Translations under genes and position numbers: made by a program
Shown: positions 1-51,704 of the stretch, in pieces
How positions within the stretch are numbered: position 1 is the first letter of the stretch
How the letters are laid out: every line of letters starts with the position of its first letter
The notes under the pieces: generated by a model
What the model was told of the DNA's origin: nothing
Databases searched by the model: none
What the model saw: only the letters and a program-made list of their open reading frames with translations
NCBI GenBank assembly: GCA_030431975.1
Contig: JAUIHP010000032.1
Location: forward strand, 1 to 51,704
Reading direction: 5' to 3'
Length of the DNA: 51,704 nt
From: a bacterium
Lineage (GTDB): Bacteria; Eisenbacteria; RBG-16-71-46; CAIMUX01

Positions 1-258
1 TGAAGAACGTCGTCTACATCGGCCGGGTCCGGTTCAAGGGCGAGGTCTACGACGGCGAGCAGGAGGCGATCGTAACGGACGAAACGTTCGCGAACGTCCA
101 GGAGCAGCTGAGGCGCAACACTCTTGCGGGCTCGTCGCTCGGTCGCAACAAGAGCAACGCACTCCTCAAGGGCATCCTGCGATGCGCCTCCTGCGGCGCT
201 GCAATGACACCGACCTACACGCGAAAGGGCGACCGGAAGTACCGCCACTACCGGGGAT
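1..258 (+). pseudogene. C-terminal remnant of a large serine recombinase
   Basis: The frame is open from the window edge (codons begin at base 3) and stays open to a TGA at 339-341, but recombinase-like sequence ends near 257. The visible part has the end of the recombinase domain (VYIGRVRFKGE, then DETFANVQEQL) and the first half of a zinc ribbon (LRCASCGAAMTPTYTRKG). The second pair of zinc ligands and the usual long C-terminal coiled region are absent: after YRHYRG the frame reads antisense to the AbiEii gene, whose stop codon lies at 260-262. In the family these enzymes integrate and excise mobile elements. Here the gene looks cut by the junction with the toxin-antitoxin module, so it is probably inactive. 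Its N-terminal catalytic part lies outside the window and may or may not exist. Confidence 0.75.
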
Positions 259-259
259 G

Positions 260-1213
260 TTACGCGGTGTTCCCGCGAGGTGGCCGCGATTCGCGGTACG
301 ACCACGATGATGCCTCAGGCTCCCACGTCGCTTCCGGCTGAAGGCCTCGTTCCAACTCTTCGAGAATGGGAAGGAGGAAGGCTGCCAGGATATCTGCGAA
401 CTCGCTGCTTGGAAGATCCGGTACCTGCAGCCCTGACCGTCGCGCGAATGCTCGGACCTGAGCCGGTCGCGATGGGTTGTTCCAGTACTCCGGCGTGAGT
501 CCGATTGGAGGTTCGGACGGAATCGGTGTGCCGCGTCGCTGAAACGTCCTCAGCACGGCTTCGGCGAGAGTCCTTCGCTCGAACCGGAACGTACAGGCGA
601 GGTGGTGCAGGTCGAAGAAGTCTTTGATCCGGCTGTTGCGATCGCCGAGCACGACCATGGCCTCGAGCTTCTCCGCGACGACAGCTTCCTTCGGATAGCT
701 GAGCACCTCAGGTCTCGGGAAGTCGAGCAGTGTTGGGTAAGACTCCGAGGAGGGTGGGGGCCAGACTGAGTCACCGATGCCGATGTCGATCTGGAGGATA
801 AGCCTCGCCGTTCCGCAGCGCGCAGGCAGACTTACTCGGACACCCGCGTACTCGTCTTCGGGTCGGATCGGATCCAGGCTGGTCCCGGCGGGATCGAAGA
901 TGACGCCATCGGGTTCGACTGAAGCGGTGCAGATGGCTTCGACATCGCGCCGGACGCTATCGTGCGAGCTGTCGCCCCGGCGTAGCAGATCCAGGTCCCG
1001 AGTGGCTCGGTACGGCTGTTCGGCCCAGACTCGAAGAAGGAGAGCTCCCTTGAGCACGAACCGATCGCTGAGGGGAGTGGATCCCACACGAAAGAGGAAC
1101 CGCTCGAGGCAGTAGAGCGTCAGGAGGGTCTGGAAATCCTCTCCGCTCGAACGGGCTCGGTTTAGCAGTCGGGCCGTGACGGAAGCACCGAGATCAGCGC
1201 CTTTCTTCGTCAC
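260..1213 (-). CDS. AbiEii-type nucleotidyltransferase toxin, type IV TA (copy 1)
   Basis: A 317-residue protein of the AbiEii/MenA nucleotidyltransferase toxin family. Family hallmarks are visible: FVLKGALLLR at 52-61, RATRDLDLL at 69-77 with the DxD metal-binding aspartates, EKLEAM near 181-186, and RIKDFFDL at 195-202. In the family, such enzymes modify tRNA or use NTPs to stop growth, and the cognate AbiEi protein neutralises them mainly by repressing transcription. The start codon overlaps the AbiEi stop (1210-1213, ATGA), the usual coupled arrangement. The length is typical. The 3' end abuts the broken recombinase, so the module probably sits at the edge of a mobile segment. The NTP used and the target cannot be read from sequence. 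Confidence 0.9.
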   Translation of the reverse strand: MTKKGADLGASVTARLLNRARSSGEDFQTLLTLYCLERFLFRVGSTPLSDRFVLKGALLLRVWAEQPYRATRDLDLLRRGDSSHDSVRRDVEAICTASVEPDGVIFDPAGTSLDPIRPEDEYAGVRVSLPARCGTARLILQIDIGIGDSVWPPPSSESYPTLLDFPRPEVLSYPKEAVVAEKLEAMVVLGDRNSRIKDFFDLHHLACTFRFERRTLAEAVLRTFQRRGTPIPSEPPIGLTPEYWNNPSRPAQVRAFARRSGLQVPDLPSSEFADILAAFLLPILEELERGLQPEATWEPEASSWSYRESRPPRGNTA

Positions 1214-1848
1214 GAGACCGCATCCAGGTAGGGTTGCATGACGCGGGAGACCCGGCAGACCTTGGCGAAGTGAGCGAGCTCGGTCGCTCGGCCGCGGTAG
1301 CGCGCGCCAAAGTCTCGGAGCGCCTCCACGGCAACATCGACTCCGATCTTGTTGCGGTACTTAAAGCAGTCGGCCACGGTCTTCGCGGGGCCGTATACCC
1401 TGACCTCAACGCCCTCGATCTTGTGTCTCTCGATGCCTTCCGTTAGGGCGGCCCCAGAGAACCGGGCAACTCGAAGGCGTGGGTAGTCCAGTTTCGGTCT
1501 GCGTGCTTTGATCGGGACCGCGACCCAGACCTCTGCCGGGGACTGCGTCGTCAGTTCATGGAAGCGGAGGGCGGTGAGAAGACAGAGGACGCCAGCGGGA
1601 ACCGACTTGGAGACCACTGCCAGGGCGTGATTGGCCGTGATCGAGTGGTCGGCCGTCCTATAGATCCCCCGCGCTTCCCGGACTACGAGCCCTTTCCGCA
1701 GCAGCTCGGAGAGGATCGCCCGAGACACACCTTGGGCTTCGAGGTCGCTTGGGCGGATGATCCCCTTCGCGTTGATGATCCGGAGAGCCGCCTTTTCCGT
1801 CACGGTGCGCATGGAGGGATCATGCAATACGTCGGTATTTAATATCAA
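1210..1848 (-). CDS. AbiEi-type antitoxin / autorepressor (copy 1)
   Basis: A 212-residue AbiEi-family protein. Residues about 13-75 form a winged helix-turn-helix (IIRPSDLEAQGVSRAILSEL, then LLRKGLVVREARGIYR). The C-terminal half carries the family pattern LCLLTALRFHELTTQ, VWVAVP, then VYGPAKTVADCFKYRNKIG. The first possible start is TTG at 1848. An ATG at 1812 gives 200 residues and fits the family N-terminus better, but neither has a strong Shine-Dalgarno. The gene overlaps the toxin gene by 4 bp and begins about 20 bp after the Phd antitoxin stop, so all three may be co-transcribed. Family knowledge: AbiEi binds inverted repeats in its own promoter; a candidate repeat lies at 1831-1856. 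Confidence 0.88.
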   Translation of the reverse strand: MILNTDVLHDPSMRTVTEKAALRIINAKGIIRPSDLEAQGVSRAILSELLRKGLVVREARGIYRTADHSITANHALAVVSKSVPAGVLCLLTALRFHELTTQSPAEVWVAVPIKARRPKLDYPRLRVARFSGAALTEGIERHKIEGVEVRVYGPAKTVADCFKYRNKIGVDVAVEALRDFGARYRGRATELAHFAKVCRVSRVMQPYLDAVS

Positions 1849-1856
1849 CTACCGAC
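1831..1856. promoter_or_regulatory. Inverted repeat upstream of AbiEi copy 1
   Basis: GTCGGTA (1831-1837) and TACCGAC (1850-1856) are perfect 7-bp inverted arms around an AT-rich 12-bp core. The element overlaps the 5' end of the AbiEi gene if the TTG start is used, and lies just upstream of the ATG at 1812. It is a candidate AbiEi operator or internal promoter. The short arms make this moderate evidence only. Confidence 0.45.
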
Positions 1857-1868
1857 AGATCGAAATCG

Positions 1869-2192
1869 CTAGTTCCGCCAAGGATTCTTCCTCCGGAGCG
1901 GGTCCGCAGCGTTTCCATGTACTCGTCTTATCTGCTCGAACGCTTCATCAATCGGGATTCCCTTGCCGGCGGCGGCTTCATCGAGACCTCGTCGAATGCC
2001 CTTGATCGCCTCGGCGAAGTCCGCAAGCTCCCACAGCTTGTCGAAGGCTTCTGGGGTAAGAACGACTGCCTCGGATTTCCCGTTCACCGTCAGCACCAAT
2101 GGTCGCCCTGAAGCGCGAAGCCGCTCGAGAAACTCGGGCGTTCGCCGCTTGAAGTCGGTCAGCGGGTGGATGTCATCTGTCACGTTCAGCAT
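1869..2192 (-). CDS. Phd/YefM-family antitoxin (orphan)
   Basis: A 107-residue protein starting MLNVTDDIHPLTDFKRRT. This is the Phd/YefM DNA-binding fold: N-terminal strand-helix, then RPLVLTVNGKSEAVVLTPEAF, then a long charged C-terminal helix (about 65-95) that in the family wraps the toxin. The ATG at 2190-2192 was chosen because GGAG lies just upstream and the fold starts there; the frame is open 13 codons further upstream. Such antitoxins are normally followed by a RelE/YoeB or Doc toxin gene, but here AbiEi follows within about 20 bp and no RelE-like frame is present. It is either a solitary autoregulator or part of a composite module with AbiE. A perfect palindrome at 2250-2267 is its likely operator. 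Confidence 0.85.
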   Translation of the reverse strand: MLNVTDDIHPLTDFKRRTPEFLERLRASGRPLVLTVNGKSEAVVLTPEAFDKLWELADFAEAIKGIRRGLDEAAAGKGIPIDEAFEQIRRVHGNAADPLRRKNPWRN

Positions 2193-2249
2193 CTTCGGTC
2201 TCCTTCGGGGATGCTGGATACATCGACGCATCAGTCAGCGCACTTTACA

Positions 2250-2267
2250 AGCATCTAATTAGATGCT
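2250..2267. promoter_or_regulatory. Perfect 18-bp palindrome upstream of the Phd antitoxin gene
   Basis: AGCATCTAATTAGATGCT is self-complementary over all 18 bases and lies about 58 bp upstream of the Phd ATG. Phd/YefM proteins repress their own promoters by binding short palindromes, so this is the likely operator. On the minus strand a weak -10-like TGTAAA lies directly downstream (2244-2249). Confidence 0.6.
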
Positions 2268-2342
2268 ATCAGGTCCGGAGGACTCCGCAACCTATCCCAT
2301 TGGGTACGGAAGCCACGGGCCAAAGCCCCGAGGGCGGCCCAC

Positions 2343-2670
2343 TCAGGTTCGGCGCTCGATCCACGGATACAGACTCAACACGGCCATGGCGTCCGCTTCC
2401 AATGCCGGGCCCCTCACCTCGATTCGCTGTTGGCCCGCTGGCAGCAGAGTGGACGCGGATGGCTTTGACCCACCTCCGGTAAGAGTTCCCAGGCTCACCT
2501 GCGAGGCAGCAAAGACAAGGCGTGGAATCTTCGCCCAGTGGATCGCGCCGGAACACATGAAGCACGGTTCCACGACAGAGTAGAGCGTGCATTCATCCAA
2601 GCGCAGCTTCGAGGCTTGCGCAGCGTACTCGGAGATCACCAGGGGGCCACACGGCGTCGCAGTCGGGTAA
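2343..2670 (-). pseudogene. Truncated nucleoside deaminase (CMP/dCMP deaminase fold)
   Basis: The frame encodes the second half of a zinc-dependent deaminase: ISEYA, then CTLYSVVEPCFMCSGAIHWA with the PCxxC zinc ligands, then KIPRLVFAASQ. The first half is missing. The HAE motif that supplies a zinc ligand and the proton-shuttling glutamate should lie just before ISEYA, but CGP stands there, and upstream codons (up to 2735) do not look like deaminase and overlap the start of the secreted gene at 2710. Family members deaminate guanine, cytosine or tRNA adenosine. This copy should be catalytically dead unless it was recently rearranged. The 5' boundary near 2670 is approximate. It belongs to the rearranged accessory patch at the window's left end. 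Confidence 0.6.
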
Positions 2671-2709
2671 AATCTTGTTTGTGAGATGATCCAACTCGTG
2701 GAGGTCTTG

Positions 2710-4083
2710 ATGGAGAAAACGCCATGGCACATCATCTTGATCCTGTCGTTGCTCTACACCCCTACAGCTACCGGGGCATCCTGGGTCGTTTCCGCTGAGA
2801 ATGGCGATTTCGCCGGCATTCGTGAAGCCTTGGAGGCCATTTGTTCCGGAGACACACTTCTCATTGCACCCGGGGACTACGACGAAACGCAGTCGGAGCT
2901 TCTCGAGGAAATCGACCTGGACTCGGTCACGATGATTGGAACTGGGGATCTTCCACAGGAAGTCGGGATCACAGGCATTTGGCTATGGTTCACGGGCGGT
3001 GGCCATCACCGGGCAGAGAATCTCCGATTGTACGGCCAGGTACGTCTGCTTCAGGGGTATCCCGTGTCGGACTTCACAATGAGAAACTGTATCGTCGGTT
3101 CCCACGTGGATTCCGTCTACGGTACACGGGTGGCTCTGGGAGGTGGGACGATCCTCGTTGAAGATTGTGTTTTCGAAGACATAGTTACTAACAACTCTGC
3201 TGCTCCCTTTGGTGGGACCGGTCTAGATTTGGTCTTGGCGAGTTCCGGGGCACTGGTTCGGCGGTCGGTGTTCTCCAACATCCGTTCAGATGGTTCTGCC
3301 GCGGCTCTCGGTGTCGTCAGCAACTGCTTAGTCGAGGACTGTGTGTTCGTGGGCAACGTAGGCAATGGTGGTGCGGCGATCGTCACGTCCAATCCCTGTT
3401 GCGGATATCCGAATGGCGTTCGAATAGAGCGGTGCACGTTTTGGGACAACGAAAGCATCGATGGCTATGGCGCCGTGTATCTTCAGGCGAACTATGCGGA
3501 AGTCAGACACAGCATTTTTGCCGGGACGAAAAACGGGGTGGGATTCTCCGGGCCGTCCGGAGGGATCGTGGAGTGCAACGCGTTCTGGCAGAACGATCGA
3601 GGGGACTTCGAGTGCGGCTTCTGCCAAGAGGATGGGAACATCCACCTTGATCCGATGTTTTGCGACCCCGAAGGTGGGGACCTTTCGTTGCACGCGGACT
3701 CGCCGTGCCTTCCCGGGTTGCGGCAGGGGTATGAGTGCCCTCGCGCCGGTGCTTTGGATGTTGGTTGTGGAGCGGCAACCTTTCCCGAGTTTGACGCGGC
3801 AGTCTCGTCCTTCCGACTCCGCCCCATTGCTCCGAATCCTTCACGGGGATCAGTTCGGATCGCGATGGACCTCGTCCATCAGTCCGATGTCGCAGTCGAG
3901 TTGTTCGCGGTAGATGGTACGAAAGTCGCGTCCTGGGAACATGGCTCCTACAGCCCGGGGAGAGTCGACCTCGGTCCGCTCGATCTGGGACCGCTCGGCC
4001 TGCCGTCAGGCGCCTACTATCTGCGGGTGCGCGCGGGGGACGACTCGGGTGTGGGCCGTGTCGTACTCTTGTCAGACCCGTAG
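2710..4083 (+). CDS. Secreted right-handed beta-helix protein with FlgD/T9SS-like tail
   Basis: A 457-residue exported protein. The ATG at 2710 is chosen because GGAGG lies just upstream and a clean signal peptide follows (MEKTPWHIILILSLLYT, cleavage near TATGA). Residues about 40-340 show parallel beta-helix repeats: NCIVGS, DCVFEDIVTNN, RSVFSNIRS, DCVFVGNVGN and CTFWDNES, each an asparagine/cysteine-rich turn. IHLDPMFCDPEGGDLSLHADS is the familiar end of such helices. The last ~90 residues are an Ig-like tail (APNPSRGSVRIAMDL, then LPSGAYYLRVRAG). Beta-helix proteins of this type are often polysaccharide-binding or surface proteins; no catalytic residues are evident. It stands alone between the deaminase remnant and the efflux operon. 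Confidence 0.85.
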   Translation: MEKTPWHIILILSLLYTPTATGASWVVSAENGDFAGIREALEAICSGDTLLIAPGDYDETQSELLEEIDLDSVTMIGTGDLPQEVGITGIWLWFTGGGHHRAENLRLYGQVRLLQGYPVSDFTMRNCIVGSHVDSVYGTRVALGGGTILVEDCVFEDIVTNNSAAPFGGTGLDLVLASSGALVRRSVFSNIRSDGSAAALGVVSNCLVEDCVFVGNVGNGGAAIVTSNPCCGYPNGVRIERCTFWDNESIDGYGAVYLQANYAEVRHSIFAGTKNGVGFSGPSGGIVECNAFWQNDRGDFECGFCQEDGNIHLDPMFCDPEGGDLSLHADSPCLPGLRQGYECPRAGALDVGCGAATFPEFDAAVSSFRLRPIAPNPSRGSVRIAMDLVHQSDVAVELFAVDGTKVASWEHGSYSPGRVDLGPLDLGPLGLPSGAYYLRVRAGDDSGVGRVVLLSDP

Positions 4084-4259
4084 TGGTGGGTTCAGGAGGA
4101 CGGTGCCATCGCCGGTCGTCGTGAACCCGTATGTTCCAAGACTCGAACGGAGATCCCATATGGTTCATTTGCAGTGACTTAGGACGGGCGACCTTCGTTG
4201 CGCTGGTCTCCGACGACTGGCACAGAGGTCCAGAAACTGAGAGTCGTTCGAAAACTGTC

Positions 4260-4403
4260 TCAAATGGGGAGCCAGTCCCCTTGAAGGAAGGGATCGCTGC
4301 GGAGTCCCTCAAGCAAGGCAAGCAAGCGCTCCACGTTTCCGATGGGTTCCAGCAAAAAGCCGGTGTCGGCCGCGGCACGGACGAGGTCCGTCTCGGTCAC
4401 CAT
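4260..4403 (-). CDS. Possible 47-residue protein downstream of the RND gene
   Basis: A short frame starting 17 bp after the RND permease stop, on the same strand. It encodes a leucine-rich, probably helical peptide (VRAAADTGFLLEPIGNVERL, then LLALLEGLRSDPFLQ) ending GDWLPI. Its third-position base use resembles the operon's. No strong Shine-Dalgarno is seen and no family is recognised. It may be a small operon-end protein or the remnant of a longer gene. The rest of the gap to the beta-helix gene (4084-4259) shows no gene, terminator or repeat that I can support. Confidence 0.3.
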   Translation of the reverse strand: MVTETDLVRAAADTGFLLEPIGNVERLLALLEGLRSDPFLQGDWLPI

Positions 4404-4420
4404 TGGCGTTTCGCGGTGCT

Positions 4421-7400
4421 CTACCGAAACGACACCCGATAGAAGATCGAGTAAACAATCGGCACAAACCAAAGTGTCAACACCGTCGCAAACGCCAGCC
4501 CGAAGATGATCGCCACCGCCATCGGCTCCCACATTGGCCCACCCGACACCCAGAGCGGAATCAACCCACCAATGGTCGTCGCCGTCGTCAGCAGAATCGG
4601 CCGCAACCTCTGCTGCGCCGAAGTCAGCACCGCGTCCGCCGGCTCCCGTCCGTTGTCTTCGATCTCGATGCGGATTCGGTCCAACAACACGATGGCATTG
4701 TTGATCACGATCCCGGCCAGCGAAATGACCCCAAGCAAGGTCATGAAGCCGAAGGGCGCTCCCGCAATGAGCAGCCCGGCCGTCACTCCGATCAGCCCGA
4801 GCGGAATGGTGAGAAACACGATCGCCGTCTGTCGCACGGAATTGAACTGCGAGATGAGCAGCAAAAGGATGATGAACCCGGCGATGGGTAGCTTGGCCCC
4901 GATCGACTGGTTGGCCTGCTGCGAACTTTCGATCTCGCCTCCCAACTCGTAGGAGTAACCGCGAGGCCAGGACTCGGAGTCCTTTTCCAACCACGGAATG
5001 AGTTCTGCATTCACGTCCATGGCGTTGACGCCGCGCACAAGATCGCTCTCCACGGTCACGGTGCGGAGGCGATGCCGGCGCAGGATCTTGGAGGCCTCCC
5101 ACGCGACCTCCACCTCGGCAATCTGGTCGAGCGGGACGGAGGCTCCAGTGGATTGCACGAAGATGTTCAGGCTCTCCAGTTTTCCCAGATCCTGCCGGTC
5201 GGCGGCGACGGATCGAAGCACGATGGGGATGACCTCGTCTCCTTCCCGGAACTCCGTCGTCGCGATGCCGGTCAGTCCGGACTGGAGCGAGATGGCGACG
5301 TCCTCGCTGGTCACGCCCGCTCGCCGTGCCCGGGCTTGGTTGACGTCCACGCGGATCTTCTTCACGCGCGGTCCCCAGTTGTCCTCGATGTTGACCGTGG
5401 TCGTGAACTCGGCGAGCCGCGCCTTGACCCGGTCCACGAGTTCAAAAAGAGGCTCGGACTCCCGTCCGCTGATCCGTACCTGGATGGGCGACTCCACCGG
5501 GGGACCGAGTGCCTCGGCCTGGAAGTTGACGGTGAGTTCGGGGAAGTTCTGGAAGCAGTACTCGTCCAGTCGCGGGATCAACTCATTCAGGTAGTCACGG
5601 CTGGTGGCGGAGAAGATCATGGAAAGGTGCTCTGACCCCGCCTGGGCCGGATTGTAGGAGAGCCGGTAGCGCGGTCCGCCTCCCTGTCCCACGTAGGTTG
5701 TCCAGTCGATGAGTCCTTCTGCCCTCTCCTCACCGACCAGCTCTCCCTGTAGAAATGTCTCCAGTTCCGCAGCCACTTCGGCGGAACGATGGAGCGGAGT
5801 GCCGACGGGAAGGTCCAACTCGCCCAACATGCGCGGACTGTCCGACGAGGGAAAGAAGATCGCGGCCACGAAGCGCATCCCGAAGAGGGCCACGGCGAAG
5901 ATTCCGGCGATCGCGGCGAGGGAAAGCCAGCGTCCGCGTAGTCCGAAGAGAAGAAAAGACCGATAGCCCCGGTAGAAGCGGCTGTCGAAGCTCTCCTCAC
6001 TCTCCCGGACCTTCACCCGAATGAAGAGCATGCAGAGGAGCGGCATCATGGTCAGCGCCAATCCCCACGACGAGAGAAGTGCCATGGTCACGACCTTGAA
6101 TAGAGAGGCCGTGTATTCCCCTGTCTCCGACTCCGCCAGGAAGATGGGCAGGAACGCCGCCGAGGTGGTGAGCGACGAAGTCAAAAGCGGAATGCGAAGC
6201 TCGTTGGCCGAGTCTACGGCGGCTTCGAAGCGTTCCTTCCCCGCTGCGATCTGCACCATGATGCTTTCCGACATCACGATCGCGTTGTCGACCAGCATAC
6301 CGAGGGCGATGATGAGGGCGGCGATGGAGATCTGATCCAGCCCGATTCCGAAGACCTGCATGAGAAACAGAGTGAGCAGCATGGTCGTGGGAATGAGCGT
6401 TGCGACGACCAGCCCGGTGCGGGGGCCAAGCGAGACGAGCATGACCGCGAGAACGATCCCGATCGCCTGAAGTAGGTTGCCCACGAAGTCGTCGACCTGG
6501 TCGTCGACGAAGCGCGGCTGAAAAATGGGGAGTTCGAAATCGAGCCCGATCGGATAGTCCTGGCGCGCCTGCGCGACCACGGCCTCGACCTCCTGGCCGA
6601 GAAGACTGACGTTGCCGCCCTTGCGCATGGAAACGGAGAGGCCCAAACAGGGCGTGCCGATGTAGTGCATCGCTGAAGTGGGCGGATCGACGTAGCCCCG
6701 GCTGATGGTGGCGATGTCCTCCAGATAGACCAGCTCCGAGCGTCCGGGGATCTGGACAACGGTGCGTCGCAGTTCCTCGATGGACTCGAAGTTGCCCGAG
6801 GGTTCGAGCACGATCTCCTCGTCGCCCGTAATCACCGAACCGCCCGAGATGATGATGTTGCGGCTTTCGAGCAAACTCGTGAGCTGTCCAGGGGAGAGGC
6901 CGAGTTCAGAGAGGCGGGCGTTCGTGTACTCGATGAAGATGCGCTCTTCCTGGTCTCCATAGATGTCCACCTTGGCCACCTGGCTTTGGCGGAGGAGTTC
7001 ATCCCGAACTTCTTGCGCGACTTCATCCAGCTCGGCGTAATCGAAACCGTCGCCGGTGATGGTGAGCATGACCGGGTAGACGTCGCCGAACTCATCGTCC
7101 ACGAAGGGGCCGATGACGCCGTCGGGAAGGTCTCCGGAGGCCGCCTGCACCTTGCGCCGAAGGTCGTCCCAGATGGGGCGCATCTCTGAATAGCTGGCCA
7201 GGACGTTGACGAAGAGGAAGGAGGTTCCGGTCCGGCTCTCCGAGGCGATGAAGTCGACCTGCGGCATTTCCTGGATGCGCTTTTCCAGCTTGTCCGAAAC
7301 CAGAAGCTCGACGCGTTCCGGGCTCGCGCCTGGGAAGTACGTCCGGACCATGGCTGTTCTGATGGTGAAGCCGGGATCCTCGGCTCGGGGAAGGGACCGG

Positions 7401-7486
7401 TAGGATCCGTACCCGACCAGGCAGATCACGATGAGGGCAAAGAACGTGACGCGGTTGTTGCGAATCGCCGCCGCGGTCACGTTCAT
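4421..7486 (-). CDS. RND-family efflux permease (inner-membrane pump)
   Basis: A 1021-residue resistance-nodulation-division transporter of typical length. The first membrane helix is at about 12-30, a large periplasmic loop follows (35-335), helices TM2-6 lie at about 335-475, a second loop follows to about 830, and TM8-12 finish the protein. The pore start (PRAEDPGFTIRTAMVRTYFP) and GMLVDNAIVMSES at 397-408 match the family. At the proton-relay sites it has Asp400 followed by Asn401 where AcrB has two aspartates, and Asn929-Asn930 (GIVINNAIVLLD) where AcrB has a key lysine. This Asp-Asn/Asn-Asn pattern occurs in a distinct RND subgroup. It is last in a three-gene operon and overlaps the adaptor gene by 4 bp. 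The substrate is unknown. Confidence 0.93.
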   Translation of the reverse strand: MNVTAAAIRNNRVTFFALIVICLVGYGSYRSLPRAEDPGFTIRTAMVRTYFPGASPERVELLVSDKLEKRIQEMPQVDFIASESRTGTSFLFVNVLASYSEMRPIWDDLRRKVQAASGDLPDGVIGPFVDDEFGDVYPVMLTITGDGFDYAELDEVAQEVRDELLRQSQVAKVDIYGDQEERIFIEYTNARLSELGLSPGQLTSLLESRNIIISGGSVITGDEEIVLEPSGNFESIEELRRTVVQIPGRSELVYLEDIATISRGYVDPPTSAMHYIGTPCLGLSVSMRKGGNVSLLGQEVEAVVAQARQDYPIGLDFELPIFQPRFVDDQVDDFVGNLLQAIGIVLAVMLVSLGPRTGLVVATLIPTTMLLTLFLMQVFGIGLDQISIAALIIALGMLVDNAIVMSESIMVQIAAGKERFEAAVDSANELRIPLLTSSLTTSAAFLPIFLAESETGEYTASLFKVVTMALLSSWGLALTMMPLLCMLFIRVKVRESEESFDSRFYRGYRSFLLFGLRGRWLSLAAIAGIFAVALFGMRFVAAIFFPSSDSPRMLGELDLPVGTPLHRSAEVAAELETFLQGELVGEERAEGLIDWTTYVGQGGGPRYRLSYNPAQAGSEHLSMIFSATSRDYLNELIPRLDEYCFQNFPELTVNFQAEALGPPVESPIQVRISGRESEPLFELVDRVKARLAEFTTTVNIEDNWGPRVKKIRVDVNQARARRAGVTSEDVAISLQSGLTGIATTEFREGDEVIPIVLRSVAADRQDLGKLESLNIFVQSTGASVPLDQIAEVEVAWEASKILRRHRLRTVTVESDLVRGVNAMDVNAELIPWLEKDSESWPRGYSYELGGEIESSQQANQSIGAKLPIAGFIILLLLISQFNSVRQTAIVFLTIPLGLIGVTAGLLIAGAPFGFMTLLGVISLAGIVINNAIVLLDRIRIEIEDNGREPADAVLTSAQQRLRPILLTTATTIGGLIPLWVSGGPMWEPMAVAIIFGLAFATVLTLWFVPIVYSIFYRVSFR

Positions 7487-8631
7487 GAGTCGGTCTCTCC
7501 GGCCAGTCCGGGAACGCGGACTCTTTGGCCGTCCTCGAGGTGGTGAACGCCGGCGGTCACGAGGATGTCGCCGTCCGAGAGGCCGGTCACGATCTCCAGT
7601 CCGTCCGAATCGAGGTCGCCGGTCTCGACGGTGACCCGGCGAGCGACACCTTCTTCACTCTGGACGTCGCGAACGACAAAGACGAAACGCCCGCGCCGAT
7701 CCTCGCCGACAGCCACGGCCGGAACCACGATCCGGTTCTCACCTCCGGGGGCTTGGAAGGAGATGTCGACCTCGGCGGCCATGCCCGGCCGTACGTTCGA
7801 CTCCGCTTCACGCAGGCGAACAGTGACCGGGAAGGTCGTGGATGCGCCGGTGGGGGACACGCCCACTTCGGTGACCACGGCGTTGAAAGTGCGATTGGGA
7901 ACAGCGTCGAAGCGAACGCGGACTTCCGTACCGACGCGAATGAGGAAAATGAGGCTCTCCGAAACGGAGACTTCGACCTCCGGGAGATCACCGGAGGTAA
8001 GGATGCACACCGTCTGCCCGGCCTGCACGTTCTCGTTCTCTTCCGAAAGCACCGAGGCAATGGAACCCTCGACGGGAGCGGTCAGGCGCGCGTAGCCCAG
8101 TTGTCGGCGGGCCAGCTCGACGGCCTTCTCCGCGGAACGGACCGAGGCGGTGGCGGTTTCCGAGTTGGCGCGGGCGGCATCGAGGTCGCCGATGGCGGCA
8201 TGTCCGTTTTCGTAGAGTCCGCGCAACCGTTCGTAGTCCGCCTGAGCATTGCGACTGCGCGCCTGTTGGCTCCTTAGGGCCGCCTCCGCCTCTTCCTTTT
8301 GCAGACGCAGATCCCCTTCGTCGAGACGGGCCAGGAGTTGACCCGCCTGCACATTGTCACCGACCGAAACGGCGATGTTGTCGACCGTGCCCGCGACCTT
8401 GAAGCTCAGGCGCGACTCCAGCCCGGCCCGCGAAAGACCGCTGAAAGTTCGGACGCGACCGGATCCACCGGCCAGCACTTCGACGTAGCGGACCGGGCGA
8501 ACGACGTCCGTGGGAGCGGGGGCTTCGGAGTCGCCGCAGCCGGGGTTGAACAGGAAGAGAGCCGCGCAGAGTGTAGCGACGGCCGATGTCCGGCCTGTTC
8601 GATTGGAGCCGGCTGTCATGCGGAGTCTCAT
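7483..8631 (-). CDS. RND periplasmic adaptor (HlyD/MFP family) lipoprotein
   Basis: A 382-residue membrane fusion protein linking the RND pump to its outer-membrane channel. The ATG at 8631 is preferred because it overlaps the stop of the upstream gene (ATGA at 8628-8631); the frame is open 17 codons further. The signal sequence ends in LFLFNPGC, an imperfect lipobox, so Cys32 is probably lipidated. Then come a barrel-sandwich/lipoyl half (LSFKVAGTVDNIAVSVGDNV, then QAGQLLARLD), an alpha-hairpin coiled coil (LRLQKEEAEAALRSQQARSR to ELARRQLGYA), the second lipoyl half (TAPVEGSIASVLSEENENVQ), a beta-barrel and a membrane-proximal domain ending DGQRVRVPG. It sits between the fused TolC gene and the pump, in the same operon. 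Confidence 0.92.
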   Translation of the reverse strand: MRLRMTAGSNRTGRTSAVATLCAALFLFNPGCGDSEAPAPTDVVRPVRYVEVLAGGSGRVRTFSGLSRAGLESRLSFKVAGTVDNIAVSVGDNVQAGQLLARLDEGDLRLQKEEAEAALRSQQARSRNAQADYERLRGLYENGHAAIGDLDAARANSETATASVRSAEKAVELARRQLGYARLTAPVEGSIASVLSEENENVQAGQTVCILTSGDLPEVEVSVSESLIFLIRVGTEVRVRFDAVPNRTFNAVVTEVGVSPTGASTTFPVTVRLREAESNVRPGMAAEVDISFQAPGGENRIVVPAVAVGEDRRGRFVFVVRDVQSEEGVARRVTVETGDLDSDGLEIVTGLSDGDILVTAGVHHLEDGQRVRVPGLAGETDS

Positions 8632-11069
8632 CGATCCTCCTCTTCTGCTTCTTCGAAGTAGGCTTCGAGACTTTGGAACCATGCGATTCGTTCGGCCGGC
8701 GGCGCGAGGAACGTGAAGGCGCCGAGAGCCCGCTCGACTTCGAAGAGGTCGAGCATAAAGTCGTGGATGGCGTCAGCCGCGGCCTGCTCCGCGTTCCGCG
8801 CCGCCGTTTGGGCATCGAGCAGGTCGATGATCCGCACCGAGCCTCTCGAGTAGGCGTCCGTGACCAGCTCCAGGTTTTGGCGGGCCGCCTCGGCCGACTG
8901 CGCCGTGAGACCGATGGCGGCGTAGGATGCCCCGGCGAGATGCGTGGTGGACCGGATGAACTGCTCGACGCGTTCGGCCGTGGCCACGCGGCGGCGGCGG
9001 AGCTCGTCCAGTTCCATTCGCGCCTGGGAGAGGGTTGCGTTTCGCTCCCCGCCTTCGAAGAGAGGCAGGGAAAGGTCGAGAGAGATACTCCAGTCAGTAT
9101 CGTCCGCCGGACTCAGCTCGGCCAGATCCGCACCCGTCCCACCCGTGCCGAGTTCCTGCGCGACTTCCCCGCGAAGCGCGAGAGTCGGCGAATAAAACCG
9201 ACGAGAGGACGACGACACGAAACGTTCCTGCGCTTCGATGGCCGCATCCAGGGCGGCAAGCTCCGGCGAGTTTTCCAGTGCCTGCTCCGTGAGGTAGCGG
9301 CGCATGACGCGGAAACTCCACGGGTCGTCGATGTAGCGATCGAGCTGGCCATCGACTGCGGGCAGGGCCGGGTCACTGAGGCCCACCTCCTGTGTGGAGA
9401 AGGACTCCTCCAGCGGGCGATTCAGGATTCGGTTGAGTTCGATCTCGGCCACGTTGCGTTGCGAGTTGGCGCGAATGGCCTCGCGCTTGCCCGAGGCGAG
9501 CTCACTCTCCCAGCGATAGACCTCCGCGGGGCCCGACACGCCGATGGATTCGCGGATTCGTGCCAGCTCCAGGTTGGAGCGGGTCAAGCGTAGGTCATCG
9601 CGCCGGATTCGTTCGAGAGTCTGGGCGCGAAGGACGCCGACATAGGCCGTGGCGGCATCGAGGGCCACATCCAGGCGCAGCGCGGTTTCCTCGACTTCCA
9701 AGGCGAGTTGCAGTTTCTTCTGGATGTCGACGTTCGCCCTGGCGGCCTCCGACCAGAGCAGTTGGGTCAGGGTCAGACGACCGGTCAGAGTCCGCTCCAC
9801 TGCCGCTCCCATACTGGCCCCGGCGCGATCGTCATCGATCATGACTCCGGTGAGAGCCGCATCCAGTTGGGGAAGTAGACGCGATCCGGCGATCCCGATT
9901 TCTCTATCCCCGGCCTCGACCTCGAATCGCTTGGCCTGCAGGTCGGCATTGGAGGCAAGGGCCTGTTCCAGCGCATTCAGGAGGGAGAGCTCCCGGAGCG
10001 GGGGCGACGACGACGGATTCACGATCACCGCTTCGGTCAGCACTTCAAAGGTCGGTCGTAGCCGGATGGCGCGGGCTGTCGACATGTTGAGGCTCAGCTC
10101 TTCGTTGCGACTGATGGCCACCGGAATCTCCGCGGCCGGTTCGCCGAGGAGGATCCTCTGCACGTTGAGCGCAACACGTCGGGCGTAGCGGGGAAAGATC
10201 GAGTCCGCGGTCAGCCCCGCAAGCACACCCCGTTCCACATCCTCCCGGCCCAGGTAGCTGAAGGACGGAAGACGACGGTCGATCAGGCCTTGGATGAGAA
10301 TGTCGAACTCGCCCGGTCTCAGCTGGATGAGGGGAGCGATGTAGACCGCTTCGACGTCGTCGGGAATGCGGGCCAGAGCCACTTCCGCGCTTTCGCCGAC
10401 CTCGATGACCTCGCTTTCGATCCCGATCAAAGCAAGCTGTGACCTTGTCTGCTCATGCAGCCCGTCCACGGCGCGAAGCATGGGTCCGTTGGCCAGGAAC
10501 GCGAGCTTGGTAAAGGGCGACACGGCCTGGAACGCGCCCAGGTCTTCGCGGAAAGTGTCCACCGACTCCAGGTAGGAGAGATTGCGCACGCCGCTCGTCC
10601 CCCGCTGCGTTCGCGGGATGCCCTGCGTTTCCGACTCGAGAACGAACGACGCGATGACGGGTTTGCGTAGGTTGGACCTCCGTGCCGCATCCATGGAGGC
10701 CAACGGGCCGACCGCGATGATCAGGTCGATCTGCGGGTCGAAGAGAAGTCGGTCGATCTCTGCGCGGATGGTGGCCGGATCGTGGTTGCCCGAGATCGAC
10801 TTCCGAAAGGTGATGTCGAAGTCGGACTCGTTGACGCGCGTGATCTCCTCCTCGAAGAGCTGCACGACCTCATCGTTCCGCTCCCAGGGACCGTCCAGGA
10901 CCATTCCAATGGTTACGTCGGAGCGGTCTTGAGCCTGCGCCGGGCCCGCAACGGCCGCCAGAGAAAACAGGAGGTAGAGAGTTGCCGCGATGCGGGAAAC
11001 GAGCGTGACCCGCCGAGCGATACCTCGGTTTCGCAAGAGAGGAACCGAAGGGGTGAGGAAGTTCTCCAT
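8628..11069 (-). CDS. Fusion of ABC-type substrate-binding domain and TolC-family outer-membrane channel
   Basis: An 813-residue protein from the ATG at 11069, which has GGGAG upstream and is followed by a signal peptide (MENFLTPSVP..., cleavage after about AQAQ, residue 47). Residues about 50-345 look like the ABC_sub_bind fold (PF04392 type): VTIGMVLDGPWERN, DPQIDLIIAVGPLASM, RKPVIASFV, KLAFLANGPM, YLGREDVERGVLAGLTAD and ARRVALNVQRILLGEPA. Residues about 360-800 are a TolC-type channel in two repeats: LLNALEQALASNADLQAKR and LPQLDAALTG first, then ALENSPELAALDAAIEAQER, SISLDLSLPLFEGGERNA and RIIDLLDAQTAARNAEQA. It is first in the efflux operon. Such a channel would carry its own periplasmic ligand-sensing or ligand-loading domain. 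The single frame is continuous and no frameshift is evident. Confidence 0.88.
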   Translation of the reverse strand: MENFLTPSVPLLRNRGIARRVTLVSRIAATLYLLFSLAAVAGPAQAQDRSDVTIGMVLDGPWERNDEVVQLFEEEITRVNESDFDITFRKSISGNHDPATIRAEIDRLLFDPQIDLIIAVGPLASMDAARRSNLRKPVIASFVLESETQGIPRTQRGTSGVRNLSYLESVDTFREDLGAFQAVSPFTKLAFLANGPMLRAVDGLHEQTRSQLALIGIESEVIEVGESAEVALARIPDDVEAVYIAPLIQLRPGEFDILIQGLIDRRLPSFSYLGREDVERGVLAGLTADSIFPRYARRVALNVQRILLGEPAAEIPVAISRNEELSLNMSTARAIRLRPTFEVLTEAVIVNPSSSPPLRELSLLNALEQALASNADLQAKRFEVEAGDREIGIAGSRLLPQLDAALTGVMIDDDRAGASMGAAVERTLTGRLTLTQLLWSEAARANVDIQKKLQLALEVEETALRLDVALDAATAYVGVLRAQTLERIRRDDLRLTRSNLELARIRESIGVSGPAEVYRWESELASGKREAIRANSQRNVAEIELNRILNRPLEESFSTQEVGLSDPALPAVDGQLDRYIDDPWSFRVMRRYLTEQALENSPELAALDAAIEAQERFVSSSSRRFYSPTLALRGEVAQELGTGGTGADLAELSPADDTDWSISLDLSLPLFEGGERNATLSQARMELDELRRRRVATAERVEQFIRSTTHLAGASYAAIGLTAQSAEAARQNLELVTDAYSRGSVRIIDLLDAQTAARNAEQAAADAIHDFMLDLFEVERALGAFTFLAPPAERIAWFQSLEAYFEEAEEEDR

Positions 11070-11355
11070 GCCTATCGGCTCCCGTCCTGATTGGACAAAA
11101 CCAAAGTGCGGAGGCCAGCCCGGGGCGGAGGCCCGAGGAGCCGCAGAGTCGACCCCCAAGAAACCGGTGGGAGGGTACACGAGCGCAGGCAGGAGCACCA
11201 GTTTCGAAGGTGTTGGTGCCGTGCCCAACTGTTGCGGGAACATCGTAGAGCCGAATGGGCCGAAGATCCGGTTTTTCTCCAGATAGGCTGTCGCGCTTTG
11301 CCTCGTCACGTCGCCTTCTGCGTAAGACAAAGATCAGCCCACTCGGAGGACTTCC
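11070..11355. other. Divergent intergenic region between efflux operon and S8 peptidase gene
   Basis: About 286 bp serve two divergent genes, so both promoters should lie here. GGAGG at 11346-11350 is the ribosome site for the peptidase gene. I see no regulator gene, clear palindrome or convincing -35/-10 pair. Confidence 0.4.
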
Positions 11356-14300
11356 ATGCTCTTTCCATCAACCACCGAACGGTCTGCGCGACGGCCGTTC
11401 GGACGGGCCGCGCGAGCTTGCATCGTCCTCGCTTTGGCTCTCGCTCTGGCTTCCTGCGGAGACGATCGTTCGACAGAACCGCCTCCGACCTCGGATACCA
11501 TGGTCGGCTTCGCCGCGAACCCGCTCGGTCCTGTGGCAGCGGGCGTACCGGTTTCGATCGAAATCGCTGCACTCGCGGACGGCGGCGCCCCGTACGCCGA
11601 ATTTGTCGGCGAGGTCTCCCTGGCGGTGAGCACAGGAAGGATCGAACCGGGCACGATCGAACTTCTCGATGGCAAGGCCGTGGGCCAATTCACCTTGCAT
11701 GACACATGGGGGGCGGATGTGCGCCTCGTGTTGAACGGCTCCGGCGTTCGTTCCGAATCGACACTCCCCACGGTCCATCTTGCGGAGATTCCTGGCGACG
11801 GGGGAGCCGTTGCCGACGACATGATCCCAGAGTTCGAGCTGGATCCGCAGCCGGAGGAGTATCCCGCGAATCACCCGGAACTCTCCGGGATGCCAGCGTC
11901 CCAGAGCATTCTGGTCCTCTCGTTCGCCAAAGGGACGACGACCGAAGAGGCCAACGACCTCCTCACCTCGATCGGCGCTTGGATCGCGGGCGCCACGGAC
12001 AACGTCGTGTGCTTGCGTCTGACGGACACCGGAGCCCGGACGCCGACCGACCTGGACGCGATGATGGCCGAACTGCGGAGCGATCCGCGGGTCGCTTCCG
12101 TCGCGCAGGACGTTCTGCTCGGCAGCACCGTCATCACGGATCCGAACGGCGGAAACCCTGGAGACTGGAGCTGGGAAACGACGCCCGGTACCGGCAACTG
12201 GGGACTCGAACGGATACGCGTCCCTTCCCTTTGGAACCTGAACGACGTCGCGCGCAAGGCGGGTCGTTCGGTTCGCACCGGAGTCCTCGATGTCGGTTTC
12301 ACAGCCGGCGGGCATCCGGATCTCGACTACGACACGATCGGCGACATCGTCGAGGACAACCACGGAATGCACGTCGCTGGAATCATCGGCGGAACGTTCG
12401 ACAATGCGCTCGGAATCGACGGCGTGAATCCCTTCTCGGATCTCGTCGTGCACGGGATCGGAATCGACACGGACTCTCAGTGGCGCGTGAGCTTTGGCCA
12501 GGTCCTGACCGGCGGTCTCCAGCGACTGCTCGCGTACTCTCCTTCGGTGCGCGTCTTCAACGTGAGTCTCGGCTACAACTGGTACCGAGCCGGCATCGAC
12601 CCTTCCACCTCCGCGTATGCACAGCAGATTGCCTCGCAGCACGGCGCGATCCTCGCGGGGAACCTGGAGCAGTGGAGTCAGTCGGCATCTCTCCCATTGA
12701 TCGTCGCCGCCGCGGGAAACGAAGCGGGACCGACCGTACCAGGAGCTGCATGGTCGAGCCCCTTGACGAACGCGTCGATCGAGCACGGAGTCACTGAGAT
12801 CCTCGTCATCGAAAACGTGGATGACAGCCCAGGGACCGGAACGGGCGATGTGACCAGGGCGGTGACGTCTTGTTCGGGAGGTGACCTCTCCGCTCCGGGC
12901 GAAGGAATCCGCAGTACGTTTCGAAGTGGGTACGGAACCCTGAGCGGAACATCGATGGCCGCGCCGCACGTCGCCGGACTGGTCGGGTACCTTCTTTCCC
13001 TCGATCCTTCGCTCAGTAACGAGCAGCTCATCGACTTGTTGCTCGACACCGCCGAGACGGCCGGTGGTGGGGCGGCGGACCGCGTCGATGCGTGGGCCGC
13101 AGCGGTTGAGATCGACGAGCTTCGCCAGAACGATGCGATCCTGACCGCGCTCGTCGATATCGACGACGGATCCGAAGACGGGAACCTGCGCGAAGAGTAT
13201 CCGTCCGGAACTCCGATCGTGCAGAACGACTTCGACGGAGACGGCGGGCTCGGCGACGGCAGGGTCGACATGTCCGACTTCCGTCGTTGGCGCGACTGGG
13301 TACTCTATGCTGAAGAGAATCCGGGCCAACTTCTCGATGGTCCTTCCACGGGCGAGAAGCTCGATCAGAACGGGGATGGCCTGGTCGGTTCCGGCCCCGA
13401 CGAGAGAATGTATTCGCGCGGAGACTTCAACGGAGACGGTCTCATCAGCACGAGCGCCAAGAGCTACTACCCGGGACGGATCGATGCGGAAGTCACGGAC
13501 CTCGAAGTCCTGCAGCGCGTGTTTTCCGACCCGGACTACCAAGCCAGCGACTTGCCGTCGTTACTCCGCTCCGGTGAGTTTCACATCGATGGTTCGGCGC
13601 TCCTCGATGTACCCGGTGCCGCAACCGCGCGGGTCGTCATTCGACGGCGATCCGACAACGTCGTGGTCGCCGAGAAGGACTTTGGCCCCGCGGATCCAAG
13701 CTACCTGGTCACCGTCGCTCTCGACCCCGTCGGGTTCGAGCTCGAAGCCGAAGCGCGCGACGGCGGCTTCGTCCAACTCGAAGAGCACGTCATGACCACG
13801 CAGTTGCTCGAGTGCGAAGATGTCTACTGGAAGCCAAGTTCAGCACCGGTGTTGTTCGTCGAACTGAGCGCACCAGGTGTAGCGGTCGTCGAGACAGGTT
13901 TCCCGGTTTCCGTGCGTGCCGGGCTCCAATCCTCCGACGGCACTCGTACCTACGAGAGTGGGATCACAATCTCTCTGCAAGCGAATGGCGCCACGTTCTC
14001 GTCCTCGTCCGGGACGACGGACAGTGACGGGGTCTTCGTAGTTGAGGGAGAACTCGACCCCACCACTGAAGTGACCACGATCTTTGCGACGGCCGCCCGT
14101 ACAGGATTCGATCCGGTCACTGCTCAGGCCCAAGTCCTCGCAATCTCGAACTTACCCCGAGTCTTCGTGCGGTCGGCGGACTTCCATGCTCAGGCCTCGA
14201 CGCGTGTCGAGCTCGAAGGCTCCGGCGACCACCCCGCCTCCTACGCCTTGGATCAGAAGGAAGAGAGTGACGACACCGTGCTTTCCTGGAGCAGATCACT

Positions 14301-14805
14301 TTCCTCGTCATCCACGGGAAACACCAACTACGCGAACCAGGACATCAGCGGGGATGCGAGCGCGACCGGATCCATCACTGCCGATGTCTACACAGTGGAT
14401 TCCAGGGTCTATCGATGGGCCGGGCAGGCATCCAGCTCCGCAAGTTCGGTCGGCACGAACACGGGGTCGTTCGGATTCCGGACAGTAGAGTCGATCGGCT
14501 CCGGGCAAAGCCGGACTCGCCTTATTGTTCAGTCTCGAACCCGGGTGACGGGCGCGGTTACGACCCTCTCGGCATCCGGGGTCGGACGGGCAAGTTTTTC
14601 TCTTTTGGGGCCACAGGGATTTCGGATCTACTACGAGACGGACGGGTCCGGGAGTCCTCCAGCCATCGATGTGATCCTGGAGCCGGGCGAGTATTCCTTT
14701 GTGGTGAACGCAACTGTGGGCGGGTCCATCGACCGGTTCTGTGGCTGCTCGCAGCGCATCGGGAGCGGGGCTGTCAGCTGGGATTTGTCGTTCTCGCAAC
14801 CGTGA
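11356..14805 (+). CDS. Subtilisin-like (S8) serine peptidase lipoprotein with EF-hand-like and Ig regions
   Basis: An 1149-residue lipoprotein. The lipobox is LALASC with Cys34, and GGAGG sits 5 bp before the ATG. An Ig-like region (about 48-140) and an inhibitor-I9-like propeptide (about 180-255, ILVLSFAKGTTTEEANDLL) precede the peptidase domain. The catalytic triad is visible: Asp312 (TGVLDVGF), His336 (NHGMHVAGIIGG) and Ser533 (GTSMAAPHVAG), with the oxyanion Asn in VAAAGNEAG near 455. Next come dockerin/EF-hand-like segments (DFDGDGGLGDGRVDMSDF, DQNGDGLVG, DFNGDGLIS; about 628-705), then Ig-like domains (about 735-930) and a serine-rich C-terminal region. It is probably an outer-surface or periplasmic calcium-stabilised protease. 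It does not end in the FlgD-like tail of its neighbours. Confidence 0.92.
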   Translation: MLFPSTTERSARRPFGRAARACIVLALALALASCGDDRSTEPPPTSDTMVGFAANPLGPVAAGVPVSIEIAALADGGAPYAEFVGEVSLAVSTGRIEPGTIELLDGKAVGQFTLHDTWGADVRLVLNGSGVRSESTLPTVHLAEIPGDGGAVADDMIPEFELDPQPEEYPANHPELSGMPASQSILVLSFAKGTTTEEANDLLTSIGAWIAGATDNVVCLRLTDTGARTPTDLDAMMAELRSDPRVASVAQDVLLGSTVITDPNGGNPGDWSWETTPGTGNWGLERIRVPSLWNLNDVARKAGRSVRTGVLDVGFTAGGHPDLDYDTIGDIVEDNHGMHVAGIIGGTFDNALGIDGVNPFSDLVVHGIGIDTDSQWRVSFGQVLTGGLQRLLAYSPSVRVFNVSLGYNWYRAGIDPSTSAYAQQIASQHGAILAGNLEQWSQSASLPLIVAAAGNEAGPTVPGAAWSSPLTNASIEHGVTEILVIENVDDSPGTGTGDVTRAVTSCSGGDLSAPGEGIRSTFRSGYGTLSGTSMAAPHVAGLVGYLLSLDPSLSNEQLIDLLLDTAETAGGGAADRVDAWAAAVEIDELRQNDAILTALVDIDDGSEDGNLREEYPSGTPIVQNDFDGDGGLGDGRVDMSDFRRWRDWVLYAEENPGQLLDGPSTGEKLDQNGDGLVGSGPDERMYSRGDFNGDGLISTSAKSYYPGRIDAEVTDLEVLQRVFSDPDYQASDLPSLLRSGEFHIDGSALLDVPGAATARVVIRRRSDNVVVAEKDFGPADPSYLVTVALDPVGFELEAEARDGGFVQLEEHVMTTQLLECEDVYWKPSSAPVLFVELSAPGVAVVETGFPVSVRAGLQSSDGTRTYESGITISLQANGATFSSSSGTTDSDGVFVVEGELDPTTEVTTIFATAARTGFDPVTAQAQVLAISNLPRVFVRSADFHAQASTRVELEGSGDHPASYALDQKEESDDTVLSWSRSLSSSSTGNTNYANQDISGDASATGSITADVYTVDSRVYRWAGQASSSASSVGTNTGSFGFRTVESIGSGQSRTRLIVQSRTRVTGAVTTLSASGVGRASFSLLGPQGFRIYYETDGSGSPPAIDVILEPGEYSFVVNATVGGSIDRFCGCSQRIGSGAVSWDLSFSQP

Positions 14806-14820
14806 GAGGCGAGAAGGTGT

Positions 14821-15663
14821 CTACGACCTGGTGATCTGGTCCCGGCCGTCGTCGGCACTCTTCCAGGGATCGCCGGGCAGCTTCGCGACGACCTGCTCGA
14901 GGACGACCTGTATGGCGTCTTCGAAGTCCCACGGAATCGTCGGTCCGAGCAACGCCTCGATGTCGTCGCGGAAGTCCGAGTCGCTCGATTTCTCGTCGAG
15001 GTTCGCCTCGAATTGAGCCCTGGTGACGTTGTGCCCGCCTTCGGTCATGTACCGATCGAAGCACTTCAGCAGAGCCGCAGGATCGATGTCGCCGCAGTGG
15101 AGCGCGTAGGCCATATCGAAGAGGTCGCGCCCCTTCTTGCGCTGGTATAGCGCGCGGAGTTTCGTTCCCAGCAGCTCGTGGACATCGAAGGTGGTGACGT
15201 CGGCCGTGCCAGTGAACCACTGCCCGCTAACGGTGAACGGCACGCGCGCGAGGCCAAGCTCGGTGAAGTGCTCTCGGGTGTTGATCTCGATCTTCAGCTT
15301 CATCCTTAGGGCCGGTGAGTCCTCCGACTCGAAGCGGTACACGAGGTTGACGCGGCCCTCCTTGAACTTGCGCTGCGGCGTCCCGAGCCACGGGTCGAGC
15401 GCGCCTCGGATGATGTCGAGCGTCTCGCCGATCGGTTTCGACTCGACCTGGACGAGGTCGATGTCCTCCGAGTATCGAGCTGGTGGAAGTAGGTGGAGCT
15501 TGTAGAGCGCGGTCCCTCCGCGAAACGCGAGCCGCTCTCGCAGATCGGGGACGGAGTACATGTCGACCAGCGCCCGACTGATGACGAGGTCTTGTTCGAC
15601 CTGCGCGTCGATGCGCCAGGGCGCGTGCTGGCGCCACTCGTTGATGAAGGCTTTTGGGATCAC
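14821..15663 (-). CDS. AbiEii-type nucleotidyltransferase toxin (copy 2)
   Basis: A 280-residue protein of the AbiEii toxin family. The GTG at 15661-15663 is chosen because it overlaps the antitoxin stop (15660-15663) as in copy 1, and the family N-terminus starts there (IPKAFINEWRQHAPW). Motifs: AFRGGTALYKL at about 46-56, YSEDIDLVQ at 64-72 with the DxD pair, LLGTKLRALYQRKKGRDLFD at 164-183. By family knowledge, toxicity comes from the nucleotidyltransferase activity and the AbiEi partner counters it. It is clearly different in sequence from copy 1 at 260-1213, so the two modules were probably acquired separately. It converges tail to tail with the S8 peptidase gene, 15 bp apart. Confidence 0.9.
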   Translation of the reverse strand: MIPKAFINEWRQHAPWRIDAQVEQDLVISRALVDMYSVPDLRERLAFRGGTALYKLHLLPPARYSEDIDLVQVESKPIGETLDIIRGALDPWLGTPQRKFKEGRVNLVYRFESEDSPALRMKLKIEINTREHFTELGLARVPFTVSGQWFTGTADVTTFDVHELLGTKLRALYQRKKGRDLFDMAYALHCGDIDPAALLKCFDRYMTEGGHNVTRAQFEANLDEKSSDSDFRDDIEALLGPTIPWDFEDAIQVVLEQVVAKLPGDPWKSADDGRDQITRS

Positions 15664-16442
15664 TCGTCCGGCTCCACGTCGACGTTCACGATGACCTTCC
15701 ACTTGCTGTCGCGAGAAGCCCCCGCGACATCTTCGGAGCGACGTAGCGGGATGTAGCTGGTCGCCTTCCTGGCTACGAGAGGCTCGATGGCGCCCGCGAG
15801 ACCCTGCGCTTCGACGAACTCCAACAGGTACCCCAACCGCTGTGACCACCCAATGGGGCAGAGCGCGGCGGCATCGACAAGCTCGTCGCCGTCCATCTCC
15901 TCGGTGAGCTCTGCAAGAACTGTGGCGACGTTGTTGAGTCCCCCCGCGTACTGCGGGTAGCCGACCATCTCGAGCGCGGTCATCTCCGGCGTGGCGTACC
16001 TAACGTAGCCGCGCGGGGTGTTGAAGGTGGTCACCGGCATCTGCTCAAGGTCTCCGCGCGCTACGAAGAGCACACGGACCTGGCCACACTCCACCGGCGG
16101 CCGGTTCCTCGGGACCATGACCTGCAGGGACTGTGGCCGCTGGTGCGCGGCGCCGTGGCGCTCTGCTGCCGAAAGCAACGCGACGTAGTAGGGCTCGCCG
16201 AGGTACTCCATCAGCGGGTCGATGAAGTGCTCGGCGGGCAGGCACCCCATTCGTCGGTACTCGGGCGGGACCACGACGTGGAAGGAGCGCATCGGGCTCG
16301 CGATGCGTCCGTGCTTCTTGAGCCGCCGCAACTGCGCACGGACAGCGTCGTCGTTGCCTCCGATGGCCTCGATGGCGGCAGAGGTCGTGAAGTGATACCT
16401 CCCACTCGCTGCCAGGGAGTCGATGTACTGCTCCGCTCGCAT
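15660..16442 (-). CDS. AbiEi-type antitoxin / autorepressor (copy 2)
   Basis: A 260-residue AbiEi-family antitoxin. The N-terminal ~55 residues form a winged helix (TTSAAIEAIGGNDDAVRAQL, then RRLKKHGRIASPMRSFHVVV). The middle has YYVALLSAAERHGAAHQRP followed by QSLQVMVP, and ATPEMTALEMVGYPQYAGGL is typical of the family. The ATG at 16440-16442 has AGGAG about 11 bp upstream; that ribosome site directly abuts one of the operator-like repeats. It is longer than copy 1 (212 residues). The gene overlaps the toxin gene by 4 bp. Its promoter region holds four ordered repeats (16447-16560), strongly suggesting autorepression. Confidence 0.88.
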   Translation of the reverse strand: MRAEQYIDSLAASGRYHFTTSAAIEAIGGNDDAVRAQLRRLKKHGRIASPMRSFHVVVPPEYRRMGCLPAEHFIDPLMEYLGEPYYVALLSAAERHGAAHQRPQSLQVMVPRNRPPVECGQVRVLFVARGDLEQMPVTTFNTPRGYVRYATPEMTALEMVGYPQYAGGLNNVATVLAELTEEMDGDELVDAAALCPIGWSQRLGYLLEFVEAQGLAGAIEPLVARKATSYIPLRRSEDVAGASRDSKWKVIVNVDVEPDE

Positions 16443-16446
16443 GGAC

Positions 16447-16560
16447 TACAATTCTCCTCGAAAGCGACGCACAGCGTCGGCTTGGCTCAGAATCGTATGG
16501 TCATTGCACTACGATTCTTGACCAGAATAGTGATTATTATTTGTTTGGTCAAGAATTGTA
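16447..16560. promoter_or_regulatory. Four-site operator array of the second AbiE module
   Basis: Four related 9-mers: TACAATTCT (16447-16455), AGAATCGTA (16489-16497), TACGATTCT (16510-16518) and AGAATTGTA (16552-16560). They form two inverted pairs of identical geometry, each with a 33-bp gap, and the second pair lies exactly 63 bp from the first. All start-to-start offsets (42, 21, 42) are multiples of 21 bp, two helical turns, so every site should face the same side of the DNA. The outer pair extends to 15-bp arms with one mismatch (16510-16524, 16546-16560). The promoter lies inside the second pair and the first site touches the ribosome-binding site. The stretch is AT-rich compared with its surroundings. 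Confidence 0.7.
16524..16552 (-). promoter_or_regulatory. Promoter of the second AbiE operon
   Basis: On the minus strand, TTGACC (16547-16552) and TATTCT (16524-16529) are separated by exactly 17 bp, with an AT-rich spacer. This fits a sigma-70-type promoter and places the transcript start near 16517, inside the operator array. Both boxes lie within or next to the 15-bp inverted arms, so bound AbiEi would block polymerase. Confidence 0.6.
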
Positions 16561-16762
16561 TTGATCCGTCACCTGCCATCCACATCCGTCTCGGCGCCGC
16601 TCTTTGCACCAGTCCGGATCCGACGACCCAGAGAAGTCGCTGCTTGAGAACTCCCGGAGCTCAATCAAAAATGTGCGGTCGCTCACACTATTCGCATCAA
16701 AACTGTGATTCCCGTCACGTTTTTGCCACGAAAGCCCCTATCAAACAGCGAGGAGATCGACC

Positions 16763-17675
16763 TTGGACCTGATCGGCAACACCCCACTCGTCAAGCTTCG
16801 CAACCTGCCGGACGCGGACTCCGCGGACATCTATGTAAAGTTCGAGGGTGCGAATCCGACCGGAAGCATGAAGGATCGAATGGCCTTGTCGATGATCGAG
16901 GGGTGCCGAGCGCCGGGGTGAGCTTGGACCTGGCGGCAGAGTGGTCGAGTACACCGGCGGGAGCACGGGTAGCTCGCTCGCGATGGTCTGCGCGACCCGG
17001 GGCTATGACGCCCACTTCGTGTCGTCGAATGGCTTCGCCGAAGAGAAGCTCCAGACGATGCGAGCCTTTGGGGCAACCGTCGAGATTGTCCACGCCGAGA
17101 ACGGCATCCTGACCGCCGACGTCATCGATCGAATGATTGCCAGAGTGAAGGAGCTGATCGGTGAACCTGGAACGTTCTGGCCGGATCAGGTGAACAACAA
17201 CGACAACAAGCTCGGATACCACCCGATGGGGCGCGAGATCCTCCGGAAGCTGGGTACAGGCATCGACGAGTTCGTGATGGCCGTGGGGGGAGGGGGCTGC
17301 ATCTCGGGAAACGCCGAGATCCTCAAAGAGGCGATCCCGTCAATGAGGGTCGTTGGGGTGGAGCCCTATCACGTCCGCAACATCTCCGGCGGGGACACGA
17401 CAGGGACTCACCGTCTCGAGGGAATCGGGTTGTCTTTCGTGCCCACCATCCTAAGGCGGGATCTGATCGACGAAGTCATCCCGGTTAAGGACGAGGATGC
17501 CTACGCGACGGCGCGGGCTCTCAGCCGTAGGGAAGGAATCCTTGGGGGCGCAACTTCGGGAGCCAACGTCTGGGCAGCCCTGCAGCGAGCACGAGAGCTC
17601 GGTCCTGGAAAAACAGTCGTCACTGTGGTCTGTGATACCGGGCTTCGGTACCTGAGTGGTGACCTCTATTGCTAG
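16763..17675 (+). pseudogene. Cysteine synthase-like PLP enzyme, frameshifted
   Basis: Read across one frameshift, this is a ~303-residue enzyme of the cysteine synthase/cystathionine beta-synthase family (fold type II PLP). It starts with TTG at 16763, 7 bp after AGGAG: DLIGNTPLVKLRNLPDADS, then PTGSMKDRMA with the PLP lysine. The frame breaks at the GGGG run 16900-16903; removing one G restores MIEGAERRGELGPGGRVVEY. After that come TGGSTGSSLAM (substrate loop), VGGGGCISGN (phosphate loop), EGILGGATSGANVWA and VVCDTGLRYLSGDLY. Both halves are otherwise intact, so this is either a recent mutation or an error in the sequence. Nothing in the neighbourhood adds a sulfur-metabolism context. Without repair, only a 244-residue fragment lacking the PLP lysine could be made (from 16941). 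Confidence 0.82.
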
Positions 17676-17680
17676 GGAGA

Positions 17681-19681
17681 TCATCTCCCCAATCTCCTCA
17701 AACGAGAGTCGATCTCGGAAACGGACTCCCGGTTTCCATTCGACTCGAAGATTGGCCGTGCAGCTTCGTAGTGAAAGCGGGCGAGGTCCAGCTCTCTTCG
17801 ACCCTCCTGAAGGATTCCCGCGACGAAGTGGGTCTGCGCGAGGCTCGATGAATCCAACCCGCCTTCCAACAGCGCCAGATTTGATTCGAGTACGTCCATC
17901 GCCCTGTCCGGCCGCCCGTCGTTCATCAGCGCGACGGCCAGGTTCACTCGGAGTCGGCTGACCCGAATGTCATTGGCGGGTTCCGCGGGTTGGCTGAGGA
18001 GAAACTGCAGGCTTCGTTCGATCGCGTCGATCGCCAGGCTCGGTTCTCCTTTGCTCATGTGGTACGTAGCGAGCTCGTCGGTTGCGATTGCGTATCTGTC
18101 GAGATCCAAGTCGAGCTTGGCTGACGCCAGACCCCACTTCGCAATCACGTACGGTTCAAGATTCCTCGCTTCTTCCAGGTCCAGAGCCGGATCCAGTCGA
18201 TGCACGATGAGTTCGCGCGAGTGATAGACGGGTTCGAGATACGGCAGAGAGTCGACAAGACTGAGAAAGCGGAGCCACGGAAACTCGGCGTATTCCTGCT
18301 GTCCGTAGGCGAGGTAGCGGATGTTTCTCTCGGCGGAGTGAGCCAGAAGCTCGCTGTAGGACATTCTGGCGGTTGGATAAAACCGGGGCTCCATCCCCGC
18401 GTAGAAGGCTAGATGAGGTTTTCTTGCGAGCAGGAAGGCCCCTTCCGAATCTGGGTCGGCAGCCAGGTGGTCTGCCGCTTCGAGGACGTGGAGCGGCAGC
18501 TCGTCATGAAAGACTCTTTCGTTCTCGATGACTTCCTTTCCGAAGGAGGTGGCCAGAAGAAGGACTGCGATCGTTGTCGCGATTCGGGCGAAGCGGCCCT
18601 TCCACGCTGTCAACGCAATCACAACCAAGGTCAGATAGGTGGGGACCAGGAACAACGAGAACCTTGGTACCCAAAAGACCAACGCCATGACGCCCAGGTA
18701 GCCTAGAGAGAAGACGAAGAAGGCCGCGCGAGCTCGGCTCCGTCCTCGAATCAAAAGCACGATCGCTCCGACAGAAGCCAGGACCCCGACAATCCAAGGA
18801 AAGAGAATGTTGAAGTCGAGCCGGACGTGCTCCGGGATGTTGGCGAAGTAACGGCGAAAGAAGTGGATTGGATCGTGAGCGATCAACTGCCAGATCGTAT
18901 CGAATTCCGGGGAGGTCCCGTCCGCGCGAGGAGGATAGAATTCCAGCCTGACGTTCTCGAGGTTCCTCGTTTGAAGAGGCTTTCCGGTCTTGAAGAACTG
19001 AAAAAGAATCCACGGACAGATCGCAACGATGAAACCCGCGCTGTAGCGAAGGGCCGCCCTTATGCGATCCGCGAAGCCCGCGCCTGCGGGATAGAAGCTC
19101 AGACAGGCGATCGCAGCCGGCAGAAGAAAGATCCCGTTGTAGCGGGTGAGGAATGCGATTCCGCCTACGAGTCCGGCCCGAAAGTAGTTTGACGTTCCGT
19201 TTCCCAAGAACAGGTAGATGCTGAGAAGTGACAGATCCAGAAAGAGAATGTCTGTCGATGCTCGGTGGGATTGGACAAAGAAGATCGGCGTGACTGAGAG
19301 GAGGACGCAAGCCCAAACGGCAACGCTCCGGTCGAAGAGTCGTCGCACCAAGGCGTACATCAGAACGATCGTGAATCCGGAACCGATGACGTTGATCAAG
19401 ACTCCGGATCGGTACCAGTCCTGAACCATGGCGAAGACGGCCGTCAAAAGGAAAGGATAGACGGGCCCCTTGAAGAGATAGCTTTCGGGGGAAAGCTCTC
19501 CGTTCCACAGCTTTCTCGCGGCGGGCGCGAGATCGGCGTAGAAGTCCGTCTCGACTCCGGTGTTTCCGATGGGGAAGTAGCTGAGGTGAACGAGGAACGA
19601 CACCGAGGCGAAGGCAAGAGCGTAGCACCAGGGGAACAGGCGATCGAATCGTCGATTCTCGGAGTCAGTCTCAGAAGTCAT
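17681..19681 (-). CDS. ArnT/GT39-like membrane glycosyltransferase with C-terminal TPR region
   Basis: A 666-residue integral membrane protein. About ten to twelve hydrophobic helices occupy residues 15-400. The first periplasmic loop holds GVETDFYADLAPAARKLWNG with the ETD acidic pair, followed by FKGPVYPFLL, the pattern of polyprenol-phosphate-sugar transferases (GT39/GT83, PMT_2 fold). Family members move a sugar from a lipid carrier to protein or lipid A on the periplasmic side. From about 400 the protein is soluble, and residues about 530-660 contain TPR-like helices (LSLAIDAIERSLQFLL, DRAMDVLESNLALLEGG, LDLARFHYEAARPIFESNGN). A TPR tail is not part of the core family. AGAGG lies just before the ATG. 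It converges with the frameshifted PLP-enzyme gene, 5 bp apart. Confidence 0.8.
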   Translation of the reverse strand: MTSETDSENRRFDRLFPWCYALAFASVSFLVHLSYFPIGNTGVETDFYADLAPAARKLWNGELSPESYLFKGPVYPFLLTAVFAMVQDWYRSGVLINVIGSGFTIVLMYALVRRLFDRSVAVWACVLLSVTPIFFVQSHRASTDILFLDLSLLSIYLFLGNGTSNYFRAGLVGGIAFLTRYNGIFLLPAAIACLSFYPAGAGFADRIRAALRYSAGFIVAICPWILFQFFKTGKPLQTRNLENVRLEFYPPRADGTSPEFDTIWQLIAHDPIHFFRRYFANIPEHVRLDFNILFPWIVGVLASVGAIVLLIRGRSRARAAFFVFSLGYLGVMALVFWVPRFSLFLVPTYLTLVVIALTAWKGRFARIATTIAVLLLATSFGKEVIENERVFHDELPLHVLEAADHLAADPDSEGAFLLARKPHLAFYAGMEPRFYPTARMSYSELLAHSAERNIRYLAYGQQEYAEFPWLRFLSLVDSLPYLEPVYHSRELIVHRLDPALDLEEARNLEPYVIAKWGLASAKLDLDLDRYAIATDELATYHMSKGEPSLAIDAIERSLQFLLSQPAEPANDIRVSRLRVNLAVALMNDGRPDRAMDVLESNLALLEGGLDSSSLAQTHFVAGILQEGRRELDLARFHYEAARPIFESNGNRESVSEIDSRLRRLGR

Positions 19682-19704
19682 CGCCTCTACTTTAGCATGC
19701 CGGG

Positions 19705-19794
19705 TTCAGATCCAAATCCCCGCCCCTGCCGCGTTTAGGCGCTTCTGGCGCGCTGGATTCAAATCCAGGTCCTCGTTCCTGCCACGTTCAGGCG
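19705..19794. repeat. Imperfect 37-bp direct repeat (two copies)
   Basis: Copies at 19705-19741 and 19758-19794 start TTCA(G/A)ATCCA and end GTT(T/C)AGGCG. They agree at 29 of 37 positions and all eight differences are transitions. The second copy overlaps a palindrome, CTGGATTCAAATCCAG (19753-19768). They sit in the 332-bp gap upstream of the glycosyltransferase gene. The remaining gap up to the next gene's ATG at 20014 shows only a GAGGA ribosome site. Confidence 0.5.
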
Positions 19795-20013
19795 ATCGCC
19801 GGGCCATTGGGATCGCCATGACCAAGATCTGTCCAACGAGAAGTGATTCGCCATCAGGGGCGGTGCGGTTTGCGTCGGGGGTGCCTGTTATGACATACTC
19901 TCCGCCCAAGAAAAGGACACCTGCCGGGAGCGCCGCACGGGTGTACTAGATCGCCGCGGGGGACCAACCTCCGCGAGCCTGGATCAACGAGAGTGAAGGA
20001 AAGGATCTGAGGA

Positions 20014-20763
20014 ATGAGAGTCGATACCGCTGTCTTCGTAAGGATCGGATGCACCGTGGGGATTGGTGCTGTCGCCTTCGCGACCGTGATGACCTCTTCC
20101 GCCTTGGCAGAGGAGGTGACGGTGACGGTTGTTGAAGAAGATGGATCGGCAGTCACCACCCATGATGGGTTGGAACATACCGCTCCGGAGGGTCCCGGAA
20201 GGACTCAAGAGGCGAGCACCGGCGCGCTGACTCCCGTTGGGCCGTTTGTCGGGGACAAGTCGGAAGGGTTCACGACCCAGACGACTGGAGCAAGCAACTG
20301 CGTCATCGAACGCGTTTTCGACAACATGGCGGATCTGTGCTCGACGGGCGGATGCCTCATCGTCACCGACACCTGGGCCTTCAGCTGCACGATTGCGTCC
20401 AACAACACGCCTCGTTTGGCCGGGTCCTGTAGCGGCTACTCGGTATACACGTTCGACATGCCGATTTCGGCGTTTGGCGGCTATTTCGGCAGCAACGCCC
20501 AGGGTCCCGTTAACGGAACCGCGCGTTTCTACAACGGCGACCTCCTGCTCGACACGGTCGACATCGCGATCGAGCCCGGCTGTGCCTGGGCCTGGAGCGG
20601 TTGGGAGGCTCCGGACGCCATCATCACCCGAGTCGAAGTCGAGAGCGACGTCTTCGGCGGCGCCTTCATTCAGATGGACGACATGGAGGTCAACTTCGGT
20701 GACCCTGTTCCGGCGATCGAGGAGAGTTGGGGAAGAATCAAGACGAAGTACGCTGATCGCTAA
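20014..20763 (+). CDS. Secreted protein of unknown function
   Basis: A 249-residue exported protein. A long signal peptide (GIGAVAFATVMTSSALAEE, cleavage near residue 32) is followed by a low-complexity acidic segment. A beta-rich domain (about 75-230) contains paired cysteines (NCVIERVF, LCSTGGCLIVTDTWAFSC, GSCSGYSVYTFDM). GGYFGSNAQGPVNGTARFYN and VEVESDVFGGAFIQMDDMEV are the pattern seen in PEP-CTERM-type beta-sandwich proteins, but there is no PEP-CTERM tail here. GAGGA lies just before the ATG, and a strong terminator follows at 20850. I do not recognise a specific function; a surface lectin-like role is possible but unsupported. Confidence 0.75.
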   Translation: MRVDTAVFVRIGCTVGIGAVAFATVMTSSALAEEVTVTVVEEDGSAVTTHDGLEHTAPEGPGRTQEASTGALTPVGPFVGDKSEGFTTQTTGASNCVIERVFDNMADLCSTGGCLIVTDTWAFSCTIASNNTPRLAGSCSGYSVYTFDMPISAFGGYFGSNAQGPVNGTARFYNGDLLLDTVDIAIEPGCAWAWSGWEAPDAIITRVEVESDVFGGAFIQMDDMEVNFGDPVPAIEESWGRIKTKYADR

Positions 20764-20849
20764 GTTGACGCATTCTGTAGCCGGTTCACTCGCCGACTGA
20801 TGTCGGCGCATTCCCTCAGCAGCCTTGGGAGTCGGCAAACAGTTGATGG

Positions 20850-20881
20850 AGACCTCGGAGGTATTCGCCTCCGGGGTCTTT
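20850..20881 (+). terminator. Rho-independent terminator
   Basis: A 12-bp stem (AGACCTCGGAGG with CCTCCGGGGTCT, one wobble pair) encloses a TATTCG loop, and a short T run follows. It lies 86 bp after the secreted-protein stop and before the convergent kinase gene ends at 20918, so it could serve both strands. Confidence 0.7.
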
Positions 20882-20917
20882 CCATATCCGCTGGTGTCCA
20901 GGCTCGACGAGGAATGA

Positions 20918-23900
20918 CTACGACGACCTGCCGACAAGCTCTTCTGCTTCAGGCAGGGTGAGACCCCTGCCCTCAACCACGAGCCGCTCGGTCTCCTCAT
21001 CCCCGAGCGCCGCAGAGACACTCGTACGAACCTCCGCCTCGAGACCCGGGAATCGGTGGTCCCAGAACCCGTCCCCCTCTTCCTTCAGCTGCTGTGCTAG
21101 CCCAAGCAAGAGACCGCCCCTTCGATGGTCTCCCGACATCGTGGCCCAACGTGCGAGCTGGATGGCCGTGCGACGTGCGTCGCCGCGACTCCCGACCTCC
21201 GACCAAATGTCCAGCGCATCGCCCAGGTGCTTGCCGGCTGCCTCCATACGACCGAGGTTCAACTCGATCTCGGAGAGTCGAGTCAGCTGCTCTGCCTTCC
21301 GGGTTCCGAATCCGGCTTCGCCGAAGAGTTCCGCGGACTCCGCCCGATAGAGGATTGCGTTCTCGAACTCTTCGAGGTTCTCGGCGGCGCCGGCCAGAAG
21401 GTCGAGGGCCAATGCCGTTCCCCACTTGTCGCCGAGCTTGCGCTTGATGGCGATGCACTCCTCGATCGGAGCTTTCGAAGACGCAAAGTCTTCCCGGTTC
21501 TGGCGACTGAAACCAACATTGTGAAGCAGCGTCGCGATCTGGGACTGGGTGGCCTTGTCGCGGTAAACGACCAGCGCCTCGTCATAGAGCCGGGCGGCTT
21601 CGTCTGCTTCGCCGAGCGCACTGAGAGTGTTGGCCAGATTCGCCTGGGCTCGGGCAATGTCCATCTCCGTTCCCACCTCGAGCCAGGCCTGCAAGGAAGC
21701 TTCACGGTATGTGCGCGCATCGTCGCGTTGCCAAAGGTGCGTCGAACAGACCGCAGCGGCTTCGAGTGCGGTGGCGCGATCGACGCTCGCTTTCTGTCCA
21801 CCGGGATGGGCGAGCACGCGTTTCGTAAGCTCGAGCCCATCCTCGCGGCGATGCTTGGCCCACCAGTAGATGTCCAGGTCGCCAACCATCCGCAGCCCGT
21901 CTTTCGCTCCCTCGTCGTCGGCAAGAGCGAACTCGATGGCGGCACGGACATTCTCGTGGTCCGCGGCGATGCGGTCGTGCCATTGCCGCTGCTCCGCCGT
22001 CCGCTCTTTCTCGCGCGACTGTCGAACCAAGTCGGCAAAGTAACCCCGGTGCTTGCGGCGAGTGATCGTTGCTTCGCCCTCGTTCTCCAGCTGCTCCTTT
22101 GCATACTCGCGAACCGACTCATACATGCGGTAGCGCGTGGTGAGATGAGACTCGATGGGTTTGCGGTCCCGAAAGACGAACGACCTCTCGAGGAGATTGG
22201 TGAACAAGTCGAGCACTTCCCACTCCTCGATGTTCACATCCGCACAGACTGCTTCCGCGGCTTCCAGCGTCCAACCACCGGCGAAGGCGGAGAGACGACG
22301 GAGAAGGACTCGCTCGTTCGTCTCCAGAAGTTCGTAGCTCCAGTCGATGAGCGCACGAAGCGTGCGGTGTCGCGGCGACGCGGTCTTCGCGCCGCGATTG
22401 AGGATCTTGAAGCGAGCGTCGATCCGATTCTTCAGATCCTCAGGAGGGAAGACGCTGGTCCGGGCGGCCGCCAGCTCGATTGCGAGCGGTAGCCCATCGA
22501 GGCGACGACAGATCTCTCCGACCGCCGGTGCGTTCTCCTGTGTCAGCTCGAAGTCCGGGTCGACGGCCTGCGCCCGGTCGGCGAAGAGGACAACGGCCGG
22601 ATTGGTTTGAATCTCGGCAACGGATTGTCCCTCGGCCGGGGTCGGTAGCGGAACCAGGGGAAAGAGCGACTCGCCGGCGACGCCCAGCGGGACCTGGCTC
22701 GTTGTCAGGATCCGGAGATTGGGGCTCGTACCTATCTCCGCGACGAAACTCCGACATGCATCGAGAAGGTGTTCTGCATTGTCGAGTACCAGAAGCATCG
22801 ACCGGGTACCGAGTGAGGAACGGATCGCGTCGAGTGTCGCCTGACCGGCGGCCGTCTCGACCTTGAGCACACTGGCGACCGTCGCTTCGATCTGCGAGGG
22901 CTCGGAGATTCCTGCCAGCTCGACGAACCAGGCGCCGTCGGGGTAGCGGTTGAGAACCGAGGACGCGAGTTCGAGAGCGATCCGCGTTTTGCCGCAGCCC
23001 CCGGGACCGACAACGGTCACGATGCGTTCGGACTCGAGCAGATCCTCGAGCTGGGCTCGCTCCTCATCCCGACCGAAGAAGCGGGTCAGGGCTCGCGGAA
23101 TGTTGTGCGCGACCTTCGCCTTCGGGGCCGGCGTCTCTCGGGACATACCGGCGTCTTGTGAAGCCTGAATGCTGTCGATGGCCTGCCGGACTTCGGCCAT
23201 GGAACTGATGCGCCGCTCCCGGTCCTTCTCCAGGCAGCCCGCCAGCAGAGCTCGAAGCGGTTCGGGAATCCGGTCCGCGTATTCGTCCCACCGCGGCTCC
23301 TGATCGAGGGTGGCCGACATCGTCTCCGCCGTCGAGGTCTGCATGAACGGCGAACGACCGGCCAGCGCTGCAAACAGAGTGCAGCCGAGAGCCCAGACGT
23401 CGGATTGAACGTCCGAGTGTTCTCCCCGCAGCTGCTCCGGGCTCATGTACCCGGGGGTTCCCGTGATCAGACCTTGGAGCGTCTCTTCGGATTTCACATG
23501 CAGCGACTTCGCGATGCCGAAGTCAAGAACCTTGGCCTGTCCCTCCGGAGTGATCTTGATGTTCTGCGGTTTGAGGTCGCGGTGGATGACACCCCGTTTG
23601 TGTGCGCTCTCCAGCGCCGATGCGACCTGACGTCCAATGGAGAGGGTTCTCTCCACGCTCCAGACCGTGTCGACGATCTGTTCGGCCATCGTCTCGCCCG
23701 GTACGTACTCAAGTGTCAGGAAGTGCAGGTCGTCTGCTTCTTCGAGAGTGTGAATCATCGCGATGTGCGGATGAGTCATGGCGGCCAGGAGCCGGGCCTC
23801 CTGTTGAAACCGTCGCAGGCTATCGGGTCGGTCACAAAGCGAAGGCGGGAGGACCTTGATCGCGATCTGCCGCTGGAGCTGCGGATCTTCCGCCAGGTAG

Positions 23901-24196
23901 ACGATCCCCATGCCGCCCCGACCGAGTTCGCCTGAGACGGTGTAACGACCGATGGTGTCGGGAGGCGTCTCGTGCCCCAGTTCGTTCGAGCGCGAGTTTG
24001 CGGTCGGTGGTTTCACCGTCCCAAGAATCGTTTCGAGAAAGGTCTCTCCGTCGTCGAAGGCAAGAAGGTCTTCCACCTCCTTACGGAGTTCGGTGTCGTC
24101 ACCGCACTCCGCGTCGAGGTAGGCGGCTCGATCATCGGGAGCCATTTCCCAGATCGCGGCCAGGATCTCTTTGACCTTGTCGAAACGGCCCGACAA
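20918..24196 (-). CDS. Serine/threonine protein kinase fused to STAND-type ATPase and TPR region
   Basis: A 1092-residue cytoplasmic regulator. Residues 84-343 are a complete Hanks-type kinase: GRGGMG loop (92-97), Lys114, HRDLKPQN (205-212), DFG (225-227), then GTPGYMSPEQL. Residues about 370-640 are an NB-ARC/STAND ATPase: RFFGRDEERAQL, Walker A GPGGCGKT (397-404), Walker B MLLVLDNAEHL (467-475), LPLAIELAAARTSVF. A winged-helix-like stretch (RTLRALIDWSYELLETNERV) and TPR-like repeats (about 700-1030) complete it. The start is TTG at 24194-24196 with AGGAGG about 10 bp upstream. No transmembrane helix or DNA-binding output domain is seen. Family knowledge suggests a signal-gated switch in which TPRs sense a partner, the ATPase assembles and the kinase phosphorylates targets. 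Confidence 0.92.
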   Translation of the reverse strand: MSGRFDKVKEILAAIWEMAPDDRAAYLDAECGDDTELRKEVEDLLAFDDGETFLETILGTVKPPTANSRSNELGHETPPDTIGRYTVSGELGRGGMGIVYLAEDPQLQRQIAIKVLPPSLCDRPDSLRRFQQEARLLAAMTHPHIAMIHTLEEADDLHFLTLEYVPGETMAEQIVDTVWSVERTLSIGRQVASALESAHKRGVIHRDLKPQNIKITPEGQAKVLDFGIAKSLHVKSEETLQGLITGTPGYMSPEQLRGEHSDVQSDVWALGCTLFAALAGRSPFMQTSTAETMSATLDQEPRWDEYADRIPEPLRALLAGCLEKDRERRISSMAEVRQAIDSIQASQDAGMSRETPAPKAKVAHNIPRALTRFFGRDEERAQLEDLLESERIVTVVGPGGCGKTRIALELASSVLNRYPDGAWFVELAGISEPSQIEATVASVLKVETAAGQATLDAIRSSLGTRSMLLVLDNAEHLLDACRSFVAEIGTSPNLRILTTSQVPLGVAGESLFPLVPLPTPAEGQSVAEIQTNPAVVLFADRAQAVDPDFELTQENAPAVGEICRRLDGLPLAIELAAARTSVFPPEDLKNRIDARFKILNRGAKTASPRHRTLRALIDWSYELLETNERVLLRRLSAFAGGWTLEAAEAVCADVNIEEWEVLDLFTNLLERSFVFRDRKPIESHLTTRYRMYESVREYAKEQLENEGEATITRRKHRGYFADLVRQSREKERTAEQRQWHDRIAADHENVRAAIEFALADDEGAKDGLRMVGDLDIYWWAKHRREDGLELTKRVLAHPGGQKASVDRATALEAAAVCSTHLWQRDDARTYREASLQAWLEVGTEMDIARAQANLANTLSALGEADEAARLYDEALVVYRDKATQSQIATLLHNVGFSRQNREDFASSKAPIEECIAIKRKLGDKWGTALALDLLAGAAENLEEFENAILYRAESAELFGEAGFGTRKAEQLTRLSEIELNLGRMEAAGKHLGDALDIWSEVGSRGDARRTAIQLARWATMSGDHRRGGLLLGLAQQLKEEGDGFWDHRFPGLEAEVRTSVSAALGDEETERLVVEGRGLTLPEAEELVGRSS

Positions 24197-24436
24197 CGGG
24201 ATGTGTCCTCCTGGGAGTGGATCGGTGACTGACGGTAGCCTCTAAGGATACCGCATTCGGATCGAAGTCCTCGACACCTGCGGCGATCGGCTCGCATGCC
24301 TTAGGTCCGGTGGCCAATGTTTGACGCAAACGACGTCGTTCGGTGTGTGAATGAGCCTTCCCGGTTCGACCCGACACTCGGTCTTGACCCTCTGCGCCGA
24401 AGTGAACCGGCGCGGTGTGCCTCGCCGTCCCGCATC

Positions 24437-24466
24437 TTGACAACCGCACAGCGACCATGGTTGAAT
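24437..24466 (+). promoter_or_regulatory. Candidate promoter for the LVIVD-repeat gene
   Basis: TTGACA (24437-24442), a perfect -35, is followed after 18 bp by TTGAAT (24461-24466), a fair -10. The pair lies about 165 bp before the chosen ATG at 24633. The rest of the 436-bp gap from the kinase start (24197-24632) shows no gene or repeat that I can support. Confidence 0.4.
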
Positions 24467-24632
24467 CGAAGACGTAGCTCGTGGAATTGGCTACGTCCCT
24501 CCTCTCCAATCTACGGGGCTTGTCTTCATGTCGATGCACGAGCCTCTCCAAGCCTGTTTTTTTCCTTATGGCCTCGCACATTGCGTTGGTTCTGGCGCCC
24601 ACTTTGACGCCGGAGAGAAAGGACGGCCCCAG

Positions 24633-26873
24633 ATGCAAGCAAGACTCCTCAGCAGCCACCTCACATGGACGCGGTCTCTCTGCGTTCTTTCCGCGGTTGT
24701 CCTCTACACCGCTGCCGCCAGCTACCTCAGTGAATGTCGCGCGGGTTCCTTCGAGTGTGTCGACTACCGCGAAGGATTTCACGTGATCGGCAAGACACCT
24801 CTGCCTGAGCCCCTGCGTTTCGGTCAGTCCGTGGCTGCCCGAAACGGCCATATTTACGTCACGGCCAACGAGACGGCCGGGGACCGAAGTCTTTTGGTGT
24901 ACGACGTTTCGTTGCTTGGCACACCCCAACTCGTGAATTCAGTTCCCCTCGCGGAGCAAGGGGGAGAAGTGACGATCGAAGGGGACTTCCTATACGTCAT
25001 TGCGTCCATTGATGGGTTCTACGTGTTCGACCTAACGAGTCCGGCGATTCCACTGCTCAGGAGTTATACGGCTGTCCCCGCTTCTACCCGCGAGATCACC
25101 GTCGAGAATGGGGTCGCCCTCGTTACATCCTCAGGCGGTGGCGTGTCGGTATGGGACGTATCAAACCCCGACGCCCCCACTATGTTGTCAGTGATCGACC
25201 CTGGACACTTGGTCCACAATACTGCAGTTCGCGACGGACTTGCATACCTAGCCGGGGACTACGAAGGCCTGAAGGTTTATGATGTCTCGAACCCTGAGTT
25301 CCCGCTGTTCTTGGACGAGTACTCCTTTGGAACGACGTCGATGTATGGCGTGGAGACCTTTGGTCAGTACGTCGTCGCGCTCGGACAGACCGCCGTCTAC
25401 GTCTTCGATACGGTATCCGAAACTCTGGTGTCGGAACAGTCGGGTCCCTTTTGGGCCGCCAACGACATCGAGATTCTCAGGGATCAAGTCTACATTGACA
25501 ACGGTCAGGGAGGGGCCTGGATCGTCGATGTTTCCACGCCCTCAGCAGCGGACTTGGTGGCGACCGTCGGATCAACGACGCTAGCACTCCATGAGGTGCG
25601 TGACATCGCCTTCGCTGGGAATCGGCTCTTTGCGGTTGGAGAGAGGAACCTCACTGAGGCGTGGATCACCTACACCGGTTCCCCCATGCTGCTGTCCGGT
25701 CACAACAGCCTGCAGGACGGAGTAGACAAAGTAAGGGGAGTCGCGCGAAGTGGCGATCGAGCCTTTCTCGCCGGAGTCAACGATGTCACGGTCATGGACA
25801 TTTCTCACCCAGACGACACGGAAGTAATCGGCCAGCTGGAGCTTGGGTTTGGGGTCGAATGCGTTGCCGCTTCCGGAGACGTGGCTATGGTTGGAGGGGC
25901 GTCGGGGTTCTGGGTTCTGGACGTCTCCGATCCTTCCAACATTGTCGAACTCGACTTTCTCGACATCGGAACGGTACGAAAGATTGCCATCGACGGAGAC
26001 TATGCCATCCTTGCCTGCGAGTCCGACGGCGTGCGGATCCTTGATTGGAGCACGCCGACCAGCGTGATCGAGGTAGGATCCTACTCTCACGAAGGGCAGG
26101 CCGTGTCCGTAGCTGTGGAAGGGGAGAAGGCCTACGTTGCTGCGTACTCCGGCGGGACGCTCTGCCTCGACCTCACGTCGCCCACCAGTCCGTCTCTCTT
26201 GGGTTTGCTGGATGCAGGAACCGCTCTTACCCTCGACATTGATGTCGAAGACGGGCTTGTTTGCCTAGCCACGACCAACGACGGCGTTAAGATCGTGGAC
26301 TTCAGTAACCCCGCCCAGCCCGTGGAACTGGGTTCTGTGGAGACGGCGGAGAACGTGGTGACGGTCGACATGCAGGGGTCGACGGTCGTGGTCGGGTCCC
26401 GGGAGGCGGCATGGAACTTCGTAGACCTGAGTGATCCGGCTGACCCAACCTTGGTCGGACTGGTTGAGGTTTATTGGAGTGGGCAGGCAGGGGAAGTCGC
26501 CATCGGGGACGGCTTCTTTGTAGGAGGCTCCGGGTCAGGAGTGTCCGTCGTGGCGATGCCGTGCCCTTCGCCCTCTCCGGCGGCCGTCGAGGATCCGCGG
26601 ATGGTTGGGACCTCGGGGTTTGCCTTTCCGAATCCTACCCATGAGGGCACGGTTTTTCGGTTTGGTAATCCAGTTCCACAAGGCGCATCGGTCGCCGTGT
26701 TTGACGTCACAGGACAGCGCGTCAGAGTGCTCGAGGCGCCCCAACCTGGCAACGAGAGGGTTTCCTGGGACGGTCGATCGGAGGACGGCTCGATGGTGGC
26801 GACGGGACGGTACTTTTGTCGAGTCTCCTCTGCAAACACCAGTTGGGCCGTGGGGGTGATGGTGCTTCGGTAG
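24633..26873 (+). CDS. Secreted LVIVD-repeat beta-propeller protein with FlgD/T9SS-like tail
   Basis: A 746-residue exported protein. The ATG at 24633 is preferred because a signal sequence follows directly (LCVLSAVVLYTAAASYLSEC); the frame is open to 24528. About a dozen repeats fill residues 60-660, each with a pattern like VFDLTSPAIPLL, VWDVSNPDAPTML, VYDVSNPEFPLFL, LDVSDPSNIVEL or VDLSDPADPTLVG. These are LVIVD repeats that fold as beta-propeller blades. The last ~85 residues are the Ig-like tail (FPNPTHEGTVFRFGN, VAVFDVTGQRVRV, then VATGRYFCRVSS). LVIVD proteins are usually surface proteins without known catalysis, and no catalytic motif is visible here. Confidence 0.85.
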   Translation: MQARLLSSHLTWTRSLCVLSAVVLYTAAASYLSECRAGSFECVDYREGFHVIGKTPLPEPLRFGQSVAARNGHIYVTANETAGDRSLLVYDVSLLGTPQLVNSVPLAEQGGEVTIEGDFLYVIASIDGFYVFDLTSPAIPLLRSYTAVPASTREITVENGVALVTSSGGGVSVWDVSNPDAPTMLSVIDPGHLVHNTAVRDGLAYLAGDYEGLKVYDVSNPEFPLFLDEYSFGTTSMYGVETFGQYVVALGQTAVYVFDTVSETLVSEQSGPFWAANDIEILRDQVYIDNGQGGAWIVDVSTPSAADLVATVGSTTLALHEVRDIAFAGNRLFAVGERNLTEAWITYTGSPMLLSGHNSLQDGVDKVRGVARSGDRAFLAGVNDVTVMDISHPDDTEVIGQLELGFGVECVAASGDVAMVGGASGFWVLDVSDPSNIVELDFLDIGTVRKIAIDGDYAILACESDGVRILDWSTPTSVIEVGSYSHEGQAVSVAVEGEKAYVAAYSGGTLCLDLTSPTSPSLLGLLDAGTALTLDIDVEDGLVCLATTNDGVKIVDFSNPAQPVELGSVETAENVVTVDMQGSTVVVGSREAAWNFVDLSDPADPTLVGLVEVYWSGQAGEVAIGDGFFVGGSGSGVSVVAMPCPSPSPAAVEDPRMVGTSGFAFPNPTHEGTVFRFGNPVPQGASVAVFDVTGQRVRVLEAPQPGNERVSWDGRSEDGSMVATGRYFCRVSSANTSWAVGVMVLR

Positions 26874-26917
26874 CACCGGCGCCAACATCGACTGACTGAC
26901 GGACGAATGGACGACCA

Positions 26918-26944
26918 CCGCGGTACGACTCACGCGTACCGCGG
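26918..26944. terminator. Hairpin after the LVIVD gene, possible terminator
   Basis: A perfect 10-bp stem (CCGCGGTACG with CGTACCGCGG) with a 7-base loop, 45 bp after the stop. There is no T run, so termination is uncertain. The rest of the gap to 27164 is GC-rich and shows no gene that I can support. Confidence 0.4.
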
Positions 26945-27164
26945 ACCTGCCACCATCTCGACACCGTCGACCAGACCTCGACCGAAGTCGTTCGGAAGAG
27001 CGGCGCCGTCCCCCCCGTTCGATAGAGCGCGGGGCGGCGAGGTCGACCAGTGACCCGGTCCAGACCTCGACGACGCCTGTGAGGATTGATCCGATCGGGC
27101 TCTACGGCGAAATGGGTTTTGGACGGATGGGAGCGAATCCATGCGCACACGTGGGAGGAATCCG

Positions 27165-28043
27165 ATGATGCGATTTCTGATGTCCCTGTTGGTTGCCCTT
27201 GGATGTTGTCTGCCAATGAGTGCAGGCGCAGCGAAGACCACCGGCGAGGCCTTGGAGTGTTGGCTTCGCAACGACCGCCGCCTCGAGCCCGGAGTGGATC
27301 AGATGGAGCTGATTCCGGGGGAGCCGGCATACCTCATGGTGTCAATGCCGGCGTCGATGGGCGGAGTTCCACTTCCATATGGAACACCTGGGTTCGTACT
27401 GGAGTTGTCCTCGAAAGAGATTGAAGTCGTGGGCTTGACGGGCGCGCCGAGTTCGAAGACGAACTCCTTCATGGGGATCTGGACGCTCCGTGTGACGGGT
27501 GATGAATCCGTGTTTGCACGTGTGGAGGCTATCGAGGAGGCCGGAGCTCTTGTCAGCTTCCAGAAAGATGGCAAGCAGTTCGACGCCATCGACCCGCGTT
27601 CGAAGAGTGTGCTCAAGGAACGGGAGCAGAAGCAAAGGTACAGCGAGGAACTCGTTCGCCGGTACAACGATCGCTATCGCGGCGAGGGCGCGCGGCCATC
27701 ACGGGGTGAGTTGTTGAGGAGGATTCAGGAGATCCGAGACGAGCTGGATCTGGGAACCGAATCGCATCCATCCGCTCTCGGTACCGTTGGCTCGTCGGTG
27801 GAAGTGGACTTTGGCTCCGTGGCAAGTGTTCGCCTTGATCCGGCTGCGACCGTGTCCATCTTCGACGCTGCGGGGCGATTGGTCGCCCGCGACCTTGAAG
27901 CCGAACAACGTGAGGGATGTTGGATGACGATCTGGGACGGCCGAGATCGGTCCGGAGACTCCGTACCATCTGGAGTCTACTTCGCTCGCCTGCCGCGCGA
28001 CGGCAGCGAAGGCCTTTCGAGGCGAATCGTGCTTGTCAAATAG
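27165..28043 (+). CDS. Secreted protein with FlgD/T9SS-like tail, unknown function
   Basis: A 292-residue exported protein. The ATG at 27165 follows GGGAGGA at good spacing and starts a clean signal peptide (MRFLMSLLVALGCCLP, cleavage near AGAA). The middle region (about 30-190) has no recognised domain: a beta-rich first half (ELSSKEIEVVGLTGAPSSK) and a charged helical stretch (KEREQKQRYSEELVRRYNDR). The last ~75 residues are the shared Ig-like tail (VSIFDAAGRLVARDLEAEQR, IWDGRDRSGDSVPSGVYFAR). The gene stands alone. About 170 bp without a clear terminator separate it from the convergent gene ending at 28215. Confidence 0.75.
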   Translation: MMRFLMSLLVALGCCLPMSAGAAKTTGEALECWLRNDRRLEPGVDQMELIPGEPAYLMVSMPASMGGVPLPYGTPGFVLELSSKEIEVVGLTGAPSSKTNSFMGIWTLRVTGDESVFARVEAIEEAGALVSFQKDGKQFDAIDPRSKSVLKEREQKQRYSEELVRRYNDRYRGEGARPSRGELLRRIQEIRDELDLGTESHPSALGTVGSSVEVDFGSVASVRLDPAATVSIFDAAGRLVARDLEAEQREGCWMTIWDGRDRSGDSVPSGVYFARLPRDGSEGLSRRIVLVK

Positions 28044-28214
28044 ACGGTTAGGCGCCGAAGACTCCGGGAAGTGAATGAAGTGAACCAAGTCGAGCGGCAT
28101 CACTGAGCCAGGAAGGCGACAGCGTCATCGGTGTCCTTGTGGTGGAAGGTCAGGACGCGGAAGAGTGGACCGGCTCGTTGGAATGCAAGTCCCCAACGAC
28201 TACCGAGTGCCCCT

Positions 28215-29399
28215 TCAATTCCCCCATCTCGCCACGTGGGAGACAGGCCGGCCACTCCCGTCCAGGTAGAATTGTCCGATCACCACGACATCTCGTCGAA
28301 AGAGCACCGCGTCCGAAACAAAACGATTGAGGCCGGAGCTCAGCGGCTCCCACCAGCCTCCCGTCCACCTGGCAACATTCTTTGCGTCCTGAGTACCGAC
28401 TTTGATGAACGAACCACCGATGTAGAGCTCGTTGTCGAGGGACCGCAGCATCCCGATTTCCGCACCGGCTGTGGGATTCTTGAAAAACTCCCCTCCGACG
28501 AGGACCCATCGCGAGTCGGACCATCGAAACACCTCAGTGCGGGATCGTTGATCTCCAGGAGCAACCCTCCGATAGACCATGTGCAGATCGCCATCGTGGA
28601 TGCAGAGCGGTCCAATGGAAGGGCCGCCGTACTCGCGAACCGGGGGGAGTTCGGGCCAGACGGACCACTCGGCGCCGTTCCATAGGACGAGTTGTGCGGA
28701 CCCGAGTTCTTCTTCGATGCCGCGTCGCGCGACCGCGACGATTCCCGCCTTGGTAGAGATGGCGTCGAAAATGCCGTGGGTCGGAGTTCCCTCAAGCGCG
28801 CTCCATGCCGTTCCGTCCCAGCGGGCGATGGAGTGGACCGCGACGCCGGATATGCGAGTGAAGGACCCAAGTGCGTAGAGTTCCCCTTCGTGAACAAAGA
28901 GTTCCGTGACACCGCCATCGACGTTCGTGGCGATAGCCGACCACGCGGAGCCGTCCCAGCGTGCGAGTCTGGAGGCTCTGATGCCATCGACCTCTGAAAA
29001 GCCGCCGGCGATGATCAGGTCTCCGTTGAACTCGAGAATCGCGGATGGCAGGTCATCCGTCTCGACCATCGTGCTCCATGACTCGCCGTTCCAGCGGGAG
29101 AGGCTCCGATCGGGAAGCCCAGCGAGATAGAGGCTGGAGTCGGCCACTCCGAGGGCGAAGATACTGTTCCAATTCTTTTCGCCAAGGGGGTGCCACCGGT
29201 GCAATGTGGAGCGTTCGTCGTCACCCGTCGAACATCCCGTTGATGTTCCGGCGAAGATCACGGCGAGGAGAGTGAAGGCAAGGGCGCGGAGCCGGGTTGG
29301 GTAGTACTGCCTGAGGGGCCGGCGAGATCGATTCGACGTCGGGCCGGGAAACACGGCTACGGGAGACGTGCCGACCGGGTTGTCACACTTCAGTTTCAC
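28215..29399 (-). CDS. Lipoprotein with repeated ARWDG-x-W motifs (beta-propeller-like)
   Basis: A 394-residue predicted lipoprotein. A long N-terminus is followed by LLAVIFAGTSTGC, a lipobox. The body repeats a module of about 45-50 residues: LSRWNGESWSTM, LARWDGSAWSAI, IARWDGTAWSALE, LVLWNGAEWSVWPE, VFRWSDSRWVLVGG, VARWTGGWWEPL and finally VARWGN. Intervening strands read LYALGSFTRISGVAV, ELYIGGSFIKVGTQ and VVIGQFYLDGSG. This is the pattern of galactose-oxidase/kelch-like propeller proteins in secreted bacterial repeat families. The start at 29399 is GTG and no clear ribosome site is seen, so the true start may lie a little downstream. It has no FlgD-like tail, consistent with lipid anchoring instead. 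Function unknown. Confidence 0.72.
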   Translation of the reverse strand: MKLKCDNPVGTSPVAVFPGPTSNRSRRPLRQYYPTRLRALAFTLLAVIFAGTSTGCSTGDDERSTLHRWHPLGEKNWNSIFALGVADSSLYLAGLPDRSLSRWNGESWSTMVETDDLPSAILEFNGDLIIAGGFSEVDGIRASRLARWDGSAWSAIATNVDGGVTELFVHEGELYALGSFTRISGVAVHSIARWDGTAWSALEGTPTHGIFDAISTKAGIVAVARRGIEEELGSAQLVLWNGAEWSVWPELPPVREYGGPSIGPLCIHDGDLHMVYRRVAPGDQRSRTEVFRWSDSRWVLVGGEFFKNPTAGAEIGMLRSLDNELYIGGSFIKVGTQDAKNVARWTGGWWEPLSSGLNRFVSDAVLFRRDVVVIGQFYLDGSGRPVSHVARWGN

Positions 29400-29457
29400 G
29401 GTGGGAGTGTAACTGAAAGAGTTCGGCCTCCGCCAAGCGACATAGCGGAAGCCGCCA

Positions 29458-31758
29458 CTACCTTCGGATCACGACCCTCTGAACTCGCGATTTCCCCTCG
29501 GCTTCCAGCTTCAGAAAGTAAAGCCCAGACGGGAGCGGTGTTCCGTGCGGTCCATCACCCTCCCAGCGATGCACGTGCCGACCGGCGGGCAGCCAGGCAT
29601 TGACCAACGACCGGATCTGCCGACCCCGAACGTCGAACACCGTCAGGTCAGTGTCGCCCGGCACCAGAAGATCGAAGACCAGTTCTGTCTCGTCGGTCAT
29701 CGGTTGTGGCGATGGGGCCGCGAACCGAATCGTCGCAGCCTGTCCGTCGGCATCCCCGCTGCCGTCCCCGATCGGGCTTCCTTCGTCGCCCCAGTTGTCG
29801 GTTGACGCCGGATCGAGGGCCAAGGCGTCGGCGTCGTCCCAAAGCAGCGTCGTCAGGTTGGTGCGGGATGACGCGTAGCCACACCATTGATAGAACTCGT
29901 AGCTGACCGCTTCGCCCGGCGCGACGTTGCCGAGTTGCTTCTCGAAGAACAGGTTTGGCATGTCGCTGCAGGATCCGGAAGGGACGATCGGATACTGACC
30001 TGTGAAGTTGCCGATCGGCGGTTGGCAGGAGAGATGGACGTACGTCGGCAGAGCATCGACCGTGGCGGCCGTCGTGATCACTCCGATCGAATAGATGGAC
30101 GAGTTGTCGTAGGCCGCGAACCAGTTTCCGGCGAGCGCGGCGCCGTCGAGCAGAAACTCGCCTCCATAGTCCGTTGCATCATCGGGGACGATCCCGCGGT
30201 CGCGTGACTGACGATTCGTTCCCGACGTTCCGTAGAGCCACTGCTCTCGTCCCCAGACGAAGTCGAAGTCGTGACTCTCGGTGTCGATGTTCTCCATTCG
30301 GTAGTGGTGACGGAAGTAGTGCGCCTCCGGATAGAAGTCGACATGACGTTCGACCTGGACCTCGTCGCGAAGGCCGTAGTTTGCGCCCGAGAGAAACCGG
30401 AAGCTCAGCTCTCCAAGTTCCGCGGATTCCAGCCAGGAAAGAGCGTCGCCTCCCCATTTGATGTTGCTGGGATAGGTCCCCGTTCCGTCGTTGTTGGGTG
30501 TGTCATCCAGGTGGACGGCGACACGCTCCATGCAGTCGACGGTGTGCGGATCACCGGTGATCTGGTCAATCGCGTGAAGGTCGGCAATCGCTCCCGGTCC
30601 ATGAAGGCCACCTGTCGCCGTGCCGAAAATGGCGGTCTTCAGGAATCGGTTCCAAACCTGGTACCCATTGCGGAAGTTTCGAAGACCGATGTCGCCGGTC
30701 TGGTAGCGATCGATAAGAGTTGCAGCCAAGTCACTCGGTGAGTCGAACTCGATGTCGACTCGCGTGACGTTGCCGCCCGTCAGGTCGCACTCGAAAGCGA
30801 TGACGTTTCCATGGAGTTCGACATTGGAGACTCCCGGTCCGGAAACGGTGAGTCCGGTAACCGCATTGGCGTTGGGAAGAATGGGGATGCGGATCTGCGC
30901 ATCGGAGACGGGAGTCGAGCGAACGAGACCGAGTTCGAGGATTGAGTGATGGTACCCGTTCCCGGCGCCGTTTCCGGCACCGTTTCCGGCTTCAGTTCCG
31001 TCCCCGCTTCCGGCTTCAGTCCTACCGTGCCCGTCACTGTTCGCGGCACCGATCGGCTCTGCAAAAAACGTTGTGTATCGATCCGAACTGTCCGGCAGAT
31101 TGGTTGTCGTGATCCCCGTCCAACGCCGAACACTGTAGACGGAAAAGTTGGGCGAGGTGTCCTGACCCATGTCTTCACCACGCTGGGCGGTGGCCGTCAC
31201 CGTGTAGTTGCCCGTCGGTCGCGCTTCGCCCTCTCCGGCTCCGATCTCGAAGATACCCGTGTAGATTCCGTCTCCGGCCGTGGCGTCCGGCGCAACGCCG
31301 TCGTCGACAAGTTGCGCCGTCACCCGCGGATTGGCGGCGGAGACGGCGGTGACCGCATCGCAGTCGATCACGGGGTTGCCCTGGAACAGGACTTCCGCCG
31401 AAACGACGACCGATCCGAACCAGGAGTAGGCAGTCCGGTCGAGCGTCGTCGTCACGTTGAGCAACGCGCGTCGTTCGTCGAGGGTCGGAACCTCCAGAGT
31501 GGCCGGTGGGTCGTTGGGGTCGGTGTAGCCCAAGGGAAGGTCCGGCGCCGTGTGCACGTCGTAGCCGTAAGGTTCCGGGCTTTCCTTGCCTTCCGGATTC
31601 CAGGTCAGGAGTGGACCCGAGTCGGGTGTCGCGCCTTCTGCTGCGACGGTTGGAGAGGACGATGCGATCATCGTGAGCAGCAAGGTTAGGGCGATCGCGA
31701 TTCCAGAAGCCGGGTCGAATGGTTCGTGTGGGCTCGGCGGGGTCGAGTGAACGTGCAC
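29458..31758 (-). CDS. Large secreted protein with FlgD/T9SS-like tail and Ig-like N-terminal domain
   Basis: A 766-residue exported protein. The GTG at 31756-31758 is chosen because AGGAG lies 7 bp upstream and a signal peptide follows (IAIALTLLLTMIASSSPTVA). The frame is open to 31956 but that part reads as non-coding. Residues about 90-210 form an Ig-like domain (VVSAEVLFQGNPVIDCDAVT, then DGVAPDATAGDGIYTGIFE), the choice-of-anchor X pattern. A Gly/Asn-rich spacer follows (about 245-270). A large beta-rich region (about 275-660) with ERHVDFYPEAHYFRHHYRME is not recognised. The last ~85 residues are the Ig-like tail (AAPSPQPMTDETELVFDLLV, then LPSGLYFLKLEAEG). It is followed head-on by the ARWDG-repeat lipoprotein on the same strand. 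Confidence 0.8.
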   Translation of the reverse strand: MHVHSTPPSPHEPFDPASGIAIALTLLLTMIASSSPTVAAEGATPDSGPLLTWNPEGKESPEPYGYDVHTAPDLPLGYTDPNDPPATLEVPTLDERRALLNVTTTLDRTAYSWFGSVVVSAEVLFQGNPVIDCDAVTAVSAANPRVTAQLVDDGVAPDATAGDGIYTGIFEIGAGEGEARPTGNYTVTATAQRGEDMGQDTSPNFSVYSVRRWTGITTTNLPDSSDRYTTFFAEPIGAANSDGHGRTEAGSGDGTEAGNGAGNGAGNGYHHSILELGLVRSTPVSDAQIRIPILPNANAVTGLTVSGPGVSNVELHGNVIAFECDLTGGNVTRVDIEFDSPSDLAATLIDRYQTGDIGLRNFRNGYQVWNRFLKTAIFGTATGGLHGPGAIADLHAIDQITGDPHTVDCMERVAVHLDDTPNNDGTGTYPSNIKWGGDALSWLESAELGELSFRFLSGANYGLRDEVQVERHVDFYPEAHYFRHHYRMENIDTESHDFDFVWGREQWLYGTSGTNRQSRDRGIVPDDATDYGGEFLLDGAALAGNWFAAYDNSSIYSIGVITTAATVDALPTYVHLSCQPPIGNFTGQYPIVPSGSCSDMPNLFFEKQLGNVAPGEAVSYEFYQWCGYASSRTNLTTLLWDDADALALDPASTDNWGDEGSPIGDGSGDADGQAATIRFAAPSPQPMTDETELVFDLLVPGDTDLTVFDVRGRQIRSLVNAWLPAGRHVHRWEGDGPHGTPLPSGLYFLKLEAEGKSRVQRVVIRR
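30958..31020. repeat. Short in-frame tandem repeat inside the secreted gene
   Basis: Degenerate copies of a 12-bp unit (CCGTTTCCGGCA-like on the plus strand) encode a Gly/Asn/Glu/Ala linker (TEAGSGDGTEAGNGAGNGAG). The unit is a multiple of three, so copy-number change would preserve the frame and only alter linker length. Confidence 0.6.
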
Positions 31759-32046
31759 GCGGGGACTCCTGAGGCATTTGGGGTTCGTCGACGAACCGGC
31801 CGGTCTATTCGGCGCGCAGCTAGTGTAGCCGTTTCGACGTCGGTCAGTCCATGAAGCCGGAGGCGTGCTCCCGTTGGATGTTGTGTTTCCCCAACGCGCC
31901 CGGGATGTGGGGACAAAGCAAGCTCCGACTGGATGGGCTATGTGGTTTAATAACAATGCGCTATGGGCCTGGAGGGCGTGGTGCTACCAGTCGGCAGCCC
32001 TCGAAGCGGCGGTCAGGCTTGGGTTCGGTTTGTGAATATTGTGCTG

Positions 32047-32081
32047 ATAGCGGGCAGTTTGCATGATAATCTGCCCGCTAT
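32047..32081 (+). promoter_or_regulatory. Palindrome enclosing -10 box and start codon of the DUF4143 ATPase gene
   Basis: ATAGCGGGCAG (32047-32057) and CTGCCCGCTAT (32071-32081) are perfect 11-bp inverted arms around a 13-bp loop. The loop holds GATAAT (32065-32070), a 5/6 match to the -10 box, and the right arm runs into the ATG at 32080. Transcription from this box would start within a few bases of the ATG, giving a nearly leaderless mRNA; no Shine-Dalgarno is visible. The palindrome could be an operator, or an RNA hairpin if transcription starts upstream. Confidence 0.6.
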
Positions 32082-33246
32082 GTATGCACGTGAACTTCAA
32101 GTGCCCGACCACTCGTTCTTCCTTTTCGGCCCGCGTGCCACGGGTAAAACCACTTGGTTGCGCGAACACCTGGGCGACGCGCTTTGGTTCAACCTTCTTC
32201 TGGACGAAGACTTCCTTCCGCTGTTGGGATCTTCGAGCCGTTTTCGCGAGCGGGTCGAAGCGCAGCCCAAGAACTCCTGGATCGTGGTCGACGAGGTTCA
32301 GCGCCTGCCAGGTTTACTCAATGAGGTTCACGACCTCATTTCCCGCCACGGATCCGGGTACAAGTTCGCCCTCAGTGGTTCGAGCGCCCGCAAGCTTCGT
32401 CGCTTGGACGTGAATCTTCTGGCCGGTCGGGTGATCGAGCGAGAGATGTTTCCCCTTGTGGCCCATGAGCTGGGAAAGGACTTCGAACTCGATACGGTTC
32501 TCCGTTTCGGCTCACTACCCGGCATCTACACCGAGGATCGCTACCGCGCGGACATGCTGCGTGCGTACGTGCACACCTACCTCAGGCAGGAGATTCAGCA
32601 GGAAGCGTTGGTGAAGGATCTGGGATCGTTCCACCGATTCCTCAAAGTTGCAGCGATCATGCACGGACAGGTCATCAACCAATCCGCCGTCTCTCGGGAT
32701 GCGGCCGTCTCACGGACGACGGTGCAACGGTACTTCGAGACGCTATCGGACACGTTGATTGGATACCAACTCCCAGCTTGGCGAGTGAAGGCAAAGGTTC
32801 GGGAGCAGACCAGTCCCAAGTTCTACTTCTTCGATCCGGGGCTCGTCAGGGCGATTCTTGAAGTCGTGGACGAACCCCTCGGCGATTCGGAGTCGGGTTC
32901 GCTCCTCGAGGGGCTTGTTCTCCACGAACTGCGGGCAGCAATCTCGAGTCAACGCCTGGGAGGCGAACTCTACTACTGGAGTACCCCGGGGTCCAAAGAG
33001 ATCGACTTCGTGTGGGTGAAAGGCCGGAAACGGATTGGCATCGAGGTCAAGAACTCCCGAACGTGGCGGCGCGAGTATGCGAAGACCTTGAACGAATTTG
33101 TGGACGCGGGCCGAATTGACCGAGGCTTCGTGGTCTACCGGGGCCGGGAGCCCTACAAGAGTGGTGGCACCGACGGGCTACCGGTAGAAGAGTTCTTGAA
33201 CTTCATCTACACCGATGCGTTCGCAGATTCCTCGGGCAAGTCGTAG
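32080..33246 (+). CDS. AAA-type ATPase with DUF4143 domain
   Basis: A 388-residue protein starting MYARELQVPDHSFFLFGPRA. Walker A is GPRATGKTT (17-25) and Walker B is WIVVDEVQRLPGLL (67-80), with a sensor-like KFALSGSSARKLRR. The family block LAGRVIEREMFPLVAHELG follows. The C-terminal DUF4143 half has VKDLGSFHRFLKVAA, AAVSRTTVQRYFETLSDTLI (helix-turn-helix-like) and FYFFDPGLVRAI. KEIDFVWVKGRKRIGIEVKN carries the D...ExK pattern of PD-(D/E)xK nuclease folds. Family length is normal (380-450). The family is widespread in patchy distribution; its role is not firmly known, with stress, defence and mobile-element roles all proposed. It interrupts a block of secreted-protein genes. Confidence 0.88.
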   Translation: MYARELQVPDHSFFLFGPRATGKTTWLREHLGDALWFNLLLDEDFLPLLGSSSRFRERVEAQPKNSWIVVDEVQRLPGLLNEVHDLISRHGSGYKFALSGSSARKLRRLDVNLLAGRVIEREMFPLVAHELGKDFELDTVLRFGSLPGIYTEDRYRADMLRAYVHTYLRQEIQQEALVKDLGSFHRFLKVAAIMHGQVINQSAVSRDAAVSRTTVQRYFETLSDTLIGYQLPAWRVKAKVREQTSPKFYFFDPGLVRAILEVVDEPLGDSESGSLLEGLVLHELRAAISSQRLGGELYYWSTPGSKEIDFVWVKGRKRIGIEVKNSRTWRREYAKTLNEFVDAGRIDRGFVVYRGREPYKSGGTDGLPVEEFLNFIYTDAFADSSGKS

Positions 33247-33319
33247 AGGGCGACCCGGTCCCTGGGTCGGAGTCGTCGCTTCCGGGCTCCAACTACCACT
33301 CGACGTCAAAGTGTCGGGA

Positions 33320-35551
33320 TCAGTCCACCAGCACCAGTTCCTTCTGCATCGACTGGTCTCCGCTCTGCAACCGAAGGAAGTAGACCCCGGACGGGACGCT
33401 CGAGCCCCATCGGTCGATCCGGTTCCAACGAAGACGGTGTTCTCCGCCGGTCATCCACTCCTCGCGCAGGCGGCGAACCAGGCGTCCTGAAGCATCGAAT
33501 ACATCGAGTCGAACCGGCGCATCCTTCCGGAGAGCGAACTGGATGTCGATGGGGCCGGAAGCAGGACTCGGGCTCCGAGAGAAGGACAACAGCGTGTCGG
33601 GACCACGCGACCTCTCCGGATCGGTGTCGACGTCCACGTCTGTCGAGAGTCGCGGAACCGGTCCTCCAACGAAGCCGTACCGGCCGGCGAACCCTTCCAT
33701 GCCTTCATAGAACTGAATGCTCCGCGACTCCACGGGATACTGCGCATCCGCCTCGAAGTTGAATCCACTGAGAGTGCCTCCGGGAGGCACCGGATTGGAA
33801 AAGGTTCGCCAGACGATTCCGGTCTCGCCATAACGGGAGGAACAGGACGATCCGGGGAGAGGCTCGGGCAGAAGATTCCAGGTCCATCCGTTGGGAGCCT
33901 GGACGTTCGATACCGGTACGTTCACATTCATGACCACGATGTCGATCTCGACGCTCTGATTATTGACAACGCCGTATCCGTAGGAAACGTCGCCTCCTCT
34001 CCGCCGGGCGCCCACTTCCGTCGCAAAGAGCGGCGGGACGAGTGACTCCGTTGGACGCGGTCGGACGACCTGAATCTCTCGAAGGCAGAGATATCCTCCG
34101 CGCTTCACCTTGTCCTGAATGTCCTCGTTCTTTAGTTTGACCTTTCCGTCTGCGGTGACTTCCACCTCCATCTCGTCGTACGCCTCGTCGCGGTTGTCCG
34201 GTCCGACCTCGTCGGTGTCGCTGCCCCAGGGATTCGCGACGTGGATCACGGACTTGCCGTCGTTGGTCTTGACCAAGCCTGCCATGGTGACCTGATGTGT
34301 CACCGGCCGCCCGTCCCGCTTCACGAGATTACCGTCCTTGTCGTACCAGCCGAAGTTGAGGAGGACGTCGTGACAAAGCCCGAAGTGGTGAGAGAGGGTG
34401 TCCCAGTTCGCGGCCAGCGTATCGATGTGGATCTGTTCGAGACCGGAGCGTCCGTCTTCCATGGGTTGATCAACGCCACGCTTCTTGAGATGCGAGCCGA
34501 TACCGCCACCATAGTTGTCCGCGTCTTCTCCTTCGCCACCGACCTTCCCGTCATCACCGTAGATCTCTTTCTCCAGAGCCTTGCGAAGCTCTTTGTGTTT
34601 CTTCGAGATCGAGTCGTCCTCGTCGGCCGGATAGATTTCCGGGTACCCGTTCTGAGCCCAATAGGACAGACAGTTGGCCGAACTGGCCGCCGCGCATGTT
34701 GGACCCTTTTGCTTGATGTCGGGAACGTACTTCCAGGTTTCCGCGATGACTGACGGTTCCTTCGTCTTGCCTTTGGCTTTGTCTGCTTTCGTCTTGGACC
34801 GAATGAGAATGTCGGTCGGGTTGTGAATTCCCAAACGGAGCTGACAGACCGACCCTTCCATAGGAAGCGGGACGACATAACTGGCGGGCCCACTCAAGAC
34901 CTGCACGGCGACGTCTTCCCATGGGCTCCATTCGATTCCGTCAAAGACCCGAATGCCGATCAGCCACGTCAGGAGCTCCACTTCCGGATCCGCGGGCGAG
35001 TTCGATGAGAAGTGAAAGTCCATCGGGTTCGGTTGCCCGCCCAGTTCCACGAAATCGATGACCGGGCTTTCCAGCCAACCGATGGAGTGAGGCGGATAGC
35101 CTTCCGGAAGATCGAAGGCGACCACGCCGCCCCCGACGTCCGGCGACTCGACCGAGTTCGGAAACTCCTCGAGATTGAGCACTGCGGGATCCCACCACTC
35201 CACGCGCGCGGGAAGTACGGACTCCGGCGACGGCACCCAGTCCTGTGGAGCCAATGAGTCTCCAAAGACGAAAGGCACGTCGAACGGGCACGAAACTCCG
35301 TCGTCGAAGTTCTGGCTCCGCGCGTCGAACTCCCAGAGACCCGTGAGCGCGACCGGAGTGTCCGACCCGGCTCCGATTGAAAAACCGGGGATGGACTCTC
35401 CGGCCGCAACGGCCACAGTCGGAGAGAGGGGCGTGCCTGCGCCGCCGGCGAGAGCGAGTAGGACCAGCGAAACAGTAATGCCCACTGCGTTTTGTCGCGT
35501 CGTGGTGGAGATGGGTCGGCTGGGCCGATGGGTCGGGGTCCAGGATTCCAT
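33320..35551 (-). CDS. Secreted C39-like cysteine peptidase with FlgD/T9SS-like tail
   Basis: A 743-residue exported protein. GGGAG lies 8 bp before the ATG; the signal sequence is near 22-50 (ITVSLVLLALAGGAG). Residues about 60-240 are beta-rich and end before a lysine-rich linker (TKADKAKGKTKE). Residues about 270-470 look like a papain-fold C39-like domain: KQKGPTCAAASSANCLSYWA with Cys286, VTHQVTMAGLV with His419 and HVANPWGSD with Asn440, in the order expected for a Cys-His-Asn/Asp triad. A beta region follows (500-640), then the Ig-like tail (FALRKDAPVRLDVFDASGRL, then VPSGVYFLRLQSGDQ). It is probably a cell-surface or released protease; the substrate is unknown. A pseudo-peptidase that only binds peptides is the main alternative. 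Confidence 0.75.
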   Translation of the reverse strand: MESWTPTHRPSRPISTTTRQNAVGITVSLVLLALAGGAGTPLSPTVAVAAGESIPGFSIGAGSDTPVALTGLWEFDARSQNFDDGVSCPFDVPFVFGDSLAPQDWVPSPESVLPARVEWWDPAVLNLEEFPNSVESPDVGGGVVAFDLPEGYPPHSIGWLESPVIDFVELGGQPNPMDFHFSSNSPADPEVELLTWLIGIRVFDGIEWSPWEDVAVQVLSGPASYVVPLPMEGSVCQLRLGIHNPTDILIRSKTKADKAKGKTKEPSVIAETWKYVPDIKQKGPTCAAASSANCLSYWAQNGYPEIYPADEDDSISKKHKELRKALEKEIYGDDGKVGGEGEDADNYGGGIGSHLKKRGVDQPMEDGRSGLEQIHIDTLAANWDTLSHHFGLCHDVLLNFGWYDKDGNLVKRDGRPVTHQVTMAGLVKTNDGKSVIHVANPWGSDTDEVGPDNRDEAYDEMEVEVTADGKVKLKNEDIQDKVKRGGYLCLREIQVVRPRPTESLVPPLFATEVGARRRGGDVSYGYGVVNNQSVEIDIVVMNVNVPVSNVQAPNGWTWNLLPEPLPGSSCSSRYGETGIVWRTFSNPVPPGGTLSGFNFEADAQYPVESRSIQFYEGMEGFAGRYGFVGGPVPRLSTDVDVDTDPERSRGPDTLLSFSRSPSPASGPIDIQFALRKDAPVRLDVFDASGRLVRRLREEWMTGGEHRLRWNRIDRWGSSVPSGVYFLRLQSGDQSMQKELVLVD

Positions 35552-35965
35552 GGTGTTTCTCCCGGTGAGCGTCCGTCCGTGGACGGCGCCTATGAAGCGT
35601 CCCTCTGGCGCAAACGCGCCAGACTCAGAGCTTTCGGCGGGAGTGATTGGATTTCCCGCCGCTTCCTACCGGGTGAGGCGACGGATCTCGGGCGGGACCG
35701 CCAAAAAAAGATTTCGCGGACGGAAGATTGCAGCCGTATCTACGGCCATCTTCGCCAACTCGCTACGACCTTCATGAGTAGACCGGGCTGGCCGTTGCTC
35801 GGATCCCGCTTCTCGGAACTCCCATTGCGATTGGCGGCGTACCGTTTGAAGAGGTTATGCTCGTGAGTTGTTCGGCTGACAGTCCCGTCGGCAGGGATGC
35901 CGGGGTTCGGATTCACTGCCCCTTCGGCACGCCGACGGAACGAAGATCCGCAATCGAGGTGCGCC
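35552..35965. other. Divergent intergenic region upstream of the DUF3299-ABC operon
   Basis: About 414 bp separate the C39-like gene from the operon start and must carry both promoters. I see GAGGTG shortly before the ATG at 35966 as ribosome site, but no convincing -35/-10 pair, palindrome or metal-regulator box. Confidence 0.4.
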
Positions 35966-36628
35966 ATGAACTCACTCACCAACTCGATGGTCATTGTGGC
36001 CCTGGGCTCCTTGGCCTTGGGCGTCTTCCACACGCCGCTGATGGCGGAAGAGGCGCGTGAGCTTGCCTGGAAGGATCTGGTTCCGGAAGGGCAGGTCTAT
36101 AAAGATCCGATGGAGAACCTGAGTGACCACGAGCGGGACGTGGTGGGCTACGTCATTCACTCGCTAGAGACGCTTCCTCCACGCAGTCCCGAGACCGAGC
36201 AGTTCTACAAGGGCCTGGATGACGAGATGCTCCAGCTGGAAGGGCTGGATATCGACGTCGATGTGATCCAGGGCTACTACGACGCCATGCAGGCGGCGGT
36301 CGTCGAGGAACTCGACGGACAGCTCATCCGTCTACCCGGCTACCTTCTTCCTCTCGAGTACGACGAGGAGAAGGTCACGGAGTTCCTTCTGGTCCCGTAT
36401 GCAGGGGCATGCATCCACGTACCGCCTCCGCCGCCGAACCAGATCGTCCACGTCAAGCTGGATCCATCCGAGGGCTTTGAACCGGAGGGGTTGTTCGATC
36501 CGGTTTGGGTCACCGGAAAGATTGAAGCGAAGGCGATGACGGAAGATCTGTTTCTGGTCGACGGTTCAGCGGATGTTGATATCAGCTATGCCATGGAATC
36601 CGGAAGCGTCGAAGCCTACAAAGAGTAG
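35966..36628 (+). CDS. DUF3299 periplasmic protein (copy 1)
   Basis: A 220-residue exported protein. The ATG at 35966 is followed by a signal peptide (MVIVALGSLALGVFHTPLMA). The mature part begins with the family opening ELAWKDLVPEG. It contains ELDGQLIRLPGYLLPLEYDE and the signature VTEFLLVPYAGACIHVPPPP with one Cys and one His that could bind metal. The central segment (about 65-115) is an acidic insertion. In other bacteria, DUF3299 proteins lie in loci with an ABC exporter-type pair and a His-rich DUF2796 protein, and that is the order here. It is first of five genes; the next starts 67 bp later. A role in handling zinc or another metal outside the membrane is inferred from context. Confidence 0.85.
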   Translation: MNSLTNSMVIVALGSLALGVFHTPLMAEEARELAWKDLVPEGQVYKDPMENLSDHERDVVGYVIHSLETLPPRSPETEQFYKGLDDEMLQLEGLDIDVDVIQGYYDAMQAAVVEELDGQLIRLPGYLLPLEYDEEKVTEFLLVPYAGACIHVPPPPPNQIVHVKLDPSEGFEPEGLFDPVWVTGKIEAKAMTEDLFLVDGSADVDISYAMESGSVEAYKE

Positions 36629-36695
36629 TTGCGCGCGAACCAACCTGACTCGGTCGATTCTGAGAAGTTTTCGTTGGCACTTGTGGAGGAACGTC

Positions 36696-37424
36696 ATGAT
36701 AGGCCAAGCATTCAGAATGCTATTGCTGGTAGTCGCAGTCGCGTCGTTTGCATCGATAATTCCGAATACGGCGGTGGACGCGCAGTACCAACACCACGAA
36801 GCGCACGTCCACGGCATCGCCCAGCTGAATGTGGCACTGGACGGGGAGAGCTTGTACCTGGAGTTCGTGAGCCCGGCGGCCAACATCGTCGGATTCGAAC
36901 ACGAGCCCAGCAGCCAGTCTGAGCGCGACCTTGTCGAATCGGCCCTGAGGACCCTCCAGAACCCGGGATCCGTTTTCGTGCTGCCATCGGCCGTCGGTGC
37001 CAAGCTGGTCGAGGCAAACGCGGTCAGCGATACAGGGGAGGATGCCCATCAGCACGACCACGGCGAACACGACCACGAGGGACACGCTCATGACGGGCAC
37101 GATCACTCGAATGGGCACGATCACTCGAATGAGCACGCTCACTCGCACGACCACGACCAGTCGGATGGGAGCGCTCACGCACACGAACACGATCACTCCC
37201 GTGAGCACGACCACGATCATACCTCTGACCACGAAGGCGCCGCTCATCGAGACTTCAAAGCTGTCTACCTCTTCGAATGCAAGAACGCGGACAAGCTCAC
37301 CGACATCGAAGTCCGTTTGTTCGAACTGTTCCCGGCCATTGAAAGAATCGACGTGCAGATCCTGACCGAAGCCGGGCAAGCGGCCACCGAATTGACGGCG
37401 AAGCAGACAACGATCCGCCTTTAG
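36696..37424 (+). CDS. His-rich DUF2796 (ZrgA-like) periplasmic metal-binding protein
   Basis: A 242-residue exported protein. The ATG at 36696 follows GGAGGA and starts a signal peptide (MLLLVVAVASFASIIP, cleavage near VDA). The mature N-terminus YQHHEAHVHGIAQLNVALDG is the DUF2796 signature. A histidine/aspartate-rich stretch (about 115-190) holds dozens of His in HDH, HEH and HSH arrangements, likely binding several zinc ions. The C-terminal domain has FKAVYLFECKNADKLTDIEV followed by FPAIERIDVQIL, also typical. In Vibrio cholerae, to my knowledge, the ZrgA member of this family belongs to a zinc-uptake ABC locus. It sits between DUF3299 and the ABC genes. Confidence 0.88.
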   Translation: MIGQAFRMLLLVVAVASFASIIPNTAVDAQYQHHEAHVHGIAQLNVALDGESLYLEFVSPAANIVGFEHEPSSQSERDLVESALRTLQNPGSVFVLPSAVGAKLVEANAVSDTGEDAHQHDHGEHDHEGHAHDGHDHSNGHDHSNEHAHSHDHDQSDGSAHAHEHDHSREHDHDHTSDHEGAAHRDFKAVYLFECKNADKLTDIEVRLFELFPAIERIDVQILTEAGQAATELTAKQTTIRL

Positions 37425-37471
37425 CGCGGTCATCGGGGCGATCACTTCTTGTCCGAAGCAATCTTGGGAAC

Positions 37472-38200
37472 ATGGAATCACAGAACGACAACGACCTGAC
37501 TCCCGCCATCGAGATCGAGGATCTGCGCTTTGCCTGGCGATCCGGCATGGACCCGGTGCTCGAGATCGAGCGGCTGCACATACCTCGGGGCGAACACGTC
37601 TTCATCGAGGGGCCGAGCGGGACAGGGAAGAGCACGCTGCTGAGTCTCGTCGCAGGAGTCATCCTTCCCCAGCAAGGCCGAGTTTGGGTTCACGGCCAAT
37701 CATTGGAATCCATGAGCGGCGCCGCACGGGATCAGTTCCGGGCGGACCAGATCGGCTACATCTACCAGATGTTCAATCTGATTCCGTACCTGTCGATCGT
37801 CGAGAACGTGACGCTCCCATGCCGGTTCTCGAGCCAACGGCGTGACCGCGCCACGAGCCGCAGCGGCGACCTGATCGGGGAAGCGACACGACTCTTGGAG
37901 ACGCTGGGCATTGATACTTCGTCGATTGGGAGTCGGTCGGCGGTGGAGCTGAGTGTTGGGCAACAACAGCGCGTCGCCGCTGCCCGTGCCCTCATCGGAG
38001 TGCCGGGTCTCATCATCGCCGACGAGCCGACCTCCGCTCTGGACACGGAGCACCGCGAGGCTTTCATCCGTTTGCTGTTCCAGGAGTGTGACCGGGAAGA
38101 CACGACTCTGGTCCTGGTCAGCCACGACACATCGTTGGCCGGAATGTTCGACCGCAAGGTGCGGCTACCCGATATCAACACCGTCAGTCTCGGCTCGTGA
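37472..38200 (+). CDS. ABC transporter ATP-binding protein (LolD/MacB type)
   Basis: A 242-residue ATPase with Walker A GPSGTGKST (47-55), Q-loop region YIYQMFNLIPYLSIVENV (97-114), signature LSVGQQQRVAAARAL (160-174), Walker B LIIADEPTSALD (180-191) and H-loop VLVSHD. The signature reads LSVGQ rather than LSGGQ. The N-terminal IEIEDLRFAWRSGMDPVLEI and small size match the LolD/MacB/FtsE group, whose members pair with FtsX-type permeases and power periplasmic work rather than classical import. The partner permease starts 59 bp downstream. The ATG has only a weak ribosome site (TTGGGAAC). Confidence 0.92.
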   Translation: MESQNDNDLTPAIEIEDLRFAWRSGMDPVLEIERLHIPRGEHVFIEGPSGTGKSTLLSLVAGVILPQQGRVWVHGQSLESMSGAARDQFRADQIGYIYQMFNLIPYLSIVENVTLPCRFSSQRRDRATSRSGDLIGEATRLLETLGIDTSSIGSRSAVELSVGQQQRVAAARALIGVPGLIIADEPTSALDTEHREAFIRLLFQECDREDTTLVLVSHDTSLAGMFDRKVRLPDINTVSLGS

Positions 38201-38259
38201 ATAGTTCGGCCTAGGTTTTTCATTCAGACTCGAGCGAAAGGGAGCGCAGCCGAAACGAC

Positions 38260-39513
38260 ATGTTGGTTCTAGCCCTCAAGAGCATGTTCAATCGGAAACT
38301 GACCACGGCGCTGACCGTCGTCTCGATTGCTCTGAGCGTGACACTTCTCCTGGGCGTCGAGCGCATCCGCACGGAAACCCGCAACAGCTTCAGGAACACC
38401 ATCTCTGGAACGGACCTGATCGTCGGCGCTCGTAGCGGGCCCGTCCAACTGCTGCTGTACTCCGTCTTCCGCATCGGAAACGCGACGAACAACATGGGTT
38501 GGCAAAGCTACCAGGACATCGCCAGCAATCCCCAGGTGGAATGGACGATTCCCATCTCCTTGGGCGATTCCCATCAGGGCTATCGCGTGATGGGGACGAA
38601 CGATGATTACTTCGAGCATTTCCGTTTCTCCGGCGGTCGATCGCTGGAGTTTGCCGGCGGGGAGCGGTTCGATGGTGTCTTTGATGCGGTCCTGGGGGCC
38701 GAGGTGGCCCGGGCCTTGAAGTACTCCATCGGCGATGCCGTCACCATTGCCCACGGTGCGGGAAAAGTGAGCTTCGTCGAACATGATGACAAACCGTTCA
38801 CCGTGGTCGGCATCCTAAGACCGACGGGAACGCCGGTGGATCAGACCGTCCATGTCCGCCTGGAAGGTTATGAAGCGATCCACATTGACTGGAAGGGTGG
38901 AGCGCCGACGCCGGGTCGCTCGATTTCGGCGGAACGGGTCGCCGAGATGGACCTGACTCCTAAGGCGATCACCGCCTGTCTGGTCGGGTTGCGTTCGCGG
39001 GTGGCCGCCTTTGGTGTTCAGCGCCAGGTCAACCAGTACCCGCGGGAGCCGCTCATGGCCATCATGCCCGGGGTTGCGCTGCAGGAGCTGTGGGATTTGA
39101 TTGGTGTGGCCGAGAAAGCGCTGTTGGCGGTGTCGGCTCTGGCTGTTGTCGTGGGTCTGTCGGGAATGCTCGTCGCGCTGATGACAAGTCTCAACGAGCG
39201 TCGACGCGAGATGGCCATTCTTCGTTCGGTCGGTGCGCGCCCGTTACATATTTTCGCGTTGATCGTAGGCGAGTCCGTCCTGTTGACCGTGGCTGGCGTG
39301 ATCCTGGGTGTGGGTTTGCTCTACGGACTCCTCCTGATAGGACAGCCGGTGATCCTGTCCCGATTCGGGCTTTCCATTGCCGTCGGCAGCTTCTCGTCCT
39401 ACGAGGCCATGCTGATGGGGTTCGTCTGTCTGGCAGGCGCTTTGGTTGGCATCATTCCTGGCACTCGGATCTATCGCTACTCGTTGGCCGACGGCATGAC
39501 GATCCGCATCTGA
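38260..39513 (+). CDS. ABC transporter permease, FtsX/MacB type
   Basis: A 417-residue membrane protein. TM1 lies at about 15-35 (LTTALTVVSIALSVTLLLGV), a large periplasmic MacB_PCD-like domain covers about 40-270 (GTDLIVGARSGPVQLLLY, VVGILRPTGTPVDQTVHV), and three helices follow at about 285-310, 330-365 and 380-410. The cytoplasmic loop LNERRREMAILRSVGARPLH is the FtsX coupling motif that contacts the ATPase. Topology and length fit a four-TM type VII ABC permease. It follows the ATPase gene and is followed after 15 bp by the second DUF3299 gene, so all are probably one transcript. Together with the His-rich ZrgA-like protein it suggests metal-ion handling; direction of transport cannot be told. 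Confidence 0.9.
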   Translation: MLVLALKSMFNRKLTTALTVVSIALSVTLLLGVERIRTETRNSFRNTISGTDLIVGARSGPVQLLLYSVFRIGNATNNMGWQSYQDIASNPQVEWTIPISLGDSHQGYRVMGTNDDYFEHFRFSGGRSLEFAGGERFDGVFDAVLGAEVARALKYSIGDAVTIAHGAGKVSFVEHDDKPFTVVGILRPTGTPVDQTVHVRLEGYEAIHIDWKGGAPTPGRSISAERVAEMDLTPKAITACLVGLRSRVAAFGVQRQVNQYPREPLMAIMPGVALQELWDLIGVAEKALLAVSALAVVVGLSGMLVALMTSLNERRREMAILRSVGARPLHIFALIVGESVLLTVAGVILGVGLLYGLLLIGQPVILSRFGLSIAVGSFSSYEAMLMGFVCLAGALVGIIPGTRIYRYSLADGMTIRI

Positions 39514-39528
39514 GGCGAACAAACCGCT

Positions 39529-40173
39529 ATGAAACTGCTATCAACGTTGCTGCTTGTCTTGGCCCTGAGTCTCCTCCAAACGCCGTTGCTGGCCGACGAG
39601 GCTCGTCAGATCACGTGGGATGATCTGGTGCCGGAGCCCGATCCCGCGAACGATCCGATGGCGGACCTGACCGAGGAAGAGCGGGATCTGGTCGGCTACG
39701 TCATGTACGCGCTCGAAACGCTTCCGCCGCGCACTCCCGAGACCGAGCGATTTTACAAAGGCCTGGACGGCGAGTTGAAGCAGTTGGAGGAACTGAACGT
39801 CGACTTGGGTGAAATCGAGGAGTACTTCAATACACTCCAGTCTGACGTCGCCGAGGAACTGGACGGGCAGCTCGTTCGCTTGCCAGGCTATGTTCTTCCG
39901 CTCGAATACGACGAAGGCAAGGTAACGGAGTTCTTTCTGGTGCCCTATCCCGGAGCATGCATCCACGTACCTCCTCCGCCAGCAAACCAGATCATTCACG
40001 TCAAGGTCGGACCGTCCAAGGAAATGAAGGCGCAAGGGCAGTTCTATCCGGTCTGGCTGACCGGGAAGATCACGGCCCAGTCGATGACGGAGGAACTTTT
40101 CCTGGTGGATGGCACCGGAACCGTCAACTCTGGTTACTCGATGGAAGCGGAGCTCATCGAGCCCTACGAGTAA
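39529..40173 (+). CDS. DUF3299 periplasmic protein (copy 2)
   Basis: A 214-residue exported protein, aligning end to end with copy 1 at 35966; more than half of the positions look identical by eye. The signal peptide is MKLLSTLLLVLALSLLQTPL with cleavage near ADEA. It keeps ITWDDLVPEP, ELDGQLVRLPGYVLPLEYDE and VTEFFLVPYPGACIHVPPPP with the same Cys and His. Two members of the family bracket one ABC operon, which implies local duplication and perhaps different partners. The gene starts 15 bp after the permease stop. Function unknown; metal handling inferred from the operon. Confidence 0.85.
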   Translation: MKLLSTLLLVLALSLLQTPLLADEARQITWDDLVPEPDPANDPMADLTEEERDLVGYVMYALETLPPRTPETERFYKGLDGELKQLEELNVDLGEIEEYFNTLQSDVAEELDGQLVRLPGYVLPLEYDEGKVTEFFLVPYPGACIHVPPPPANQIIHVKVGPSKEMKAQGQFYPVWLTGKITAQSMTEELFLVDGTGTVNSGYSMEAELIEPYE

Positions 40174-40288
40174 GTGAGCGCGCCGAACTTGTGTGGTAAG
40201 CTCCGACGTTTCGCAGCTTGAGACGAGTTAACGTCGCTGCAGCCGCCACCGGTGGCCGCACCGATCATCCTAAGGAGAGAACTTCGTT

Positions 40289-40714
40289 ATGATCGTTCGT
40301 AGTGCAGGTGCTGTCTGGGAAGGGACCCTGAAGGAAGGCAACGGCACCATGAAGCTGGGCGATGCCGGCTACGAGGCACCGTTCACCTTTGCCTCCCGTT
40401 TCGAATCCGCCGATGCCACCAACCCTGAAGAGCTGGTCGGTGCGGCCCATGCCGGGTGTTTCTCGATGTTCCTGAGCGCCGTCCTGGGCAAGGCCGACTT
40501 CCCGCCGAAGCGGATCTCGACCTCCGCAGCCGTCCATCTCGATACGAGCGGGGACGGCCCGACGATCTCCACCATCGAACTGACCACGACGGCCGAGGTG
40601 CCGAACATCGATGACGCGGCATTCCAGGAGCATGTCCAAACGTCGAAGAAGAACTGCCCGGTGTCCAAGGCGCTCTCCGGCGTCGAGATCAAGGTTACGG
40701 CCACCCTCGTCTAG
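40289..40714 (+). CDS. OsmC-family peroxiredoxin
   Basis: A 141-residue OsmC/Ohr-fold peroxidase. The reactive cysteine is Cys57 in GAAHAGCFSMFLS and the second is Cys123 in KNCPVSKALSGVE, as in OsmC. VWEGTLKEGNGTMKLGDAGY and ISTIELTTTAEVP match the family. Members reduce organic hydroperoxides with lipoyl or thiol donors in the cytoplasm. AAGGAG precedes the ATG. It follows the ABC operon after 115 bp on the same strand and is closed by a terminator at 40761. Confidence 0.93.
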   Translation: MIVRSAGAVWEGTLKEGNGTMKLGDAGYEAPFTFASRFESADATNPEELVGAAHAGCFSMFLSAVLGKADFPPKRISTSAAVHLDTSGDGPTISTIELTTTAEVPNIDDAAFQEHVQTSKKNCPVSKALSGVEIKVTATLV

Positions 40715-40760
40715 CCAGGCGGGCTGTTGCGACCAGCGGATGATTGAATGAGTCCAGCAG

Positions 40761-40792
40761 AAGAGCCCTGCTTCGGCGGGGCTCTTGTTGCG
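40761..40792. terminator. Likely bidirectional terminator after the OsmC gene
   Basis: An 8-bp perfect stem (AAGAGCCC with GGGCTCTT, 40761-40768 and 40779-40786) with a 10-base loop containing CTTCGG. It lies between the convergent OsmC and NTF2-like genes. The stem ends in AA/TT, but no long T run follows. Confidence 0.6.
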
Positions 40793-40874
40793 CGTCAGGG
40801 CGACTTTGTATTCGGGTTAGAGTCTTCTACTGACGGGAATTCGAACTTGGTGCGGCCTTCTTCCTCTGGCATCG

Positions 40875-41357
40875 TCAGTTTGCACTCGGATCGTGTACGG
40901 AGTAGTCCGCGCGCGCGATCCGCAACCCGCCGTCCGTCTCCCGGACGATCCACGTCACCCAATTCTCTACGATGTACTCGCCGGGCGTCCCTACGTCCAT
41001 GGCCGTCGTGCTTACGGTTAGCGTCGAGTGGATGCCGGAAACCTGAAGCACACCCGGCTCGAGTTCCTCAGCCTCTATGAGGCCGTCCAATGTCAGTTGC
41101 AGCGCAGACAGCTTGTCGGATCCGACAAGGCTCGAGAACTGCTCGATTGCTTGCGCCTTTGGCGAGCGCGGCGTCGTTGGCTTGCCTACGTACGCCTCCG
41201 TGTAGTCGTCGGTGAGAAGATCTGCGAAGGCGTCCACGTCTCTGGAATTGAACGCTTCCGTAAAGCAGGATAACAAATCGGTTGGGGTCGTGGCCTCGCA
41301 AGCGAAGGTGGCGCTCGAGAAGACGAGGAGACACAGTGAAACAACGATGGACTTCAT
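40875..41357 (-). CDS. Secreted NTF2/SnoaL-like protein
   Basis: A 160-residue exported protein with signal peptide MKSIVVSLCLLVFSSATFAC and GGAGGA before the ATG. The mature part is a cone-shaped NTF2-like fold: DLLSCFTEAFNSRDVDAFAD, then LLTDDYTEAYVG, then YIVENWVTWIVRETDGGLRI and ARADYSVHDP. SnoaL-like and DUF4440-like proteins bind or convert small molecules, but no catalytic residue pattern is clear here. Cys20 sits at a position that could also be a lipobox (ATFAC), so it may be lipid-anchored. It is divergent from the Fn3/TolB lipoprotein gene. Confidence 0.72.
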   Translation of the reverse strand: MKSIVVSLCLLVFSSATFACEATTPTDLLSCFTEAFNSRDVDAFADLLTDDYTEAYVGKPTTPRSPKAQAIEQFSSLVGSDKLSALQLTLDGLIEAEELEPGVLQVSGIHSTLTVSTTAMDVGTPGEYIVENWVTWIVRETDGGLRIARADYSVHDPSAN

Positions 41358-41701
41358 AGGATTCCTCCATGGCAGTTTGGATCAGGAGATCGCAGTCGCC
41401 CACTCTCGAGGCGACGTGTGCGTTTTACAGAGAAGCCCGTAGCCGTTGTATCAGATGAGACCCTCCTCATAAGACGATTGACAGATAACGAAAAGAGTAA
41501 CACACCGCCCGTCGAGCCCGCTGGCTTTCGGACAGGGGACCGGCTCGAAAGCACTGGGTCGAACGGACGTGGACGGTGCCCGATTTCGGGCAGTTGGGGG
41601 GGCTGCGCACCCATCAGGTAGATAGTGTGGAATAGACTCGATGTTGACTCGTGTACTGCGCCTGCAATAGGGTCGAGAGGCCGGGTTTCGGAGTGACACA
41701 A
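41358..41701. other. Divergent intergenic region without a gene
   Basis: About 344 bp between the NTF2-like gene and the Fn3/TolB lipoprotein gene. A TTGACA (41478-41483) lies in it but no convincing -10 follows at the right distance. No repeat, palindrome or reading frame stands out. Confidence 0.4.
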
Positions 41702-43318
41702 ATGTTGAACCGTGCTGTTGTTCGAAGGCTCCTGTTCCTCTCTGCACTGCCTCTTTTTCTTTTATTGATCGTATCCTGTAGCGACGAGAATAACTCGCCC
41801 ACGGTGCCGTTGGATGAGACTCCGCCTGGACGGATCTCGGATCTCTCCGTCGTTCTGTCCGCGCGCGCGGACTCCGCTGTCCTTTCCTGGACGGCACCGG
41901 GCGGGGACGGCAGCAAGGGCAAAGCTGCGACCTATGATGTGCGGTATGCTTCCAGTCCGCTGACAGAGCAGACGTTTGCCGGTGGCACTCCAGTGTCCGA
42001 CCTTCCATCTCCAGCGGACACGGGCCAGACCGAGTCACTCAAGGTTCCCAACCTGCCCACAGGTGAGTGGTACTTCGCCGTAATCGCGGTTGATGACGCT
42101 GGCAACCGGTCTGAGATCTCGAATGCGGTCGCGGCTGGGATCGTGAACGCGGAAGCCCCCGCTATGGTCGACGACCTGTCTATCGTGGCGGCGAGTCGGG
42201 ATCAACTGACAGTGTCCTGGACGGCCCCCGGGGCGGATGGTGACCTCGGCACGGCCTCGCACTACGACCTTCGCTTCTCTACGGAAGTGATCTCGGCGAA
42301 GAACTGGGCATCCGCCACTCCGGTGGTGACCCAGCTGGTTCCTTCGGTCGCCGGAACCATCGAAACCGCGGTTGTGAACGGGCTGGAGCTTGGAGTCACG
42401 TATTACCTTGCGCTTCGTTCCGCCGATGCTTCCGGTAACGAGTCACCGCTTTCCAATGTTGCTTCAGCCCCAACGGTTGCGTTCACTCAGGTGACGACGT
42501 CGCCCATCGAAGACGGAATCGCGGCAGCCCCTTGCTGGTCGCCGGACGGAACTCGGATCGCGTTCCATGCCAACTGGGAAGGGCCGAATGACATTTGGGT
42601 TCTTGAGTTGGAAGGAGGACGGACTCTTCTCCAGATCACTGACTCAGAGATGCTGGACATGGAGCCGAGTTGGTCACCCGACGGATCGAAGATTGCGTTC
42701 GCATCGAACCGCAACGGATCTTTCGAGATATGGTCGGTGGAGCCTAAGGTCGGCGCCACTCCTGAGCGCTTGGGCGGCGCTCTCGGGCTCTTCGCCGCCG
42801 AGCCTGCCTGGTCTCCGGACGGTGCGCGTGTGGCCTTTCAGGCTCCTCGGCAGTTGCAGATGTTTAGCAACTACAACATCTACTCGATCCCGGCGGACGG
42901 TGGGACAGCGGAGATTCTGTTGGAAGGGGGTGGCCAGCCCGTCGGCGACCCCGCGTGGTCGCCGGACGGTAGGAGTCTGGTCCTTCTCTCGGGGCGATCG
43001 GTGACCTGGGATTTGTGGCTCTTTACCGTCGAGAGTCGAGAATGGTCAAGGCTGACGACGTCACTCATCAGCACATTCAACGAAAACCCGGCGTTTTCGC
43101 CCAGCGGCCGTTCGATCGCGTTCGAGTCCAACTGGACCGGCAACTCGGAGATCTACCTGACCACAACGAACGGCAGCGACCGGCGCGTGAAGATCACCGA
43201 CGGGGAAGGGGAGAAGCGCGAAGCAGCATGGTCTCCGGACGGAACGATGCTGGCGTACCGATCCAACCGCACAGGGTCCTACGAGATCTACATTCAGCCC
43301 GTCGACGAGGATCAGTAG
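41702..43318 (+). CDS. Lipoprotein with two Fn3 domains and a TolB/WD40-like propeller
   Basis: A 538-residue lipoprotein. The ATG at 41702 is followed by LLFLSALPLFLLLIVSC, a lipobox with Cys26. Two fibronectin-III-like domains follow: PPGRISDLSVVLSARADSAV with GNRSEISNAVAA, and PAMVDDLSIVAASRDQLTVS with GNESPLSNVAS. From about 280 there are six PD40/TolB-type blades marked by CWSPDGTRIAFHAN, SWSPDGSKIAFASNRNGSFE, AWSPDGARVAFQA, AWSPDGRSLVLLSG, AFSPSGRSIAFESN and AWSPDGTMLAYRSNRTGSYE. Propellers of this type bind peptides or proteins; some neighbours of peptidases use them as gates, but no peptidase is fused here. It is on the same strand as the large FG-GAP protein, 229 bp upstream. Confidence 0.87.
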   Translation: MLNRAVVRRLLFLSALPLFLLLIVSCSDENNSPTVPLDETPPGRISDLSVVLSARADSAVLSWTAPGGDGSKGKAATYDVRYASSPLTEQTFAGGTPVSDLPSPADTGQTESLKVPNLPTGEWYFAVIAVDDAGNRSEISNAVAAGIVNAEAPAMVDDLSIVAASRDQLTVSWTAPGADGDLGTASHYDLRFSTEVISAKNWASATPVVTQLVPSVAGTIETAVVNGLELGVTYYLALRSADASGNESPLSNVASAPTVAFTQVTTSPIEDGIAAAPCWSPDGTRIAFHANWEGPNDIWVLELEGGRTLLQITDSEMLDMEPSWSPDGSKIAFASNRNGSFEIWSVEPKVGATPERLGGALGLFAAEPAWSPDGARVAFQAPRQLQMFSNYNIYSIPADGGTAEILLEGGGQPVGDPAWSPDGRSLVLLSGRSVTWDLWLFTVESREWSRLTTSLISTFNENPAFSPSGRSIAFESNWTGNSEIYLTTTNGSDRRVKITDGEGEKREAAWSPDGTMLAYRSNRTGSYEIYIQPVDEDQ

Positions 43319-43547
43319 ATCTCACCATCCCGACTTGCGGGGACCGCGCCATTGAACGCCTCGGGGCGGCGTGGACGGAAGGGAACACACTGAAGCGTCG
43401 GCGAGCCGGGCGGAATGTTGTTCCGAATGTATCAGCCGCCTCCTCTCCTGCCACTGCGGACTGGGACTTGGCCTTTCCATGATCACCACCCCGGTGCCGG
43501 ACGGGCGGGATCGAATCGAACCCACAGAGTCGGGTAAGGGGGAACAG

Positions 43548-46196
43548 ATGATCAGCCATAGCTCTATTCGCACGATTGCGTTGCGTTGGACGAGCGGGCT
43601 CGCTTTGGCCACCTGCGCCGCAAGTGTCGTCCAGGCAACCGGATACTTCCAGGCTCCGTGGCGCAGCTTTGAGACCGCCGAGACCTCAGCAGCTGCGGGC
43701 AACTACCTTCTGGAGGTCGCTTCCGGGGATCTCAATGGCGACGGTCGCGACGACGTCGTTGTCGGTCAAGCCGTCGTCACCGGACGATTGAAGGTCTTTC
43801 TCGCTTCCGGTTCGGACGGAGTTACTACAGCGAACTTCGAAGCACCCGTGACCTATCCACTTTCCCACGGCGCATGGGGAGTCTGTCTGGCGGACTTGGA
43901 TGGCGACGGCGATCTCGACATCGCGGCCACGGATACGGATCTCAATGCCACGGTTTCCCAGGTTGCCGTCCTTCGCAACGACGGCAACGGTGCCTTTGGA
44001 GCCGCGACGTATTTTCCTGCAGGACCAAACGGTCCGGCTGGAATCACGTCCGGAGACTTCGACGCGGATGGGGACCTCGACCTGGCCGTCGCCAACTGGG
44101 GGTTGGCCGGAACCGGCGACGACATCACCATTCTCAGCAATGACGGAAACGCCGCCTTCGGTTCGCCCCTCGTCTATCCGGTCTCGGACTCTCCGTACCG
44201 TCTCGAGTCGGGAGACCTTGATGGGGATGGAAACCTCGACCTTGCCGTTGCTCACGATGAAGGCGCGACGGTGAGCGTACTTCTGGGGGCCGGGGACGGT
44301 TCGTTCGGGCCTCCCACCGACTACTCCGGGATCTTCGGACAGGTCAATGTTGGGCTCTATGCCGCCGTCGCCCTGATCGACGCCGATGTCGATGGCGACC
44401 TCGACATCGCCTACACATCTTCTTTCGCTTTCAACCAGTCGGAGAACGACGGTCGGCTGGCCCTACTTCGCAACGACGGGTTCGGGGCCTTCCAAGTCGA
44501 TCTCTATCCATATGAACTCCCGTTCGAGAACGTCGTGTTCGATCTTGCCGTCGCGGACCTCAACGGAGACGTGTATCCGGATCTTGTCGGTGCGCAGTAC
44601 CACGAGGCGGGCTTTCTCACCTTCCTCGGGGACGGGAACGGCGGCTTTCTGGGAGCGGAACCCTATGCGTCCGCTGACGATGTCATCGCGATTGCGACAC
44701 CCGACTTCGACGGAGACGGTGACTCTGACGTCGCCACGGTCAACCGGCTCTATCCGTTACTCGGGGCTCACGAAAACGCGGGGGACGGAACCTTCGGGCG
44801 CTTACCGATCTTCGGTGACATGTTCGTTCACTTCGTCGTCGACATTGGCGACGTGAACGGAGATGGAAACCTGGACGCGGTCTCATCCCACTCCGGAGCC
44901 AGTCACTCGACCGTGAACGTGTTCCTCGGGGACGGTAACGGCCTCATGACCCAGAGCTATCAGACTCCGGAGGCGGACTACGGGTTTGCCAAGCTCCGCG
45001 ACCTCGATGGGGACGGGTGGCTCGACCTGCTTTTCGTTTCCGCCCCCGATAGACCGCCGTATGACTTCTTCACGGCGAAAGGGGATGGCGCCGGATCGTT
45101 CGGCCCGGTCGTACGATGGCCGCTGGGAACCTGTGGAAGCGCTCATCCCGCAGCCTTCGACCTGGATGTTGACGGTGACCTGGACGTGATCAACACCGAG
45201 GACCGGGGCTGCCCTGGCGTTCCCTTCTCAGGGGAACGTCTCTTCATCAGCATGAATAATGGTGATGGGACGTTCCAACCTGCATTCACCTTGCGGGCCG
45301 GACTCTTTCCGCGGAACGTCGATGCCGGAGATTTCGACGAAGACGGGCACCTGGACCTCGCTACGGTGGGCAACGGGACCGATGCCATTCTCTTCGGGAA
45401 CGGTGACGGCACGTTCGAACCGTGGGTGCCTGCCAACAAGAACTATGTTTCGGACAACATTCTCGTCCGCGATTGGGACGAGGATGGACATCTCGACATC
45501 GTCGCTTTGGAATCTGTTTCCAATGGCGTGGACGCGCTGGGCTTCCTTTGGGGAGATGGAGCGGGGGGCTTCACGCCGGGCACGGAGGGCCGCCACCCGT
45601 CGCTTCCATCACGGCTCGTACTTGCGACCGGTGATATCGACAACGACGGGGACGACGACGTGTTCCTCGACGGCGAACAGGACGTTCTTGCGTTCATCAA
45701 CGATGGAGCGCGCCAGTGGGTCGACGGCGGGCGCTACGGGATCGGTCGGGATGCACGGGCGATCACATTCGGGGATGCCAACAACGATGGGGTTGGAGAC
45801 ATTATCGGTCTCGCATCCATCGAGCAGCCGTCCGGTCTCTACGGCGGCCTGACCATTCTTCCCGGGGTTTCCCTGGATCCGGCCGGGGTGGAAGACGGCT
45901 TCGATGCGGTTTCGCCTACAGCGGTCGAAGGGCGATTCTCTCTTCGTGCGGTCGGACCGAATCCGTTTACCGGGGGGACCGCATTCCGGATTTCGGTGGA
46001 GGACACGCAAGACGTTCGTGTCGATCTATTCGATGCCGAAGGCCGCCGGATCCGTGAGCTGTACTTCGGGTCCGTGGAGCGACACAGCTCCCGTGAGATC
46101 CAGGTCGACGGAACGGGACTCTCTTCCGGGATCTATTGGATGGTGGTCCAGGGTGAGACCTTCGAAGCCGCCCGAAAGGCGCTGCTGGTGCGTTGA
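43548..46196 (+). CDS. Large secreted FG-GAP/VCBS repeat protein with FlgD/T9SS-like tail
   Basis: An 882-residue exported protein. The ATG at 43548 follows AAGGGGGAA and starts a signal peptide (IALRWTSGLALATCAASVV). About 13 FG-GAP/VCBS repeats fill residues 40-780, each with a calcium-binding loop such as DLNGDGRDD, DLDGDGDLDIA, DFDADGDLDLA, DLDGDGNLDLA, DVDGDLDIA, DVNGDGNLDAV, DEDGHLDLA or DIDNDGDDDVF. The blades should form one or two integrin-like propellers. The last ~90 residues are the Ig-like tail (PNPFTGGTAFRISVEDT, then LSSGIYWMVVQGE). Probably a calcium-stabilised surface protein or adhesin; no catalytic motif is seen. A terminator follows at 46305. The upstream 229 bp hold no gene. 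Confidence 0.88.
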   Translation: MISHSSIRTIALRWTSGLALATCAASVVQATGYFQAPWRSFETAETSAAAGNYLLEVASGDLNGDGRDDVVVGQAVVTGRLKVFLASGSDGVTTANFEAPVTYPLSHGAWGVCLADLDGDGDLDIAATDTDLNATVSQVAVLRNDGNGAFGAATYFPAGPNGPAGITSGDFDADGDLDLAVANWGLAGTGDDITILSNDGNAAFGSPLVYPVSDSPYRLESGDLDGDGNLDLAVAHDEGATVSVLLGAGDGSFGPPTDYSGIFGQVNVGLYAAVALIDADVDGDLDIAYTSSFAFNQSENDGRLALLRNDGFGAFQVDLYPYELPFENVVFDLAVADLNGDVYPDLVGAQYHEAGFLTFLGDGNGGFLGAEPYASADDVIAIATPDFDGDGDSDVATVNRLYPLLGAHENAGDGTFGRLPIFGDMFVHFVVDIGDVNGDGNLDAVSSHSGASHSTVNVFLGDGNGLMTQSYQTPEADYGFAKLRDLDGDGWLDLLFVSAPDRPPYDFFTAKGDGAGSFGPVVRWPLGTCGSAHPAAFDLDVDGDLDVINTEDRGCPGVPFSGERLFISMNNGDGTFQPAFTLRAGLFPRNVDAGDFDEDGHLDLATVGNGTDAILFGNGDGTFEPWVPANKNYVSDNILVRDWDEDGHLDIVALESVSNGVDALGFLWGDGAGGFTPGTEGRHPSLPSRLVLATGDIDNDGDDDVFLDGEQDVLAFINDGARQWVDGGRYGIGRDARAITFGDANNDGVGDIIGLASIEQPSGLYGGLTILPGVSLDPAGVEDGFDAVSPTAVEGRFSLRAVGPNPFTGGTAFRISVEDTQDVRVDLFDAEGRRIRELYFGSVERHSSREIQVDGTGLSSGIYWMVVQGETFEAARKALLVR

Positions 46197-46304
46197 CCCG
46201 TTTCCGATTCGCCGCCCTGGCGGATCCCCGAAAAAGAAAATGTCCACTCCCGCCCCGGTTCCTCGCCATGACTTCCTGAAGGGGCCAAGAGCCACGGTTC
46301 GAGG

Positions 46305-46331
46305 GGCCGAGAGTTTCGATTCTCGGCCTTT
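46305..46331 (+). terminator. Rho-independent terminator after the FG-GAP gene
   Basis: A perfect 8-bp stem (GGCCGAGA at 46305-46312 with TCTCGGCC at 46321-46328), loop GTTTCGAT, then TTT. It lies about 110 bp after the FG-GAP stop. Confidence 0.6.
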
Positions 46332-46381
46332 CGTCCGCGGGCTTCGGCCGATGCACCCATGCACTCAGGGAGGATTGAGCT

Positions 46382-47722
46382 TTGAGGCAGGTACTCATCG
46401 CTTTGACGGGGATACTCATCATGTCGACGTTTTCTCAGGCCGCGGATCCCGCGGACAGCCAGATCAAGGCGGCTCTCTACAGCATCGAGCGGGCCGAGCA
46501 GCAGTCGGCGGGACTGACCGCCAGGAACCAGGCGAAGATGAAGCGGGTCGCCGGAATGGTCGAGGATGCGGCGCTTCAGCTGGAGAAGTCCGGGAACCAG
46601 AGCCACGAGTCCTGGCAGTCGGCGCGGGACCGCCTGACCCTTCTGCAGTCTCGCCTCGAGGAACTCGAGAGCGCAGACGAGGCGCCTCCGACAACATCAG
46701 CGCCTCAGGCGGCCCAGACAAGAGCGGGAGTCGTCACTCCGAAAACACCTGCGCCGGCGGCAAATCCGGCCGCGACTGCGCCTGCCCCGACGCCAGCTGC
46801 GACCCCAAAGATCCAGGCTGCGAAGTCTGCCCACGCGGAGTTGGGTGACGTCAAGGCCCGGTACGATGAGATCGAGAAGCGGTCCCGTCTCTTCGTCCCG
46901 CGCACGCCCAACGCGCCGTTCCAGCGAGAAGCGGTGCTGACCTTCGTTCAGACTCTCGACGCGATGGAGGTTCAGGCTGCCGAGGACAATGCCTGGCTGA
47001 AGAGCGTTGTCGGGAACACCAAGGTCGTTACGGAGAGCATGATCGAGACGCTCATCCACAAGACCGGTGAGAGCGGCCGGGTGGCGGACATCGAGCGGGC
47101 ACACAACGACCTTGCGGACCGGCTGCGAAACCAGTTCGGTTCCGCTGACTTCTTCGCGTCTTCCGTTGACGAGGCCAAGGCTCAGCACTTCGAAACGAAC
47201 ATGGGCGTGATCTACGACGCACTGGGTGTGCTCGAAATAGTCGATCTCTACGAAAAGTCGTCGGGAGTCGAGGTCATGGATACGGCGGCGAAGCGGTCCA
47301 CCTACGAGACGGCACTGGACGGGCTGGCGGCCCGTACCGAGGAAGCGATTGCCGACACTCGGTTTCCATCCGTGCGTTCGACCGATGCCACACTTCTGGC
47401 CGCGGCCAAGGAGGTGCTCGCCCGTCCCGAGTATGAGGTCGGGGCCATCCAAAGAATGGGGATCACGTACGACAAGCAGAGGAAGACCACAGCCGAGGGT
47501 GACATCGACTGGGGAGCGGTCATGACGACCGTGCGGGTCACGGGCTACGAATGGGACGAGTTCGCCGTCACGACTGCGGAGAAAGAAGGCGACCAGTACT
47601 TCCTCTACTACAACCTTCTCAAGTTCTTCCACGTCGGAGGTTCCGACGTACCGACGGGCAAATGGACTCTGGGAGAGCGGCGGAAGTCGAGCCGGATCCT
47701 GAAAGAGAACATCGCGAAGTAA
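46382..47722 (+). CDS. Secreted helical protein of unknown function
   Basis: A 446-residue exported protein starting with TTG at 46382, 8 bp after AGGGAGG. Signal peptide: VLIALTGILIMSTFSQAADP. Residues about 25-100 are a predicted coiled helical region (QSARDRLTLLQSRLEELESA). An Ala/Pro/Thr linker follows (about 103-145, PAANPAATAPAPTPAATPK). The rest (150-446) is mostly helical (MEVQAAEDNAWLKSVVGNTK, VEVMDTAAKRSTYETALDGL) and ends in a conserved-looking basic stretch (GERRKSSRILKENIAK). I do not recognise a family. A periplasmic structural or envelope role would fit the linker design but is a guess. It has its own terminator-like hairpin downstream. Confidence 0.75.
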   Translation: MRQVLIALTGILIMSTFSQAADPADSQIKAALYSIERAEQQSAGLTARNQAKMKRVAGMVEDAALQLEKSGNQSHESWQSARDRLTLLQSRLEELESADEAPPTTSAPQAAQTRAGVVTPKTPAPAANPAATAPAPTPAATPKIQAAKSAHAELGDVKARYDEIEKRSRLFVPRTPNAPFQREAVLTFVQTLDAMEVQAAEDNAWLKSVVGNTKVVTESMIETLIHKTGESGRVADIERAHNDLADRLRNQFGSADFFASSVDEAKAQHFETNMGVIYDALGVLEIVDLYEKSSGVEVMDTAAKRSTYETALDGLAARTEEAIADTRFPSVRSTDATLLAAAKEVLARPEYEVGAIQRMGITYDKQRKTTAEGDIDWGAVMTTVRVTGYEWDEFAVTTAEKEGDQYFLYYNLLKFFHVGGSDVPTGKWTLGERRKSSRILKENIAK

Positions 47723-47791
47723 CGCGGAAGTTCGCGGTTCAGGTCCATGCAGATTCACGGGCCGTCAAGCTGTGAAGGTGAGCAGAATCAG

Positions 47792-47826
47792 GTTCGGCCG
47801 CGGTGCACCTGCAATCGCGGCCGAAC
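47792..47826 (+). terminator. Terminator-like hairpin after the helical secreted protein
   Basis: A perfect 11-bp GC-rich stem (GTTCGGCCGCG with CGCGGCCGAAC) with a 13-base loop, 70 bp after the stop. No T run follows directly (TCGTTTCG). The rest of the gap to 48027 is a purine-rich leader with no other gene. Confidence 0.5.
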
Positions 47827-47993
47827 TCGTTTCGGGTTCCAGCCTGTGTTAAGAGAGTCTCGGGAACTACGGACTACTCGTACCCAAAGAAACGCGCCAT
47901 GCTGAAGAGTCCATACTCGACACGAAGAATACTCGAACCGAGCTAGGGACATGAGCGGGCAGAAAGAGAGCAGATAGAGAAGTAGAGAAGAGA

Positions 47994-48017
47994 GGCAGAA
48001 ACAAAGGCAGAAACAAA
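47994..48017 (+). repeat. Perfect 12-bp tandem duplication next to the monooxygenase ribosome site
   Basis: GGCAGAAACAAA occurs twice in a row (47994-48005, 48006-48017) and is followed at once by GGAGG (48018-48022) and the ATG at 48028. The whole stretch 47951-48022 is strongly purine-rich on the coding strand, as in an unstructured translation leader. Confidence 0.6.
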
Positions 48018-48027
48018 GGAGGCGCAG

Positions 48028-49308
48028 ATGTTCGGTCATCACCGTGATCCCGATGTTCTCGTTGCCGGAGCCGGCCCTGTCGGCCTGTTCACGGCCCTCC
48101 ACCTCAAACAGCGCGGCTTAGAACCGCGTGTCGTCGATGAGGAGTGGCGCACCGCCACACACAGCTACGCGTTGGCCCTCCATCCGGAGGCGCTCCGACT
48201 TCTGGAAAGCGTAGGAGCCCTCCATCCATTGCTGGAACATTCGTACCGCGTACGCACCGTCGGTCTCTATGATCGGGTCGCGAAGCGCGCGGAACTCAAG
48301 CTCTCCGACCTTTCCGAAGACTTCTCATTCGTTGCCGTGACGCGGCAGGACGTGTTGGAGTCCGTCCTTGAGAACCGGCTGAAAGATGCCGGGGTCAAGG
48401 TGGACTGGAACCATCGCATCCTCTCTCCCGAGCACGAGGGGGACGTCGTCGGGGTACCGGTCCAAAGACTGACCAAGAGTTCGGGAGGCTACGCGGTCAC
48501 ACACAGTGAACTGCTTGTGGCCAAGGACATGCGCTGGCGCGTTCCGTACCTGATCGGTTGCGACGGTCACCGGTCGTTGGTGCGACGTGCTCTCGATGTT
48601 CCGTTCGAAGAGGTCGGTCCGCCGCTTCACGTCGCTGTGTTCGAGTTCAAGACGGACTTCGACCTCGGCAACGAACTGCGCGTCGTACTCAATGATGACG
48701 ACACCAACGTCATGTGGCCGATGCCGGATGGCTACTGTCGTTGGAGCTTCCAACTTCCCGATCAGGAGGCGGCACTCGATAGCCGTGTGAAAGGACGGTT
48801 GGCGGTTCAGCTCGGAGGGCAACACTACCCCGTGCTCGAAACGGAGCGGCTGGAGGAGTTCCTGGCCGACCGGGCGCCGTGGTTCGGTGGCAGCATCGAA
48901 GACGTCCGTTGGCGCATGGTCGTCCGTTTCGAGAACCGACTCGCGGCCTCGGCCGGAAAGGCTCGGCAGTGGCTGGCGGGAGATTCCTTGCACATGACCG
49001 GGCCGATCGGAGGCCAAAGCATGAATGTAGGACTGCGCGAGGGCTACGACCTCGCCCACCGCATCCACGCCGTTCTGCGCGAGGGAGCATCAAACGAACT
49101 GCTGCAGCAGTACGAGCATGAGCGCCACGCGGAGTGGCGGTTTCTGCTGGGCGTCGAGGGCGGACTGGAGCCGACGGAAGGTACGGATCCGTGGATCACT
49201 GCGCGAGCCGACCGGTTGGTCCCGTGTCTGCCGGCGTCGGGAAATGACTTGCGAACTTTGGCGTCGCAGGTCGGACTGGAAGCGCCGATGACCGCTGCCC
49301 GCGTGTAG
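48028..49308 (+). CDS. FAD-dependent aromatic-ring-type monooxygenase
   Basis: A 426-residue flavoprotein of the p-hydroxybenzoate-hydroxylase fold. The N-terminal dinucleotide-binding motif is VLVAGAGPVGLFTALHLKQR (residues 10-29), the middle DG motif is LIGCDGHRSLVRRALD, and the GD motif is WLAGDSLHMTGPIGGQSMNV followed by GLREGYDLAHRI. These three bind FAD and NAD(P)H; the usual reaction is hydroxylation of a phenolic or polyketide substrate. Length is typical (about 400). GGAGG lies 5 bp before the ATG. No biosynthetic neighbours are present, so the substrate cannot be inferred. The 12-bp repeat array starts 20 bp after its stop. Confidence 0.92.
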   Translation: MFGHHRDPDVLVAGAGPVGLFTALHLKQRGLEPRVVDEEWRTATHSYALALHPEALRLLESVGALHPLLEHSYRVRTVGLYDRVAKRAELKLSDLSEDFSFVAVTRQDVLESVLENRLKDAGVKVDWNHRILSPEHEGDVVGVPVQRLTKSSGGYAVTHSELLVAKDMRWRVPYLIGCDGHRSLVRRALDVPFEEVGPPLHVAVFEFKTDFDLGNELRVVLNDDDTNVMWPMPDGYCRWSFQLPDQEAALDSRVKGRLAVQLGGQHYPVLETERLEEFLADRAPWFGGSIEDVRWRMVVRFENRLAASAGKARQWLAGDSLHMTGPIGGQSMNVGLREGYDLAHRIHAVLREGASNELLQQYEHERHAEWRFLLGVEGGLEPTEGTDPWITARADRLVPCLPASGNDLRTLASQVGLEAPMTAARV

Positions 49309-49327
49309 GCGATTGTCGTGGCGTCAC

Positions 49328-49380
49328 CCGGGTCGGCATCCGGGTCGGCTCCTGGGTCGGCATCTGGGTCGGCATCCGGG
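49328..49380. repeat. 12-bp tandem repeat array after the monooxygenase gene
   Basis: Four units of C(C/T)GGGTCGGC(A/T)(T/C) (49328-49375) plus a partial fifth, differing only by point changes. They fall between the monooxygenase stop (49308) and the stop of the convergent AraC-type gene (49441), so no protein is affected. Confidence 0.7.
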
Positions 49381-49440
49381 GTACCGAGTTCGAGGACTCA
49401 AGCTCGACTTCCACGAGGAAGACGTCCTGCGCGCGGTGCT

Positions 49441-50343
49441 CTATGTGGTGGCTTCGACCGGAAGGAGGAGGTCCAACTCGAAATGCTCGAAGCCGTGTGC
49501 GAAAGGTAAGCCGATCCAGGACTCGAAACACGGGAGGTCGGCCGGGACCATTCCGCTTCGTGGAAGCCAGGTGCCGTAGAGCCAGTCGAGTGCGCGTTGC
49601 TCCAGGTCGATGCCTCCCCGAATCTCGAGCGTCGCGACCCGCATGGGTGGGAAACAGATGCGGCCGATCTCGTCCTCCGGCTCGACCCCGTTGATCACGA
49701 CCCCGACGTCGTAGCGGCACCGCTCTGCCGCCACGATGTCGGGGTCGTCCCACATGTAACCCAACCACGTCCCATCCGCTGCGTTTCTGGCTTCGGCCCA
49801 GGCGACGAGCTTCGCGGCCGCATCCGTGACGAGCCCGGGGCGGTACGGATCCAGGACGCGTAGGTACGCCACTTCTCTCGAGGGGAGGTCCACGAAGTGA
49901 ACTTCGAAACCATCAGGGTTCTCACCCGGGGGCAGTCGCTCGAGCAGGTTTCGGAGTTCGGGCTCCTCAATGGCAGCTTGCAACTCGGCTCGCCTTTGAT
50001 CCCGGAGCGACTTGAGATCGAACCGACTGGGAGCGACTCCGTAGCTCTGCTTGAAGACGCGGGAGAAGTTGGAGCTGGACCCGAAGCCACAGTCGAGCGC
50101 GACCTGGGTGAGATTGGCGCGGGGGTTGTGAGCCAACATACGAAGTGCGCGCTCCAGGCGTAGTCGCGTGATGAACTCTCCCAAGGTTTCCCCGATCAGC
50201 GATCGAAAGACGCGGTGGAAGTGGCAGGGGGAGAAGCAGGCGACTTCAGCCATGTCTTCCAGACGGATGGTGTCATCGAGGTGCTCGAGGATGTGGTCAA
50301 TCACTCGATTCACCCGCTGCGTGTAGTCATCGCTACGCTCCAT
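49441..50343 (-). CDS. AraC-family regulator with GyrI-like effector domain
   Basis: A 300-residue transcription factor. Residues about 8-108 are two AraC helix-turn-helix units: IRLEDMAEVACFSPCHFHRV with FRSLIGETLGEFITRLRLER, and NLTQVALDCGFGSSSNFSRV with FKQSYGVAPSRFD. Residues about 140-298 are a GyrI-like/SOUL-fold ligand-binding domain (REVAYLRVLDPYRPGL, CRYDVGVVING, FPPMRVATLEIRGG, FELDLLLPVE). The Rob/MarA-type plus GyrI arrangement senses small, often cationic, compounds and activates detoxification genes. AAGGA precedes the ATG. It is divergent from the glyoxalase-fold gene, which may be its target. Confidence 0.92.
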   Translation of the reverse strand: MERSDDYTQRVNRVIDHILEHLDDTIRLEDMAEVACFSPCHFHRVFRSLIGETLGEFITRLRLERALRMLAHNPRANLTQVALDCGFGSSSNFSRVFKQSYGVAPSRFDLKSLRDQRRAELQAAIEEPELRNLLERLPPGENPDGFEVHFVDLPSREVAYLRVLDPYRPGLVTDAAAKLVAWAEARNAADGTWLGYMWDDPDIVAAERCRYDVGVVINGVEPEDEIGRICFPPMRVATLEIRGGIDLEQRALDWLYGTWLPRSGMVPADLPCFESWIGLPFAHGFEHFELDLLLPVEATT

Positions 50344-50542
50344 GGGTTCCTTTCAGCGCGAGGTCCTTTCCGTTACTCCCCTCGCGTCAGTTTACGAGGA
50401 GATCGGGTCGACGTCCGCCCCAACAACGCCGGAGCCGATGAATCGCAAGATCTGTCAAGACCTTCAGCCGGATCCTCGGGCATCGTTCGGAGCAACAAAT
50501 GCGACCCGCTGATTTCCCGTGTTCATCCGGAAGGAGTTGATC

Positions 50543-51028
50543 GTGATTCGTCTTGCCGCGTCCCTCGTCTTCATGGGTGTCGCGTTTCTGCTGGGAGCGC
50601 CCTCATTCGTGGACTCAACATTAGGAGAGGAACCCACCGTGGAACTCGGCAACTTCTCGGTCAGTCTTGCCGTCAAGGACATCGCCCTTTCGAAGAAGTT
50701 CTATCAAACGCTCGGCTTTGAGGTCGTGGACGGTGACGAGGCGCAGGGCTGGCTCATTCTGCGCAACGGCACGACGAAGTTGGGACTCTTTCAGGGAAAG
50801 TTTGAAGGGAACATCATGACCTTCAATCCGGGCTGGTCCGGGACGGGCGAGGCGCTCGATACGTTCACCGACGTTCGCAAACTGCAGCAGCGGTTGCTGG
50901 ATGCGGGGCAGGAGTTGGCCGTGTCTACGGATCCGGAGGGTACGGGTCCGGCTCACATCGTTTTCTACGATCCGGACGGCAACTGCATCATGCTCGATCA
51001 ACACGTTCCCGCCGCTCCTGCCCGTTGA
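50543..51028 (+). CDS. Glyoxalase-fold (VOC) protein with possible export signal
   Basis: A 161-residue protein ending in one VOC module: ELGNFSVSLAVKDIALSKKF, YQTLGFEVVDGD, AQGWLILRNGTTKLGLFQG, and GPAHIVFYDPDGNCIMLDQH, where the terminal Asp/His-rich strand often binds metal. The GTG at 50543 has AAGGAG 6 bp upstream and gives a signal-like start (IRLAASLVFMGVAFLLGAPS). A second GTG at 50639, behind AGGAGAGGA, would give a cytoplasmic form of about 129 residues, typical for the family. Both sites are good and the choice is uncertain. VOC proteins isomerise, cleave or sequester small molecules; neighbouring AraC/GyrI regulator and monooxygenase suggest a detoxification link. Confidence 0.82.
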   Translation: MIRLAASLVFMGVAFLLGAPSFVDSTLGEEPTVELGNFSVSLAVKDIALSKKFYQTLGFEVVDGDEAQGWLILRNGTTKLGLFQGKFEGNIMTFNPGWSGTGEALDTFTDVRKLQQRLLDAGQELAVSTDPEGTGPAHIVFYDPDGNCIMLDQHVPAAPAR

Positions 51029-51054
51029 GGGGAGGCTTGAACGTCGAAATCCCC

Positions 51055-51186
51055 CTCGCGTTTGATGACGGTGCCGTCCGGCTGAAGGTTCGCACGCGCT
51101 TGAGGACGGTCCGTCCGGCTGGAGGTTCGCACGCGCCTGACGATGCCGCCATCCGGCTAACGGTTTGCCCGCGTTTGTCGATGAGC
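51055..51186. repeat. 37-38-bp tandem repeat (about three copies)
   Basis: Units start at 51074, 51111 and 51149, each with CC(G/A)TCCGGCT followed by a GGTT(C/T)GC box and a CGCG run; a half copy precedes them (51055-51073). Copies 1 and 2 are close, copy 3 is diverged. The array fills most of the 182-bp gap between the VOC gene and the FG-GAP fragment; no other feature is seen there. Confidence 0.6.
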
Positions 51187-51210
51187 GGCGTCCTACTTGA
51201 ACTCGGTCCG

Positions 51211-51704
51211 TCATCGTTCTCGGCGATCGGGTGCCACACTGCGTTCGCCGCTCGTTGCGCCGCCCGGTCGTAGGAGGGCGATGCCGGGTTGGTTCCAGCC
51301 GCCTGCGAACAGGATGAGGCCTTCGTTCGTGCTTAGGACCTCGACAACCTGTGCGTCCAAGCCTCCGCAGTCCAGCTCATGAGCAAGGTCGAACTTGTGG
51401 GACGAGCCGAACTCTCCGTCGGTGTTACTCGACCAAACGAATATCGATCGCCGAGACATGCAGGCGGCGAACACCTCGTTTCGTCCGTCTCCATCCAGGT
51501 CCGCGATTCGGGGAGCCGTGAAGGACGCGGGAGCTGTCAATAAGTCGTGGTCGCCCAACTGATCGAGACGAAGTTGGTCGTGCTTCGATGCCGCCGCTGC
51601 GCTCAGCGTGTTGTAGTACACGGCCAGCGATTGTGCCGGTATGACCCGGGGACATGGGTAACACTTTAGACCGGAGACATGGGTGACAGATTTGCCAGGC
51701 TTGG
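51211..51704 (-). pseudogene. FG-GAP repeat protein fragment, 5' part replaced by IS-like sequence
   Basis: The frame ends at 51211 and is open to the window edge. It contains one calcium-type FG-GAP blade (APRIADLDGDGRNEVFAACM with SRRSIFVWSSN) preceded by VIPAQSLAVYYNTLSAAAAS, and it ends in a short tail after ILFAGGWNQPGIALLRPGG. Blade spacing implies a larger propeller upstream, but the codons beyond about 51645 read through an insertion-sequence-like end. The gene is therefore probably truncated by insertion. A GTG at 51621 could start a 136-residue product; no ribosome site is clear. It shows no signal peptide. Confidence 0.6.
51651..51704. mobile_element. Probable terminus of an insertion sequence (IS481-like)
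   Basis: GACATGGGTAACA (51651-51663) and GACATGGGTGACA (51676-51688) repeat 25 bp apart, with CCGGG and CCGGA before them. From memory, such repeated GACATGGGTxACA boxes mark the ends of some IS481-type elements. The transposase would lie beyond the window, so the family is uncertain. Confidence 0.5.

Follow-up and report, generated by a model that had tools for sequence, protein, structure and literature searches.

A TolC-type outer membrane channel with a substrate-binding-protein (SBP) fold at its N-terminus belongs to an old, sparse family found in many phyla and is not a one-off. The gene lies on the minus strand at 8628-11069 of the window, the whole 51,704-nucleotide stretch of an Eisenbacteria contig that was analyzed. 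Its product combines two known kinds of protein, an outer membrane factor (OMF) and an SBP fold, in an old and widespread arrangement that is, to our knowledge, undescribed. Sequence comparison and structure prediction establish how the domains are ordered, that the channel is complete, that the genes form an operon, and that the fusion is conserved as one unit. Our tentative preference is to regard the N-terminal domain (N-domain) as a binding-protein-derived collar of the channel, with its main job in the channel itself.

The fusion gene encodes one continuous protein of 813 amino acids. The initial annotation had proposed a single frame joining a signal peptide, an ABC_sub_bind-like domain and a full two-repeat TolC channel, and the translation, which starts MENFLTPS and runs without a stop, bears this out. 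The open frame continues upstream as far as a TTG at 11330, and the ATG at 11069 is the start that gives a signal peptide (...LLFSLAAVAGPAQAQ). As read off the translation, the predicted signal peptide comprises residues 1-47 (10929-11069), ends in PAQAQ, and lacks a lipobox. It is followed by an N-terminal class I (cluster B, TrpX-type) binding-protein domain (residues about 50-350; 10020-10922), a short linker of about 10 residues (351-360; 9990-10019), and a two-repeat TolC/OEP channel (residues about 361-790; 8700-9989), all on the minus strand.

The fusion gene is the first in an operon in which the channel is followed by a lipoprotein adaptor and then by an RND pump, with ATGA overlaps at both joints. 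The periplasmic adaptor (RND_mfp; TIGR01730, E 1.3e-69) occupies 7483-8631 and has a lipoprotein-type start (...LFNPGC), and the RND pump (PF00873, E 1.2e-150) occupies 4421-7486, both on the minus strand. At 8631-8628 the TGA of the channel gene (8630-8628) overlaps the ATG of the adaptor gene (8631-8629), and a GAGGAGG ribosome-binding site precedes it. Because of this overlap and this site, the adaptor start is placed at 8631, and the adaptor gene is most likely 7483-8631 rather than the 7483-8682 of a mechanical ORF list. The second overlap, again of four bases, is at 7486-7483, where the RND gene starts with an ATG at 7486 and the stop codon of the adaptor gene ends at 7483; both 4-bp overlaps described initially are thus present. 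A convergent gene for a beta-helix protein lies downstream and a divergent gene for an S8 protease upstream, and therefore the operon consists of three genes. Importer permease and ATPase genes are absent from it. A sigma-70 scan, which is not informative for this lineage, found no promoter-like site upstream of the operon.

By its sequence, the RND permease belongs to the MexK/TriC group. A phmmer search against solved structures gives 20yy (MexK) at 2e-185 and 6vej, which we take to be TriC, at 7e-180, with the next best at 3e-58. The MexJK and TriABC operons of Pseudomonas aeruginosa contain no OMF gene, and their pumps rely on OprM or OpmH. The operon in the window resembles them in having a pump closest to MexK and TriC and in the order of adaptor and pump, but its OMF is inside the operon and is fused. 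The region of the fusion operon lies between two type IV toxin-antitoxin loci, with AbiEii-type nucleotidyltransferase toxins at 14821-16442 (minus strand, E 4.9e-37), where an AbiEi antitoxin gene adjoins the toxin, and at 260-1213 (minus strand, E 2.7e-41). Elsewhere in the window, at 20918-24196 on the minus strand, a Ser/Thr kinase is joined to a STAND-type AAA ATPase and TPR repeats.

Sequence profiles and the predicted structure indicate that the N-domain is a real two-lobed class I SBP fold, homologous to the PF04392 type. A Pfam scan of the window protein finds OEP and ABC_sub_bind only, and DUF3828 is absent. OEP (PF02321) matches in two stretches (E 1.4e-40, 139.5 bits against a cutoff of 22), and two OEP repeats above the Pfam cutoff are also found in 38 of 38 relatives. 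ABC_sub_bind (PF04392) matches residues 100-347 with an E of 1.2e-4 and 21.9 bits, under its curated cutoff of 25.9; the proposed domain search therefore recovers the channel but detects the binding domain only below threshold. The PF04392 score of the Sulfuricurvum relative is 38.6 bits. When the window's own genome was searched with PF04392, there was no match under E 0.001, a result attributed to the limited reach of the family model rather than to true absence. A profile built from 38 fusion proteins matches the solved structures 3lkv (1.6e-11), 3lft (4e-8), 6hni (1e-6), and TolC (1e-33). No search pattern of practical use could be drawn from an alignment of six distant members, and a viral structure library gave no relevant match.

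The predicted fold agrees with the profiles. The single-chain AF2 model spans residues 45-813 (mean pLDDT 88.4, pTM 0.77). Its residues 6-307 match 3lkv (VC1101) with a Z of 25.6 over 285 residues, followed by TrpX (Z 24.9) and CD0873 (Z 24.6), and its residues 317-745 correspond to residues 1-411 of TolC 1ek9 (Z 30.1, 396 residues, rmsd 2.5), with the TolC fold of beta-barrel strands and a long helical barrel. The modeled N-domain is nearer to the closed, ligand-bound form of CD0873 (Z 24.6) than to the open form (Z 20.6). In L073, the most divergent member modeled, both predicted folds are kept (Z 20.6 and 30.0) at 21% identity and with no PF04392 match. Family profiles and predicted fold together settle the identity of the N-domain despite the sub-threshold Pfam score, and the initial assignment of residues 50-345 to a substrate-binding family holds at both levels (3lkv at 1.6e-11; Z 25.6).

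The fusion differs from the known members of both parent families. Like the TolC/OMF family (1ek9; PF02321), it has the full channel fold with two repeats and an operon with adaptor and pump, but an SBP-fold domain of about 300 residues stands before TolC residue 1, whereas in known OMFs the N-terminus is either bare or lipidated. The N-domain shares the class I two-lobed fold over the whole domain with the TrpX-type SBPs (PF04392), namely SP1069/TrpX (3lft, Trp), VC1101 (3lkv, Phe), and CD0873 (6hni, Tyr), at a Z of about 25 and about 15% identity. Those proteins are free-standing, whereas the N-domain is fused to a channel and its selectivity residues are replaced.

The distribution of the fusion shows that it is an old, sparse family present in many phyla. 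When the genomes of about 85,000 species were scanned, 51 related loci were found, spanning some 17 phyla. N-domain and channel are in one frame in 45 of these, some of them cut by contig ends or gaps, while five have no complete fusion frame and one (L049) is frameshifted. Carriers include Eisenbacteria, Kapaibacterium, KSB1, Aminicenantes, Calditrichota, Acidobacteriota, Nitrospirota, Planctomycetota, Gemmatimonadota, Latescibacterota, Zixibacteria, Hydrogenedentes, Riflebacteria, Methylomirabilota, Myxococcota, Thermodesulfobacteriota, and Gammaproteobacteria, and there are plasmid copies in Sulfuricurvum (Campylobacterota) and Cetobacterium (Fusobacteriota). The fusion is found in 9 of 385 genomes of a broad sample and, within the phylum to which the window belongs, in 3 of 47. 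G035 and G040 gave partial matches that were not confirmed as fusions: at E 1e-50 the family profile has no hit in either. Among the carriers observed, the smallest genome is complete at 1.6 Mb and has a fusion copy of 749 amino acids (L123:6353-8599) together with an adaptor gene.

Some loci are damaged. In a Deltaproteobacteria MAG, a lone in-frame TAA (L067:7988-7990) interrupts a fusion gene that is otherwise complete, near the beginning of its channel part, through error or decay. At L071:6644-8679 the N-domain of the fusion is followed by the C-terminal end of an RND pump in another frame, with channel and adaptor missing; this is either a deletion remnant or a misassembly. These two loci and the frameshift in L049 could be taken as signs that two genes were joined by assembly or sequencing error, but they look like damaged copies of the fusion, and the same single frame occurs in 45 independent assemblies and on a complete plasmid. 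The initial annotation had named separate genes in close relatives, fused here by an assembly error, as one finding that would count against it. The relatives instead carry the same fusion and already refute an origin by assembly error, which we consider to have practically no chance of being correct.

One old fusion event fits the data best. The channel parts of the fused proteins form one clade against 15 unfused TolCs (SH-aLRT 99), and their N-domains form one clade against 28 free-standing SBPs (SH-aLRT 100). Across 39 proteins, N-domain distances and channel distances are correlated with an r of 0.83, compared with 0.36 for the best of 999 permutations. These sequence comparisons support a single origin but do not prove it, because the samples were picked by similarity. 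The N-domain might also be an evolutionary leftover that is tolerated and has no job, which would suit its patchy occurrence (9 of 385 genomes) and the loss of part of lobe 2 in Cetobacterium. However, its fold and reading frame are preserved across some 17 phyla, its mean pairwise identity across the family is 35% compared with 41% for the channel, and it diverges in step with the channel. A leftover is therefore very improbable.

Different exporters are found next to the fusion. Among loci with a readable frame and enough flank, an RND pump adjoins it in 30, nearly always with an adaptor, and the adaptor-RND genes come after the fusion or before it, as in L034, L053, L059, and L074. ABC exporter genes adjoin the fusion in two loci, L068 and Sulfuricurvum (HlyD, RbbA-type ATPase, permease), and nine loci have no exporter adjacent or within reach. 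Fusions without a nearby adaptor or pump gene (L057, L062, L069, L055, L047, L048, and L040) are most consistently those of Riflebacteria. The Sulfuricurvum operon is comparable to the ABC-type operon of the TolC-like protein HP1489 of Helicobacter pylori (PMC9570263), a candidate for a relative that has already been studied. With RND, ABC, or no exporter adjacent, the same N-domain serves different energizers. A MarR-type regulator lies directly upstream of the fusion in Desulfuromonadales. Just upstream of two other fusions are genes for an outer-membrane-like DUF6268 protein (L030:5955-6902) and a DUF3313 protein (L044:6190-6909). The plasmid fusions of Cetobacterium (L022:5446-7626 and L023:5152-7323) precede adaptor and RND genes.

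Binding of aromatic amino acids in the known way appears unlikely from the aligned residues, while binding of something else is possible. VC1101, SP1069, and CD0873 hold Phe, Trp, and Tyr, respectively, and their preference is set by E263/A246/A268 together with Y279/Y262/Q284 (PMC6816091). In the alignment, the fusion family has other residues at these preference positions, and the TPxxQ, NPxE, and DN signatures common in the 28 free-standing SBPs are likewise replaced. The fusion family has a conserved set of its own (P0001 numbering): D59-G60, S125, position 145, Q149, N163, Y166, P246-L247, S269-F-S271-x-x-G274, and R297. Position 145 is D in most members and E in the window protein. By alignment, the conserved polar residues D59, S125, D145, Q149, Y166, S269, and S271 are near the cleft, and the probable side-chain positions 272, 273, and 287 vary, the first two mostly among hydrophobic residues. 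Both lobes and the hinge are retained in nearly all members. The Cetobacterium N-domains (two sequences) lack about 30 residues of lobe 2, yet their alignment extends across the entire domain (hhalign E 2.6e-7, 93% probability). Conservation is 0.383 in the cleft loops and 0.399 in the rest of the N-domain, a comparison not used as evidence because the 28 true SBPs give the same null result.

A role in ligand handling remains a serious contender, though a tentative one. The N-domain may bind a small molecule in the periplasm and hand it to the adaptor or pump or open the channel, and so act in sensing, loading, or gating. Its complete two-lobed fold, modeled nearer to a closed, ligand-bound structure, is consistent with this, and so are the polar residues that the alignment places near the cleft across phyla together with variation at 272, 273, and 287, as different ligands would require. 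The MarR-type regulator in Desulfuromonadales also points in this direction. A precedent by analogy is CusF, which as a separate protein hands Cu+ to CusB of CusCBA (review PMC8277102); like the proposed N-domain, CusF of CusCFBA is a binding protein of the periplasm and supplies an RND pump, but it is a small metal chaperone and a separate protein. Against ligand handling are the replaced selectivity positions and signatures and the occurrence of the same domain with both RND and ABC exporters. With these replacements, the variety of exporters (RND, ABC, or none), and the lobe 2 loss in Cetobacterium, the initial proposal of ligand sensing, loading, or gating is not supported in the form first put.

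A structural or docking role is slightly favored over ligand binding. On this reading, the gene encodes the outer membrane component of a tripartite pump resembling MexJK/TriABC, and a diverged TrpX-type binding-protein domain is permanently joined to the channel N-terminus. The trimer would then carry three SBP-fold domains as a collar around its equatorial belt in the mid-periplasm. This position is suggested because TolC mature residue 1 lies within about 10 residues of the N-domain end and TolC helix H1 belongs to the equatorial domain (OMF review PMC8277102). The lipoprotein YbjP docks on E. coli TolC at the equatorial domain (PMC13082787), and the collar would sit at about the same place. 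Its main job may be to steady the trimer, to assist passage through the peptidoglycan, or to dock the adaptor, and not to bind one fixed substrate; ligand response could be an extra in members with an intact cleft.

Several observations argue for the collar. The fusion is conserved in one frame (45 of 51 loci), its halves co-diverge (r 0.83), and the joint is short. Both folds (N-domain Z 25.6, channel Z 30) are kept even in L073, and the Cetobacterium N-domain retains its overall alignment despite the loss in lobe 2. The neighbors (RND in 30 loci, ABC in 2, none in 9) suggest a role that does not depend on a single substrate. Across the joint, two conserved alanines are 24 residues apart in 37 of 38 relatives, with varying sequence, and 6 of 44 equally variable windows are as constant in length; the fixed linker thus seems only modestly unusual. 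The retained lobes, hinge, and polar cleft residues count against the collar, since a mere collar would not need them. A further reading, which we think unlikely, is a ligand-responsive export duct of the outer membrane, in which three binding domains at the equatorial belt would close on ligand and gate or license a docked RND or ABC exporter. If this were true, the exit channel, and not the pump alone, would decide what leaves the cell.

The fusion family appears to be hidden in plain sight, because it has no family model and plain annotations. Scans found no model of the fusion in Pfam or NCBIfam, and genomes annotate it as 'TolC family protein' or 'ABC transporter substrate binding protein'. 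A literature search for PF04392 with PF02321, for COG2984 with COG1538, or for the fusion itself found nothing in open-licence papers, which is weak evidence; within those papers it agrees with the initial statement that no characterized protein has this architecture. Bucl8 of Burkholderia (PMC7682875) is likewise encoded in an efflux operon and is an OMF with an additional domain, but that domain is extracellular and collagen-like. YbjP (PMC13082787) has a globular periplasmic domain expected in the same equatorial zone as the N-domain, but it is a separate lipoprotein with a DUF3828 fold and no covalent joint. The fusion would show in covalent form what YbjP does non-covalently, a globular module at the equatorial belt of TolC. 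In tripartite exporters the exit channel is regarded as a passive and interchangeable duct, and an old duct that bears an SBP fold in many phyla challenges this view. The fusion family is a direct test case for whether the outer membrane part of an exporter can sense or recruit substrate.
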